A DNA stretch of 41,946 nucleotides from a virus. Positions 1-41,946 of this stretch are shown here, in pieces. A model generated the notes under the pieces. That model saw nothing but the letters and a program-made list of their open reading frames with translations, did no database searches and was not told the DNA's origin. Positions within the stretch are counted from its first letter, which is position 1. Each line of letters begins with the position of its first letter. The stretch covers positions 1-41,946 of the IMG/VR virus record IMGVR_UViG_3300027973_000090, one strand, 5' to 3'. Made by a program: the position numbers and the translations under genes.

Positions 1-62
1 AATAATACCTACTATAAAAAAGGTACTAATAAAGAGTTTACCCATTCTGAATTGATACAACT
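1..62. repeat. 62-bp exact copy of 41046-41107 at the left edge
   Basis: Every base of 1-62 matches 41046-41107. The match stops at position 63 (T here, A at 41108). In its other location this DNA encodes the C-terminal part of a plus-strand protein. Here it runs into the 3' part of a minus-strand phosphoesterase gene, so the join at 62/63 is chimeric. It may be an assembler overlap, a circular or deletion variant of the genome, or recombination. Confidence 0.95.
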
Positions 63-628
63 TCATAAAGAAAATTCTGATAGCGAATCTCGTGATTGCC
101 AAGTTTGAAATATATCTTGCACTTTAATTGCTTTTCAAGTACATTAAATAGTTCTTTAAAGGTATCTAATTCTAATTTAAAATTTCTTTTTTTAGGATTT
201 TTTGTGTACCGGCTTAACCGATGGCAGTCGATTGTATCCCCATTCAAAAGTAAACCATCAATCTTTTGTTTTTTAAGGAACTCAATAGCTGCTGAAAGGG
301 CAGATATGTTATGGTAAGGCACATGGATGTCTGATAAAATACCTACTCTTTTATGCCCTTTTATTTGATATGGTGTGTAAATTGTTTCTTCACTTGCGGG
401 TAGTGAGTAAGGGTTATAAGGCCTATTCGGCATTTCATGGGTTATTTTGGTATATCCATTATTACCTTTACCATTCTTACCTTCTATCCTCCTTATAGCC
501 CCTCTGGCATCTTCTACATTTTTAAATGTTAATTTATTAGCGTTATACATTATCCTTGCAAGTTTAAGTGATGGCATTTCCATCCCGTACTTATCTCTGA
601 ATGATCTTGCAATACTGACTTTAGTCAT
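38..628 (-). CDS. Metallophosphoesterase, C-terminus lost at a chimeric junction
   Basis: Calcineurin-like metallophosphoesterase. The metal-binding motifs are visible in order: DIH (residues 100-102), GDTID (130-134) and GNHE (177-180). The first 50 residues form a separate N-terminal segment of the kind seen on phage phosphoesterases in this family. The protein normally continues beyond GNHE to a GHxH-type motif, which is absent here. Residues up to E189 are phage coding sequence. The last seven residues and the TAA stop come from the 62-bp copied segment, so the natural C-terminus lies outside the window. It follows the endolysin gene after a 48-bp gap. The substrate cannot be told from sequence; phage homologues are suspected to act on DNA or nucleotides. 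Confidence 0.85.
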   Translation of the reverse strand: MTKVSIARSFRDKYGMEMPSLKLARIMYNANKLTFKNVEDARGAIRRIEGKNGKGNNGYTKITHEMPNRPYNPYSLPASEETIYTPYQIKGHKRVGILSDIHVPYHNISALSAAIEFLKKQKIDGLLLNGDTIDCHRLSRYTKNPKKRNFKLELDTFKELFNVLEKQLKCKIYFKLGNHEIRYQNFLYEVVSIQNG

Positions 629-676
629 ATGTTAGGTTTTAGTTTAAATGCTATTCAATTGTACCTTATCGGGCAC

Positions 677-1225
677 TTATTTAAGTGCTTCTAAGAACTT
701 CGCAGCATAACTCATTATCAATTCTGCCTTATCAGTACCATTAACTACTCTCCTGGCATTCAACATATCGCACTTTTCATCATTAATATAGTTAGATAAT
801 TTCCGACCTGTGTAAGTTCCATTCATTATGCAGTACACATGACTATTTGCAGCGATAGTAATATCTAACATTAAATCCGGTTTTGCAAATATATCTACAC
901 CTAATCTCTTTTTTTCTTTTAAATAATTATAATCCCATGTAAGCTGAGAGAACCCACGCCCATAAAATGGGTAGTATTTTTTAGACTTCAGATATTTTTC
1001 CCCGCCAAATTCAACAATTGGTGTTAATCTTGTTTCCGGTGTTTTAGAATTATAACACTCATGGTAAGCTGTGGCAAATATATAGGCTATTTGTCGCAGA
1101 TCTGTTACTCTTTGCGCCTCGCACTCATGCAGGATAGCTTCAATACTATCCACCTGTTTTTGCGTAAGGCTTTTGAATAACCCGTTTACTTTTATCTTGC
1201 TGAAGAAAGTATCTGTATTAATCAT
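677..1225 (-). CDS. Endolysin, glycoside hydrolase / lysozyme-like
   Basis: This 182-residue protein resembles phage endolysins of the chitinase/lysozyme (GH19-like) type, which cut the glycan strands of peptidoglycan. Visible features are a helix carrying AYHECYN (H55, E56, with E56 a candidate catalytic acid), the GRGFSQLTW segment (89-97) that lines the substrate groove in such enzymes, and the RRVVNG motif near the C-terminus. There is no signal peptide, so release probably depends on a holin. It is the last gene of the lysis cassette and overlaps the upstream membrane-protein gene by 8 bp, which suggests coupled translation. Confidence 0.8.
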   Translation of the reverse strand: MINTDTFFSKIKVNGLFKSLTQKQVDSIEAILHECEAQRVTDLRQIAYIFATAYHECYNSKTPETRLTPIVEFGGEKYLKSKKYYPFYGRGFSQLTWDYNYLKEKKRLGVDIFAKPDLMLDITIAANSHVYCIMNGTYTGRKLSNYINDEKCDMLNARRVVNGTDKAELIMSYAAKFLEALK

Positions 1226-1571
1226 GTGATAGTATTGTGAATAATATAAATAAAACTATATAAATAATATATTGCCACTGCCCTAAAGGTTTAAATATCT
1301 TATCCGTTACCGATTTGGGAACTTTACTAACGTAAAATGTTGGTAGCCCTCTGAACCTGTTTAATGCGATATTGAAAAATACTAACCGATTGAAACAAAG
1401 GGCAGCGATTAAATACCAATTTTGGTAAATAAGGAATGCTATTGAAAGCATGATGAAATAAATCAGCCCGTTCTTCCAGTGCTTAATTACTTCACTATGC
1501 TTGATTAGTAGTGCATCAATATCAGCGAACATAATATTAATAAAGGTGAATATGACAAGGATAATTACCAT
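1218..1571 (-). CDS. Small membrane protein of the lysis cassette
   Basis: A 117-residue protein with three or four hydrophobic segments: the N-terminal 20 residues, one around residue 45, one around residue 60 and one at the C-terminus. I start it at the ATG at 1571 because this ATG nearly abuts the stop of the previous gene (1565). A longer reading adds a polar stretch that is antisense-like in composition. It has no recognisable family. Its place directly before the endolysin makes a holin or accessory membrane role plausible, but that is inference from context only. Confidence 0.6.
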   Translation of the reverse strand: MVIILVIFTFINIMFADIDALLIKHSEVIKHWKNGLIYFIMLSIAFLIYQNWYLIAALCFNRLVFFNIALNRFRGLPTFYVSKVPKSVTDKIFKPLGQWQYIIYIVLFILFTILSHD

Positions 1572-1801
1572 TCGTAATTGATTGCCCAAATGATTACACC
1601 TGTTGCCACTATCAATATTGCCCCTGCTATTGTTGGCGCATACCACCAAAATGGTGCTACCTTACCTTTTGCATCTAATGAATGAAAAGCCTTTTGCTCA
1701 TAATATCCTTTCACAAAAAAGAATACACCGGCTGTAAATGTTAGTAAAGGGATAATCCATAATCCTTCCCCGAATGCTGCTAAAGAAAATAATAAATTCA
1801 T
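1565..1801 (-). CDS. Two-span membrane protein, holin candidate
   Basis: A 78-residue protein with two clear hydrophobic helices (about residues 10-30 and 53-73) joined by a short charged loop containing YYEQK and KGK. This is the usual layout of a class II holin. It starts with ATGA overlapping the stop of the upstream spanin candidate. Three more small membrane proteins lie within 1.5 kb, so which one forms the lytic pore cannot be decided from sequence. Confidence 0.6.
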   Translation of the reverse strand: MNLLFSLAAFGEGLWIIPLLTFTAGVFFFVKGYYEQKAFHSLDAKGKVAPFWWYAPTIAGAILIVATGVIIWAINYEW

Positions 1802-2373
1802 GGTATTAATTTTTTAAGTGTTGAAAATGTTTTAGAAAATCGTGCTGAATAAATTTTAATGATGAAATAAAGGGCAACTAATGAGAGTAGGATAAAGAAC
1901 CGTACCCGCCAATAATCACGTTTATCAGTCATTTGTCCGACCCTATCGGACAACTGTACGTTTTTATCGTACAGTTGTTTATTCTCTTTTGTAAGGATAA
2001 ATATCTTTGCGCTGTCCTCAACCCATTTAGTGATGTAACGAATTTCAATCGGCAAATGAACGGGAACACGAACTGTTTTAATTTGCGGAGAATAGGCTGT
2101 GTTATTCGCCGCATGAGTTAAATAGATAGTATCATTTGGCTCATGAACTATTACCGGCAAATCTGGGCAATCAATATAAACGATGCTATCCCTTTTTTCA
2201 ATTACGGTGTTTATTTCTGTAATCGTGCATGGATACCATCCCCTTACTAATTTGGCAATACTTTCAGGGTACTTATCATTTGCCTTTGTGGTTTGTTTTA
2301 TTGCTGTCGGCTCGGTGTAGCGTGAGCAGGAAAACAGGCAAACAATGGTTATAATGGTTAATATATGTTTCAT
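1798..2373 (-). CDS. Candidate unimolecular spanin (u-spanin)
   Basis: The 191-residue protein begins with a lipoprotein signal peptide whose lipobox is LFSC (Cys16). It has a mostly extended periplasmic region, a coiled-coil-like stretch around residues 115-155, a single hydrophobic helix (about 160-178) and a basic tail. An outer-membrane lipid anchor at the N-terminus and an inner-membrane helix at the C-terminus in one chain is the arrangement known for u-spanins such as that of phage T1, which disrupt the outer membrane at lysis. Position between membrane proteins and the endolysin supports this. The sequence family itself I do not recognise. Confidence 0.65.
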   Translation of the reverse strand: MKHILTIITIVCLFSCSRYTEPTAIKQTTKANDKYPESIAKLVRGWYPCTITEINTVIEKRDSIVYIDCPDLPVIVHEPNDTIYLTHAANNTAYSPQIKTVRVPVHLPIEIRYITKWVEDSAKIFILTKENKQLYDKNVQLSDRVGQMTDKRDYWRVRFFILLSLVALYFIIKIYSARFSKTFSTLKKLIP

Positions 2374-2382
2374 ATTATTAGT

Positions 2383-2634
2383 TTATAGTTTCGGTGTTTC
2401 ATCTTCTTTCTGCATCTTGCAATATGCTGCCAGTGCTAACCCGCCAATAATTACATTTTTGCAAATCACCCCTACAACGGGTAATAGTTTAAAAGAAAAG
2501 TCAGGAACCATTGCTTTACCTAATGTGTCTGCATTAAGTATTACTACTGCTGCTGCTGATAATGACAAAAAAACTTTCATTGCCTTTTTGTAGTTGTCCG
2601 GTGTTGGTGCGTGCCACCTGTCTAATAGTCCCAT
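2383..2634 (-). CDS. Small membrane protein of the lysis cassette
   Basis: An 83-residue protein with two hydrophobic stretches (about residues 18-34 and 50-72) and a charged C-terminal tail ending in QKEDETPKL. It lies 10 bp upstream of the spanin candidate and 2 bp after the preceding gene, so it is part of the same transcript. Holin function is possible. No family is recognised. Confidence 0.55.
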   Translation of the reverse strand: MGLLDRWHAPTPDNYKKAMKVFLSLSAAAVVILNADTLGKAMVPDFSFKLLPVVGVICKNVIIGGLALAAYCKMQKEDETPKL

Positions 2635-2636
2635 AT

Positions 2637-2834
2637 TTATTTTTTTAATTGATTTAATACGTTTTTAAATTCATTTAACATTATACCTTCTATCTCGTCC
2701 ATCCGTCCGGTAAAAAAAATGTGTTGCTTTTTTATATCCCGTCTTAGCTTATCATGGCTTACCACCCCTGCAATTATTACAATTACAAGTATCAGCATTA
2801 CAAATGTTCCTGCGTATAACATTGCTACTTCCAT
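2637..2834 (-). CDS. Small protein with one N-terminal membrane helix
   Basis: A 65-residue protein with a hydrophobic N-terminal helix (about residues 6-24) and a basic, amphipathic C-terminal half. The ATG at 2834 sits inside the last codons of the preceding gene, whose TAG stop lies at 2825-2827, so the two overlap by 10 bp. A longer reading upstream exists but is only the shifted frame of the preceding gene. The function is unknown; it belongs to the lysis region. Confidence 0.55.
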   Translation of the reverse strand: MEVAMLYAGTFVMLILVIVIIAGVVSHDKLRRDIKKQHIFFTGRMDEIEGIMLNEFKNVLNQLKK

Positions 2835-3103
2835 AATATTTTCAGTACTCCAATAACTACACTTATAATTGTTGCTACGATACCAATGATAGATACAAAT
2901 TTCATTACCCCGAACCATGCACTTTTCCACTTTTCAATCTCCGTAACCCTATTTTCAATATCCTTGATTCTATTAGTTTCAAGATTTTCAATGGCGACAA
3001 TCAACCTTTCCAAATTTTCGTTGGTTAAATCCTGACTGTTCTTAATTACATCTACTTTCCCATGCAGTTGCATTATTTCTTCCCGATCTGTTTTTGCTTC
3101 CAT
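2825..3103 (-). CDS. XhlA-like coiled coil plus C-terminal membrane anchor
   Basis: A 92-residue protein. Residues 1-60 are charged with heptad-like spacing of hydrophobic residues, and residues 66-90 form one transmembrane helix. This is the layout of the haemolysin XhlA family, which often accompanies holins in phage lysis cassettes. The match is by architecture, not a precise motif. It ends in TAG, overlapped by the next start. Confidence 0.6.
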   Translation of the reverse strand: MEAKTDREEIMQLHGKVDVIKNSQDLTNENLERLIVAIENLETNRIKDIENRVTEIEKWKSAWFGVMKFVSIIGIVATIISVVIGVLKILWK

Positions 3104-3105
3104 AT

Positions 3106-5268
3106 TTATTGAAATTTTATCCTTCTTCTGCCTTTTAAATTAAATCCTGCTGATGGGGTTGGTGAACTTGTACATAAAGCTGTATATCCTGATGGTGTCC
3201 ATGTAGGGGCAAAGTTTGTCGTTGCCACCCATGCAAAGTCATGCCCCCCGATAGCAGGATAATACGTTCCTGCGGGTACTGATGAATACGCTGCTGCTGC
3301 GTTCATTATAACCCTGTTTCGGTACAGGAATATTTCTCCTGTGCTATTTTTAAATGCTATACCAATGGTATCACCGCTTACCCATGTGTTAAGTGCTGTG
3401 TAGGTATCTGAAAAATACCCGCCATGATACAAGATACCTTCGCCGCTTATCAGCCATTCATTTAAACTGCCACCGGGATCAACATTAAATGATGCTGAAC
3501 TATTAACAATACCTAATTGTACTCCCCATCTTGGGGAAGGCATTGTATTTAGTATGAACTCAAAATACACATCACCGCTTGTAATTGGCTGTTGCCCAAA
3601 TACCATTGAGTTTGCCCCTGCTGTCTTTGTGATAGTCTTATATGAATTGCTTAAAGCTAAATTGCTACCCATTTTAAGACTATCCATTGCAGTACAAACT
3701 ATCGGTGGTGCTGCTGCTGTGCTATCTGTATAATTTATTGAAGTACCGTAACCTGTTGTAGTACCTGCATTAACTAAAGTTGAACCAACTACTAATTTAT
3801 AATTAGTGCCGAAGTATGGGTTTACGTGAAATAAGTTTGTTGAAGTATAATGTGTAGGTGCTGCGGGTGAACCATCTAAAACAAGACTATCAACTGCATT
3901 GTTATAAAAATCATTGTAACTAATATTTAATGAATCTAACGCCACGCTACCACCCTGTATAACAACAGCGCCGGACAAAGTACCAAGTAAAATATTATTT
4001 TTGATATCAATATTTTTAGCATAGCCACTTGTTATGCCTGATGGTAATCTTATTCCCCAAAAAGTCCCTGTACTTACTGTTTCTAAAAAAGTGTTGTTTA
4101 AAATTCTTATCCCATTTACATATTGCGTTGCAGAATTATTAAAAAATACTGCACCTCCTTGACCTAAAGCATCCCTACCAATATTTGTAAAAAGATTATT
4201 ACTAATCCTTACTCGTTGTACTGAATCGGTATTACGAGGAGTAAATAAAACTCCAATACTTATTTTATCAAAAGTGTTGTTTTCAATAATTATACTATCA
4301 CTTTCAAACTCTACTGTTACCCCTGTTTGAACAAATGTATTTTGTGTAGGTTGAGTAAAAGTATTATTGTAAATCTTTGCCCCAAAAGCGTAACCGTTCC
4401 TTGTTGTATGGTTAATATCAACTGAACCGCCATTGATTGTATTACCATAAACTTCAAAGCCGTATGAGTTAAATATTTCAATGGCAAAATCCCAACAGTT
4501 ACCACCATTATCCGCAAAGTTTTGAATCTTATTTAAAGTGTTATTGTAAATTTTACAGCCCTTTAAAAAACCTTCGTTGTAATATTTTATAGGCCATCCG
4601 TTATGCCCATTTGCCCTGCTATTTTGTGAGATTACATTGTTATAAACTAACATCCCTGTTTGACCGCCCCAATTAAAACAACCGCTACCATAACCACGTA
4701 CTTGGTCATACTCTGCACAATTACTTAAAATATTGTCATGGAAGGTATTACCCGTAGCATAAGTTGTAGGTGCTGTATTACTATTATCATTTCTACCACC
4801 AAAAATAACCCCTCTGTTAATGAAGTTTTTTATTGAGCAATTATAGATTGAAACATTTGACCGCCCTGCAATATAAATACCCCAATAGTTAGTTAAGTTG
4901 CCATCAAATTGAATATTACTTATATGCTGCGCCCCGCTTGTTCCCTCTGCACTTCGCATGGAAAGTATCTCTACAAATTCGCCTGTTATGCCTGTGTTCT
5001 TAATTATTGTTGTTGTGCTATCTGCGCCCTCAATACTAACGCCTACCGATAGCGTATCAGTTAAAGTGCCTGTATAAGTTCCTGCATTTACATGGATAAT
5101 ATCACCGCTTGTAGTAACTGATTGGCAGGCTTTATGTAAAGAAGCCCACGGATTTCCGATTGCACCCGTTCCTGTGGCATCATTGCCTGATGTACTTACA
5201 TAGTAAGTAGTTTGGCTTTGCATTTCGCAAAATGCGAATAAGAGTAATATTGTTAAAAGTTTTTTCAT
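3106..5268 (-). CDS. Secreted-type right-handed beta-helix protein with SPRY-like C-terminus
   Basis: A 720-residue protein. It begins with a Bacteroidota-style signal peptide (residues 1-19, cleavage likely after SQ). It has a DUF1565-like opening TYYVSTSGNDATGTG, then about 450 residues of beta-helix repeats rich in NNT, NNN and IYNN turns as in pectate-lyase folds. The last 170 residues form a beta-sandwich resembling SPRY domains, with WGVQLGI, GDTIGIAF and EIFLYRN strands. The start at 5268 is preferred because it begins the signal peptide. The position after the fibre genes suggests an adhesin or depolymerase. A signal peptide on a virion protein is unexpected. The enzymatic residues were not identified. 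Confidence 0.75.
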   Translation of the reverse strand: MKKLLTILLLFAFCEMQSQTTYYVSTSGNDATGTGAIGNPWASLHKACQSVTTSGDIIHVNAGTYTGTLTDTLSVGVSIEGADSTTTIIKNTGITGEFVEILSMRSAEGTSGAQHISNIQFDGNLTNYWGIYIAGRSNVSIYNCSIKNFINRGVIFGGRNDNSNTAPTTYATGNTFHDNILSNCAEYDQVRGYGSGCFNWGGQTGMLVYNNVISQNSRANGHNGWPIKYYNEGFLKGCKIYNNTLNKIQNFADNGGNCWDFAIEIFNSYGFEVYGNTINGGSVDINHTTRNGYAFGAKIYNNTFTQPTQNTFVQTGVTVEFESDSIIIENNTFDKISIGVLFTPRNTDSVQRVRISNNLFTNIGRDALGQGGAVFFNNSATQYVNGIRILNNTFLETVSTGTFWGIRLPSGITSGYAKNIDIKNNILLGTLSGAVVIQGGSVALDSLNISYNDFYNNAVDSLVLDGSPAAPTHYTSTNLFHVNPYFGTNYKLVVGSTLVNAGTTTGYGTSINYTDSTAAAPPIVCTAMDSLKMGSNLALSNSYKTITKTAGANSMVFGQQPITSGDVYFEFILNTMPSPRWGVQLGIVNSSASFNVDPGGSLNEWLISGEGILYHGGYFSDTYTALNTWVSGDTIGIAFKNSTGEIFLYRNRVIMNAAAAYSSVPAGTYYPAIGGHDFAWVATTNFAPTWTPSGYTALCTSSPTPSAGFNLKGRRRIKFQ

Positions 5269-5270
5269 AA

Positions 5271-5903
5271 TTAAAACCATCCGGGGCTACTTGTTGGATT
5301 TGATGTAAATGCTGTTGCACCAAAATTTACTGTTATAGCACTTGTGAAATTGTAAAACCCGATACTTACATAATAGGTTGCAGCACTTAAAGTAAATGCC
5401 GTTCCTAATCCTGTACCATTCTTAGAAAATACTACTGCGCCTGTTGCTAAGTTTAAGTCCATACCTACTACATCACCTACAATAAAAGCTGATGAATAAG
5501 CATTGAACCCATTATTATTAATCCAAAATCCATCAGGCTTTAATGACCACGAAAAGGCATCATTATTTTGTGTTTGTGCATTTAATGAAGTTGCGGATGT
5601 AGATAACCCGAATTTTACATTAGCATCGTAAATACTAAAAGTAAACTCACAATGTACCGTACCACTACCACCAACCGTTTTACCTAATACAGATAAAGTC
5701 ATACTCCCTTGTGTTGCACCACTATTATCTGTACCTATTAAATTACCTCCTGATAAGGTTATGTAGGTACTATTCTTTGCAGGGTCTAATGTAGTATAAC
5801 TTACACCACCTGCTGAACTACTTACAGGTCTTGGCTGATGCTTTTTTATTTGTGCATTTACCTGCGTTGCTGCGAATAAGAATATTATTAATAGTTTTTT
5901 CAT
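5271..5903 (-). CDS. Signal-peptide protein with SPRY-like domain
   Basis: A 210-residue protein. Residues 1-18 are a signal peptide (MKKLLIIFLFAATQVNA), and the rest is a single beta-sandwich. The segment GDVVGMDLNLATGAVVFSKN followed by YYVSIGFYN is typical of SPRY domains, where GDxIG and a later FxKNG hairpin recur. The same domain type closes the next gene downstream, which suggests a duplicated binding module. The start at 5903 begins the signal peptide; five extra residues are possible upstream. It overlaps nothing and lies 2 bp before the next gene. Confidence 0.7.
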   Translation of the reverse strand: MKKLLIIFLFAATQVNAQIKKHQPRPVSSSAGGVSYTTLDPAKNSTYITLSGGNLIGTDNSGATQGSMTLSVLGKTVGGSGTVHCEFTFSIYDANVKFGLSTSATSLNAQTQNNDAFSWSLKPDGFWINNNGFNAYSSAFIVGDVVGMDLNLATGAVVFSKNGTGLGTAFTLSAATYYVSIGFYNFTSAITVNFGATAFTSNPTSSPGWF

Positions 5904-5952
5904 TTTATATGCTTCCAACTTTTATTAAGTATAAACAAATAACAATGCCTAA

Positions 5953-6852
5953 TCACCAACAGTAGACTATTATAATGCCATCCCCACCACGACCACCACG
6001 ACCACCCGTGATACCACCGCCCCCACCGCCGCCGCCAGAACCTATTGCTCCTCCTCCTCCTGTACCGCCTGTTGTTGCGCCGCCAGAGCCACCACCTGCA
6101 CCGCCGTAACTTATAAATGGACGTTCAAAAATAAACCCTCCACTCCCTGCGCCACCTGCTGTTGCACCACCTGTTATTGATGGGAATATACCTGCTCCTG
6201 TTTGTGCGCCACCTGCGAAGTCTGTATTTGCTGCGGGAGTTGTACCGCCACCTGCACCACCATTTAAAAAGTGTGTTGTTAAAATTGTATTGGCTGAGCC
6301 TGCTGCGCCACCAACTGCACCACCTACTGCACCAATTTTACCTGCAATAAAAGATTGAATCCCACCTTGCGATAAAATACAAAGGGCTGCTGTTGATATT
6401 GTTTCTGCCACACCTGCGGCTGCTGAACCTGCTACACTACCTGCTGCGCCACCTGTTGCTGCTGCTGCTCCTGATTGCATGATAATATTAGCGGCTGTGG
6501 TATTTGGTGCTATTGATATGTAACTTCTGTTACCTGCCCCACCCGCACCTGCGGCTGCACCTTCCGCACCACCAACACCAACTTGTATATACATTAAATC
6601 GGGAAGTAGGAAAATAGGAATAGTACAACGGGCTATTGCGCCTGATGCACCACCACCACCACCACCACGAACTGTTGCGGTTAATCCTGTCATGCCGCCG
6701 CCGCCACCCGAACCGCTACCAATGACAATCATCATGCACATAGATTTCCCTCTCGGTCTATTCCATGTCTGAAATGAACTACCACTACCTGTTCTGTATA
6801 TTTGTAAATCCCCGTTGGTGCTATCGGGCAACCCAAAATAATCTTGAAACAT
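5953..6852 (-). CDS. Glycine-rich fibre-tip protein, receptor-binding candidate
   Basis: This 299-residue protein is extremely rich in glycine, alanine and serine, with several GGGG and GGAGG runs and a closing GDGIIIVYCW. Similar glycine-rich segments form polyglycine-II sandwiches at the tips of phage adhesins (T4-like gp38 type), and many phage tail tips end in GxGxGGxGxxIVxY. Residues 1-40 are ordinary sequence and may attach to the fibre. There is no signal peptide. Receptor binding is inferred from composition and from position among fibre genes. Confidence 0.65.
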   Translation of the reverse strand: MFQDYFGLPDSTNGDLQIYRTGSGSSFQTWNRPRGKSMCMMIVIGSGSGGGGGMTGLTATVRGGGGGGASGAIARCTIPIFLLPDLMYIQVGVGGAEGAAAGAGGAGNRSYISIAPNTTAANIIMQSGAAAATGGAAGSVAGSAAAGVAETISTAALCILSQGGIQSFIAGKIGAVGGAVGGAAGSANTILTTHFLNGGAGGGTTPAANTDFAGGAQTGAGIFPSITGGATAGGAGSGGFIFERPFISYGGAGGGSGGATTGGTGGGGAIGSGGGGGGGGITGGRGGRGGDGIIIVYCW

Positions 6853-6863
6853 ATTTTTTAGTT

Positions 6864-7334
6864 TTAAGCTAATTTATTATAATCACCACATACTGAAATC
6901 ACACCCCAACTTGTGTTAGCTGCTGCTGCATGGTGCATAGAAAATAGTAATGTTTCCCCTGCCTTTAATGCAAGCCCTATGGGTATTTCAATAGGTACTG
7001 TTGCTGTGGTTGTTTGGTCAGCCGTTTGTGATGGTAAAGCTACCTCTGCGAATAAAGTTGTATTAGCGTTAGTAGTTGAACCACTTGTTACAGAACTGAT
7101 ATAAATACGTGCTACTGTTGCTGTGGTTGCGGTTGCTGCTGTACCTGCTTGCGGGGTTAAACGTACCTTTTGTACAAATGAACCATAAGTGCTTTCTGAT
7201 GTACATAGTAAAAGCATATCTGTACCGATAGTACCTGTACCATCTGATTTTACATTTGCTGTTGTAGCGGGTAGCCATACTACCCTTCCCATTTTGGGAA
7301 CGCCGACTAAAAGCGGATCATTATTTACTGGCAT
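6864..7334 (-). CDS. Beta-rich virion protein, probable fibre-associated
   Basis: A 156-residue protein with alternating hydrophobic strands and many Thr and Ala residues and no long helices or membrane segments. It sits between a fibre-domain protein and the glycine-rich tip protein, with gaps of 11-24 bp, so it is transcribed with them. I do not recognise the family. A jelly-roll-like decoration or fibre protein is the most likely role. Confidence 0.55.
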   Translation of the reverse strand: MPVNNDPLLVGVPKMGRVVWLPATTANVKSDGTGTIGTDMLLLCTSESTYGSFVQKVRLTPQAGTAATATTATVARIYISSVTSGSTTNANTTLFAEVALPSQTADQTTTATVPIEIPIGLALKAGETLLFSMHHAAAANTSWGVISVCGDYNKLA

Positions 7335-7358
7335 AATTTTATTTTTTTATTTTTGTTT

Positions 7359-7829
7359 TTAATATAAATTTAATCCAATTTTTGTTGCCATGTAAGCCCT
7401 CCCATTATTTGTCTGTAATCCCCCACTACCAAAGTTTAATGTAGTGTTATCTACTGCTGTTATAGTAACTGTATTATTAAATGTACCTGACTTACCTGAT
7501 AATGCTTTCGCTGCTAAATAATCAACCTCCCATGCACCTGCTGATGTAGCTTTACTTGTTAATGTTAGATAAATATCTGTACCTGGTGCAATAGTCCAAA
7601 GAGTTGCGCCGCCATTTGTTTGTACAGTTATTACACCTGTGCCTGAATTTTCTATCCCGAATTTTAATGCCCCCGTATTCATTAAGGTTGCATTTGGTAG
7701 TACAATAGTTTGGTTTAAAGTACCTGTGAAAATAGTATAGTAAGGGCTATCCCATGTTAGGGTAGTTGTGCCTCCTGCTGTGGCTATACTTTGCGTTGCG
7801 AATGTTATATCCTTGCTTTGTATTGGCAT
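7359..7829 (-). CDS. Free-standing copy of a tail-fibre C-terminal domain
   Basis: A 156-residue protein. Its central part (GGTTTLTWDSPYYTIFTG, then QTIVLPNAT, then GVITVQTNGG) closely parallels residues about 790-870 of the long fibre encoded immediately upstream, which has GTTTLTN, QTIVLPDAT and GILTVNKNGG in the same order. It appears to be a duplicated beta-domain now in its own gene. A fibre or adhesin role is inferred. Confidence 0.65.
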   Translation of the reverse strand: MPIQSKDITFATQSIATAGGTTTLTWDSPYYTIFTGTLNQTIVLPNATLMNTGALKFGIENSGTGVITVQTNGGATLWTIAPGTDIYLTLTSKATSAGAWEVDYLAAKALSGKSGTFNNTVTITAVDNTTLNFGSGGLQTNNGRAYMATKIGLNLY

Positions 7830-7833
7830 AATA

Positions 7834-10677
7834 TTATTTTAAATAATCTACAATTAAATCATCTCCTGTACCGGGTATATTAAGCATTGTTATTGTACCC
7901 CCTGATAAAGTATATTGTGTTGTTAATTTTTGTCTAAGCCCGTTCAAATAAATTCTTACCGTTCCTGATGTTGGAGTATTAGCCAAAGTAAATGTTGCAT
8001 TAGTACCATTTATAGTTCCTGATGGAGTTTCATTAAAGACAAAATTTGCTGTTGTTAAACTATTCCCACTATATTCATAATTCCATCCCCCTGCTGATGT
8101 ACTTATGTCTGTTACTGTTACTGATAATGTTTGACCTGCTGCAATAGTTGATAATAATGTACCACCGTTTTTATTTACTGTTAAAATCCCTGTTGATGGA
8201 TTTGTAATATAATAACTATGCCCTGCAACTAAAGTTGTCGCATCGGGCAACACGATTGTTTGAGTTGTACTACCTGTAAAGTTCTGTGTGTACTTGCTTG
8301 CATTGGTTAATGTTGTCGTTCCTGCTGCGGTTGCGGTAGTAGTATAAGCACTATCAATATTGCTAATGAATGTATTTTGTGTTGCAACATCTTTGTAAAC
8401 ATTACCACCACCTGAACCCCCTGATGCAGCAATATTAACAAATGGGTAAGTCCCTGTAATGGTAACATTAGTGCCTGCAATTATGCGTGGTTTAATATTG
8501 GCTGTATCAACTATCCTTAAATACTTACCTGATAATCCTGATGAAGAAGTATCTGCATTGAAAGTAAAAGAACTATCTGTTGTAGCTGCATTATTATAAA
8601 GTCCTGATTTTGGATTTTTAATTTTAAGTGCATTACTTGATACTGGAACTACTAAGCTATCAGGTAAATAATGACTTGCATTACTAATAGTGAAATCAGT
8701 AAGAGTATCTTGTTTTGAAAAGTTACCACTACCATCTATTCTTACATTATAAACTCCCGGTGCTGTTGATAATGCTGTTGCCGATAAAGTACCTTTAACT
8801 GCTAAACCACCACTAAAATTTAAACTATCTGATGCAGGAGTGGCAAGAGAACCAAACCTATTTAATTGCACATTGCCATAATTCCCTGCGGGAGTTGCAC
8901 CACCACCTGACGGTATTAGCCTTGTCGCTACCTTTTTAGCCGAACTATCCCATACTAACATTTTATCTGTGGCAGTTATGGAGTGGTTTAAACTATCAAT
9001 GTATAAATTACCAAATTGAGGTTGCAATGAAATACTATCTTTATAAACATCTATGTAACTACCGTTTGAACTGCCTGTATTTTCAGTCCTCATTCGTGAA
9101 GTATATTGATTTGCTTCAACAAATGAAATCCTTGATGTTGCCCCTGTAGCACCTATTCGAGTAGTATTATATCCTGATATACTGGTAACCCCTGCGCCGT
9201 AAATTGCGAAATCATTGCCCCCTAATGCTATGGAGTTAGTAGTTGTTAAAGTACTCCCTGCTGTTAATACTTGTTGGAGTGTTGGAGTAGTTATTAATGT
9301 TCTAATACTATCACCTACTTTCTTTGTATAATCCCTTGATGCCACATTAAAGCTATCAACTGAAATTGTTTTTGTTGGGAATGTTCCTGTTTGATTAATA
9401 CCCCATGCGTTGTAAAGGCGTATCATGTAGTTTGTGGTATCTAAAGGGCTTCTTCCAACACTATCCTTTGAAACCCAATAAAAATTTCCATTCCCTGTAT
9501 TATCCCAAACTAAAGCCTTTTTTGTTCCTATACTTGATGCTTGAGGAAGATTATTATGCTGTAATGAATCATTCCATAAATTAAAAAATCCCGGTACTGC
9601 ACCTGTAGCACTACCATTATTTGTAAATGAAAATCTTGCATGTCCTGAATTTCCATCTGCAACAAACTTGAATCCATTCAAACCTCCAGACTTGAAATAT
9701 ACTCCTCTCGGCATATATAAATTAGTAGAACTACCTACATAATACTGTAAACTTTCATTTAAGTCATTATAGTAAATTGACCCTGTTCCTGCGTTATTAC
9801 CGGAATTAGTATTTTGTAACTGTATTCTCGAACGAAAATTATCTGTGTTAAAAGTTGCTATATTACCATTGTTTAATACATCCTGTAGATTTTTAGTATA
9901 CGGGGATAACATTGCAGCAGTATCCGCTATATTTACCTTTAGATTTAGCTGCGTTGGTGTAACATAAGCAGTAAGGCTATCTGCGGTGTTTAATTTACTA
10001 CTTATCCACGCCCTGTAATTCGCCAACATTGCAGAAGTATCTGAAATCTTTATCCGTTGGAATATTTGGGTTTGGTAGTTAGCCAACATCGCCGCCGTAT
10101 CCGTATACAGCACCCTATTTAATACAGTATTCCAGTTCGCTGAGTTATCTGTTAAAGATGTCACCCATGCAGAACCATTTGATTTTGCAATACCAGCGCC
10201 CGGGTAAACCATTGATCCGCCACCACCAGAAACAGTATTAACGCTTACCACAGTAGAATCGCCATTAAACCGGTAAAATACCAATGTACTATCATCAGGT
10301 GCGCCAATACGAACATAAGCCGAATCAGTGCCAATGGGTAGCGTCACGCCATATCCAACACCCACCTTCCAGTAGTATAATATATTTGATGCTAACGTAA
10401 CCGAATCCACTTTATCATTTAATCTGGCAATCATGCCTAAACTATCAGTAACAAATGGGTGCCAACTGGTACCGTTATGGAAATAAAAAGAATGGTCTGA
10501 TGATTTAAATTTTATTGCGCCAGCAACAGATCCACGGCCCACAGTATCGCCAGGGGTATAAATAGCCGCACTATCCACCTTTATAAACGGGAACTGCCGA
10601 TGCGACTCAGGCGTAAACGATTGCGCCTTTAGTCCAAAACTGATGATTATTAATAAAGCTGAAATTAAATATTTCAT
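7834..10677 (-). CDS. Long tail fibre with N-terminal signal peptide
   Basis: A 947-residue protein. Residues 1-19 are a signal peptide (MKYLISALLIIISFGLKAQ). The body has beta-structured fibre repeats, including three DTxAMLxxY units around residues 190-270. The C-terminus (FNETPSGTINGTN, TLANTP, VRIYLNGLRQ, GDDLIVDYLK) is a common phage fibre end domain. The start at 10677 is chosen because it opens the signal peptide, although reading can extend 27 residues further. The first 250 codons use more G and C than the rest, suggesting mosaic assembly. It follows the tail genes with a 13-bp gap. Host recognition is the expected role. Confidence 0.75.
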   Translation of the reverse strand: MKYLISALLIIISFGLKAQSFTPESHRQFPFIKVDSAAIYTPGDTVGRGSVAGAIKFKSSDHSFYFHNGTSWHPFVTDSLGMIARLNDKVDSVTLASNILYYWKVGVGYGVTLPIGTDSAYVRIGAPDDSTLVFYRFNGDSTVVSVNTVSGGGGSMVYPGAGIAKSNGSAWVTSLTDNSANWNTVLNRVLYTDTAAMLANYQTQIFQRIKISDTSAMLANYRAWISSKLNTADSLTAYVTPTQLNLKVNIADTAAMLSPYTKNLQDVLNNGNIATFNTDNFRSRIQLQNTNSGNNAGTGSIYYNDLNESLQYYVGSSTNLYMPRGVYFKSGGLNGFKFVADGNSGHARFSFTNNGSATGAVPGFFNLWNDSLQHNNLPQASSIGTKKALVWDNTGNGNFYWVSKDSVGRSPLDTTNYMIRLYNAWGINQTGTFPTKTISVDSFNVASRDYTKKVGDSIRTLITTPTLQQVLTAGSTLTTTNSIALGGNDFAIYGAGVTSISGYNTTRIGATGATSRISFVEANQYTSRMRTENTGSSNGSYIDVYKDSISLQPQFGNLYIDSLNHSITATDKMLVWDSSAKKVATRLIPSGGGATPAGNYGNVQLNRFGSLATPASDSLNFSGGLAVKGTLSATALSTAPGVYNVRIDGSGNFSKQDTLTDFTISNASHYLPDSLVVPVSSNALKIKNPKSGLYNNAATTDSSFTFNADTSSSGLSGKYLRIVDTANIKPRIIAGTNVTITGTYPFVNIAASGGSGGGNVYKDVATQNTFISNIDSAYTTTATAAGTTTLTNASKYTQNFTGSTTQTIVLPDATTLVAGHSYYITNPSTGILTVNKNGGTLLSTIAAGQTLSVTVTDISTSAGGWNYEYSGNSLTTANFVFNETPSGTINGTNATFTLANTPTSGTVRIYLNGLRQKLTTQYTLSGGTITMLNIPGTGDDLIVDYLK

Positions 10678-10690
10678 GATGTAAATATAT

Positions 10691-11371
10691 TTATAAATCT
10701 TGATAAAGTACATACGCCTGCTCCCCAACCTCAAATTCAACCGCAAATTCAAATCCACCTGTACTGGTTGTATATTTAACCTCTTTGCTCGCCGGTGATC
10801 CTGCAGTAATAATTCCGCACTGCCCTAATCCGTCTTTTACGACTGAAAGGATATCTTTATTGACAAGAGTAGCTTCAGTAAACGAAACCTCCCCTCCGGC
10901 GCCTGTATATTCAAATCTTTTCACTTTGGTAATTATTATTGGTGGTGTAATTAATGACTGATCAAGTACGCCTATTCCCTGCATTTCAACCGTAAATGAA
11001 GATACATTATCAAATGACGATGTATCCTGCACGCTGGTAATATAAAAGTAAACTGTATCAACATAAACATTTACTTCGTCCTCTGCAGTCCTTGTAAACC
11101 GTACCCGTTGCAATACGTGGCCCAACTGCATCTGCCGTAAATTATACAGTGTCAGCATACCTAAGTTACCTAATGAAACAATGCCATCACAGTTTCCAGT
11201 GAAACTATTTACTGTTGGGGTGAAGTGTTTATATTTACCACCTCCGGTTACCGTTGTTTCAATCAGTTCTGTTGTAGTTGTAAGGCTACATGACCTTGCA
11301 CATGCGTAAGGTTTCCATTCTCCGCTGTCATAAAATTCCAGTAAAACATTCTCACCCCTTACTAAACTCAT
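10691..11371 (-). CDS. Tail protein, tail-tube-like
   Basis: A 226-residue beta-rich protein. The N-terminal 150 residues recall phage tail-tube or distal-tail folds: an early LLEFYDSGEWKPYACARS strand pair, a TETTxTGGGKYK-like loop and the SFTVEMQGIG strand. It overlaps the upstream gene by 4 bp (ATGA) and lies between the large distal-tail gene and the fibre, so it is probably part of the tail tip. The family assignment is tentative. Confidence 0.55.
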   Translation of the reverse strand: MSLVRGENVLLEFYDSGEWKPYACARSCSLTTTTELIETTVTGGGKYKHFTPTVNSFTGNCDGIVSLGNLGMLTLYNLRQMQLGHVLQRVRFTRTAEDEVNVYVDTVYFYITSVQDTSSFDNVSSFTVEMQGIGVLDQSLITPPIIITKVKRFEYTGAGGEVSFTEATLVNKDILSVVKDGLGQCGIITAGSPASKEVKYTTSTGGFEFAVEFEVGEQAYVLYQDL

Positions 11372-13863
11372 TTCGTATCGTATATGTAGGTAAAAGAATA
11401 ATCATCCACAACATCAATTTCACTATCATTGAATAATTCATACCCAGTACTATTATTTATCCTATCCTGCCGGTAATCAATTTCAAGATTACCAAAAATA
11501 AACTTTTTATTTGGCAATTCTGCATAAGTAAAATGTACTAATGGTGAAATTAGTATCTTAGGAGAATAAGTCAATGTACATGTAACGCCGGGCTCTGTTA
11601 CAACCACCTCAGCCACCATATATGATCCAACAGGGAATAAGCTACCAGCCGTCCAAATACTGATTACTGTAAACGTTCCGTTGTTGGATGCGCTACCAGT
11701 AACTACAATGGTATCTCCCACATTTATATCTCCTGACGGTATTGCCGGTGCATGAATGGCATAATAAGTTGCCGGTACTGTCAATGTGTAAAAATCAACA
11801 ATGCCCGGCACCGACTTGCTGCCACCAGACTGCCTGAGCCCTCTATATGCACCTTCTAATTTTGTACGGCTTACTGACCGGTATTGCAGCGTTTCATTGG
11901 TGATGATGTTGCCAACTTTTTTACTTTCAGTAATGCCATTCCGGTACCATAAATCGGTACGGTCTTGCAGCAGGCCGGTAAATGATGGCTGAAATAAAGT
12001 CCCCTGTATGGTATTACGTGGTGAATCATCCATGTATATTTCAACATCTTTATTATTCTTAATAACGACCGCCTGAGAATCTTTATGTATGTGGCCGATG
12101 ACCTTTGTGCTGTCGTTAATAAACTGGGTTAATTCAAGGCGAATATCTTTGTAGTATGTTTCTTTAGCGGTAGATTGCGGGTCCTGTGTTGCCTGTGCTA
12201 AATAACAATATAAAAGTCCGTTAAATGGTATTTGTGAACTTTTAATATCTACCTGATGCCAAACGTTGCTATTATCACCTGATGCAATAACATAATTAAA
12301 TCCGATGCCAGACTGCCAAGCCCCATTATCAGTAGGTGACTCATCAACATACCTGTTATTTACTCCGTCAAAAACTCTTATTGCAAATATTATTGTTAAT
12401 GTTCCGCCCTGACTAACATTTGTCTTAAATGAAAATGAAAAATTAACCTTATCTCCTGCACTTACCTCTATTGGTGTTGATGCTACCGATCTGGCAGAAT
12501 CGCCAGTCGGACCTCGCATTACAAATACACGATCTATTTCATTGCCTAAACTATCCGTTGTTACCCTAATAAACCTTTCAACTACTGTACCTGTAAATCC
12601 TAATTCCCATGATGTAGCAACATATTCCTTGATGGTATTCCCGCCACTGGTATACGTCCTCAATAATGCCCCCAATGTCTGCAGATCATAGTTTTTCAGC
12701 AGATATTTCGGCTGCTGATAGTTAAACGTTTCCTTTGCAAATTCAAAAGGCCGTGTAATGGACTTAACTAAGCCAGCCTCAGGGTATGTTGGATGGTCCG
12801 GCATGCCGGTGGTACCATGAAACCCAAAATCAAAAGCAGCCTGTAAATCTTCAGTACCTGTTAAAGCAAAATCATAATCATATATAAACCCGTTAACGGT
12901 GCCACGGCGAAGTTCATCCCAATGTACAATATTCCACCGGCCAAGTGCTTGGAATAGCGACAAATTAAATGTGCCACATATTTTTTCCAAAACTGAATAA
13001 CAATTGTCGAACTTATCCCCACTTAAAAAAGTGTCAGGCTCAATGTATATTTGATGCAGGAATGATGTAGTAACAATATTATTTGCGGCAAATAAATTGC
13101 AGTAAATGTGCGTATCTAATTCAAGCCCTGTTTTAACCAAACAGGCATGAATAATATTTGCCAGTGTAAGTCGTTTATTCCCGTTTGCTATTGTTGCGGT
13201 ACCATTTATTGAACATGGTGCATTAACTGTATCTCCGGTGCTGGTAGCTATTTTAACTCTAAACTGTGTGGATGATAACGCCGTTACTGCAGTTGGAGTA
13301 AAAGTATTATTCATTAGTGTAGCAGGATGGCCGGTAATTGTAAACGGTACACCTATTGCAGGAGTAAAATTTATATTACTTAGTATTATCCAGTTTTGAA
13401 CCGGAATAGTTATCCCTATAAAATCACCCTGCGCCATGCATGGTAATAATGAAACCTCTGCGCTAACATCTAATGCCAGGTCTTTTAAAAGTCCTAAATT
13501 ATCATTTGCGGACAATAAAACCTCATGGGTAAAATCTACCATAGGCTCAATGCAATCATCCTGCACTAAATATCCTATAAATAAAACCTTACTCCCCTGA
13601 TAAAATATTACTCGAAACTGATCATCTGCATTGCTGTAAAAACTTTCAATTGGTATTGAACCTTTATTGAGGTAACGGATTTGTAAGCTGCTACCTTTTA
13701 CCGATGCTTTCGGATCATCAGTATTCCAATTGTGAACCACCGGAGCCGCCGCTAACTGTATCTGGTAGTTTGGACCTGAGTAATCTTTTTCCAATATCTC
13801 TACTCGATACCCAACTTCTGAGATACTATCAAATTCACCCTGATATTTTAGTGTGTATGCCAT
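11368..13863 (-). CDS. Large distal tail / baseplate hub protein
   Basis: An 831-residue protein directly downstream of the tape measure, the position of the distal tail and tail-associated hub proteins in siphoviruses. The N-terminal 130 residues (IRYLNKGSIPIESFYSNADD, VLFIGYLVQDDCIEP) look like the OB-fold/ring domain of hub proteins. The middle and C-terminal parts are beta-rich with carbohydrate-binding-like segments. No peptidase motif was seen. The start codon shares one base with the tape-measure stop. Confidence 0.65.
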   Translation of the reverse strand: MAYTLKYQGEFDSISEVGYRVEILEKDYSGPNYQIQLAAAPVVHNWNTDDPKASVKGSSLQIRYLNKGSIPIESFYSNADDQFRVIFYQGSKVLFIGYLVQDDCIEPMVDFTHEVLLSANDNLGLLKDLALDVSAEVSLLPCMAQGDFIGITIPVQNWIILSNINFTPAIGVPFTITGHPATLMNNTFTPTAVTALSSTQFRVKIATSTGDTVNAPCSINGTATIANGNKRLTLANIIHACLVKTGLELDTHIYCNLFAANNIVTTSFLHQIYIEPDTFLSGDKFDNCYSVLEKICGTFNLSLFQALGRWNIVHWDELRRGTVNGFIYDYDFALTGTEDLQAAFDFGFHGTTGMPDHPTYPEAGLVKSITRPFEFAKETFNYQQPKYLLKNYDLQTLGALLRTYTSGGNTIKEYVATSWELGFTGTVVERFIRVTTDSLGNEIDRVFVMRGPTGDSARSVASTPIEVSAGDKVNFSFSFKTNVSQGGTLTIIFAIRVFDGVNNRYVDESPTDNGAWQSGIGFNYVIASGDNSNVWHQVDIKSSQIPFNGLLYCYLAQATQDPQSTAKETYYKDIRLELTQFINDSTKVIGHIHKDSQAVVIKNNKDVEIYMDDSPRNTIQGTLFQPSFTGLLQDRTDLWYRNGITESKKVGNIITNETLQYRSVSRTKLEGAYRGLRQSGGSKSVPGIVDFYTLTVPATYYAIHAPAIPSGDINVGDTIVVTGSASNNGTFTVISIWTAGSLFPVGSYMVAEVVVTEPGVTCTLTYSPKILISPLVHFTYAELPNKKFIFGNLEIDYRQDRINNSTGYELFNDSEIDVVDDYSFTYIYDTK

Positions 13864-15662
13864 TACCCGTTTCTGCTTATTGTTTGGTTTGCCCTTTTCA
13901 ATACCACGGCCAAATCCTGCCCCCTGATAACCGTTTCCATAATATATGCATTACCGCCGCCTGACATTGCATTAAGCTGTCCGTTGGGCACTACATTGCT
14001 GCCTGATGGCAATTGCACCAACTCTGGCCCACGTTCACCCACTAATGCGGTACCACCCCCGAAATTTCGAACACCGGTGGCGAATCCCGGCGCTTGCTTA
14101 CTCATTTGCGCTTTAATCAATGCGCCTAATGCTACAAGACCAATACCTACAGCAATTGCCGCAACTGGATTAGCCAGTAATTTTTTAAATGCCTTTTTTG
14201 CTATTTCAACTTTTATTGCAGACTGGATTAAAAATTTACCTAATTGCTGTAATTGACTACCAACAGACATAAATAACTCTGTAAATATTCCTTTCATTGC
14301 ATCTCCCTTTCCACCAATTGCAGCCCCAATAACTTCACCAATAGATGATACCGCATCAACAGCAGTAGACTTTATTGAGTCAGATACCAATTGCTGAAAA
14401 CTGCTTACCATTTGCTCAAACTCTTTCTGCTTTCTTAAATATTCATCAATAATATCCTTCATCCATCCGGTATTTTTAACCTTTGGCTGAACTAATACTA
14501 CAGGTTCAATTTTTATTGGATTGCCGACTGTTCGATATACGTTATTTTTTAATGCTATTAATATTAAATCTTTTTCTTCTTTTACTGATTTTTCCCTGAC
14601 CTTTTTTATTTTTTCAGCCTTTTTTTCTTCAACTTTAATAGTTTGGTCAGCTCCAGCAATGGCAATACCTAAATAAAACTGCTGCTGTTTATTCAGATCA
14701 TTAAGTTCATCCTGCCCTACTTTTTTACGTTTATTAAATGCATCAAGGATATACTCTTGTTGTTTCTGTATTGTTACATTTCTGATCGTAAATCCATCTT
14801 TATAAAAATCATTTACTTTTTTTATATTTTTTATAGTTTCATTAGTTTTTTTTGCATCATCTTCACTATTCTGCAAAATTTTCAGTTTCTCAGCCGCAAT
14901 CCTTTCAATCTCTGATGCTGCAGCCGATGCCTTTGCTTTCCTTAATATTGCCGCCGCCGCAATATTATATGCGTTGGCAACATTACCGGTAAGTAATTGT
15001 TCATTAGTAAGCCCATCAAATAAACCAGGGAACTCCTTTTTTAAATCCTTTATTGCCTGCAGTCGTTTTGCCATTGGCAGTGTAGTGCTTTCAATTGCAC
15101 CACGGAGTATTTCCAATGTTGATATTTCTTTGCCGTAATTTTTTGCAGTTTCCTCATTAAACTTTTTTAATTCCTCTGCTTGCTTTGCAAGTTTCTTTTC
15201 TGCTTCAGTAGCTTCAAATAATTTGCCTATAAATGCAGCAATCGGCTCAGCAGCAAACCCAATGATACCCGCAATACCAACGCCCGGTAAAATATATGCT
15301 AACTTCCTAACGGCACTAAATGCCTTTCCTGCGCCAGATGCAATACCACTAAATGCACCGGCACCCCCAGATGTGGTTCCTAATGCATTAAGTTTCGCAA
15401 TCTCTATTTCGGTATTCTTAATTTCCTTATTATAGGATGCAATCTTTAGCCTGTCCTTTTCAGTAAATACAGATGATTGTAATGTGCGGAGTTTTTCGGT
15501 AAGGTTAAATATTGACTGGCCGGCAGATGCAGTTGTTTTCTTTAGTGAGGAATCAAGTTTATTAGCTTCAATAGCGGTTTTGCTTATCTCTGCCTGCGAC
15601 TTTTTAAGTTCGTCCTGAAGTTGCCTCGCATCACCACCAATAACTATTTTTAAATCTGCCAT
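13863..15662 (-). CDS. Tape measure protein
   Basis: A 599-residue protein with long helical, Lys/Glu/Ala-rich stretches (residues 10-90 and 250-400), two hydrophobic segments (about 115-150 and 490-515) and a C-terminal GFATGVRNFGGGTALVGERG segment. GERGPE motifs near the C-terminus are frequent in phage tape-measure proteins. It follows the frameshifted chaperone genes, as in lambda-like tails. By the usual rule of about 0.15 nm per residue the tail would be roughly 90 nm (inference). Confidence 0.85.
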   Translation of the reverse strand: MADLKIVIGGDARQLQDELKKSQAEISKTAIEANKLDSSLKKTTASAGQSIFNLTEKLRTLQSSVFTEKDRLKIASYNKEIKNTEIEIAKLNALGTTSGGAGAFSGIASGAGKAFSAVRKLAYILPGVGIAGIIGFAAEPIAAFIGKLFEATEAEKKLAKQAEELKKFNEETAKNYGKEISTLEILRGAIESTTLPMAKRLQAIKDLKKEFPGLFDGLTNEQLLTGNVANAYNIAAAAILRKAKASAAASEIERIAAEKLKILQNSEDDAKKTNETIKNIKKVNDFYKDGFTIRNVTIQKQQEYILDAFNKRKKVGQDELNDLNKQQQFYLGIAIAGADQTIKVEEKKAEKIKKVREKSVKEEKDLILIALKNNVYRTVGNPIKIEPVVLVQPKVKNTGWMKDIIDEYLRKQKEFEQMVSSFQQLVSDSIKSTAVDAVSSIGEVIGAAIGGKGDAMKGIFTELFMSVGSQLQQLGKFLIQSAIKVEIAKKAFKKLLANPVAAIAVGIGLVALGALIKAQMSKQAPGFATGVRNFGGGTALVGERGPELVQLPSGSNVVPNGQLNAMSGGGNAYIMETVIRGQDLAVVLKRANQTISRNG

Positions 15663-15664
15663 TA

Positions 15665-16413
15665 TTAAATTTTTATTCCGTGTACCTTTTCAATTGCAGC
15701 CTTCATATTTTCGTAATCCTCCTTATCTCCCCAAACCTTTTTAGTAGTGTATTCTTTTTTCTCACCCGGCAATAACCATAAATCAGTCGGCTTTAAATCG
15801 CTACCGCCTTTTAACTTAGCCCCTGATGCCTGTACTATCAATAATGTCTGCAGCCGGACAAGTGCCATTCGTTCATTCTCTTTATCAAAATAGCCCTCAT
15901 ACGCTGCAATGAACATATAAGGGCTACAAGTATAATATTCATATTCAGTCCAACCTAATTTGCCCAAAGCGAACTTATGTATGTTGAACCAATATAACGC
16001 TACATCTTCACGGCTTTTTTTTTAGGTTTTTTATCTACACTTTCCTGCACTTTTTTTAACTCGTCCTCAATCTTTTCAATCAACCTGATGTAATATTGTG
16101 ATGCCTCAAAAGCCTCTTTTATTTTATCAAGTGTTTCTAATCCTGTAGTAGTAAGGTTTAACTCATCCACCCAATCGCAAATCTGCTCATAAGTAAAATC
16201 AGGATCAATTCTTTTAGCCTCACAATTTGCAATAAGTCCGGCGTAAACAGCACTGTAATTAGAAGATGAATTAAATGCGTCCTCATTTATCATTTTTGAC
16301 CAAAGTTCAATGGTCATTTGATTAACCTTCCACCCCCTTAAATTACTCCGAGGGACCTCTTTCCCTGCATCATCTTTTCTTAACGGCCCTAACTCAATTT
16401 GAATATAATTCAT
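15665..16413 (-). CDS. Tail assembly chaperone, -1 frameshift fusion (G-T type)
   Basis: The second frame (15665 to about 16015) has no good start of its own, only an internal TTG at 15967. Its sense continues upstream in the -1 frame as SREDVALYWFNIHKFALGKL, up to the A9 run at 16015-16023. Slipping back one base on AAA-AAA there joins residues 1-133 of the first frame to 116 more residues, giving a protein of 249 residues. This matches the gpG/gpGT strategy of lambda and many siphoviruses, where both products chaperone the tape measure. Position between tail tube and tape measure is exactly as expected. Confidence 0.85.
16000..16413 (-). CDS. Tail assembly chaperone, unshifted product (G type)
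   Basis: A 137-residue product ending at TAG (16000-16002) just after the lysine-rich tail KKPKKKAVKM. Residues 40-110 are helical, consistent with tail assembly chaperones. Its ATG at 16413 shares a base with the stop of the tail-tube gene. Most ribosomes would stop here; a minority would shift at the A run to make the longer form. Confidence 0.8.
   Translation of the reverse strand: MNYIQIELGPLRKDDAGKEVPRSNLRGWKVNQMTIELWSKMINEDAFNSSSNYSAVYAGLIANCEAKRIDPDFTYEQICDWVDELNLTTTGLETLDKIKEAFEASQYYIRLIEKIEDELKKVQESVDKKPKKKAVKM
16012..16026 (-). other. Probable -1 ribosomal frameshift site
   Basis: On the minus strand the codons are CCT AAA AAA AAA GCC. The run of nine A gives tandem AAA AAA lysine codons preceded by A, an A-AAA-AAA slippery heptamer. 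The next frame stays open for 116 codons. I did not find an obvious strong stem-loop immediately downstream. Confidence 0.8.
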
Positions 16414-16844
16414 TATGATGTAGCTGTTGTTTTACCGATTAAGCCGTAAGGAGCAATTGCGCCACTGAATACAGAAACCGCATCCTGTGCAAATGTTTCA
16501 TCCAGTTTTGAAATAAAACCGGTGCCTGTGTATGTAATATCTCCGATAGCCGGCGCAACTTTACCCACTTTATAGTGAATAGTAGTTTTATTACGCCAGT
16601 AATCATCAAGGTCATCAACACTGATACGACCAGCAGTAGGATCAGCCATCAACTGCCCTTCAAATGTGATGCCATTATCCTGTGTACCGGCTAACTTATC
16701 CGGCCCACACTTGGACTTTGCATCAATCTCATTTGTTGTACGGGTAACTGATTGCGATGTAAGGCAAACAACTGTTGGGTATGTTATACCATCGGTGCCT
16801 ACGAAAAGTAGTACATCATTACCGGAAACTTTGTGTTCTGCCAT
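16413..16844 (-). CDS. Major tail tube protein
   Basis: A 143-residue protein resembling TP901-1/lambda-type major tail proteins: an early GNDVLLFVGTDGITYPTVVC strand pair, TRTTNEIDAKSKCGPDKLAG, and a central EGQLMADPTAGR segment typical of tube subunits. It lies between the tail terminator and the chaperone genes, which is the canonical place for the tube gene. It assembles into the hollow tail tube around the tape measure. Confidence 0.85.
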   Translation of the reverse strand: MAEHKVSGNDVLLFVGTDGITYPTVVCLTSQSVTRTTNEIDAKSKCGPDKLAGTQDNGITFEGQLMADPTAGRISVDDLDDYWRNKTTIHYKVGKVAPAIGDITYTGTGFISKLDETFAQDAVSVFSGAIAPYGLIGKTTATS

Positions 16845-16860
16845 GATTATTATATTATGG

Positions 16861-17292
16861 TCAGCTTATGTCTGACCTTTGAAAAATATTGTGTCTGAAT
16901 GTTAAAAATCTGCTTATGTAACTTCTATTCTGGTTGTTACTAAAATTCTGTGTTGTGTCATTTGATAACTGAGTTTGCACAATCTGTGCGCCGTCAATAG
17001 TCAAATTAAACTGTCTGTTTGGATAAATCCTGTTAAACACTTCTCTGGCCACCATATCCGAACTTAATCCGTTATTTAAATTATCATTCCATGTGTGTAT
17101 CTCAACAACGATTGTTGTATTGGTATCACTTGAATTAACTGTACTCGCATCATTATTAGTAATCGATCTGAATACAATATAATTTTGCGGAGAAACATTT
17201 GAAGGAACTGCCTGATAAAATACCGGTACGCCTGCAATGCCTGACAATGCTGTTTGATATGCAATGCGTAAAGAGTAGTTTATATCAATCAT
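16861..17292 (-). CDS. Tail terminator / DUF3168-like tail completion protein
   Basis: A 143-residue protein with the pattern of DUF3168 and gp17-like tail completion proteins: an N-terminal helix, VPVFYQAVPSNVSPQNYIVF, a central VVEIHTWNDN strand and a helix with AREVFNRIYP. These proteins cap the tail tube at the head-proximal end. It overlaps the upstream gene by 4 bp and lies 16 bp before the tube gene. Confidence 0.75.
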   Translation of the reverse strand: MIDINYSLRIAYQTALSGIAGVPVFYQAVPSNVSPQNYIVFRSITNNDASTVNSSDTNTTIVVEIHTWNDNLNNGLSSDMVAREVFNRIYPNRQFNLTIDGAQIVQTQLSNDTTQNFSNNQNRSYISRFLTFRHNIFQRSDIS

Positions 17293-17900
17293 TTCAAATT
17301 AATGTTTTTCAAATCCCTTAATAACTGTCCTGTAGCTTCATTAACTGCAGGATATAAAAAAGGCTGTGATGGTATACCAAACCGTACAATCTTTAATGCA
17401 ATCATGTATGCAATCTGCCTATCTTGATTAGCCTGTACTGATGCATTACCTGTTCGTTTTCGTGTCTTTACGCTGTATGTTCCTGATACCCCAATATCAC
17501 CCATGAAACCAGATCCGAGCCCTTTACGATGTACCCATTCAGTAATATTCAAAACCAACTGCTCAAAACTTCCTCCGCCCCCGCCTTTAAACTGAGCCGC
17601 TAACTGTTGCCATTCTGGTGGTAGTGTTGCCACCCATTCAGCAGCAAATTTCCTTGTACCAAATTCAAGGTAAGCGGCGTAATTAACAGCGCAACCTACC
17701 TCAACACCCATATCAACCGGTTTACTGTAAATAGCTGATCGTAAATGACCTTCATCAACCGGTGCATTTAACTTTGCTAAACGTTCCGTGTTTATTCCAA
17801 ACTTGTCAAAGGACTGTTGTATTTGTGGTTTTATCTTATTGTAATCAAGCCTGTTAAACGTCTTTTCTAACCCTTCTATTTTTATGTTAAATCCAGACAT
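17289..17900 (-). CDS. HK97 gp10-like head-tail / tail completion protein
   Basis: A 203-residue protein with the features of the HK97-gp10 family: a helix, APVDEGHLRSAI, VNYAAYLEFGTRKF and the C-terminal PSQPFLYPAVNEA segment. Members join head and tail completion in siphoviruses. An insertion with a GGGGG run (about residues 104-110) makes it longer than the usual 120-150 residues. It overlaps a small upstream gene by 19 bp. Confidence 0.8.
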   Translation of the reverse strand: MSGFNIKIEGLEKTFNRLDYNKIKPQIQQSFDKFGINTERLAKLNAPVDEGHLRSAIYSKPVDMGVEVGCAVNYAAYLEFGTRKFAAEWVATLPPEWQQLAAQFKGGGGGSFEQLVLNITEWVHRKGLGSGFMGDIGVSGTYSVKTRKRTGNASVQANQDRQIAYMIALKIVRFGIPSQPFLYPAVNEATGQLLRDLKNINLK

Positions 17901-18055
17901 TTATAGCACGAATTACAAATAGATAAAATTGGTTCTTCACTGGATAATCTGTTGTTTAAAAATAAGTACATTGAATTTTTTGCGGTTACAATCACATCTT
18001 TACAAACTGAACACTCTGAGCAATCTGGTTTTTCTTCCACCCATTCGAATGCCAT
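17882..18055 (-). CDS. Small cysteine-rich protein, zinc-knuckle-like
   Basis: A 57-residue protein with two CxxC-type clusters, CSECSVC near the N-terminus and CNSCYKC near the C-terminus, which could bind one zinc ion. I start it at the ATG at 18055, just after the stop of the previous gene. It sits among the connector genes. The family and role are unknown. Confidence 0.6.
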   Translation of the reverse strand: MAFEWVEEKPDCSECSVCKDVIVTAKNSMYLFLNNRLSSEEPILSICNSCYKCLDLT

Positions 18056-18057
18056 TG

Positions 18058-18381
18058 TTATGACAAGTCCACCCATGTTTCAGTTTTTGTATATCGTAAT
18101 ACCAAAAATCTTTTTTTGCCTTCTTCCAAAACATCAATGCTTTCACATCTGCAAATCTGCCCTTCGTAAATCATCTGAGTGGTAGACTTAAACCGGCTAT
18201 CAAAACGAACTGTAACCTTAAACGCTGCGCTGGTCATTATTTGTGCCTGTGCATTAAAATAACCGCCTGGCGTATCAATAATTTCAGCCCATGCTTTCCA
18301 TTCTTCAACTACCGTTGTAACTGATCCGCCGCCGGCATCCTGCGAATATCCCAAGTTCTGAAATATTGGCCGTCTGTTCAT
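18058..18381 (-). CDS. Head-tail joining / head closure protein
   Basis: A 107-residue protein resembling phage head-tail joining proteins (SPP1 gp16-like): an N-terminal strand region, VVEEWKAWAEIIDTPGGYF, FKVTVRFDSRF, the IYEGQICRCESIDVLEEGKK strand pair and a final strand. The ATG at 18381 (MNRRPIF) is preferred to an upstream GTG at 18399, which would overlap the previous gene. It sits between connector and tail completion genes. Confidence 0.8.
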   Translation of the reverse strand: MNRRPIFQNLGYSQDAGGGSVTTVVEEWKAWAEIIDTPGGYFNAQAQIMTSAAFKVTVRFDSRFKSTTQMIYEGQICRCESIDVLEEGKKRFLVLRYTKTETWVDLS

Positions 18382-18391
18382 ATTTCCTACC

Positions 18392-18949
18392 TTAACCACG
18401 GCGCAATGGGTTTAAAATCATTTGCGCAATAGGGCTCATGCCAACTGTACCATCCCCACGGTTTTCATACAGGAATAATGTTTGCGCCTTTACTGCATTT
18501 ATTAACTCAGGTGGGCAAGTAACATATCCTCCGGTATAAGTAAATACTAAAACCTGTAATGGCCATAATACTTTCTTAAAATCGCTACCCAATAATTTAT
18601 ATCCATCTGTTGTAATTACATTGCCATCAATATCTGTTACCGATGCTATTGCGCCAACAGGACCATACGGAAGGTAAGCGCCACCGTTAAAATTATTCAC
18701 TGTGGCAATTACTGTACGTGCTGTAAAATTTACTCCGGTGTATTGCTCACACATTCTTTGCGAAGTTGCAATCAATGCGGTGATCAATGCGTTTTCTTCC
18801 GTAGTATCAATTTTACCGTACTCCTCCTTAAAGGTTTGTACATCAAAGAGCGGTGCACCTAATGCCTGCGAATTTTCTACATCAGATTGGCCATAACTTA
18901 CGCCAGGCTTTTCGTACTGTATTTTATCCGCATTTGCATTAAAGTCCAT
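18392..18949 (-). CDS. Head-tail connector (gp6-like adaptor)
   Basis: A 185-residue protein with the features of gp6-like head-tail connectors: FKEEYGKIDTTEENALITAL, an ATSQRMCEQYTG helix, a strand-rich centre and PPELINAVKAQTLFLYENR. It binds the portal ring in related phages. It follows the capsid gene after a hairpin-containing gap of 40 bp. Confidence 0.8.
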   Translation of the reverse strand: MDFNANADKIQYEKPGVSYGQSDVENSQALGAPLFDVQTFKEEYGKIDTTEENALITALIATSQRMCEQYTGVNFTARTVIATVNNFNGGAYLPYGPVGAIASVTDIDGNVITTDGYKLLGSDFKKVLWPLQVLVFTYTGGYVTCPPELINAVKAQTLFLYENRGDGTVGMSPIAQMILNPLRRG

Positions 18950-18959
18950 ATTTAAATTT

Positions 18960-18979
18960 GGGGAGGCGTTAACCTCCCC
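18960..18979 (-). terminator. Intergenic hairpin after the capsid gene
   Basis: A perfect 7-bp inverted repeat, GGGGAGG and CCTCCCC, encloses a 6-nt loop (CGTTAA). On the minus strand it is followed by AAATTTAAAT, which is not a strong U tract, then by the next ATG 10 nt on. It may lower downstream transcription or protect the capsid mRNA end rather than terminate fully. Confidence 0.6.
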
Positions 18980-18989
18980 GTTTTATTTA

Positions 18990-20279
18990 CTAAGAAACTG
19001 TTGTTAAGTTCAACACTGAAAAAGCCGCCGGGTTAAGCATTGCAAAACCGATACTTGCTTCGATACGACAGGTAATTTTGTTCTCACGAACATTGGTACC
19101 GTCCTGCTCGAAGAATTGCAGGCTTAATGCTTCACTCTGGATGATTTCAAAGTTTTTCCAGTCAGCGATAATGGCAGTGTCACCACCTACCCATGATGCA
19201 ACATAAACCGGAATACCTACAATCATTAACTGACCTGTTGGGCTGATAGTTACAGTTCCAATAGGAATTGTAAACTCACCCGATGTAGCTGCTTTATAAG
19301 TCAGCATTTTAGCCCAAACTGAACCGTCAACTACGATACCATTTACATCGTAACGAGCCTTCCGCTGCGCACCGATGGTCTGGATGATTGAGGTCATAAT
19401 ATCACTTGATGCAACTGTTTGACCAGTAGCCAAAGCAAGGATTGACTGCCATCCTTTATTATCCTCACGCTGATAGTACCTTTCAGGTAACCAACGGGTG
19501 ATATATGCCTGCAATCCGCTGAAGTTACGCAGCATCTTACGGCTGATTCTTAACCATCCGGCTAAGTAATCCAGATTTACAGTTGTTTCGTTGAAGTCCT
19601 CATCAATCTGCTGCTTAGTAGCCAATTCCTGTACCTGCCAATCAATAGTACCATCACCGCCAGTATGACGATAGAAGTGATAACTATCAGTTTCAGAAGG
19701 TGTAACATTTACTAAATCACGTAAATGCACCATTTCAAAAGGCAACGGAACGATACCGCTACGGTAAGCATTTGGTACCACGCCGGTAGAGATGGAGTTA
19801 ACCACGCTCATATCGGTAAGGGCTTTCATCTGCAGGGTTGCATCATTCTCGCCCTTGCTGATAGTGCCTTTAATAACCTTATCACGGAAACCGCCAAAGG
19901 ATTTAAAAATCTGTCCTTTCAAACTGGTATCTTCCTGCTTATGGCCGTAATTGGTATTACCTTCAGCCTTCATGCGCAGTTGCAGTTTGTCAAATGCTTT
20001 TATGGTGATATCCAGATCAGTCTGGATAGCTTTTAATTTTGTTTCTGCGTCTTTGTCTTTAGTTTCACCTAAAGCCTTTAAAGAATCAATTGCTTCATTA
20101 GCAGCGGCCAACTTTTCTTCAAAGTTTTTTTCCTGCTCTGCAGCTTTCTTTTCAAAGTTTTTTTCCAGCGCACCTTTTATAGTTCCTAATTCTTTCATCA
20201 GGATATCAGCGGTTAATGCAGGTCCACCGGCACTTTCGCCAGTAGCAGCATCATACATTTTTTTTATTCCGTACTTCAT
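18990..20279 (-). CDS. Major capsid protein, HK97 fold
   Basis: A 429-residue protein. Residues 25-115 are a charged coiled-coil region like the HK97 delta/scaffold domain, removed by the protease encoded just upstream. The rest has the HK97-type features: VVPNAYRSGIVPLPFEMVHL, a GTIDWQ strand, LDYLAGWLRISRKML and a WLPERYYQREDN region, then a C-terminal YVASWVGG/ADWKNF segment. It ends with TAG. It shells the head and is preceded by its protease and followed by connectors. Confidence 0.9.
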   Translation of the reverse strand: MKYGIKKMYDAATGESAGGPALTADILMKELGTIKGALEKNFEKKAAEQEKNFEEKLAAANEAIDSLKALGETKDKDAETKLKAIQTDLDITIKAFDKLQLRMKAEGNTNYGHKQEDTSLKGQIFKSFGGFRDKVIKGTISKGENDATLQMKALTDMSVVNSISTGVVPNAYRSGIVPLPFEMVHLRDLVNVTPSETDSYHFYRHTGGDGTIDWQVQELATKQQIDEDFNETTVNLDYLAGWLRISRKMLRNFSGLQAYITRWLPERYYQREDNKGWQSILALATGQTVASSDIMTSIIQTIGAQRKARYDVNGIVVDGSVWAKMLTYKAATSGEFTIPIGTVTISPTGQLMIVGIPVYVASWVGGDTAIIADWKNFEIIQSEALSLQFFEQDGTNVRENKITCRIEASIGFAMLNPAAFSVLNLTTVS

Positions 20280-20289
20280 TTTAATGATT

Positions 20290-20955
20290 TTAGTGTGTTA
20301 ATGATTTTAAAAATTGTGCTGAAACTCCAGCAAGTACGTCTGCTGAAACCGGCTGTGGCGCTTTCTTCTGCACTGCCATCAGTGATTTTAATCTTTTAAT
20401 AGAGTTTTCTATTTGGATAAACGTTTCGTCTGAGTAATTTCCTTTTTCCATCCTGAGTTCAAACAGATCCAATGCCATAGCCGGACTTGCTGATTTAATG
20501 GAAATCAAAGGTGTCTTTTCATTTGCGCCCCAGCTGGTCAGGGTTGAATATTCCCACCACTTCCACTCTGTTACCTTACGCACATTATTTTCTCTATCCT
20601 CAATGTATTTAATGGCATCAACACCGATAGAGTGTTCCAGTGATTTACCGTGGTCAGCAAATAATTTGTAATCTGCATAGGTATCACGGCCAATTTGTTT
20701 GTCAAGATTAATCTGACCAACTACCTGTAAATATTCCTTTGTAGGGGTGGCTTCCAATGGTACGCCTAAAAGTTGTGTCCGGTCATGGTTGAGAAACCAT
20801 TTAAGCCGGGTAAAGTTTTCACGAATTGTCTTATCGAATGAGCCGGGCATTGAAATGTCACGATCGCTGTCAATATTGCCAAAAGCATTTGCAGCAACTA
20901 CGATTCTGCCCTTTTCGTCCAAATCTGTTATATCGCTTGAAAGTCCTTTTAACAT
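20290..20955 (-). CDS. Prohead maturation protease (S78/U35 family)
   Basis: A 221-residue HK97-type prohead protease. WFLNHDR contains the catalytic His57, and KSLEHSIGVDAIKY contains the Ser109 region. The NAFGNIDSDRD opening is typical of the family. The start at 20955 (MLKG) is preferred: the frame is open 35 codons further, but that stretch is antisense to a small plus-strand gene and does not look like the family. It ends 10 bp before the capsid start. Confidence 0.9.
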   Translation of the reverse strand: MLKGLSSDITDLDEKGRIVVAANAFGNIDSDRDISMPGSFDKTIRENFTRLKWFLNHDRTQLLGVPLEATPTKEYLQVVGQINLDKQIGRDTYADYKLFADHGKSLEHSIGVDAIKYIEDRENNVRKVTEWKWWEYSTLTSWGANEKTPLISIKSASPAMALDLFELRMEKGNYSDETFIQIENSIKRLKSLMAVQKKAPQPVSADVLAGVSAQFLKSLTH

Positions 20956-21038
20956 CGTAGCATAAAAGTAAATTTTATGTATTGGTTGTTTGTTTTTACA
21001 AAATATTATCGGTAACTTGTGGGTACTAAATATTTTAT
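20956..21038. promoter_or_regulatory. Divergent intergenic region with possible promoters
   Basis: This 83-bp AT-rich gap separates the protease gene (minus) from a small plus-strand gene. On the plus strand TTTG (20989-20992) is followed 20 bp later by TAACTTG (21013-21019), close to the Bacteroidota TTTG/TAnnTTTG pattern. On the minus strand TACTTTTA (20970-20963) lies 7 nt before the ATG, and TTTG is present further upstream at a poor spacing. Both assignments are tentative. Confidence 0.3.
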
Positions 21039-21194
21039 ATGATTCGTTATGAAATGCCAAAAGAGGTGAGAAACTATGTTTTGAAACTTCAAGTAGATTT
21101 AAAATGCATAAAAAATAATGGGAAATTTTCGCAACAGCAAACTATCAGTCATATCATTAAAGAACATAAAAAAATGTTGGAGGAAAAGAAGTGA
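21039..21194 (+). CDS. Small ribbon-helix-helix-like protein on the opposite strand
   Basis: A 51-residue reading frame from ATG to TGA: MIRYEMPKEV, then VLKLQVDLKC, then SQQQTISHIIKEHKKM. A strand-like start followed by two helices fits a small RHH/CopG-type DNA-binding protein. It is the only plus-strand gene inside the structural block and sits in a 289-bp gap in the minus-strand genes, which supports its reality. A regulatory role for the capsid operon is possible. Nothing else was seen in 21195-21244. Confidence 0.6.
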   Translation: MIRYEMPKEVRNYVLKLQVDLKCIKNNGKFSQQQTISHIIKEHKKMLEEKK

Positions 21195-21244
21195 TGCAGA
21201 GATAAAATTAAAATTACAACAGGTATCGTATTCAGCTAAAGACT

Positions 21245-21982
21245 TTAATTAACAGCTACCATTCCCACACAGCACCTGCAATTACAAATTTCTGATGCCG
21301 GTGCCCCTTGCGTTCTATCACCAGGCTGTGACATTTTGAAACCGCCCACAATAAAACTATCATCAATACCAACCACATGACGATCTACCTCTGCATGGTC
21401 ATGGCGTGTACGGCTATCCGTTGTTGCAATCCACATCTTACGCAACGTAATACCAGTAATAACAGATGTTTCTTTTGCATTAATTACAGCAGCAGCGTTT
21501 GCGGATGATACTACTTCAGTACGTGCGATAAGCCTTGCACGAATACGGGTTAAATTTTCATTCTGTAGTTTAGCAACTATTTCATTAAATGATTCGCCTG
21601 TGTCAACAGATGCGCTTAATATTTCGCCAATAACTTTTTTTGTAGTTTCAGTTATCTGCTGTGCAATATTTAATAAGTCGATGCCGAAATATTTTTTCAT
21701 CAGTTCATTGATACGTCTTGAAAAACCCATAGGCTGACGGCCTTTTAATCTACGTGTATGCAGCATTGATTTATGCGCCCATACTGATGCGCTCGTTTCG
21801 TATAATTCCAGCAATACTTTGTAAATCTGATCTGATGTAATTGCCATTAATGTACCACTATCAACATACTGCTGTATCTGTGATTGCAGTGCCTTATTAA
21901 ACTTAGGCGCAAACATAGCCTCATAGCGTTTGATATAACGCTGGAATTGCTGTGATAAGTCTTGTTGTTGTTCAGTGGTCAT
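21245..21982 (-). CDS. Minor head protein, Mu F / SPP1 gp7-like
   Basis: A 245-residue protein ending in the family hallmark: ARTEVVSSANAAAV, then WIATTDSRTRHDHAEVD, then a GAPASEICNCRC cluster. Such minor head proteins bind the portal and help head assembly or DNA ejection. It follows the portal gene as usual, with a small gene between, and overlaps that gene by 4 bp. Confidence 0.85.
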   Translation of the reverse strand: MTTEQQQDLSQQFQRYIKRYEAMFAPKFNKALQSQIQQYVDSGTLMAITSDQIYKVLLELYETSASVWAHKSMLHTRRLKGRQPMGFSRRINELMKKYFGIDLLNIAQQITETTKKVIGEILSASVDTGESFNEIVAKLQNENLTRIRARLIARTEVVSSANAAAVINAKETSVITGITLRKMWIATTDSRTRHDHAEVDRHVVGIDDSFIVGGFKMSQPGDRTQGAPASEICNCRCCVGMVAVN

Positions 21983-22173
21983 TTCATTACACTTGGCCCC
22001 ACACTAACCATATTCGGCTGATGTAGTTTTGATACAATAATCTGTTTTACCTCGCTGCGTTTCCACATTATATGCTGATTTTTCTCAGGGCATGAAACTA
22101 CGGGTAATTCATTTTTAATTACCCTATCCATCAGACGTATGGCTTCTTCTGCTATTTCAATATTACTTTTCAT
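21979..22173 (-). CDS. Small protein between portal and minor head protein
   Basis: A 64-residue protein of unknown family with an N-terminal helix (IEIAEEAIRLMDRVIK) and a second basic segment. It overlaps both neighbours by 4 bp (ATGA junctions), so it is translated together with portal and minor head protein. No function can be assigned. Confidence 0.65.
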   Translation of the reverse strand: MKSNIEIAEEAIRLMDRVIKNELPVVSCPEKNQHIMWKRSEVKQIIVSKLHQPNMVSVGPSVMK

Positions 22174-23489
22174 TTCGCTGGTGCAGGCGGTGCCACATAA
22201 TCCCCTGCTATATTCGGAATATCAGGCGGTAATGCCATATCTTCAATAGGGGTGTAGCCGGATTTAATGTACCATTTATCCATTGCAGGATCGCCAGCAA
22301 CCGCATGCCCTCCTAATTTCTTAATAATATCATTCGGGTTCATTACAGGAGCCGCTGCAAGTGCGTCCGCTGTTGCTTTTAAGTCAACCTGTAATTCCGG
22401 TATACCACTGATATCGTAACAGATTTTACCTTTAGTTTGAATATCTGGTACCACATCACGGTTGAGTCCATCCACAAATCTTTTTACCATTGGTAGTACA
22501 GCGGAAGTATAGAAAGATTTAATTACCTCTTTCATGTTGCTGTTACGACTTGCATCATGGTTATTGAAAATTATGGATGATACAGAAAACGCATTGCATA
22601 TCTTGCTGAAATCAATGTTAGCCAGTTCGGCCAGTGACATATCTGCAAGGGTGGAACCAATGGCAATATAGCTAATATCGCCATTCATCATGTATGGAGC
22701 CCCTTTGTTATTACTATTTAACAGGAATGAACTAAATTTATCTTGCCTTTGTGCCATTGCTCCAGGTTCAATGCCTATTGTTTTTTCAACTAAAACTCCC
22801 GGTAATCCACCATTCTGCATTTGTGCAATACTTACATCCAATTCAGATTGCACCCGTGTAAGTCGCTGCTTAAGTGCTGCAGTAGCTGAAAAACCCCTAA
22901 ACTTCTTTTCTTTATCCCGTGTAGGATTGAATGTTTTTACAAAACAAATATCATCTACAGTAAAATCTTTTGAGTACCCGTTAAAACTATCATACAGCCG
23001 ATACCCAACAATTTCAACAGGGAAATGATCAGAAATAATAACCACCATTTCAGACGGCGTAAGTTGGGCTATCTTTTGAACTCCGGCATTTACGCCAAAA
23101 TCAATTTTTTCTTTGTACGCAAACATTTCACCTTGCAGAAAAAGATTAGTATAAAATTTCTCTAACTCCTCAAATGAAAGGGTATTTAAAAAGCTAATGA
23201 GTTTATCTTTTTCAGATAATTCACCACCTTTGTTATCCTCTGCCTTTAGTGGTATTAACGCTGCGGTGGTTGCCAAACGAGATACAACAGAATAGATATC
23301 ATCCATTATCTGGTATATCAATTCCTCTTTTATAATGTTGTAGTGCGGGAATATTTGCGTATTAAAATTTGTAAATGCAGTAGATACATTTTTGAATGAT
23401 GCAGCTTTTTGCTGTTCTGCAATTACAGCGGTAAAGTTGTTTACCTGTTGCGTTAATTTTCTAACGCCAAAAATATCTGGTAATTGCAT
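22170..23489 (-). CDS. Portal protein, HK97 family
   Basis: A 439-residue HK97-type portal. Recognisable parts are the N-terminal DIYSVVSRLATTAALIPL region, the clip/stem segment around FRGFSATAALKQRL, the GGLPGVLVE strand and the C-terminal helix with MKEVIKSFYTSAVLPMV. It forms the dodecameric DNA entry ring and works with the terminase encoded 10 bp upstream. The C-terminus is proline/alanine-rich (PPAPAK). Confidence 0.85.
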   Translation of the reverse strand: MQLPDIFGVRKLTQQVNNFTAVIAEQQKAASFKNVSTAFTNFNTQIFPHYNIIKEELIYQIMDDIYSVVSRLATTAALIPLKAEDNKGGELSEKDKLISFLNTLSFEELEKFYTNLFLQGEMFAYKEKIDFGVNAGVQKIAQLTPSEMVVIISDHFPVEIVGYRLYDSFNGYSKDFTVDDICFVKTFNPTRDKEKKFRGFSATAALKQRLTRVQSELDVSIAQMQNGGLPGVLVEKTIGIEPGAMAQRQDKFSSFLLNSNNKGAPYMMNGDISYIAIGSTLADMSLAELANIDFSKICNAFSVSSIIFNNHDASRNSNMKEVIKSFYTSAVLPMVKRFVDGLNRDVVPDIQTKGKICYDISGIPELQVDLKATADALAAAPVMNPNDIIKKLGGHAVAGDPAMDKWYIKSGYTPIEDMALPPDIPNIAGDYVAPPAPAK

Positions 23490-23499
23490 AGTTTAATTA

Positions 23500-24873
23500 T
23501 TAAGCATCATATAATTTTATAATTGGCTTCAATTCAAAAAATACTCTCATCATTATTGCATCTGCAAAGTCAGGTGAACGGCCTAAAGATTCTTTCACTT
23601 TATCCTTTGGGATAACTCCTTTTTTCATGTCGCTGTCAAGCATCTTTTGCTTAACTTGCTCCAATTCTTCAATTATCCATTGCCTTACTTGATCGCTTTC
23701 ACACTCCAAATATAATTCGTTTTTATTAATTATTTCAGCTAATCGGAAATAACACTGACTTTTTAGGTTATCAAAGTTCTCTTTTATTGGATTTCCTTTG
23801 CTGTCACGCTCACCGCCAGGCGCCGGTAATGGGCTGGCATTATTCGTAAATCCTTTTACTTTCAGCATATCAACAGGACCACCACCCATACCATCTGAGT
23901 CAATTATAGTATTCATATTTCCGGTAAGGTTTCTGCTCATTGCGGTTTGAATATATGTTGTGGTAATGTCCAAAGTTTGTTTTGTGTAGTAGGAAACCTT
24001 ACCACGCCATCCATTCCATTCAATTATAACAATTTTATCACCACCTAATCGAGCAATATCCGAACTGATATAACGTTCTCCTTCGTTTACATGCTTATTG
24101 GTAAAAATATCAATAATCTTTTCATAGTCAATTAGTGCAGCCGGATCATCATCATATTCCCAATTCCCAAAAGCTAAACGCTCTCTTTCATTTTTATTTT
24201 TAAGGTTCATTAAACTTTTAATATACTCAGGATCGCCGGCCTTATTATCTGAAGGTAAAGCTGAAATAAAACGCCGATCTGCAGGAAGTGTGCCGGCTTT
24301 AAATGGCTTATAAAACTCTTGATACCCGTATCCTTTATGCGGGTTGCAAGTAAGCAGCAGTTTTTTAGCTAAGTTATATTCCCGGTTACGCCACCGGCCA
24401 ACAGTTAATGAAAGGTTAGTTATTGCGCCACGATGCATATCCCCTATTTCCTCGCACCACCCACGGGTATACTGACGAGAACCAAAACGATGGAAGTCTG
24501 GATCTGATGGGCTGTAGCTGGCATCTACAAACTCAATTACTGATTTATTGTAAAGTTGAAAAAAGTTATCCTGCCCATTGTATTTTAAATATTTATCAGG
24601 CTGTAATCCCCAAAGTTCAAACACTTCATAAATTGAAGGTATTGTGTACCGGCGCAAATCAGTAAGGCTATCACGAGCAATAAAGTAACGGGTATTTGGG
24701 TAAATCATTGCATCCCCGACAATCAGGTTACAGCCGGTATTTGATTTTGCGCCGTACTTCGCACCGCCATAAAGTATTTCAAATACTGTTGGGTCCAGCC
24801 ATGCCCGAGCGCACTCTTTTTGTTTTTCGTTCCCACGGGTATCAAATATTATTTCATTAGATGGTGACTTCAT
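23500..24873 (-). CDS. terL: Terminase large subunit
   Basis: A 457-residue packaging ATPase/nuclease. A Walker A region (GGAKYGAKS, residues 36-44) is unusual in having Ala where the classic loop has Gly before Lys43. RGWCEEIGD carries the acidic Walker B-type pair. The C-terminal RNase H-like nuclease is shown by SSDIARLGGDK, IIDSDGMGGG and SPDFADAIM with acidic residues at the expected sites. Its start overlaps the end of a methyltransferase gene by 17 bp, so packaging and island genes share a transcript. Confidence 0.9.
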   Translation of the reverse strand: MKSPSNEIIFDTRGNEKQKECARAWLDPTVFEILYGGAKYGAKSNTGCNLIVGDAMIYPNTRYFIARDSLTDLRRYTIPSIYEVFELWGLQPDKYLKYNGQDNFFQLYNKSVIEFVDASYSPSDPDFHRFGSRQYTRGWCEEIGDMHRGAITNLSLTVGRWRNREYNLAKKLLLTCNPHKGYGYQEFYKPFKAGTLPADRRFISALPSDNKAGDPEYIKSLMNLKNKNERERLAFGNWEYDDDPAALIDYEKIIDIFTNKHVNEGERYISSDIARLGGDKIVIIEWNGWRGKVSYYTKQTLDITTTYIQTAMSRNLTGNMNTIIDSDGMGGGPVDMLKVKGFTNNASPLPAPGGERDSKGNPIKENFDNLKSQCYFRLAEIINKNELYLECESDQVRQWIIEELEQVKQKMLDSDMKKGVIPKDKVKESLGRSPDFADAIMMRVFFELKPIIKLYDA

Positions 24874-25459
24874 TAGTTACGTTCATTACTTCATGACCAA
24901 GTATATTGTATATCTCCCATTCGGTTCCGTATGTGCCATTGCTTGTTTTTATCGCATCCTTCCATACCAGCATACACCCATTATCAATATTAAAAGTCTT
25001 GTACGCAATACCATCATACTGCCCGATATTCATCGCCCATTTATATACATCACCCCACCATTGCCGCTGAATACGTGGTACAAGCGTTCCGGCTTCATTT
25101 TCGGGTAGTACATCGTGAATAAGGATAAATCCGTTGTCGGATAGGCAGGCTAAGGCGTTCTCAAAATCTTTTTTAATTTGCTCTTTTGTATGTAAGCCGT
25201 CCAGAAAAAATAAATCATACAATGGAGTAAACTCTGCCGATAGCATTGCAGCAAATGCATCATCTGAAGTCATACCCATTTCTCCGGCAAAACCAAATAT
25301 TTTATCGCTTGTCATTAATGCAGGATCAATGCCAATTTTATAATTACACCTTATTTTATCAAAATTCTGCTCAGTTGATTGAACGCCAACCTCAACGTAG
25401 CTTTTCAGTTCGTATTTATCAATCAGAGCATTTAATAGTTGTGTGTGATGTGTTATCAT
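24857..25459 (-). CDS. Class I SAM methyltransferase (Methyltransf_24-like)
   Basis: A 200-residue protein with the class I methyltransferase pattern: YVEVGVQSTEQNF (SAM-binding glycine-region variant), KIGIDP, the YDLFFLDGLHT motif and DNGFILIHDVLP. Such enzymes often act on sugars or peptides in glycan clusters. It is the last island gene before terL, overlapping it by 17 bp, and lies downstream of a 13-bp inverted repeat. The substrate is unknown. Confidence 0.8.
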   Translation of the reverse strand: MITHHTQLLNALIDKYELKSYVEVGVQSTEQNFDKIRCNYKIGIDPALMTSDKIFGFAGEMGMTSDDAFAAMLSAEFTPLYDLFFLDGLHTKEQIKKDFENALACLSDNGFILIHDVLPENEAGTLVPRIQRQWWGDVYKWAMNIGQYDGIAYKTFNIDNGCMLVWKDAIKTSNGTYGTEWEIYNILGHEVMNVTNEVTI

Positions 25460-25492
25460 TTGTATATAAAATTAGTTGTATTTACCTTCCAT

Positions 25493-25548
25493 TTTCCTAT
25501 AAAAAGATTAATGCTAATGCCTAAGATGTATGTGTTTTTTATAGGAAA
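25493..25548. repeat. 13-bp perfect inverted repeat at an island gene end
   Basis: TTTCCTATAAAAA (25493-25505) and TTTTTATAGGAAA (25536-25548) are exact inverted copies separated by 30 bp. The right arm lies in the last codons of the DUF616-type gene and the left arm in the gap before the next gene. The stem would be AT-rich, and no good U tract follows on the minus strand. It could be an mRNA-end hairpin or a remnant of a recombination site. Confidence 0.7.
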
Positions 25549-26149
25549 GTTCTTTTGACTGGCTATAATCCCAGTTAAACGTACAAAACTCCCTTCCGAT
25601 ACTCACCCTGCCAAATGCCACCTGATCACGGACAGAATAACGCTGAAGTTCTGCCAGCCATTCTTCACACAGTTCAATACAACCTGGGGTATTTTCACGC
25701 ATCAGTAATCCTGACGTAATAATATTATTCCCGTGGTTTGGTATGCCAGCGGCCTTATATGCTGCTTTCTGTGCTAATAGCTGATTTACATCACCCCTTC
25801 CATTCGCAATGCAACTATCAATTTCATGGTATACGCAATGCCTCAACGGGTGCCGTGGTGCGGTGAACGGCGGAGTAAAATAGTTATCCCAAAGTTTATT
25901 CAAATCCATGTTAATTTGAAACGATGCATCCAGCCAAATCGAATATTGCCACTCTTTAAATGCATTTATTTTTAACTCCCTTGCTTGCCGCTGTGGGTTA
26001 TCAGTTACCGGCACATGCCGTATTTCCCAAACATCAGATTGCAGCGGCTGATCAGTAAAACATACAAACTTCCACCCAGGCGAAGGTACGGACGGTTCTT
26101 TTAAATCGTCATAAAGTGAGCCGAGGATTGCGGTATAAACTACTTTCAT
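25514..26149 (-). CDS. DUF616-type glycosyltransferase-like protein
   Basis: A 211-residue protein matching the DUF616 (glycosyltransferase-like) pattern: VVYTAILGSLYDDL, KFVCFTDQP, NPQRQARELKINA, a YSIWLDASFQI segment and a SGLLMREN region followed by the DQVAFGR helix. The family is thought to transfer sugars. It overlaps the preceding dehydratase by 4 bp and ends with TAG. Confidence 0.8.
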   Translation of the reverse strand: MKVVYTAILGSLYDDLKEPSVPSPGWKFVCFTDQPLQSDVWEIRHVPVTDNPQRQARELKINAFKEWQYSIWLDASFQINMDLNKLWDNYFTPPFTAPRHPLRHCVYHEIDSCIANGRGDVNQLLAQKAAYKAAGIPNHGNNIITSGLLMRENTPGCIELCEEWLAELQRYSVRDQVAFGRVSIGREFCTFNWDYSQSKELSYKKHIHLRH

Positions 26150-27168
26150 TTGCTTTGTTCGTGTTGAAGTGGGTTGAAAGTTAATTTATTTAATAACAAT
26201 GAACTGTCTTGTGCATCATAAAACTTAATCCAGTACTCCACCATCTCGTCAAGTGTCTGCGCCATCGTAAACTCCGGCTGCCAGCCTAATGCCCTGATAC
26301 GTGAACTATCACCTTTGAGGTAATCCAGTTCCTGCGGCCTTGTATATTTCCCATCAATAACCACATCGGCAATATTCAATCCTAATTTATTATATACATA
26401 CTCTAATATCTGCTCGATACTCATCGTCTGCCCCGTACTTACTACCCAATCGCCTGGCTGTGGTTGCTGTATCATTAAATGCATTGCCCTCACATAGTCT
26501 TTACTATTGCCAATATCACGGTATGATTGAAGGTTACCTAACTCCAATTTATCCTGCAGTCCTAATTTTATACGAACGGCAGCATTGCAAATTTTCTGCT
26601 CAACAAATGCTAAACCACGCCGATAACCTGAGTGGTTAAAAAGTATTCCATTGCTACAATGCAGCCCGTATGATTTACGGTAGGTCCTAACTAAGTGGTA
26701 AGCCATCAGCTTTGCACATCCGTAAGGGCTAACCGGATGCATAGGTGTTGTTTCCCGTTGGTAACCGTCTGCGTCAACTGAGGTGCCGAACATTTCCGAT
26801 GAACTTGCCTGATAAAACTTTGCTTTTGGGCACTGCGTACGGTATGCCTCCAAAATATTTAATACCCCGATGCTATTTACCTCAGTGGTGAACTGTGGGA
26901 TATCGAAACTTACACGGACATGAGATTGAGCTGCCAGGTTGTAAATCTCATCCGGCTGTATCTCTTTCAGTAACCTGTTGAGGCTTTGCTGGTCCAGCAG
27001 ATCGCCGTAGTAAGTATATACCGGCAATTCTTTCAGTCTGATATCCTGACTTTCTGATGTTGAGTGTCTACGCATGATTCCATGAACCTCGTACCCAAGT
27101 GATAAAAGGTATTCGGTAAGGTTAGCGCCATCCATGCCGGTTATTCCAGTGATAAAGGCTTTTTTCAT
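26146..27168 (-). CDS. gmd: GDP-mannose 4,6-dehydratase
   Basis: A 340-residue short-chain dehydrogenase-type enzyme that makes GDP-4-keto-6-deoxymannose, the precursor of GDP-fucose, GDP-rhamnose and GDP-perosamine. Visible are the NADP-binding GITGMDG (residues 8-14), SSSEMFG (122-128) and catalytic YxxxK (Tyr149, Lys153). The usual FNHESPRRG is changed to FNHSGYRRG, so activity is likely but not certain. It is directly followed and preceded by glycosyltransferase-type genes. The nearby aminotransferase would suit perosamine-like chemistry. Confidence 0.85.
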   Translation of the reverse strand: MKKAFITGITGMDGANLTEYLLSLGYEVHGIMRRHSTSESQDIRLKELPVYTYYGDLLDQQSLNRLLKEIQPDEIYNLAAQSHVRVSFDIPQFTTEVNSIGVLNILEAYRTQCPKAKFYQASSSEMFGTSVDADGYQRETTPMHPVSPYGCAKLMAYHLVRTYRKSYGLHCSNGILFNHSGYRRGLAFVEQKICNAAVRIKLGLQDKLELGNLQSYRDIGNSKDYVRAMHLMIQQPQPGDWVVSTGQTMSIEQILEYVYNKLGLNIADVVIDGKYTRPQELDYLKGDSSRIRALGWQPEFTMAQTLDEMVEYWIKFYDAQDSSLLLNKLTFNPLQHEQSK

Positions 27169-27171
27169 TAT

Positions 27172-27759
27172 CTATTTTTTAAAACAAGAATAATTTGATA
27201 TATCAGGCCAATCGTTTATTGTCCATACCCGTGGTGGCGTATCAATAGCTGCTTGCAGCTTATCAAGCCCTAACTGCGCTATCTCTGGTGTTAAATAATA
27301 ATGATACCCAATTTCTTTTATATCCCCCTGCTCCCTCCACGGTATACCAGGCAGTCTGCCATCGTATGACATCTTCTTTAATGCTAACGCTGATTGCAAG
27401 TCAGGGCAAAGTATCATTCCGCCACGACCTAAAGACAGGTGTTTTTGGTATTGAAAGGAAAGGCACATGAATGTATGCTCACGATAACTGTTAGCCTTCC
27501 ATAATACAGCAGCATCAATCACTTTATTAGTTAAATAATATAAATCCTGCCATTGTATGTTAAACCAATCTAACCCAATACCTAACTTATCAGACAACAT
27601 CGGCACACTTAAATACGTTCTGTGCGGAACATCAATACTTTTTGCGCCGGTATACCTCAAGCATAACTCCAGCCCATGCGTACAACTGTCAACGGCCACG
27701 GCGTAAGGCGCCCCAAAGAAATCTGCAATCCGGTTTTCAAATTCTGTAATGGGGTCCAT
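27172..27759 (-). CDS. Short DegT/DnrJ/EryC1-family sugar aminotransferase-like protein
   Basis: A 195-residue protein that keeps the core PLP-binding signatures of DegT-type sugar aminotransferases: SCTHGLELCLR, IDAA (Asp82) and FQYQKHLSLGRGG, where Lys106 is the expected Schiff-base lysine. Family members are usually 350-400 residues, so the C-terminal domain is missing. It may be a naturally short variant or a degenerate gene. Next to gmd, it could convert the keto sugar to an amino sugar (inference). It ends in TAG. Confidence 0.7.
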   Translation of the reverse strand: MDPITEFENRIADFFGAPYAVAVDSCTHGLELCLRYTGAKSIDVPHRTYLSVPMLSDKLGIGLDWFNIQWQDLYYLTNKVIDAAVLWKANSYREHTFMCLSFQYQKHLSLGRGGMILCPDLQSALALKKMSYDGRLPGIPWREQGDIKEIGYHYYLTPEIAQLGLDKLQAAIDTPPRVWTINDWPDISNYSCFKK

Positions 27760-28520
27760 TATGTATTAAATTTTGTATGATTAAAATAAACCGGCTCAAC
27801 CCTGTATTTTGTTTCGCTTTCAGTTGATACATCAACCTCAATCATCAGCTTACCTTCAACTTCCACGGATTTGGTTCCTGAGTACCATATAGCATTACAA
27901 ACGTGATCAGGGATTAAAAACACCCTCCGGCAGTTTATTATTGCTAAGTTAATCAATAATTGCCAAGCTGCATGATGTTTAAAGTTTTGTAGTAATGGGT
28001 ACAGTTTTTTGCTTTCCCTATAAATGTCCTCCCAGCTATCGAGTGTAGCAATTAGAAATCCGGTACAAAATTCCATATATCGTGGGATGATAACGTAATC
28101 ATTACACAACTTCTTTTTCTTATTGCCCTTTACGCCCAAATTACTGACAACCTGCTGCAAGGTCTGCAAAGGAAAACTGGACGCCGTAACCTGTACGCCT
28201 TTCATGGATGGGAAGTTTAAATCCCACTTACGCTGCAGTACCATATCACTGTCAATAAACAGTATCATGTCATCGGGGTTGATATCATCCGGTAAGTACT
28301 TTACAAACTCCCCGTGCTGCAGGCAGTAAAAATCTTTACGGTTATCCGGTTGCCACGGGTACTCCGGCAGTTCTGTTTGGATGCATTCCCACCCGGGTAT
28401 CACGGCCATAAACCCAATGGTAAAGCAGATGCGGCGGCCTTCAAAATGTTCTCTGCACGATGCAAAGAACGGTTCGGACTTTTGCAGGTATGATTCGGTG
28501 ATGGAGGTTGCGATTACCAT
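27759..28520 (-). CDS. Glycosyltransferase-like protein with DxD motif
   Basis: A 253-residue protein with a GT-A-type fold pattern: an N-terminal strand-helix unit, then MILFIDSDMVLQ with the metal-binding DSD (residues 90-92), then a GFLIATLDSWED segment. It probably moves a sugar from a nucleotide sugar to an acceptor. The family is not precisely recognised. It shares one base with the next gene and overlaps the previous by 7 bp. Confidence 0.65.
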   Translation of the reverse strand: MVIATSITESYLQKSEPFFASCREHFEGRRICFTIGFMAVIPGWECIQTELPEYPWQPDNRKDFYCLQHGEFVKYLPDDINPDDMILFIDSDMVLQRKWDLNFPSMKGVQVTASSFPLQTLQQVVSNLGVKGNKKKKLCNDYVIIPRYMEFCTGFLIATLDSWEDIYRESKKLYPLLQNFKHHAAWQLLINLAIINCRRVFLIPDHVCNAIWYSGTKSVEVEGKLMIEVDVSTESETKYRVEPVYFNHTKFNT

Positions 28521-29188
28521 ATCAATATATAATTTGTTTCACGTTCAGTATAAATGTCTGATATTTTTTCATGCGGCCAGTCCAGTTGTACAAAATCAGT
28601 ATTGCAGGTAATGTACCCATGTTTACAACGGCGTGCAAGGTCAATATATTCGGTATTGTTTGGTATTTCAGATAAAGCGTAGTTGGATATGAACAGGTCA
28701 AAACTATCATCTGGTATTATGCTTGTAGCCCTTGCAGTAGTATCCTTTAAATACTTAACCTGTAACTGGCAAACCTCCGGCAAATCAACCAAGCAATATC
28801 GTTTCACATGAAACACATCCATCACCGTCTTACACTGCCCTCCATACCCACCACCTACTTCAACAATACGCATATCATCCAGTGCCCCGAAACGGGTAAT
28901 CAAATTACTCAATACTCCAATGTACTGTAATGTCGATGGGCTGAATACATGTCCATTACCGTAATTGTATACCTGAGTGCCACCGGTATCATCATTGGTA
29001 AACTTATGCTGCAATAACTGTGGGTTATTGGTATTGATTAAATCTAAATACGCCAACCCCTGTTCAATACTTGCATGCTCGAATATCCGGTTAAGGCGTA
29101 AGTCACGCTTAAATGTATTCATATTAGCATCTCTGCAGGCTTGCAGGTATTCATCCAGCCAAGTGCCTTTTACCATCCAGTTGCTCAT
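28514..29188 (-). CDS. Putative sugar O-methyltransferase
   Basis: A 224-residue class I methyltransferase of the putative sugar O-methyltransferase group. STLQYIGVL, a MRIVEVGGGYGGQ SAM-binding loop, YCLVDLPEVCQLQ and the FDLFISNYALSE segment appear in order. Such enzymes methylate O-antigen and capsule sugars. It is tightly packed, overlapping both neighbours by a few bases. Confidence 0.8.
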   Translation of the reverse strand: MSNWMVKGTWLDEYLQACRDANMNTFKRDLRLNRIFEHASIEQGLAYLDLINTNNPQLLQHKFTNDDTGGTQVYNYGNGHVFSPSTLQYIGVLSNLITRFGALDDMRIVEVGGGYGGQCKTVMDVFHVKRYCLVDLPEVCQLQVKYLKDTTARATSIIPDDSFDLFISNYALSEIPNNTEYIDLARRCKHGYITCNTDFVQLDWPHEKISDIYTERETNYILIW

Positions 29189-29676
29189 GGTTTAATACAT
29201 TGTACGTTTAAAGAAATTAGTTTGCCGTCATAGGTTGCAACGCTTTGATCACTCTTGCCGTATAACTCAGACCAATCCATGCGCTTGATATCAATAAATC
29301 CTGCCTTCCTAAGTATCTGGTACAGTTCATCGTAAGAGTAAACAGTTTTGTGGTAAATAGGAGGGTCGCTCATTTTACCGTACAATGGCCCAATCAAAGG
29401 TCGTGGTAATTCTCTTAGTGCATCCCAATCTGGTGTTGCTATTTGCAAAATACCTCCAGGCTTTAATCCTGTTATCCAATCAGTAAGCAATTCAACAATA
29501 TTATCCCTGTCAAAGTACGCAATACCGTGGCTGCAATAAATTAAATCAATTGAATTAGAGCGATGATTTAATAAGTTTACATCATTATTGGTTATATGTG
29601 GGGCTTCAATCTTATCTACGTGTATCCAATCAGAGCCAAAATTACTTTTTCCGCACATTACATTTATCTTAACCAT
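29185..29676 (-). CDS. Class I SAM methyltransferase
   Basis: A 163-residue protein with an abbreviated Methyltransf_11-like fold: INVMCGKSNFGSDWIHVD (SAM-binding region), SIDLIYCSHGIAYF, LKPGGILQIATPDW and a C-terminal RKAGFIDIKRMDW segment. The usual GCG motif is altered to MCG. It overlaps the next gene by 4 bp. The acceptor is unknown; it is likely a sugar given the island. Confidence 0.75.
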   Translation of the reverse strand: MVKINVMCGKSNFGSDWIHVDKIEAPHITNNDVNLLNHRSNSIDLIYCSHGIAYFDRDNIVELLTDWITGLKPGGILQIATPDWDALRELPRPLIGPLYGKMSDPPIYHKTVYSYDELYQILRKAGFIDIKRMDWSELYGKSDQSVATYDGKLISLNVQCIKP

Positions 29677-30308
29677 TCTACTATTGTTTTAATATGATCA
29701 ATATCTTCCGGCGCAACGCCACTAAGATTTAGTTTATAAATATCACGTTTGGTAACACCCTCGTTATGCTTAACCGGGTAATCTTCGAGTGCTAAAATAT
29801 TCCATCCGTCATTCTTTGGATCCTGCGTTTCAAAATCCCAGGGGTTCATTCCTTCCTGCAAATACTGCAACATAAATTCCTTATTCCACATTGACGGCTG
29901 AGTACTCAACCGGTATCGGCTTTGTGGGCTGGCGTATAACACACTCATTTGGTCCTTTAGGTGTTCACGTTTTGATACATCATTGGTCAGGTTAATACGG
30001 CCAACATTCTGCATTCCGGTTAATGCCCATGCAGGTGTATCGTCAACCGGCGCTTTCAAAATAGTATCTTCCATCAGCCAAGTAAACCACTGATCATCTT
30101 GCTGCTCTACAAACCTCCTTATCCCTGTGCTCCAATCATTCGGGCCGGTATCTTCCCCCATTGAATACCATGTGCAGTTTTCGGGTAGTTCGCAATCCGG
30201 TTTTTTATACCCTATTAATGTAAATGGTTCATTCCAGTATTTACCATATAGGTAAAAGAATACTGGTAATAGATGGTGGTAGCGGTCTGATGTGGTGACG
30301 ATGATCAT
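29664..30308 (-). CDS. Glycosyltransferase-like protein
   Basis: A 214-residue protein resembling small glycosyltransferases found in phage and capsule clusters. Features are an N-terminal IVTTSDRYHHLLP strand-helix, a TWLMEDTILKAPV segment where an acidic pair follows the strand, and QPSMWNKEFMLQYL followed by NPWDFE. It overlaps the next gene by 13 bp and the previous by 4 bp. The assignment is by pattern and context. Confidence 0.6.
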   Translation of the reverse strand: MIIVTTSDRYHHLLPVFFYLYGKYWNEPFTLIGYKKPDCELPENCTWYSMGEDTGPNDWSTGIRRFVEQQDDQWFTWLMEDTILKAPVDDTPAWALTGMQNVGRINLTNDVSKREHLKDQMSVLYASPQSRYRLSTQPSMWNKEFMLQYLQEGMNPWDFETQDPKNDGWNILALEDYPVKHNEGVTKRDIYKLNLSGVAPEDIDHIKTIVEWLR

Positions 30309-30712
30309 ATAAACATTTTATCATTCTCCTGCCCTAAATAAGGACCCGTTTTAAATTCATACACCACACTATCCTGTAAAAACAAATAATTGTGTCCGCC
30401 GTGTAAAGTAATCGAACAATCGCCAGGCTCCAACACATCTTCATGCAGAATAGTATTATCAAAGTCGTACAAAATTACTTTTACCAATCCTGATATTACC
30501 ACCCAGCTTTCCTGCGGTATGTAATTAGGTTCACTTCGATACTGGTTAATATGCCGGTGCGGTTTAAATGTCATGCCCTGCGGTTGCTTCATTGCTGCAC
30601 ACTGGATAAACTCATCCGCTGGCACTAAGTCGGTACGTCCGGCGATAATATCGCCTTTACGGGTGATAATGTGCAATAGTTGCGTTGGTTCTATTTTGCT
30701 GTAAATATTCAT
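30305..30712 (-). CDS. Cupin-fold protein (WbuC-like)
   Basis: A 135-residue cupin. FKPHRHINQYR supplies the metal-binding histidines, followed by ESWVVISGLVKVILYD and a second motif around LEPGDCSITLHGG. WbuC-like cupins occur in O-antigen and sugar clusters, with unclear catalytic roles. The ATG at 30712 overlaps the previous stop (ATGA) and is preferred to a GTG three codons upstream. Confidence 0.7.
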   Translation of the reverse strand: MNIYSKIEPTQLLHIITRKGDIIAGRTDLVPADEFIQCAAMKQPQGMTFKPHRHINQYRSEPNYIPQESWVVISGLVKVILYDFDNTILHEDVLEPGDCSITLHGGHNYLFLQDSVVYEFKTGPYLGQENDKMFI

Positions 30713-31458
30713 ATCTTCCACCTTTTATCAACTGCGTCCATTCCCCTTTCCGGCCCCCGGGTACGAAAACCTGCCAACAAATCAATCACAGCGCCGGCAT
30801 CAATCGCAATGCCGCCACGATCACGGAACCAGTTGCAATATATCTTACCAATTACACCGGCACCAACTAAACAGGCATTCCCTTCACATGGGGCTGCATT
30901 CATCCACCATTCCATTTTATTAAACTGGTCAGGGTAATGCTTATCCCCTTCGTAACCGCTGGTAAACTTTGCCTCCGGCGCAATCAGGAAACTGTTAACG
31001 GTACACACACCTAACCTGCGGAAACCATCATCAATATCACGGCATCCAACGTAGTTAATAGTATGCTGCGACTTAAACCACTCAATTAACTCGCCGGTAT
31101 AAAGCAGTTCGTAAAACACATCGGTACTGGTGCGCTTATCCGAAGTGCAAAACGGTTCAACTGTTTCCTGTACGCTGGTCCAGTGTTTACCCAATGTTGG
31201 GAGGTTCTTATGCATCGGTACTCCCACAATATCAGCGCCACCATAAGCACGTATCAGGTTCTCCCGTATTTCCATCACTTCACTCATTGTCGGCTCATAC
31301 CCCATTTGCCGCTTCATTACATTATCAACGCAAGTACGGTATGATTGCAGGTCTTTGTTGGAGTTTAGGACGATCTGTTCTCCGTCCCCACTTCTGGTTA
31401 TTGATACAGGTCGTTTAGTATACAGTACGTTTAATATGTCGGAGTTGGTGAGGTTCAT
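30709..31458 (-). CDS. GT-D-type glycosyltransferase-like protein
   Basis: A 249-residue protein resembling the GT-D fold family (DUF1792-related). The SITRSGDGEQIVL segment carries the DxE motif (Asp25, Glu27), followed by a VGVPMHKNLP strand, then CLVGAGVIGKIYCNWFRDRG and a closing IDAGAVIDLLAGF. The family uses nucleotide sugars. It overlaps both neighbours with ATGA junctions. Confidence 0.65.
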   Translation of the reverse strand: MNLTNSDILNVLYTKRPVSITRSGDGEQIVLNSNKDLQSYRTCVDNVMKRQMGYEPTMSEVMEIRENLIRAYGGADIVGVPMHKNLPTLGKHWTSVQETVEPFCTSDKRTSTDVFYELLYTGELIEWFKSQHTINYVGCRDIDDGFRRLGVCTVNSFLIAPEAKFTSGYEGDKHYPDQFNKMEWWMNAAPCEGNACLVGAGVIGKIYCNWFRDRGGIAIDAGAVIDLLAGFRTRGPERGMDAVDKRWKI

Positions 31459-31670
31459 AAATTAAAATGCTTTATTATAACGATTACTATTAAAGCAGCA
31501 ACCGACCCTGTAAAAAATCCTTTCCAAAAAATTGACCTACTCATTAATTTTAACATATTTCTACCTATCTCTATTCTTACCCCTTTGTTAAAAGCAAAAA
31601 TAGTTGCATCTTGAAATGTATCAAATTCTTTTGTTTTTTGACCTTCTATTGTAACGGTATATTTTTTCAT
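31455..31670 (-). CDS. Small protein with C-terminal membrane helix
   Basis: A 71-residue protein. The N-terminal half resembles a small beta/alpha unit (YTVTIEGQKTKEFDTFQDA), then comes a hydrophobic helix (about residues 48-67) and a short basic end. It lies between two glycosyltransferase genes in the same transcript. It might anchor an island enzyme at the membrane, but this is only positional inference. Confidence 0.6.
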   Translation of the reverse strand: MKKYTVTIEGQKTKEFDTFQDATIFAFNKGVRIEIGRNMLKLMSRSIFWKGFFTGSVAALIVIVIIKHFNL

Positions 31671-31671
31671 G

Positions 31672-32229
31672 TTAGAGCAAATGACTTTTATCTTTATCCC
31701 CTGTTAATAATCTGTATGTATGCCAAATGTAGATGCTATCCATTCTTAGTATCGGCGTTCCTGCAGCACGCACCCGATTGGTGAAGTCGTTATCAACTCC
31801 AAGTAAGTTGTACGGTCCTCGATCTTCATAAACCTGTTTCTCTGCAAAGCCACCAACAGACGCCCACACCTTTTTCGGTATCACCATCAGAAAACCGGAA
31901 ACGAAACCGTGGAGTTGGGTGACGGATATTGGCTGTTCCTGTAAATACTTAGCTTGCTGTAGGTGTATTACCATATCCGATTCTTCCCGATCTATTAACC
32001 TGTACTGCTGCTCCGCCTTTTCATTTATACGATTAGTCCAGCACGTTAGTACCGCATCTGGGTATTGTTTTACATACTCCGCAATGTGCACCCCGTAATC
32101 AGGTGTTAAAAAACAAGTATCGCCGTCCATCATTACAGCAACGTCATCATCGCCGATTAGGTTCATGTATTGATTATAAGCAGCGCCCAGGTTTTTTTCT
32201 GTGCTGTATGGGGTGAAGTAGTATATCAT
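31672..32229 (-). CDS. Family 2-like glycosyltransferase (GT-A fold)
   Basis: A 185-residue protein with DDDVAVMMDGDTCFL, where the DGD metal-binding motif is at residues 35-37, a later IPKKVWASVGGFAE strand-helix typical of GT2 enzymes, and a C-terminal DNDFTNRVRAAG segment. The ATG at 32229 directly follows a terminator-like hairpin, so this is the first gene of the island. A longer frame upstream reads through the hairpin and is rejected. Confidence 0.8.
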   Translation of the reverse strand: MIYYFTPYSTEKNLGAAYNQYMNLIGDDDVAVMMDGDTCFLTPDYGVHIAEYVKQYPDAVLTCWTNRINEKAEQQYRLIDREESDMVIHLQQAKYLQEQPISVTQLHGFVSGFLMVIPKKVWASVGGFAEKQVYEDRGPYNLLGVDNDFTNRVRAAGTPILRMDSIYIWHTYRLLTGDKDKSHLL

Positions 32230-32341
32230 AAAATTAAAAAGCGCCTCACTCTTGGGGGAGATCAGCGCTTTAAAGATTTTTACTGCCCCCAAACAGTTTA
32301 CTTGGCTAAGTTAGTGTACTAATATTTATTATGCAAATTTA
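32230..32341 (-). promoter_or_regulatory. Leader with promoter-like site and loop-complementary terminator (leader B)
   Basis: On the minus strand TAAATTTG (32341-32334) matches the Bacteroidota -7 consensus. About 40 nt on is a small hairpin (ACTG/CAGT, 32297-32282) whose loop carries TTGGGGG. Then comes a terminator-like hairpin with AAAGCGC/GCGCTTT arms (32271-32265 and 32244-32238) and a U-rich tail ending at the ATG at 32229. The terminator loop contains CCCCCAA, exactly complementary over 7 nt to the upstream loop. No clear -33 TTTG was found at 19 bp. Confidence 0.6.
32231..32271 (-). terminator. Terminator-like hairpin just before the island
   Basis: A 7-bp arm AAAGCGC pairs with GCGCTTT, with a second short CTC/GAG stem inside, followed on the minus strand by TTTTTAATTTT and then the first island ATG. 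It separates terS from the island and could attenuate island transcription. Confidence 0.7.
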
Positions 32342-32701
32342 TTTTATAACCATGCCGGTAATGGGTACATCGTTTCCTTCTTTGTCGGTTAGTCCTGTTT
32401 CAACTTTGTCACGCCAGCCCATATTTTTGAGGGCAAATATTGCGCCGGTGGGCATATGCCCAGATAGCTTTTGCTCATAACACGATTCCACAAAAAATGT
32501 TGCTCTTTTTAAAATGTAAGAAAACTCTTTTCTTTCTTTATAATCATATATACTTTGACGGCTATCAAAACCAAGCGCATAAGATAACCCGGTAATTGTT
32601 ATAGGTTCTTTTTTTTCTATCTGTTTATCAAAATAATCCTGTATAGCAATTGATAATTGCTCAGATGTTTCAAATTTTAATGGTCTGCCTTCTTTTGCCA
32701 T
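32339..32701 (-). CDS. Terminase small subunit
   Basis: A 120-residue DNA-packaging protein resembling small terminases of Bacteroidota phages: a GRPLKF opening, EQLSIAIQDYF, the TGLSYALGF / DSRQSIYDYKER helix-turn-helix, and GAIFALKNMGWRDK near the C-terminus. It would recognise the packaging site and recruit TerL, whose gene is 7.5 kb downstream, which is an unusual separation. It is preceded by the repeat array. A TATCTTAG promoter-like site lies 5-12 bp before its ATG. Confidence 0.8.
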   Translation of the reverse strand: MAKEGRPLKFETSEQLSIAIQDYFDKQIEKKEPITITGLSYALGFDSRQSIYDYKERKEFSYILKRATFFVESCYEQKLSGHMPTGAIFALKNMGWRDKVETGLTDKEGNDVPITGMVIK

Positions 32702-32993
32702 ACTGCTAAGATAGTAAATTTTTACAACACCGTGCCTTTCTTAATTCCCGAGTTTTACCGAGTTTTACCATTAGTTTTACTGTTTTTACTTTATAACTAT
32801 TTGAATGTCTTGAAGTTGTACCAGTTTTACCACTTTTACCATAGTTGTATATATCCCTCACCCTATTATTTACTAAATTTATATAGAATATATTACTTTT
32901 ATCTCTTAGAGTTTTAGTAAAAGTGGTAAAACTCCACGCCAGTAGCTGGTTTAGATAGTAAAACTATAGTAAAACTAAGTAAAACTGACGCAC
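32702..32993. repeat. Gene-free region with GTTTTAC / GTAAAAC repeat array
   Basis: The left half has GTTTTAC at 32752, 32762, 32774 and 32824, with near copies at 32784 and 32833. GAGTTTTACC is repeated in tandem at 32750 and 32760. The right half has the inverse GTAAAAC at 32926, 32958, 32969 and 32979, spaced 10-11 bp at the end, plus GTAAAAG at 32917. Between them is an AT-rich stretch of about 75 bp. No gene is credible here. It is bounded by a terminator on the right and terS on the left. It is a candidate replication origin or operator cluster. Confidence 0.75.
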
Positions 32994-33022
32994 AAAAAAG
33001 CCCATATTTTCAAGATACGGGC
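32994..33022 (-). terminator. Strong rho-independent terminator after the replication block
   Basis: On the minus strand GCCCGTAT pairs with ATATGGGC (one G-U pair) around a 7-nt loop, directly followed by six T residues. It lies 24 bp after the primase/helicase stop and would end early transcription before the terS promoter region. Confidence 0.85.
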
Positions 33023-33045
33023 AAAAAACATTATGTTAAATAGGA

Positions 33046-35280
33046 TTATATTTTTTGGTAAACAGCATATTCCAATTTTCGGAATAATGCTTTAAAATCC
33101 TTTCTTCGCATGCTTGTTTCAAACTTTTGCGGCGGTAAATTTAGCCGTTTACAAACCTCTACGGCGTCAGATCTTTTAAATGTTTCCGGCAAAGATTGAT
33201 AAAGTAATTCAAGTGCAGCAGGCAATCCCGTTTCAACTTCTTCAGAAAGTTTTGCTATAATATTTATAGTTGATTTAGCAAAGTATTTATATAAAATATG
33301 GGCATCTTCAACTATTTTTTTGGTAATTACCGGTTTTTTTGGGTTATGTATAATTGAAAGAAGTTGCACCAACCTGGGGAAGTATGCCGACATCTTAGCT
33401 TCAGTACCGATAATATACTGCTCAGTCTTGCTTAATATGCGCTTGTTAGCGTCCTTTAAGTTTTCCTTATAAAAGTACCGGTAAGCCTGCTTTGCGTCAT
33501 TTTCAATAGGTATTTCAATCTGCTGAATATCTCCATTATTATACAGTTGGCCTTGCTGATATAGTATTGATAATAAATCTACCCACTGACTACACATTTC
33601 TTTGTTTTTGGCAAATGGATCTATTTCAGTATTTAATTCGATATAATCAGTTTCAACCATAATAAACCGGCTGGCAAAACCGCTGCTAAGCCGGTCAGAA
33701 GTAAATATATTTCCTAACCTTGATGGCTGCGTTCCCATCATCAGGTTAATATTTAAGTTTGGTACTACCCTTTCTTTATCCCTATCTGCCCGTATCTGAG
33801 TAAACCGGCCCCCACTAAAGCACTGCGTAAAGAAACTGATTGAATCATTAGTACCTTTAAAGGAACCGGCGTTGAATATTGTTTCAGCTTCGTCATGGTA
33901 AACACCTATCCCATTTGGCTGATCCATTGATAAAGCTACATAACCCTCAGTGGTGCCATCAACCGCAAACGGAATAAACCTGCGGGGCTTCTTTTCATTT
34001 GACTTATCGTTATCCGACCGCCTTGCCTCGTATTCTTTTAATGCTGCACTGTAGTTTTTATCAGCGTTTTCCTGTAATGCTTTTAATGGTGTTTCACACA
34101 TTGACTTAAAAGCCGGTGTTTTACCAACAGATACTGGCGCAATAAGTAAGCAGAATAAAATGTTTTTAGCATCCCCGTTAAACTCACTTGTATAATGAGT
34201 CCCGGCCATGCTGCTAACTGTCCATAAAGCTGATACCGCCAAAAACTCAGGTGCTAAACTACGGGCCTGTGATACCTCTAAAATAGAATTTCTGATTGCT
34301 GCTGGGAATACATCAATAGGGAAATCACCTTTATAGGCTTCCGTCTGATTAATTATCAATCCTTCGCTGTCAGCAATAATTTGCATTTGCTCAAAGGTAG
34401 CTTTCCAATCCCGATTATTTTTATAGAAAAGTACAAATGATGGCGGTAAACACCACACCGGGTATTCATGTTTATTATGCCAGTTTGGGAAATCATGCAG
34501 GCTGGCAGAAAATATCATTACTCTTTTGGTATGAAAATAAACCTTGGCACTGATGGCTGATGATTCGCTGCCATTACGACTGAAAGCCACAAACTTATCT
34601 TTTGCGCTGTATTTGTAATTTGGCAATGGAACTAAAGAAATATCCTTTAAAATTTGCAGCCATGTATCCTCATTTATTTTACTGTCAAATTCGGCACAAA
34701 ATTTTTCCATACCTACAGGATATGAAACGGCCTTTAAATTCGGATCATATTTTGGTTTATACTCATTAAAATATTGTGATGTTTCAATAAGGTAGGCAAA
34801 TTCGTTATCAGTTAATGGCTGCAAATCTTCCATTGACCCACTTACTTCTGAATACCCAGGCGTTGGATATGTATAAACTAATGGCCCACCTGCATAAAGG
34901 GCTATTACTTCAGCACCTAAATCACTATCTGCTAAAGATAATTTATTAAGTTCTTTATTGTAGTGCATCCAAACGTGGTAACCATCATTCCGAGTTTTTT
35001 CGATGTAAAGTTTTGGTAATACATCCGGCATTTGATTCGCAACAATATTGAACCATTTAAAATACAGATTTTTATCCTTAGTATTTTTAATGTCAAAATC
35101 TAAACAATGTACCGGCGAAGTGGTTTTAATCATGATGGCATTATGCTTTGCATAAAAATCCAATGACTTGCCATCACCCCAAAACCGATGCGATAACGGT
35201 TTTTTATTTTCAATATCCCATTCAATTGGTATTACAGATAGTCCGATTTCTTTGTAAGAATCGTAATAATTTTTAACCAT
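33046..35280 (-). CDS. Primase / helicase (DUF3987-type)
   Basis: A 744-residue replication protein. The N-terminal 200 residues resemble an archaeo-eukaryotic primase (prim-pol) domain with a DFDIK acidic motif. The C-terminal half is a DUF3987-like helicase with a Walker A loop APVSVGKTPAF and a Walker B region GVYHDEAETIF, followed by MMGTQPSRLG and an SSGFASRF arginine segment. It would prime and unwind phage DNA. No phage DNA polymerase gene was found, so it probably uses the host enzyme. The start at 35280 is preferred to one 9 bp upstream that overlaps the previous stop. Confidence 0.85.
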   Translation of the reverse strand: MVKNYYDSYKEIGLSVIPIEWDIENKKPLSHRFWGDGKSLDFYAKHNAIMIKTTSPVHCLDFDIKNTKDKNLYFKWFNIVANQMPDVLPKLYIEKTRNDGYHVWMHYNKELNKLSLADSDLGAEVIALYAGGPLVYTYPTPGYSEVSGSMEDLQPLTDNEFAYLIETSQYFNEYKPKYDPNLKAVSYPVGMEKFCAEFDSKINEDTWLQILKDISLVPLPNYKYSAKDKFVAFSRNGSESSAISAKVYFHTKRVMIFSASLHDFPNWHNKHEYPVWCLPPSFVLFYKNNRDWKATFEQMQIIADSEGLIINQTEAYKGDFPIDVFPAAIRNSILEVSQARSLAPEFLAVSALWTVSSMAGTHYTSEFNGDAKNILFCLLIAPVSVGKTPAFKSMCETPLKALQENADKNYSAALKEYEARRSDNDKSNEKKPRRFIPFAVDGTTEGYVALSMDQPNGIGVYHDEAETIFNAGSFKGTNDSISFFTQCFSGGRFTQIRADRDKERVVPNLNINLMMGTQPSRLGNIFTSDRLSSGFASRFIMVETDYIELNTEIDPFAKNKEMCSQWVDLLSILYQQGQLYNNGDIQQIEIPIENDAKQAYRYFYKENLKDANKRILSKTEQYIIGTEAKMSAYFPRLVQLLSIIHNPKKPVITKKIVEDAHILYKYFAKSTINIIAKLSEEVETGLPAALELLYQSLPETFKRSDAVEVCKRLNLPPQKFETSMRRKDFKALFRKLEYAVYQKI

Positions 35281-35282
35281 AA

Positions 35283-35480
35283 TTACCATTTAAATTTTTC
35301 TGTTAAAGTTCTTATTATCTGATCTCCTTGCTCATAGTTATCAGCAATTCCGACAAGCTCAAACTGATTGATACTTTTTAAAAGTATTGACTTTATGTTG
35401 CCATTAATGTAATCAGCTAATGTTTCAATATGAAAGCATTTTTGTTGAGGAGAGTAAAGCACCGCAGTTTTATTACGCAT
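35283..35480 (-). CDS. Small protein after the leader terminator
   Basis: A 65-residue protein of unknown family: MRNKTAVLYSPQQKC, a middle helix and a C-terminal EQGDQIIRTL segment. The ATG at 35480 sits directly after a terminator U tract. An in-frame reading starts 37 codons upstream but would run through the hairpin, so it is rejected. It ends 2 bp before the helicase start, suggesting co-expression. Confidence 0.6.
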   Translation of the reverse strand: MRNKTAVLYSPQQKCFHIETLADYINGNIKSILLKSINQFELVGIADNYEQGDQIIRTLTEKFKW

Positions 35481-35523
35481 AAAATAAAAAAGGGCCTTGC
35501 AAGTAGTGCTGCAAAACCCTTTT
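35481..35523 (-). terminator. Strong terminator hairpin upstream of a start codon
   Basis: On the minus strand AAAAGGGTTTTGCA pairs with TGCAAGGCCCTTTT (14 bp including two G-U pairs) around an 8-nt loop and is followed by TTATTTT. The ATG of the next gene comes directly after. It is either an attenuator of that gene or the 3' end of a small RNA. Confidence 0.8.
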
Positions 35524-35585
35524 AAAACGTGAATATTAATCACTTCTCCCGCACTACCAAGTGAAGCAATTGTACTACAAATATA
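35481..35585 (-). promoter_or_regulatory. Leader with promoter-like site and loop-complementary terminator (leader A)
   Basis: On the minus strand TATATTTG (35585-35578) matches the -7 consensus. The leader forms hairpin 1 (TCACTT/AAGTGA, 35564-35540) with GTAGTGC in its loop (35557-35551). It then forms a terminator hairpin whose loop is GCACTACT (35509-35502), complementary to hairpin 1 over 7 nt. The RNA would be about 90 nt, ending at the ATG at 35480. No -33 TTTG at a good spacing was seen. Confidence 0.65.
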
Positions 35586-35587
35586 CA

Positions 35588-35710
35588 TCATCTTGCCAAA
35601 TAATCATGCCACGCCTGTTTCTTTTTTATCTTAGCAATTTTGGCTTTCAGCTTTGGTTTACCGTGTGCTCTGGCTGTTAGTGCGAGCAGGAGTTTGGTTT
35701 GTTTGGTCAT
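35588..35710 (-). CDS. Small basic protein (40 residues)
   Basis: An open frame from ATG (overlapping the nuclease stop as ATGA) to TGA: MTKQTKLLLALTARAHGK, then a lysine-rich helix KAKIAKIKKKQAW and HDYLAR. The start overlap and operon position support it. No family is recognised. Its 3' end abuts the leader A promoter site. Confidence 0.55.
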   Translation of the reverse strand: MTKQTKLLLALTARAHGKPKLKAKIAKIKKKQAWHDYLAR

Positions 35711-36273
35711 AGTAAAAGTATTCGATTAAACTCATCCCAAAAGAAATCTAAATTGCCAACGGTAACGACAGAATGTAATACTCCTACACGTTGCATTTTG
35801 TTGGCATACTTTGATTGAGATTTTAATATTTTGTCTTTGTTTTTAATTTCAATCTTCCATCCTGCAGGCAATGATTGTGATGATATTTTAATTTCACAAT
35901 GAATATCGGTACTGCCATTGGTACCGCCGGAGTGCCTGTATTTCTGTTTACCCTTATCGTCCAATACTGGCTTACCATCCTTAAACATTGGCACTCCCAT
36001 ACTGTTAACCCTTTCGGCGTGATGCCCTAAATTATTAAGCACATCTTCAATGTACCTTGTAATGCCATTGGTAGTGGTAATATCTGGCATAGCCTTATCT
36101 GCATAATGCCCGTCATTTGTTGCATTTGGGTATTCCCTGGAATACATTACTTTCCTTGCATCCATGTATAACACTTTCAAATCATACCTCGATATAATAA
36201 CTGGCTTCGCATTCACCTTACGTGGTTGCCTCAGCGGTGGCAGTTCATCTCGGAAATCGTTAAAAACAGTCAT
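35707..36273 (-). CDS. PD-(D/E)XK nuclease-like protein (VRR-NUC-like)
   Basis: A 188-residue protein. The region GTNGSTDIHCEIK followed by WKIEIKNKDKILKSQSKY has the order of acidic residue, E-x-K and a glutamine-containing helix found in VRR-NUC and other PD-(D/E)XK nucleases, then a C-terminal VTVGNLDFFW segment. It would cut or resolve DNA during replication. It overlaps the previous gene by 14 bp and the next by 4 bp. Confidence 0.7.
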   Translation of the reverse strand: MTVFNDFRDELPPLRQPRKVNAKPVIISRYDLKVLYMDARKVMYSREYPNATNDGHYADKAMPDITTTNGITRYIEDVLNNLGHHAERVNSMGVPMFKDGKPVLDDKGKQKYRHSGGTNGSTDIHCEIKISSQSLPAGWKIEIKNKDKILKSQSKYANKMQRVGVLHSVVTVGNLDFFWDEFNRILLL

Positions 36274-36478
36274 ACCAGTTAAAGGGTTTAGTTAATGAAA
36301 TTGGTTTATCTCTTATCATGCGATTTCGGCCTTTATGTAATCCTAATACATTACGATTTTGATACACTTTATTTTTAGTAGTTTTCAAAATTACTGCAAT
36401 TTTAGCATCACTTAATTTAAGCCAACTATCTTTTATGAACTGCTGATCTGATTCTGGTAGTGTTGGATGGTGTTGCAT
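36260..36478 (-). CDS. Small helix-turn-helix-like protein
   Basis: A 72-residue protein. DQQFIKDSWLKLSDAKIAVI followed by TKNKVYQNRNVLGL looks like a Myb/HTH-type DNA-binding helix set. It lies 7 bp after an intergenic hairpin and is translated with the nuclease. A regulatory or terminase-like accessory role is possible, but the family is not firmly recognised. Confidence 0.55.
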   Translation of the reverse strand: MQHHPTLPESDQQFIKDSWLKLSDAKIAVILKTTKNKVYQNRNVLGLHKGRNRMIRDKPISLTKPFNWYDCF

Positions 36479-36487
36479 AATATTTAA

Positions 36488-36508
36488 CCCCGTCCATTAC
36501 GAACGGGG
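36488..36508 (-). terminator. Intergenic hairpin after the SSB-like gene
   Basis: CCCCGT and ACGGGG form a 6-bp stem with a 9-nt loop. The minus-strand continuation TTAAATATT is only weakly U-rich and leads straight to the next ATG. It resembles the hairpin after the capsid gene in both stem and distance to the start. Confidence 0.55.
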
Positions 36509-36515
36509 TGAGTGA

Positions 36516-36806
36516 TTAAAATGGAAGATCATTTATTTCTTCTGCTGCCTTCGCCGCCGGTAAACTTCCAGTTGTTTCTGCAGGCTTCCACGTATCAACA
36601 CTCGCATACAGATTGCCATCCTTAGACTTTAATAATTGTAAGCGTAATTGTTTTTTGCCGTTGTATTCGGTCATTAATTCCGGCTTATCGATGCAGAATG
36701 CCTGCAGGTCATCCAGTGTGATGACTAAAGCACCTATAACAAAATCCGGCTGTGTGGGTTTCTTATTAAAGAACCGTAGCCCCTGTGGTAGTATTTGGTC
36801 TGCCAT
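36516..36806 (-). CDS. SSB-like protein with acidic C-terminal tip
   Basis: A 96-residue protein: an N-terminal MADQILPQGLRFF, a PDFVIGALVI strand, and a GKKQLRLQLLKS / YASVDTWKP strand pair. It ends in EEINDLPF, very like the DDDLPF tip of single-stranded DNA-binding proteins that recruits partner enzymes. It is shorter than classic SSB, so an SSB-like or recombination-mediator role is likely. The neighbouring Sak4-like ATPase gene supports a recombination function. Confidence 0.7.
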   Translation of the reverse strand: MADQILPQGLRFFNKKPTQPDFVIGALVITLDDLQAFCIDKPELMTEYNGKKQLRLQLLKSKDGNLYASVDTWKPAETTGSLPAAKAAEEINDLPF

Positions 36807-36827
36807 ATATTCTATGCCGTAAAGTGG

Positions 36828-36995
36828 CTAACTGTTTACTGAATTAAGTTGTGTGTCAATTACATTATGAGCAGCTTTAATGCTATTAAGTGCCATACAT
36901 GAACCTGTAATATTGTAATACGTTGTATGTCCTTGCCCGGCGGTCAATAAGCATATTTCATATCCTTTGTATGTTTCTATAATTTTCCGGCGCAT
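36828..36995 (-). CDS. Small protein (55 residues)
   Basis: An open frame from ATG to TAG: MRRKIIETYKGYEICLL, then HTTYYNITGSCMALNSIKAA. A short beta-hairpin plus helix is likely. Similar small proteins of unknown function are frequent in Bacteroidota phages (recollection). It fills the gap between the Sak4-like and SSB-like genes. Confidence 0.55.
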   Translation of the reverse strand: MRRKIIETYKGYEICLLTAGQGHTTYYNITGSCMALNSIKAAHNVIDTQLNSVNS

Positions 36996-37042
36996 AAATT
37001 AAATTACCCGGATATACCGCCGGGCCGGTTCAATCACTGCGA

Positions 37043-37909
37043 TTATGAGGTTGGTTTTTCGGCGATGATAACATTATACCTTGCCTTGCCTGCTTCAGTA
37101 AATGATGGATCAGAAACGATGTATGCCGGTAGTGATGCTTTTAAAGCGGTGAGGTCTGATATTAACTTACACTTTGAAATTGATTTTATAGCAGCTTTTA
37201 ATTCCTTTTCTCTTTCAGCAGCTACATCAATACCTTCATCACACCACTGTTTAATTAACTTACCGGTTTCTTCTGTAATAATAAATGCGGGCTTATCAGC
37301 AAACAATCCAGTACGATCCTTTGACGCAGTGCAATTATGCCTTTCATCCAAATTAAAATTAAGGGTTAATTCGTATTCAAATCCTTCCCTTGTAACCTCT
37401 TTTAATCCAGCTTTAGTAACGGTTGTTTTACCGTTATTATCTTTATTCATTTCATAATCCTGCTTACGACGAACAGTAGTAATAACATGGCATTTACTTT
37501 GTAGAATAGCATCAATAAACGCCTGATGGCGTGGGGTAATCTTTGCCCAATTAGTAAAACTATTTCCGGTCATACCATTGGAAATATCAATAATACCACC
37601 TCTACCATCCCACTCGTGGGTAATGCTATCAATAATGATAACTCCCATTCCTGCATCTTCACAGGTTTTAATAGCCTGTATGTATTTTTCAGGCGTATAA
37701 TCAGCAGCCAATTCAAGTGTATTGAATGGACCCATATCGCTGTATAATGATGCTGAGTTGTTTTCAGTATCAATAACCGCAACTTTTTCCCAGTCATCGC
37801 ATAAACCTTTTGCCAATAATAATGCACCTTTTGTTTTACCTCCGCCTGCAACAGCAGATAATCCGAGCCGTAGCTTTACTTTTTTTCGTGTTGCTTTTTG
37901 TAATTGCAT
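37043..37909 (-). CDS. Sak4-like RecA-fold recombination ATPase
   Basis: A 288-residue ATPase of the phage AAA_24/Sak4 type. The Walker A loop AVAGGGKTK (Lys25) is followed by AVIDTENNSASLYSD and Walker B IIIDSITHEWDG (Asp94), then TPRHQAFIDAILQS and VTTVRRKQDYE. Sak4 proteins assist single-strand annealing with SSB. The adjacent SSB-like gene fits. The ATG at 37909 (MQLQKATR) is used instead of a start 18 codons upstream, which would run into the terminator-like hairpin. Confidence 0.8.
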   Translation of the reverse strand: MQLQKATRKKVKLRLGLSAVAGGGKTKGALLLAKGLCDDWEKVAVIDTENNSASLYSDMGPFNTLELAADYTPEKYIQAIKTCEDAGMGVIIIDSITHEWDGRGGIIDISNGMTGNSFTNWAKITPRHQAFIDAILQSKCHVITTVRRKQDYEMNKDNNGKTTVTKAGLKEVTREGFEYELTLNFNLDERHNCTASKDRTGLFADKPAFIITEETGKLIKQWCDEGIDVAAEREKELKAAIKSISKCKLISDLTALKASLPAYIVSDPSFTEAGKARYNVIIAEKPTS

Positions 37910-37930
37910 AATATTTATTTTTAGTGATTG

Positions 37931-37970
37931 AAAAAAAATTAAAGGCTCCTGATGTAGAAACACCTAAGCC
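37931..37970 (-). terminator. Terminator-like hairpin before the Sak4-like gene
   Basis: On the minus strand GGCT...AGCC closes an inner GGTGT/ACATC stem (one G-U pair) with a UUCU loop, followed by TTTAATTTTTTTT. A candidate TATTTTAG -7 site lies upstream. It may attenuate the downstream recombination genes, as the two leader terminators do. Confidence 0.6.
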
Positions 37971-37985
37971 GTGTTACCCCTCATG

Positions 37986-38117
37986 CTAAAATATGAGTGC
38001 TGCCACTGCTATGGCAATAATAAGATACCATTCAAATCTACCGGCCTGGGTATCGCAGTCTGCAAATACTTTTTTGGTCAGTTGGTATAATGGGTGGTAG
38101 TGTTTTTTATTTTTCAT
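37986..38117 (-). CDS. Small membrane protein (43 residues)
   Basis: An open frame ATG to TAG whose start overlaps the previous stop (ATGA): a charged, His-rich N-terminus MKNKKHYHPLYQL, a CDTQAGRFEW middle and a hydrophobic C-terminal helix YLIIAIAVAALIF. It probably sits in the inner membrane. No family is known. Confidence 0.55.
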   Translation of the reverse strand: MKNKKHYHPLYQLTKKVFADCDTQAGRFEWYLIIAIAVAALIF

Positions 38118-38332
38118 TTTACCGGTTTTATATTAACTAAACTTGTGTCTTTAGTAACTCTGATGTACTGCGATCCTTTAAACTTGGGGCATGTATATCC
38201 TCTCCGTTGCAGTTGCTTGAATGTGTACCATCCGTTGTGCAGTGTACGCTTCTGTTGCCCCAATGCTGCAACTGATAATATAAGTGCCATCATTACGAGG
38301 GCAGCGATGATTATTGGTTTAATGTTGTTCAT
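38114..38332 (-). CDS. Small protein with N-terminal signal/anchor helix
   Basis: A 72-residue protein. Residues 5-25 are hydrophobic (IIIAALVMMALILSVAALG), then a basic exported domain containing YTFKQLQRRGYTCPKFKG. The ATG at 38332 is preferred to a TTG 3 codons upstream. It overlaps its neighbours at both ends. The function is unknown; a membrane or periplasmic role in the infected cell is likely. Confidence 0.55.
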   Translation of the reverse strand: MNNIKPIIIAALVMMALILSVAALGQQKRTLHNGWYTFKQLQRRGYTCPKFKGSQYIRVTKDTSLVNIKPVK

Positions 38333-38867
38333 TGTGTTCAATTATTAGTTCAATCCATTTCTTAGCTGTATCAAAAGCCATTAATCGGAGATTGCTTTTT
38401 AGGCTGCCATTATTAGGAAATTCATTGTCGTTATTCCAAAAGTCTTCTCCCCACTCTTTAAGGCTACGATCAAAACAACCCATTTTAATACGTGGTTCAT
38501 TATCTTCTGTAATATATGGCATTACAACATATAGGTATAATCCGGTAAATACTATTGCGGATTGTATCTTTACACCTTGCAGGTAAGCACCTCGCAGGTC
38601 AGCACCTTGCAGGTAAGCACCTCGCAGGTCAGCACCTTGCAGGTCAGCACCTCGCAGGTCAGCACCTCGCAGGTCAGCACCTTGCAGGTCAGCACCTCGC
38701 AGGTAAGCACCTTGCAGTTCAGCACCTTGCAGGTCAGCACCTTGCAGGTCAGCACCTTGCTTTACTGCCTCTAATAATGTTTCTTGTATAGTATTATCTT
38801 CTTTTTCATATTCAAAAATAATACTTCCGGTAAATCTGTTTTTAATTTGCAACTTAATTTTAGTCAT
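38319..38867 (-). CDS. Pentapeptide-repeat protein
   Basis: A 182-residue protein. An N-terminal beta part (IKLQIKNRFTGSIIFEYE) is followed by about 13 copies of ADLQG/ADLRG-type pentapeptides (about residues 42-110), forming a right-handed quadrilateral helix. The C-terminal domain has MGCFDRSLKEWGEDFW. Similar proteins with this C-terminus occur in phages and prophages. Some pentapeptide proteins mimic DNA and protect gyrase, but this is not shown here. It starts at ATG 38867. Confidence 0.8.
   Translation of the reverse strand: MTKIKLQIKNRFTGSIIFEYEKEDNTIQETLLEAVKQGADLQGADLQGAELQGAYLRGADLQGADLRGADLRGADLQGADLRGAYLQGADLRGAYLQGVKIQSAIVFTGLYLYVVMPYITEDNEPRIKMGCFDRSLKEWGEDFWNNDNEFPNNGSLKSNLRLMAFDTAKKWIELIIEHNEQH
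38571..38765. repeat. Tandem 15-bp repeats encoding pentapeptides
   Basis: About 13 copies of a 15-bp unit, mostly AGGTCAGCACCTTGC or AGGTCAGCACCTCGC, with AGGTAAGCACC variants. The near-identity at DNA level suggests recent copy-number change by slippage or recombination. Confidence 0.9.
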
Positions 38868-38877
38868 GATATATTTT

Positions 38878-39063
38878 TTATTCGTTATTAAATTCTCTAT
38901 CATCATCAAATCTACTACCGTAACATTTCGGCTCTGATTCCGGTTGGCATACTGCAACTATTGGTGATTGCTTATCTACAGGATAGAATGATTTATAGTT
39001 GCCGGTAATCATAATGTTCGGTTCCAGTTGCTGCTCGATGTAGAATTGTTCGGATGGTGTCAT
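38878..39063 (-). CDS. Small acidic protein of unknown function
   Basis: A 61-residue protein (MTPSEQFYIEQQLEPNI and a C-terminal SRFDDDREFNNE). The ATG at 39063 overlaps the previous stop as ATGA and is preferred to an ATG 6 bp upstream. Four bases separate it from the pentapeptide reading. No family is recognised. Confidence 0.55.
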   Translation of the reverse strand: MTPSEQFYIEQQLEPNIMITGNYKSFYPVDKQSPIVAVCQPESEPKCYGSRFDDDREFNNE

Positions 39064-39320
39064 TTCCAATAATTTAAAATATCATCAGTTAATTTAATCC
39101 CGATCATGTCGGCAATAGCGTTGTAATTATCGATTGCCATTCCCTGCATGGTGGTAATAATATCCACATAAGGAGTACCGTTATTGATTGCGCCTTTAAT
39201 ACATAGCGCAACCATATTTTCATTGCCTGCCAGTTTTAATTCTACGTCCTGCATAATACGCATGGCCTGTAATGCTCCGGCGGTTCGGTTGTTGAATACG
39301 GCGTTTAATACTTTGGTCAT
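39060..39320 (-). CDS. Small helical protein of unknown function
   Basis: An 86-residue protein starting MTKVLNAVFNNRTAG, helical and with no membrane segment. The ATG at 39320 is preferred; the frame is open upstream but the residues become basic and unusual. It overlaps the next gene by 4 bp. The function is unknown. Confidence 0.55.
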   Translation of the reverse strand: MTKVLNAVFNNRTAGALQAMRIMQDVELKLAGNENMVALCIKGAINNGTPYVDIITTMQGMAIDNYNAIADMIGIKLTDDILNYWK

Positions 39321-39393
39321 TTTAGTAGGTTGAGTGGGTGAAAAAATTAACCGCTTACGTCCAGTTAGTCGGTTTTGAACTTTCAAAACAAAA

Positions 39394-39690
39394 CTATTTT
39401 ATGATTGTAATAATTTTAATAAAGTTTCCTGTTAAGCCTCCACGTGGTGAGTCATTGCCAGGTTCAAATTTTACCTTTAAAAAAGTAAGAATATTGCAGC
39501 AATCTCTTGTATAATCTAAATTGCTTGTAAACCTACCACTACCTGAAGTGTGTACGGTCCTGATAATATTGCCAGTAATTTTGTAGCTCTTATTTTCGCC
39601 TGTGGCTAAGTCTTTAGCAACTTGATAAGCGATTGAAGTTTTTGAACCTGTAAATTTTGTAAGTCTTTTTGCGATTGTTGAACGTGTCAT
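39394..39690 (-). CDS. Small protein under a strong promoter
   Basis: A 98-residue basic protein (MTRSTIAKRLTKFTG, DLATGENKSYKITG). Its family is not recognised. The promoter directly upstream is the best in the window, so this gene is probably expressed early and strongly. It ends in TAG. Confidence 0.6.
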   Translation of the reverse strand: MTRSTIAKRLTKFTGSKTSIAYQVAKDLATGENKSYKITGNIIRTVHTSGSGRFTSNLDYTRDCCNILTFLKVKFEPGNDSPRGGLTGNFIKIITIIK

Positions 39691-39729
39691 TTTTGAAAGT
39701 TTTTAACCGGCTACCTGCCGATTGTTTCA

Positions 39730-39760
39730 CAAAGATAGTAAGTAAAACGGTTTTACCAAA
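39730..39760 (-). promoter_or_regulatory. Near-perfect Bacteroidota promoter with operator palindrome in the spacer
   Basis: On the minus strand the -33 TTTG (39760-39757) and -7 TATCTTTG (39737-39730) are separated by exactly 19 bp, matching the Bacteroidota consensus TTTG-N19-TAnnTTTG. The spacer is largely filled by the palindrome GTAAAACCGTTTTAC (39756-39742). The same 7-bp core recurs in the repeat array near 32.8 kb. It drives the gene at 39394-39690 and what follows. Confidence 0.8.
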
Positions 39761-39934
39761 CTATTTTGCAACTTTTTTTGAAAGTTTTTTTAATTCTTTA
39801 CTAACTAATTGATTTTCAATCAAAACATTTTTTATAAATTCTGAACTGGACGCACACCCATTATTTGCGGCAGCAATCCTTATGGCCTGTTTTAGTTCTT
39901 TAGTTCCTTTAAAGTTAATTATCGGTTGTATCAT
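39761..39934 (-). CDS. Small ribbon-helix-helix-like protein
   Basis: A 57-residue protein: IINFKGTKELKQAIRIAAAN, then SSSEFIKNVLIEN and a lysine-rich end. An initial strand and two helices fit the RHH/CopG-type family of DNA-binding repressors. It starts in an ATGA overlap with the Mom-like gene and stops (TAG) right next to the operator palindrome. It is a natural candidate regulator of that promoter (inference). Confidence 0.7.
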   Translation of the reverse strand: MIQPIINFKGTKELKQAIRIAAANNGCASSSEFIKNVLIENQLVSKELKKLSKKVAK

Positions 39935-40551
39935 GTTGTTTGTTTTGGGTAAGGTAATATTTCATACCTTAATTTATTTAATAATTGTTTTTTACGTTTT
40001 TTATTTGCGTTAAAATAAACATATCTGTGCTTACGTGGACGATCAACCAAAGTAAATTTATCGCCATACTTTTCTCTTATTTCAACTGCTGTATATTTAT
40101 CTGCAATTGTCTGGCAATGCTTATTAATTCCTTCAATTGTCTAGTTAGTACGTTTTGCAGATAATCCGGTATAAATCCAGTTAGTTGCTTGATATATTAC
40201 CCCTAAATGGCCTTGTTGAATTTCCGCATAACTTACAACTATCTCTTTACATACTTTATTAATTGTATTGCCGATTAAAAAACTTTCTCCGTTCTTTTCT
40301 ACAGTATCATAAACCTATAATTTATTTAACTCAATTACATTACTACTTTCTGAAATACCGCATAATCCTGTTCGTAATGATGATGATGAAGGTGTGCCAT
40401 ATACAATAACCCCTTTAATATCTTCGCCTAAAAATAATCCAAACGCAAAACTGCATGGACACTTACGGTGTAGATAATGTTTTTCAACTACTATATTCAT
40501 AGCCGTTTTGTATGCAATCTGTTTAATCTGGTATTTATCTTTTAAACTCAT
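39931..40551 (-). pseudogene. Mom-like adenine-modification gene with two in-frame TAG codons
   Basis: The frame runs 206 codons from ATG 40551 to TGA 39931, interrupted only by TAG at 40317-40315 (codon 79) and 40143-40141 (codon 137). Mom-like features are EKHYLHRKCPCSFAFGLF, VIVYGTPSSSS, EIVVSYAEIQQGH and YQATNWIYTGLSAKRTN. In the Mom-like proteins I recall, both TAG sites carry tryptophan (NRLW and KRTDW), so each could be one TGG to TAG change. No frameshift is present, and the end overlaps the next gene as ATGA. Mom-type enzymes modify adenine to evade restriction. It may be a pseudogene or a suppressed gene. Confidence 0.8.
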
Positions 40552-40638
40552 TTCAGCAAATTTAGTAAAACTATTTTAAAATAATATTTTTTTATTCAAA
40601 ATGTTTGTTTTAATTTTGCCATAAATAACCCCAACATT
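40552..40638. promoter_or_regulatory. Divergent promoter region between the two early operons
   Basis: On the minus strand TAAATTTG, a perfect -7 match, lies 5 bp before the Mom-like ATG. It overlaps the shared motif AGTAAAACTA (40564-40573). On the plus strand TAATTTTG (40611-40618) is a -7 match 20 bp before the first plus-strand ATG. Neither has a clear -33 TTTG at 19 bp, so these are moderate calls. Confidence 0.45.
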
Positions 40639-40827
40639 ATGCCTAAATACAAAGACTACTACTACACTACCCACAGCACACCATTCGTAGAGAAAACCGG
40701 CGAACCGCCGATATTATTATGGGGCTGGGTGATAGAAGATACAAAGCAAACGAATGTGGATGATCTGGCCAGCGAAGAAGATGCGATGATTGATGTGGAG
40801 GATGCTATTGATGAATATTATTATTAA
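40639..40827 (+). CDS. Small acidic protein, first gene of the plus-strand operon
   Basis: A 62-residue protein with a tyrosine-rich start (MPKYKDYYYTTHSTPF), a GWVIED core and a very acidic C-terminal half (EEDAMIDVEDAIDE). Charge like this occurs in DNA-mimic or anti-restriction proteins, but no family is recognised. It follows a -7-like promoter site by 20 bp. Confidence 0.6.
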   Translation: MPKYKDYYYTTHSTPFVEKTGEPPILLWGWVIEDTKQTNVDDLASEEDAMIDVEDAIDEYYY

Positions 40828-40841
40828 AAACAACATAACCC

Positions 40842-41135
40842 ATGACCAACAAAGACAGCATACAGCAGAAGCATTTGGAAGCAATAAATGACGTAACAGC
40901 AGATACAAGTATGTGGGGTGAATATGGAGGTATAAATGTAGAAAGTAAAAAAGATGCCGCCACCTCCTGCACAACAATAACAATAGATTCAATATCAGAT
41001 TGGGAACAATGGAAGATTGATAATGAATATCTCCGGTTTGGGCTTAATAATACCTACTATAAAAAAGGTACTAATAAAGAGTTTACCCATTCTGAATTGA
41101 TACAACTATTCCTTAACCAAAAAGCAAAAATATAA
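40842..41135 (+). CDS. Protein of unknown function carrying the duplicated segment
   Basis: A 97-residue protein. The C-terminal LNNTYYKKGTNKEFTHSE lies in DNA that is copied exactly at the left edge. It has WGEYGG and SDWEQW clusters. No family is recognised. Its 14-bp and 2-bp spacing to neighbours supports one operon. Confidence 0.6.
   Translation: MTNKDSIQQKHLEAINDVTADTSMWGEYGGINVESKKDAATSCTTITIDSISDWEQWKIDNEYLRFGLNNTYYKKGTNKEFTHSELIQLFLNQKAKI
41046..41107. repeat. Right copy of the 62-bp exact repeat
   Basis: This segment is identical to positions 1-62 and lies inside a plus-strand gene. The flanking sequence differs on the right side from that at position 63. The left edge of the other copy is the end of the window, so the true match length could be greater. 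Confidence 0.95.
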
Positions 41136-41137
41136 TT

Positions 41138-41392
41138 ATGAAAAAATTACTTACAGCAGCAGCGGTATTATTAAGTCTTAACTGTTTTTCTCAAAAAGTA
41201 TCTGGTGATACTTTAATTGTCAACTCTGACAAAATAAAATGGGTAATGATTGGCGGTGAATTATACGAGGTAAAAAAAAGTGTAACGCTGGAGAAAAAAA
41301 ACACTTTTACAATATCAACGGGGTTGTGGTGGAAAGGATACGGCATGGATACAGTATTTAACAGATGGCAGCCAAAATTTGAAAATAATTAA
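41138..41392 (+). CDS. Small secreted protein
   Basis: An 84-residue protein with an N-terminal signal peptide (MKKLLTAAAVLLSLNCFSQ) and a short beta-rich exported domain (TLIVNSDKIKWVMIGGELYE). The export signal is of the Bacteroidota style also seen on the fibre-like proteins. A role in the cell envelope during infection is possible. No family is recognised. Confidence 0.6.
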   Translation: MKKLLTAAAVLLSLNCFSQKVSGDTLIVNSDKIKWVMIGGELYEVKKSVTLEKKNTFTISTGLWWKGYGMDTVFNRWQPKFENN

Positions 41393-41409
41393 CCAAAAAG
41401 CAAAGTAAC

Positions 41410-41718
41410 ATGACACAGCTAACAGATAATCTTTATGCGTTGGAAATTCCTTCTAAAGCGAGAAATTTTGGGTTCTCACAGGGAGGGTATTTTGGTTGGG
41501 GTAGTAATGGTAAAACTACCGTTACTACTTTACATATTGATATAAATTCAATCATCGGCACAGTAACAAAGGATAACATATACTTTGATTGTGGGGAATT
41601 AATTAATCCTGATAAAATTAATTTATCTAAACGAGTTTTAGAATCTGCTTTCCGTTCCCTCCTTACATCCAAAGGACTAACAGAATATTATAAATTAGTA
41701 ATCATTAAAAAAGTATAA
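41410..41718 (+). CDS. Protein of unknown function
   Basis: A 102-residue protein with aromatic and glycine-rich segments (FGFSQGGYFGWGSNGKT) followed by a TLHIDINSIIGTVTK strand and a LTEYYKLVIIKK end. There is no signal peptide. It lies between a secreted protein and a DUF551-like protein in the same operon. Confidence 0.55.
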   Translation: MTQLTDNLYALEIPSKARNFGFSQGGYFGWGSNGKTTVTTLHIDINSIIGTVTKDNIYFDCGELINPDKINLSKRVLESAFRSLLTSKGLTEYYKLVIIKKV

Positions 41719-41720
41719 CA

Positions 41721-41946
41721 ATGAAATGGATTAAAGCAAGTGAAAGACTGCCAAATAATAGAGGGATATATTTTGTAAAGGTTATTCATAAAAATGATGA
41801 CCCAAGAAACGATGATGCGTATTTAAAAGATACATGGTTACTTGATGATAAAGGTACATTGGTGGCAACTGCATTTAACATAGAAGATATTAAGTGGTAT
41901 ATTCTTTCTGAATGGCTTGACGAATCCCCCCAACCATCAGCACCAT
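41721..41946 (+). CDS. DUF551-like protein, cut by the right edge
   Basis: It starts MKWIKASERLPNNRGIYFVK and contains EWLDESPQP, the hallmark opening and closing of the DUF551 family, which is common in phages and has no known function. The reading frame reaches the window end after 75 codons without a stop. If the right edge were joined to position 1, the next codon would be TAA, but that join is unproven. Confidence 0.7.
   Translation, partial: MKWIKASERLPNNRGIYFVKVIHKNDDPRNDDAYLKDTWLLDDKGTLVATAFNIEDIKWYILSEWLDESPQPSAP

Follow-up and report, generated by a model that had tools for sequence, protein, structure and literature searches.

The window analysed here is the whole of an uncultivated phage record, 41,946 bases in length, whose long open frames lie on the minus strand. 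One leader, leader B, runs on that strand from 32341 to 32230 and takes up the interval from the small terminase gene (32339-32701, GP3_package) to the ATG at 32229 of a 185-aa glycosyltransferase gene (31672-32229, minus strand; phrog_14179, E 1e-18). This gene opens a co-directional run encoding glycosyltransferase-like, methyltransferase-like, DegT-like and GDP-mannose dehydratase-like proteins, and the label "glycan island" given to the region by the original prediction is therefore fair.

Read 5' to 3', leader B starts with TAAATTTG (32334-32341), a probable -33 promoter element, followed by TAACTTAG (32306-32313), a probable -7 box lying 8 nt 5' of the first hairpin. Hairpin 1 (32282-32297) reads ACTG-TTTGGGGG-CAGT; it was identified by sequence and fold, and its stem covaries in the relatives L052 and L003. 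Its loop carries kissing segment 1, TTGGGGG (32286-32292), which is complementary to 32252-32258 and changes together with it in orthologs. An A/T-rich linker of 10 nt, AAAAATCTTT (32272-32281), comes next; linkers across 40 leaders are 82% A+T. The terminator-like hairpin (32238-32271; fold -13.8 kcal/mol) contains a GAU/UGA internal loop, has compensated stem changes in L003, and displays kissing segment 2, CCCCCAA (32252-32258), in its loop by sequence. The T-tract, TTTTTAATTTT (32230-32240), abuts the ATG and contrasts with the A-rich start context usual in these phages. Each piece named in the original prediction, from the hairpin with TTGGGGG to the terminator hairpin with its 7-nt complement and the ending at an ATG, could thus be located on the minus strand. 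RNA folding recovers both hairpins; at z = 0.24, the fold energy of the leader as a whole is ordinary and is uninformative as evidence.

Leader A (35585 to 35481, minus strand) follows an identical plan. It consists of TATATTTG as the candidate -7 box (35578-35585), hairpin 1 (35540-35569) with segment GTAGTGC (35551-35557), a terminator-like hairpin (35488-35523; fold -18.5 kcal/mol) that is the top terminator-like site in the scanned half, with segment GCACTAC (35503-35509), and a T-tract (35481-35491) ending at the ATG at 35480. Behind it lie a 65-aa gene (phrog_6104) and a DUF3987 primase/helicase-like gene (33046-35480, minus strand). The A and B leaders of one phage carry different loop pairs. 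Between the primase and small terminase genes, 32720-33000 holds repeated TTTTAC/GTAAAA units, possibly a replication origin or a regulator site.

Bacteroides promoters have TAnnTTTG as their -7 consensus, with TTTG near -33 (PMC7366714). TAAATTTG is followed exactly 20 nt on by TAnnTTAG, as TAACTTAG in the window and as TATCTTAG and TACTTTAG in the relatives L052 and L244. Given this spacing, TAAATTTG is probably the -33 element of leader B and TAACTTAG its -7 box. The former lies 36 nt 5' of hairpin 1, while box-to-stem distances across 40 leaders span 0-12 nt, a range that includes the 8 nt of leader B. With TAACTTAG as the -7 box, hairpin 1 would form the 5' end of the RNA. The promoter-like site of the original prediction is thus present at 32341-32334, probably in the role of a -33 element and not of the -7 box. 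As a lone signal, TAnnTTTG shows no enrichment in the window (48 observed vs 62.5 expected).

Complementary loops across related phages

To score the layout we used a detector for a terminator stem with T-tract and ATG, an upstream hairpin loop complementing the terminator loop over 7 bases or more, and, no further than 50 nt away, a TAnnTTTG box. Its two matches in the window were leaders A and B. Among 300 dinucleotide shuffles of the window, 291 held no layout, nine held one and none held two; the original prediction, which was to fall if such loops arose at the chance rate in shuffled sequence, came through this comparison. For each leader taken singly, a 7-nt complement to the loop occurred in 162 of 20,000 shuffled tails for leader B (0.8%) and in 2.7% for leader A. 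On 1.55 Mb of related loci the detector found 37 matches (about 30 distinct leaders), compared with 1-7 per shuffle. The decisive evidence, beyond these shuffle statistics, is comparative.

Relatives of the primase, and of the nuclease-like gene that immediately precedes leader A, gave us many copies of this junction from which to collect leaders. Thirty-seven were chosen by position, box and T-tract, blind to complementarity, after we had discarded duplicates and false starts and manually shifted a few of the start positions; nine more were added by eye after the loops had been seen, for a total of 46, plus a fourth B leader. The apex of hairpin 1 was set by folding alone, and the longest Watson-Crick match to the downstream part was scored. 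Matches of at least 7 pairs were present in 32/37 blind-picked leaders and 39/46 overall, against 25 of 1760 cross-leader pairs with no shared apex 5-mer (1.4%) and about 3.5% of shuffled tails. Among the leaders falling below 7 pairs, the hairpin of L080 was misassigned by the folder, and several others score more pairs once a single G-U is tolerated. Thus 39 of the 46 leaders have two hairpin loops complementary over the roughly 6-8 nt typical of kissing-loop RNAs.

The letters of the loops change while their pairing is kept. B orthologs carry the loop pairs TTGGGGG/CCCCCAA, TCGGGAG/CTCCCGA and CCTGAAA/TTTCAGG. Comparing close pairs, taken as leaders at least 80% identical outside the loops, we found one double compensatory change between L007 (GTAGCAG) and L055 (GTAGGAG), two between L076 (GTAGAACC) and L098 (GTGAAACC), two between L075 and L098, two between the B leader of the window (TTGGGGG) and that of L052 (TCGGGAG), and one between L059 and L066, with zero broken pairs in all five comparisons. 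A sixth, L004/L008 (80%), has one double change, one broken pair and gaps; since each of these leaders is complementary by itself, we attribute the broken pair to alignment ambiguity. In a nine-leader alignment (A5), all 72 cells of the kissing helix are paired and 4 of its 8 positions have changed on both sides. The covariation score of the whole structure is 0.439, compared with 0.214 in shuffles (0/500 reach it) and 0.08-0.13 in slid versions. Counts for the B kissing helix in the stem-covariation alignment run low, the two loops there being aligned one base out of register. The fourth B ortholog, L244, whose glycosyltransferase is 62% identical and whose phage has the same glycan genes behind the leader, has a loop, GCCTGAAA, complementary to its terminator loop TTTCAGG over 7 bases. 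Complementarity maintained by covariation, a further mark of kissing-loop RNAs, is therefore found here.

These comparisons leave a next to negligible chance that the leaders are terminators with incidental 7-nt matches. The rates in shuffled tails and the ordinary fold energy of leader B are what such a reading would draw on; it is refuted by the 39/46 leaders that keep the match with different letters and by the compensatory changes. We are accordingly all but certain, from comparison of these sequences, that loop pairing is a conserved feature. The claim that this phage uses the same loop-complementary layout twice holds, and compensatory changes have preserved the loop complementarity in tens of related phages; for these reasons a shared RNA mechanism is very likely. 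To call leaders A and B unrelated, as the original prediction did, is too strong, because B terminators share the GAU/UGA internal loop with several A-type leaders of relatives. This 3x3 loop (tandem G-A type) lies directly beneath the kissing loop, both in B terminators and in several A-type terminators of relatives; it occurs at 32238-32271 (minus strand) and in L052, L003, L004, L008, L009, L054, L058 and L079, hinting at common descent or a protein site. Across 21 distinct loop pairs, kissing segment 1 is biased to G-U-R-G-N-A despite its varying letters.

Proposed transcription attenuation and its alternatives

Our favored model, to which we give somewhat better than even chances, is that the leaders are promoter-proximal transcription attenuators built as loop-loop (kissing) pseudoknots, with A preceding the replication operon and B the glycan operon. 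RNA polymerase would start just 5' of hairpin 1, which would then be the RNA 5' end. After the short A/U-rich linker would come an intrinsic terminator, its loop complementary to loop 1 over 7-8 bases. From the geometry of the RNA exit channel, segment 2 should emerge from the polymerase near the arrival at the T-tract; it ends 8-24 nt (median 18) before the terminator stem end. The kissing helix would thus form at about the moment of the stop/go choice and could tune it in one direction or the other, with a protein, an RNA or the stage of infection as candidate trigger. Stopping would leave a short leader RNA of roughly 65-110 nt ending before the ATG, and read-through would give the operon mRNA. 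Because only the loops are complementary, the two hairpins can coexist with the kissing helix, and no arm-swapping antiterminator is needed.

The conserved, covarying loop pairing and the closeness of the box to stem 1 in 40 leaders argue for this model, and so does the position of the candidate terminator: it lies between the predicted promoter and the coding start in leaders A and B, before two operons, and in most other leaders. In these contigs, the start regions of 1,097 predicted genes are A-rich from -11 to -14 (A 0.49-0.65), whereas most leaders read TTTTTTATTTTATG or similar at that place; the T-tract departs from this usual context and fits a terminator. Detector matches on related loci have 8-23 nt between terminator stem end and ATG, with the T-tract nearly always running into the ATG. 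Against the model stand L010 and L011, exceptions that keep the kissing loops without a T-tract, and the lack of a partner gene tracking the leader, since comparison of gene presence and absence with leader presence gave no convincing candidate. When RNA through segment 2 was folded without pseudoknots, hairpin 1 stayed intact in only 11/40 leaders, mostly because the loop 1-loop 2 helix was preferred, which suggests an interaction strong enough to matter. Also against the model, linker length and helix length do not correlate over 40 leaders, and the shortest linkers would be stretched in a straight coaxial arrangement. A competing antiterminator hairpin is absent from leaders A and B and was seen only in one sub-cluster (L059, L061, L064, L065, L080, L085, L089 and others), where the 5' arm of the terminator makes a hairpin of its own (e.g. 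CGCC-TGAAA-GGCG) that would rival the terminator; the sub-cluster speaks for the model, and the absence from A and B against it.

The same unit from promoter to terminator might alternatively produce a small, stable phage RNA with RNA or protein targets in trans; the gene behind it would then be reached by occasional read-through or from another promoter. Its own box, 5' hairpin, terminator and compact fold are compatible with this, and IsrK of Gifsy-1 offers a precedent for a terminated phage RNA with read-through (PMC4825925). We nonetheless think it unlikely, as a free-standing RNA gene does not need a T-tract that runs almost always straight into an ATG, and the unit precedes unrelated operons. 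That last point, together with the ordinary terminase genes of this phage, also led us to reject a phi29-type packaging RNA, whose loops likewise covary.

Control of translation is rather less probable still. Here the hairpin before the AUG, stiffened by kissing, would hide or present the start site, and the T-tract would be simply an A/U-rich start region. L010 and L011 agree with such a role, hairpins ending about 16-21 nt before an ATG are common in these phages, and a loop pseudoknot switches translation of the replication gene in IncI-alpha plasmids (Asano and Mizobuchi 1998, as cited in PMC10724649). The start contexts speak against it, being A-rich at -11 to -14 where most leaders have T-tract.

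Two further proposals place the pairing between molecules. In one, the leader RNA transcribed from a given genome copy would bind, in trans, nascent leaders that share its loop type, and so control copy number or exclusion in the manner of the P4 CI RNA or plasmid antisense RNAs. Loops that diverge fast yet stay self-complementary, the differing loop pairs of A and B, and the place of A-type leaders before replication genes would all suit this. Even so, we regard it as very improbable: both loops lie in one transcript, making cis pairing simpler, and no phage integrase was found in 27 contigs, some of them fragments (control genomes were positive), so that prophage immunity is unlikely. The other, a long shot as well, treats the leaders as RNA identity tags, a lineage-specific loop code by which a terminated RNA would recognize nascent leaders of its own kind in trans, metering replication or excluding sister phages. 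If true, it would amount to RNA-based copy-number or superinfection control in apparently lytic Bacteroidota phages.

Known systems, distribution and hosts

Among known systems, the leader would work most like an attenuator. Leader attenuators (e.g. pT181; Novick 1989, as cited in PMC10724649) likewise consist of box, structured leader, terminator and ORF, with stop or read-through setting expression. They differ in that here the loop of the terminator pairs with an upstream hairpin loop of the same RNA, and the window holds no competing antiterminator hairpin. Plasmid kissing RNAs and loop pseudoknots (ColE1, I-complex plasmids, ColIb-P9 repZ; PMC10724649) share fully complementary, lineage-diverging loops before a replication gene; in the present case both loops are on one strand and transcript, one of them in a terminator. 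P4 CI RNA immunity (PMC4825925) shares a phage leader RNA with complementary segments and premature termination before replication genes, whereas P4 is temperate and uses a processed antisense RNA, and the pairing here is loop-restricted at 7-8 bp. We did not file the leaders under either of these two, because no antisense RNA is known here and the temperate lifestyle that goes with RNA-based immunity of the P4 CI/c4 kind did not show in the integrase search. Type III toxin-antitoxin RNAs such as AbiF RCd22 (PMC12373285) resemble the leaders in promoter, RNA of about 100-130 nt, terminator and gene with read-through; glycosyltransferase and primase operons, not toxin genes, stand behind the terminators here, and the abiF motif had no match in the Rfam scans. 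Rfam 15 gave nothing above gathering in the window and no credible relaxed match over the leaders, and a limited search of open-access literature found no described element of this layout.

Taken with the covariation, this suggests that the leader is probably a real, undescribed RNA switch: a strongly covarying structure that has no Rfam entry and is placed before the replication genes of an uncultivated phage group. Its loop pair behaves as an exchangeable code and is suited to asking whether loop-loop pairing gates an intrinsic terminator. The leaders also offer a handle on how Bacteroidota phages may time their replication and glycan-modification genes.

A-type leaders are widespread and occur about once per phage, at the junction from nuclease to replication gene, in contigs fetched whole or nearly so. 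The B leader is rare, being found in four phages only, the window and three relatives. At L052:3817-4000, a short additional ORF separates the glycosyltransferase gene from leader B; leader B is therefore tied to the operon start and not to one gene. Nineteen loci (three distinct sequences, some on the same contig) have the primase directly after the nuclease, without a leader; TATATTTG at these loci is also nuclease coding sequence and may not act as a promoter. A search with the B terminator pattern matched only the L052 contig itself. The sole match to a one-loop-pair pattern in a clearly different phage, L234, is without the leader layout, and a match in a host contig, L143, was dropped as it had no A-locus context.

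In the named-phage collection there was no close match at the DNA level; the nuclease matched nothing there, and the primase had three matches, all weak. A Sphingobacteriales MAG contig (L132) carries a nuclease relative of 59% identity, a finding that together with the promoter type points to Bacteroidota as hosts. Elsewhere in the window, 40315-40551 (minus strand) encodes a short protein of the Mom-like DNA modification type, which matches PF25680 (E 3.5e-12) over the initial part of the profile only. At many operon junctions of these phages, as at 36995-37025 and 36478-36510 on the minus strand of the window and at many sites in L180-L231, the ATG follows about 10-21 nt after the end of a plain hairpin without kissing loops.
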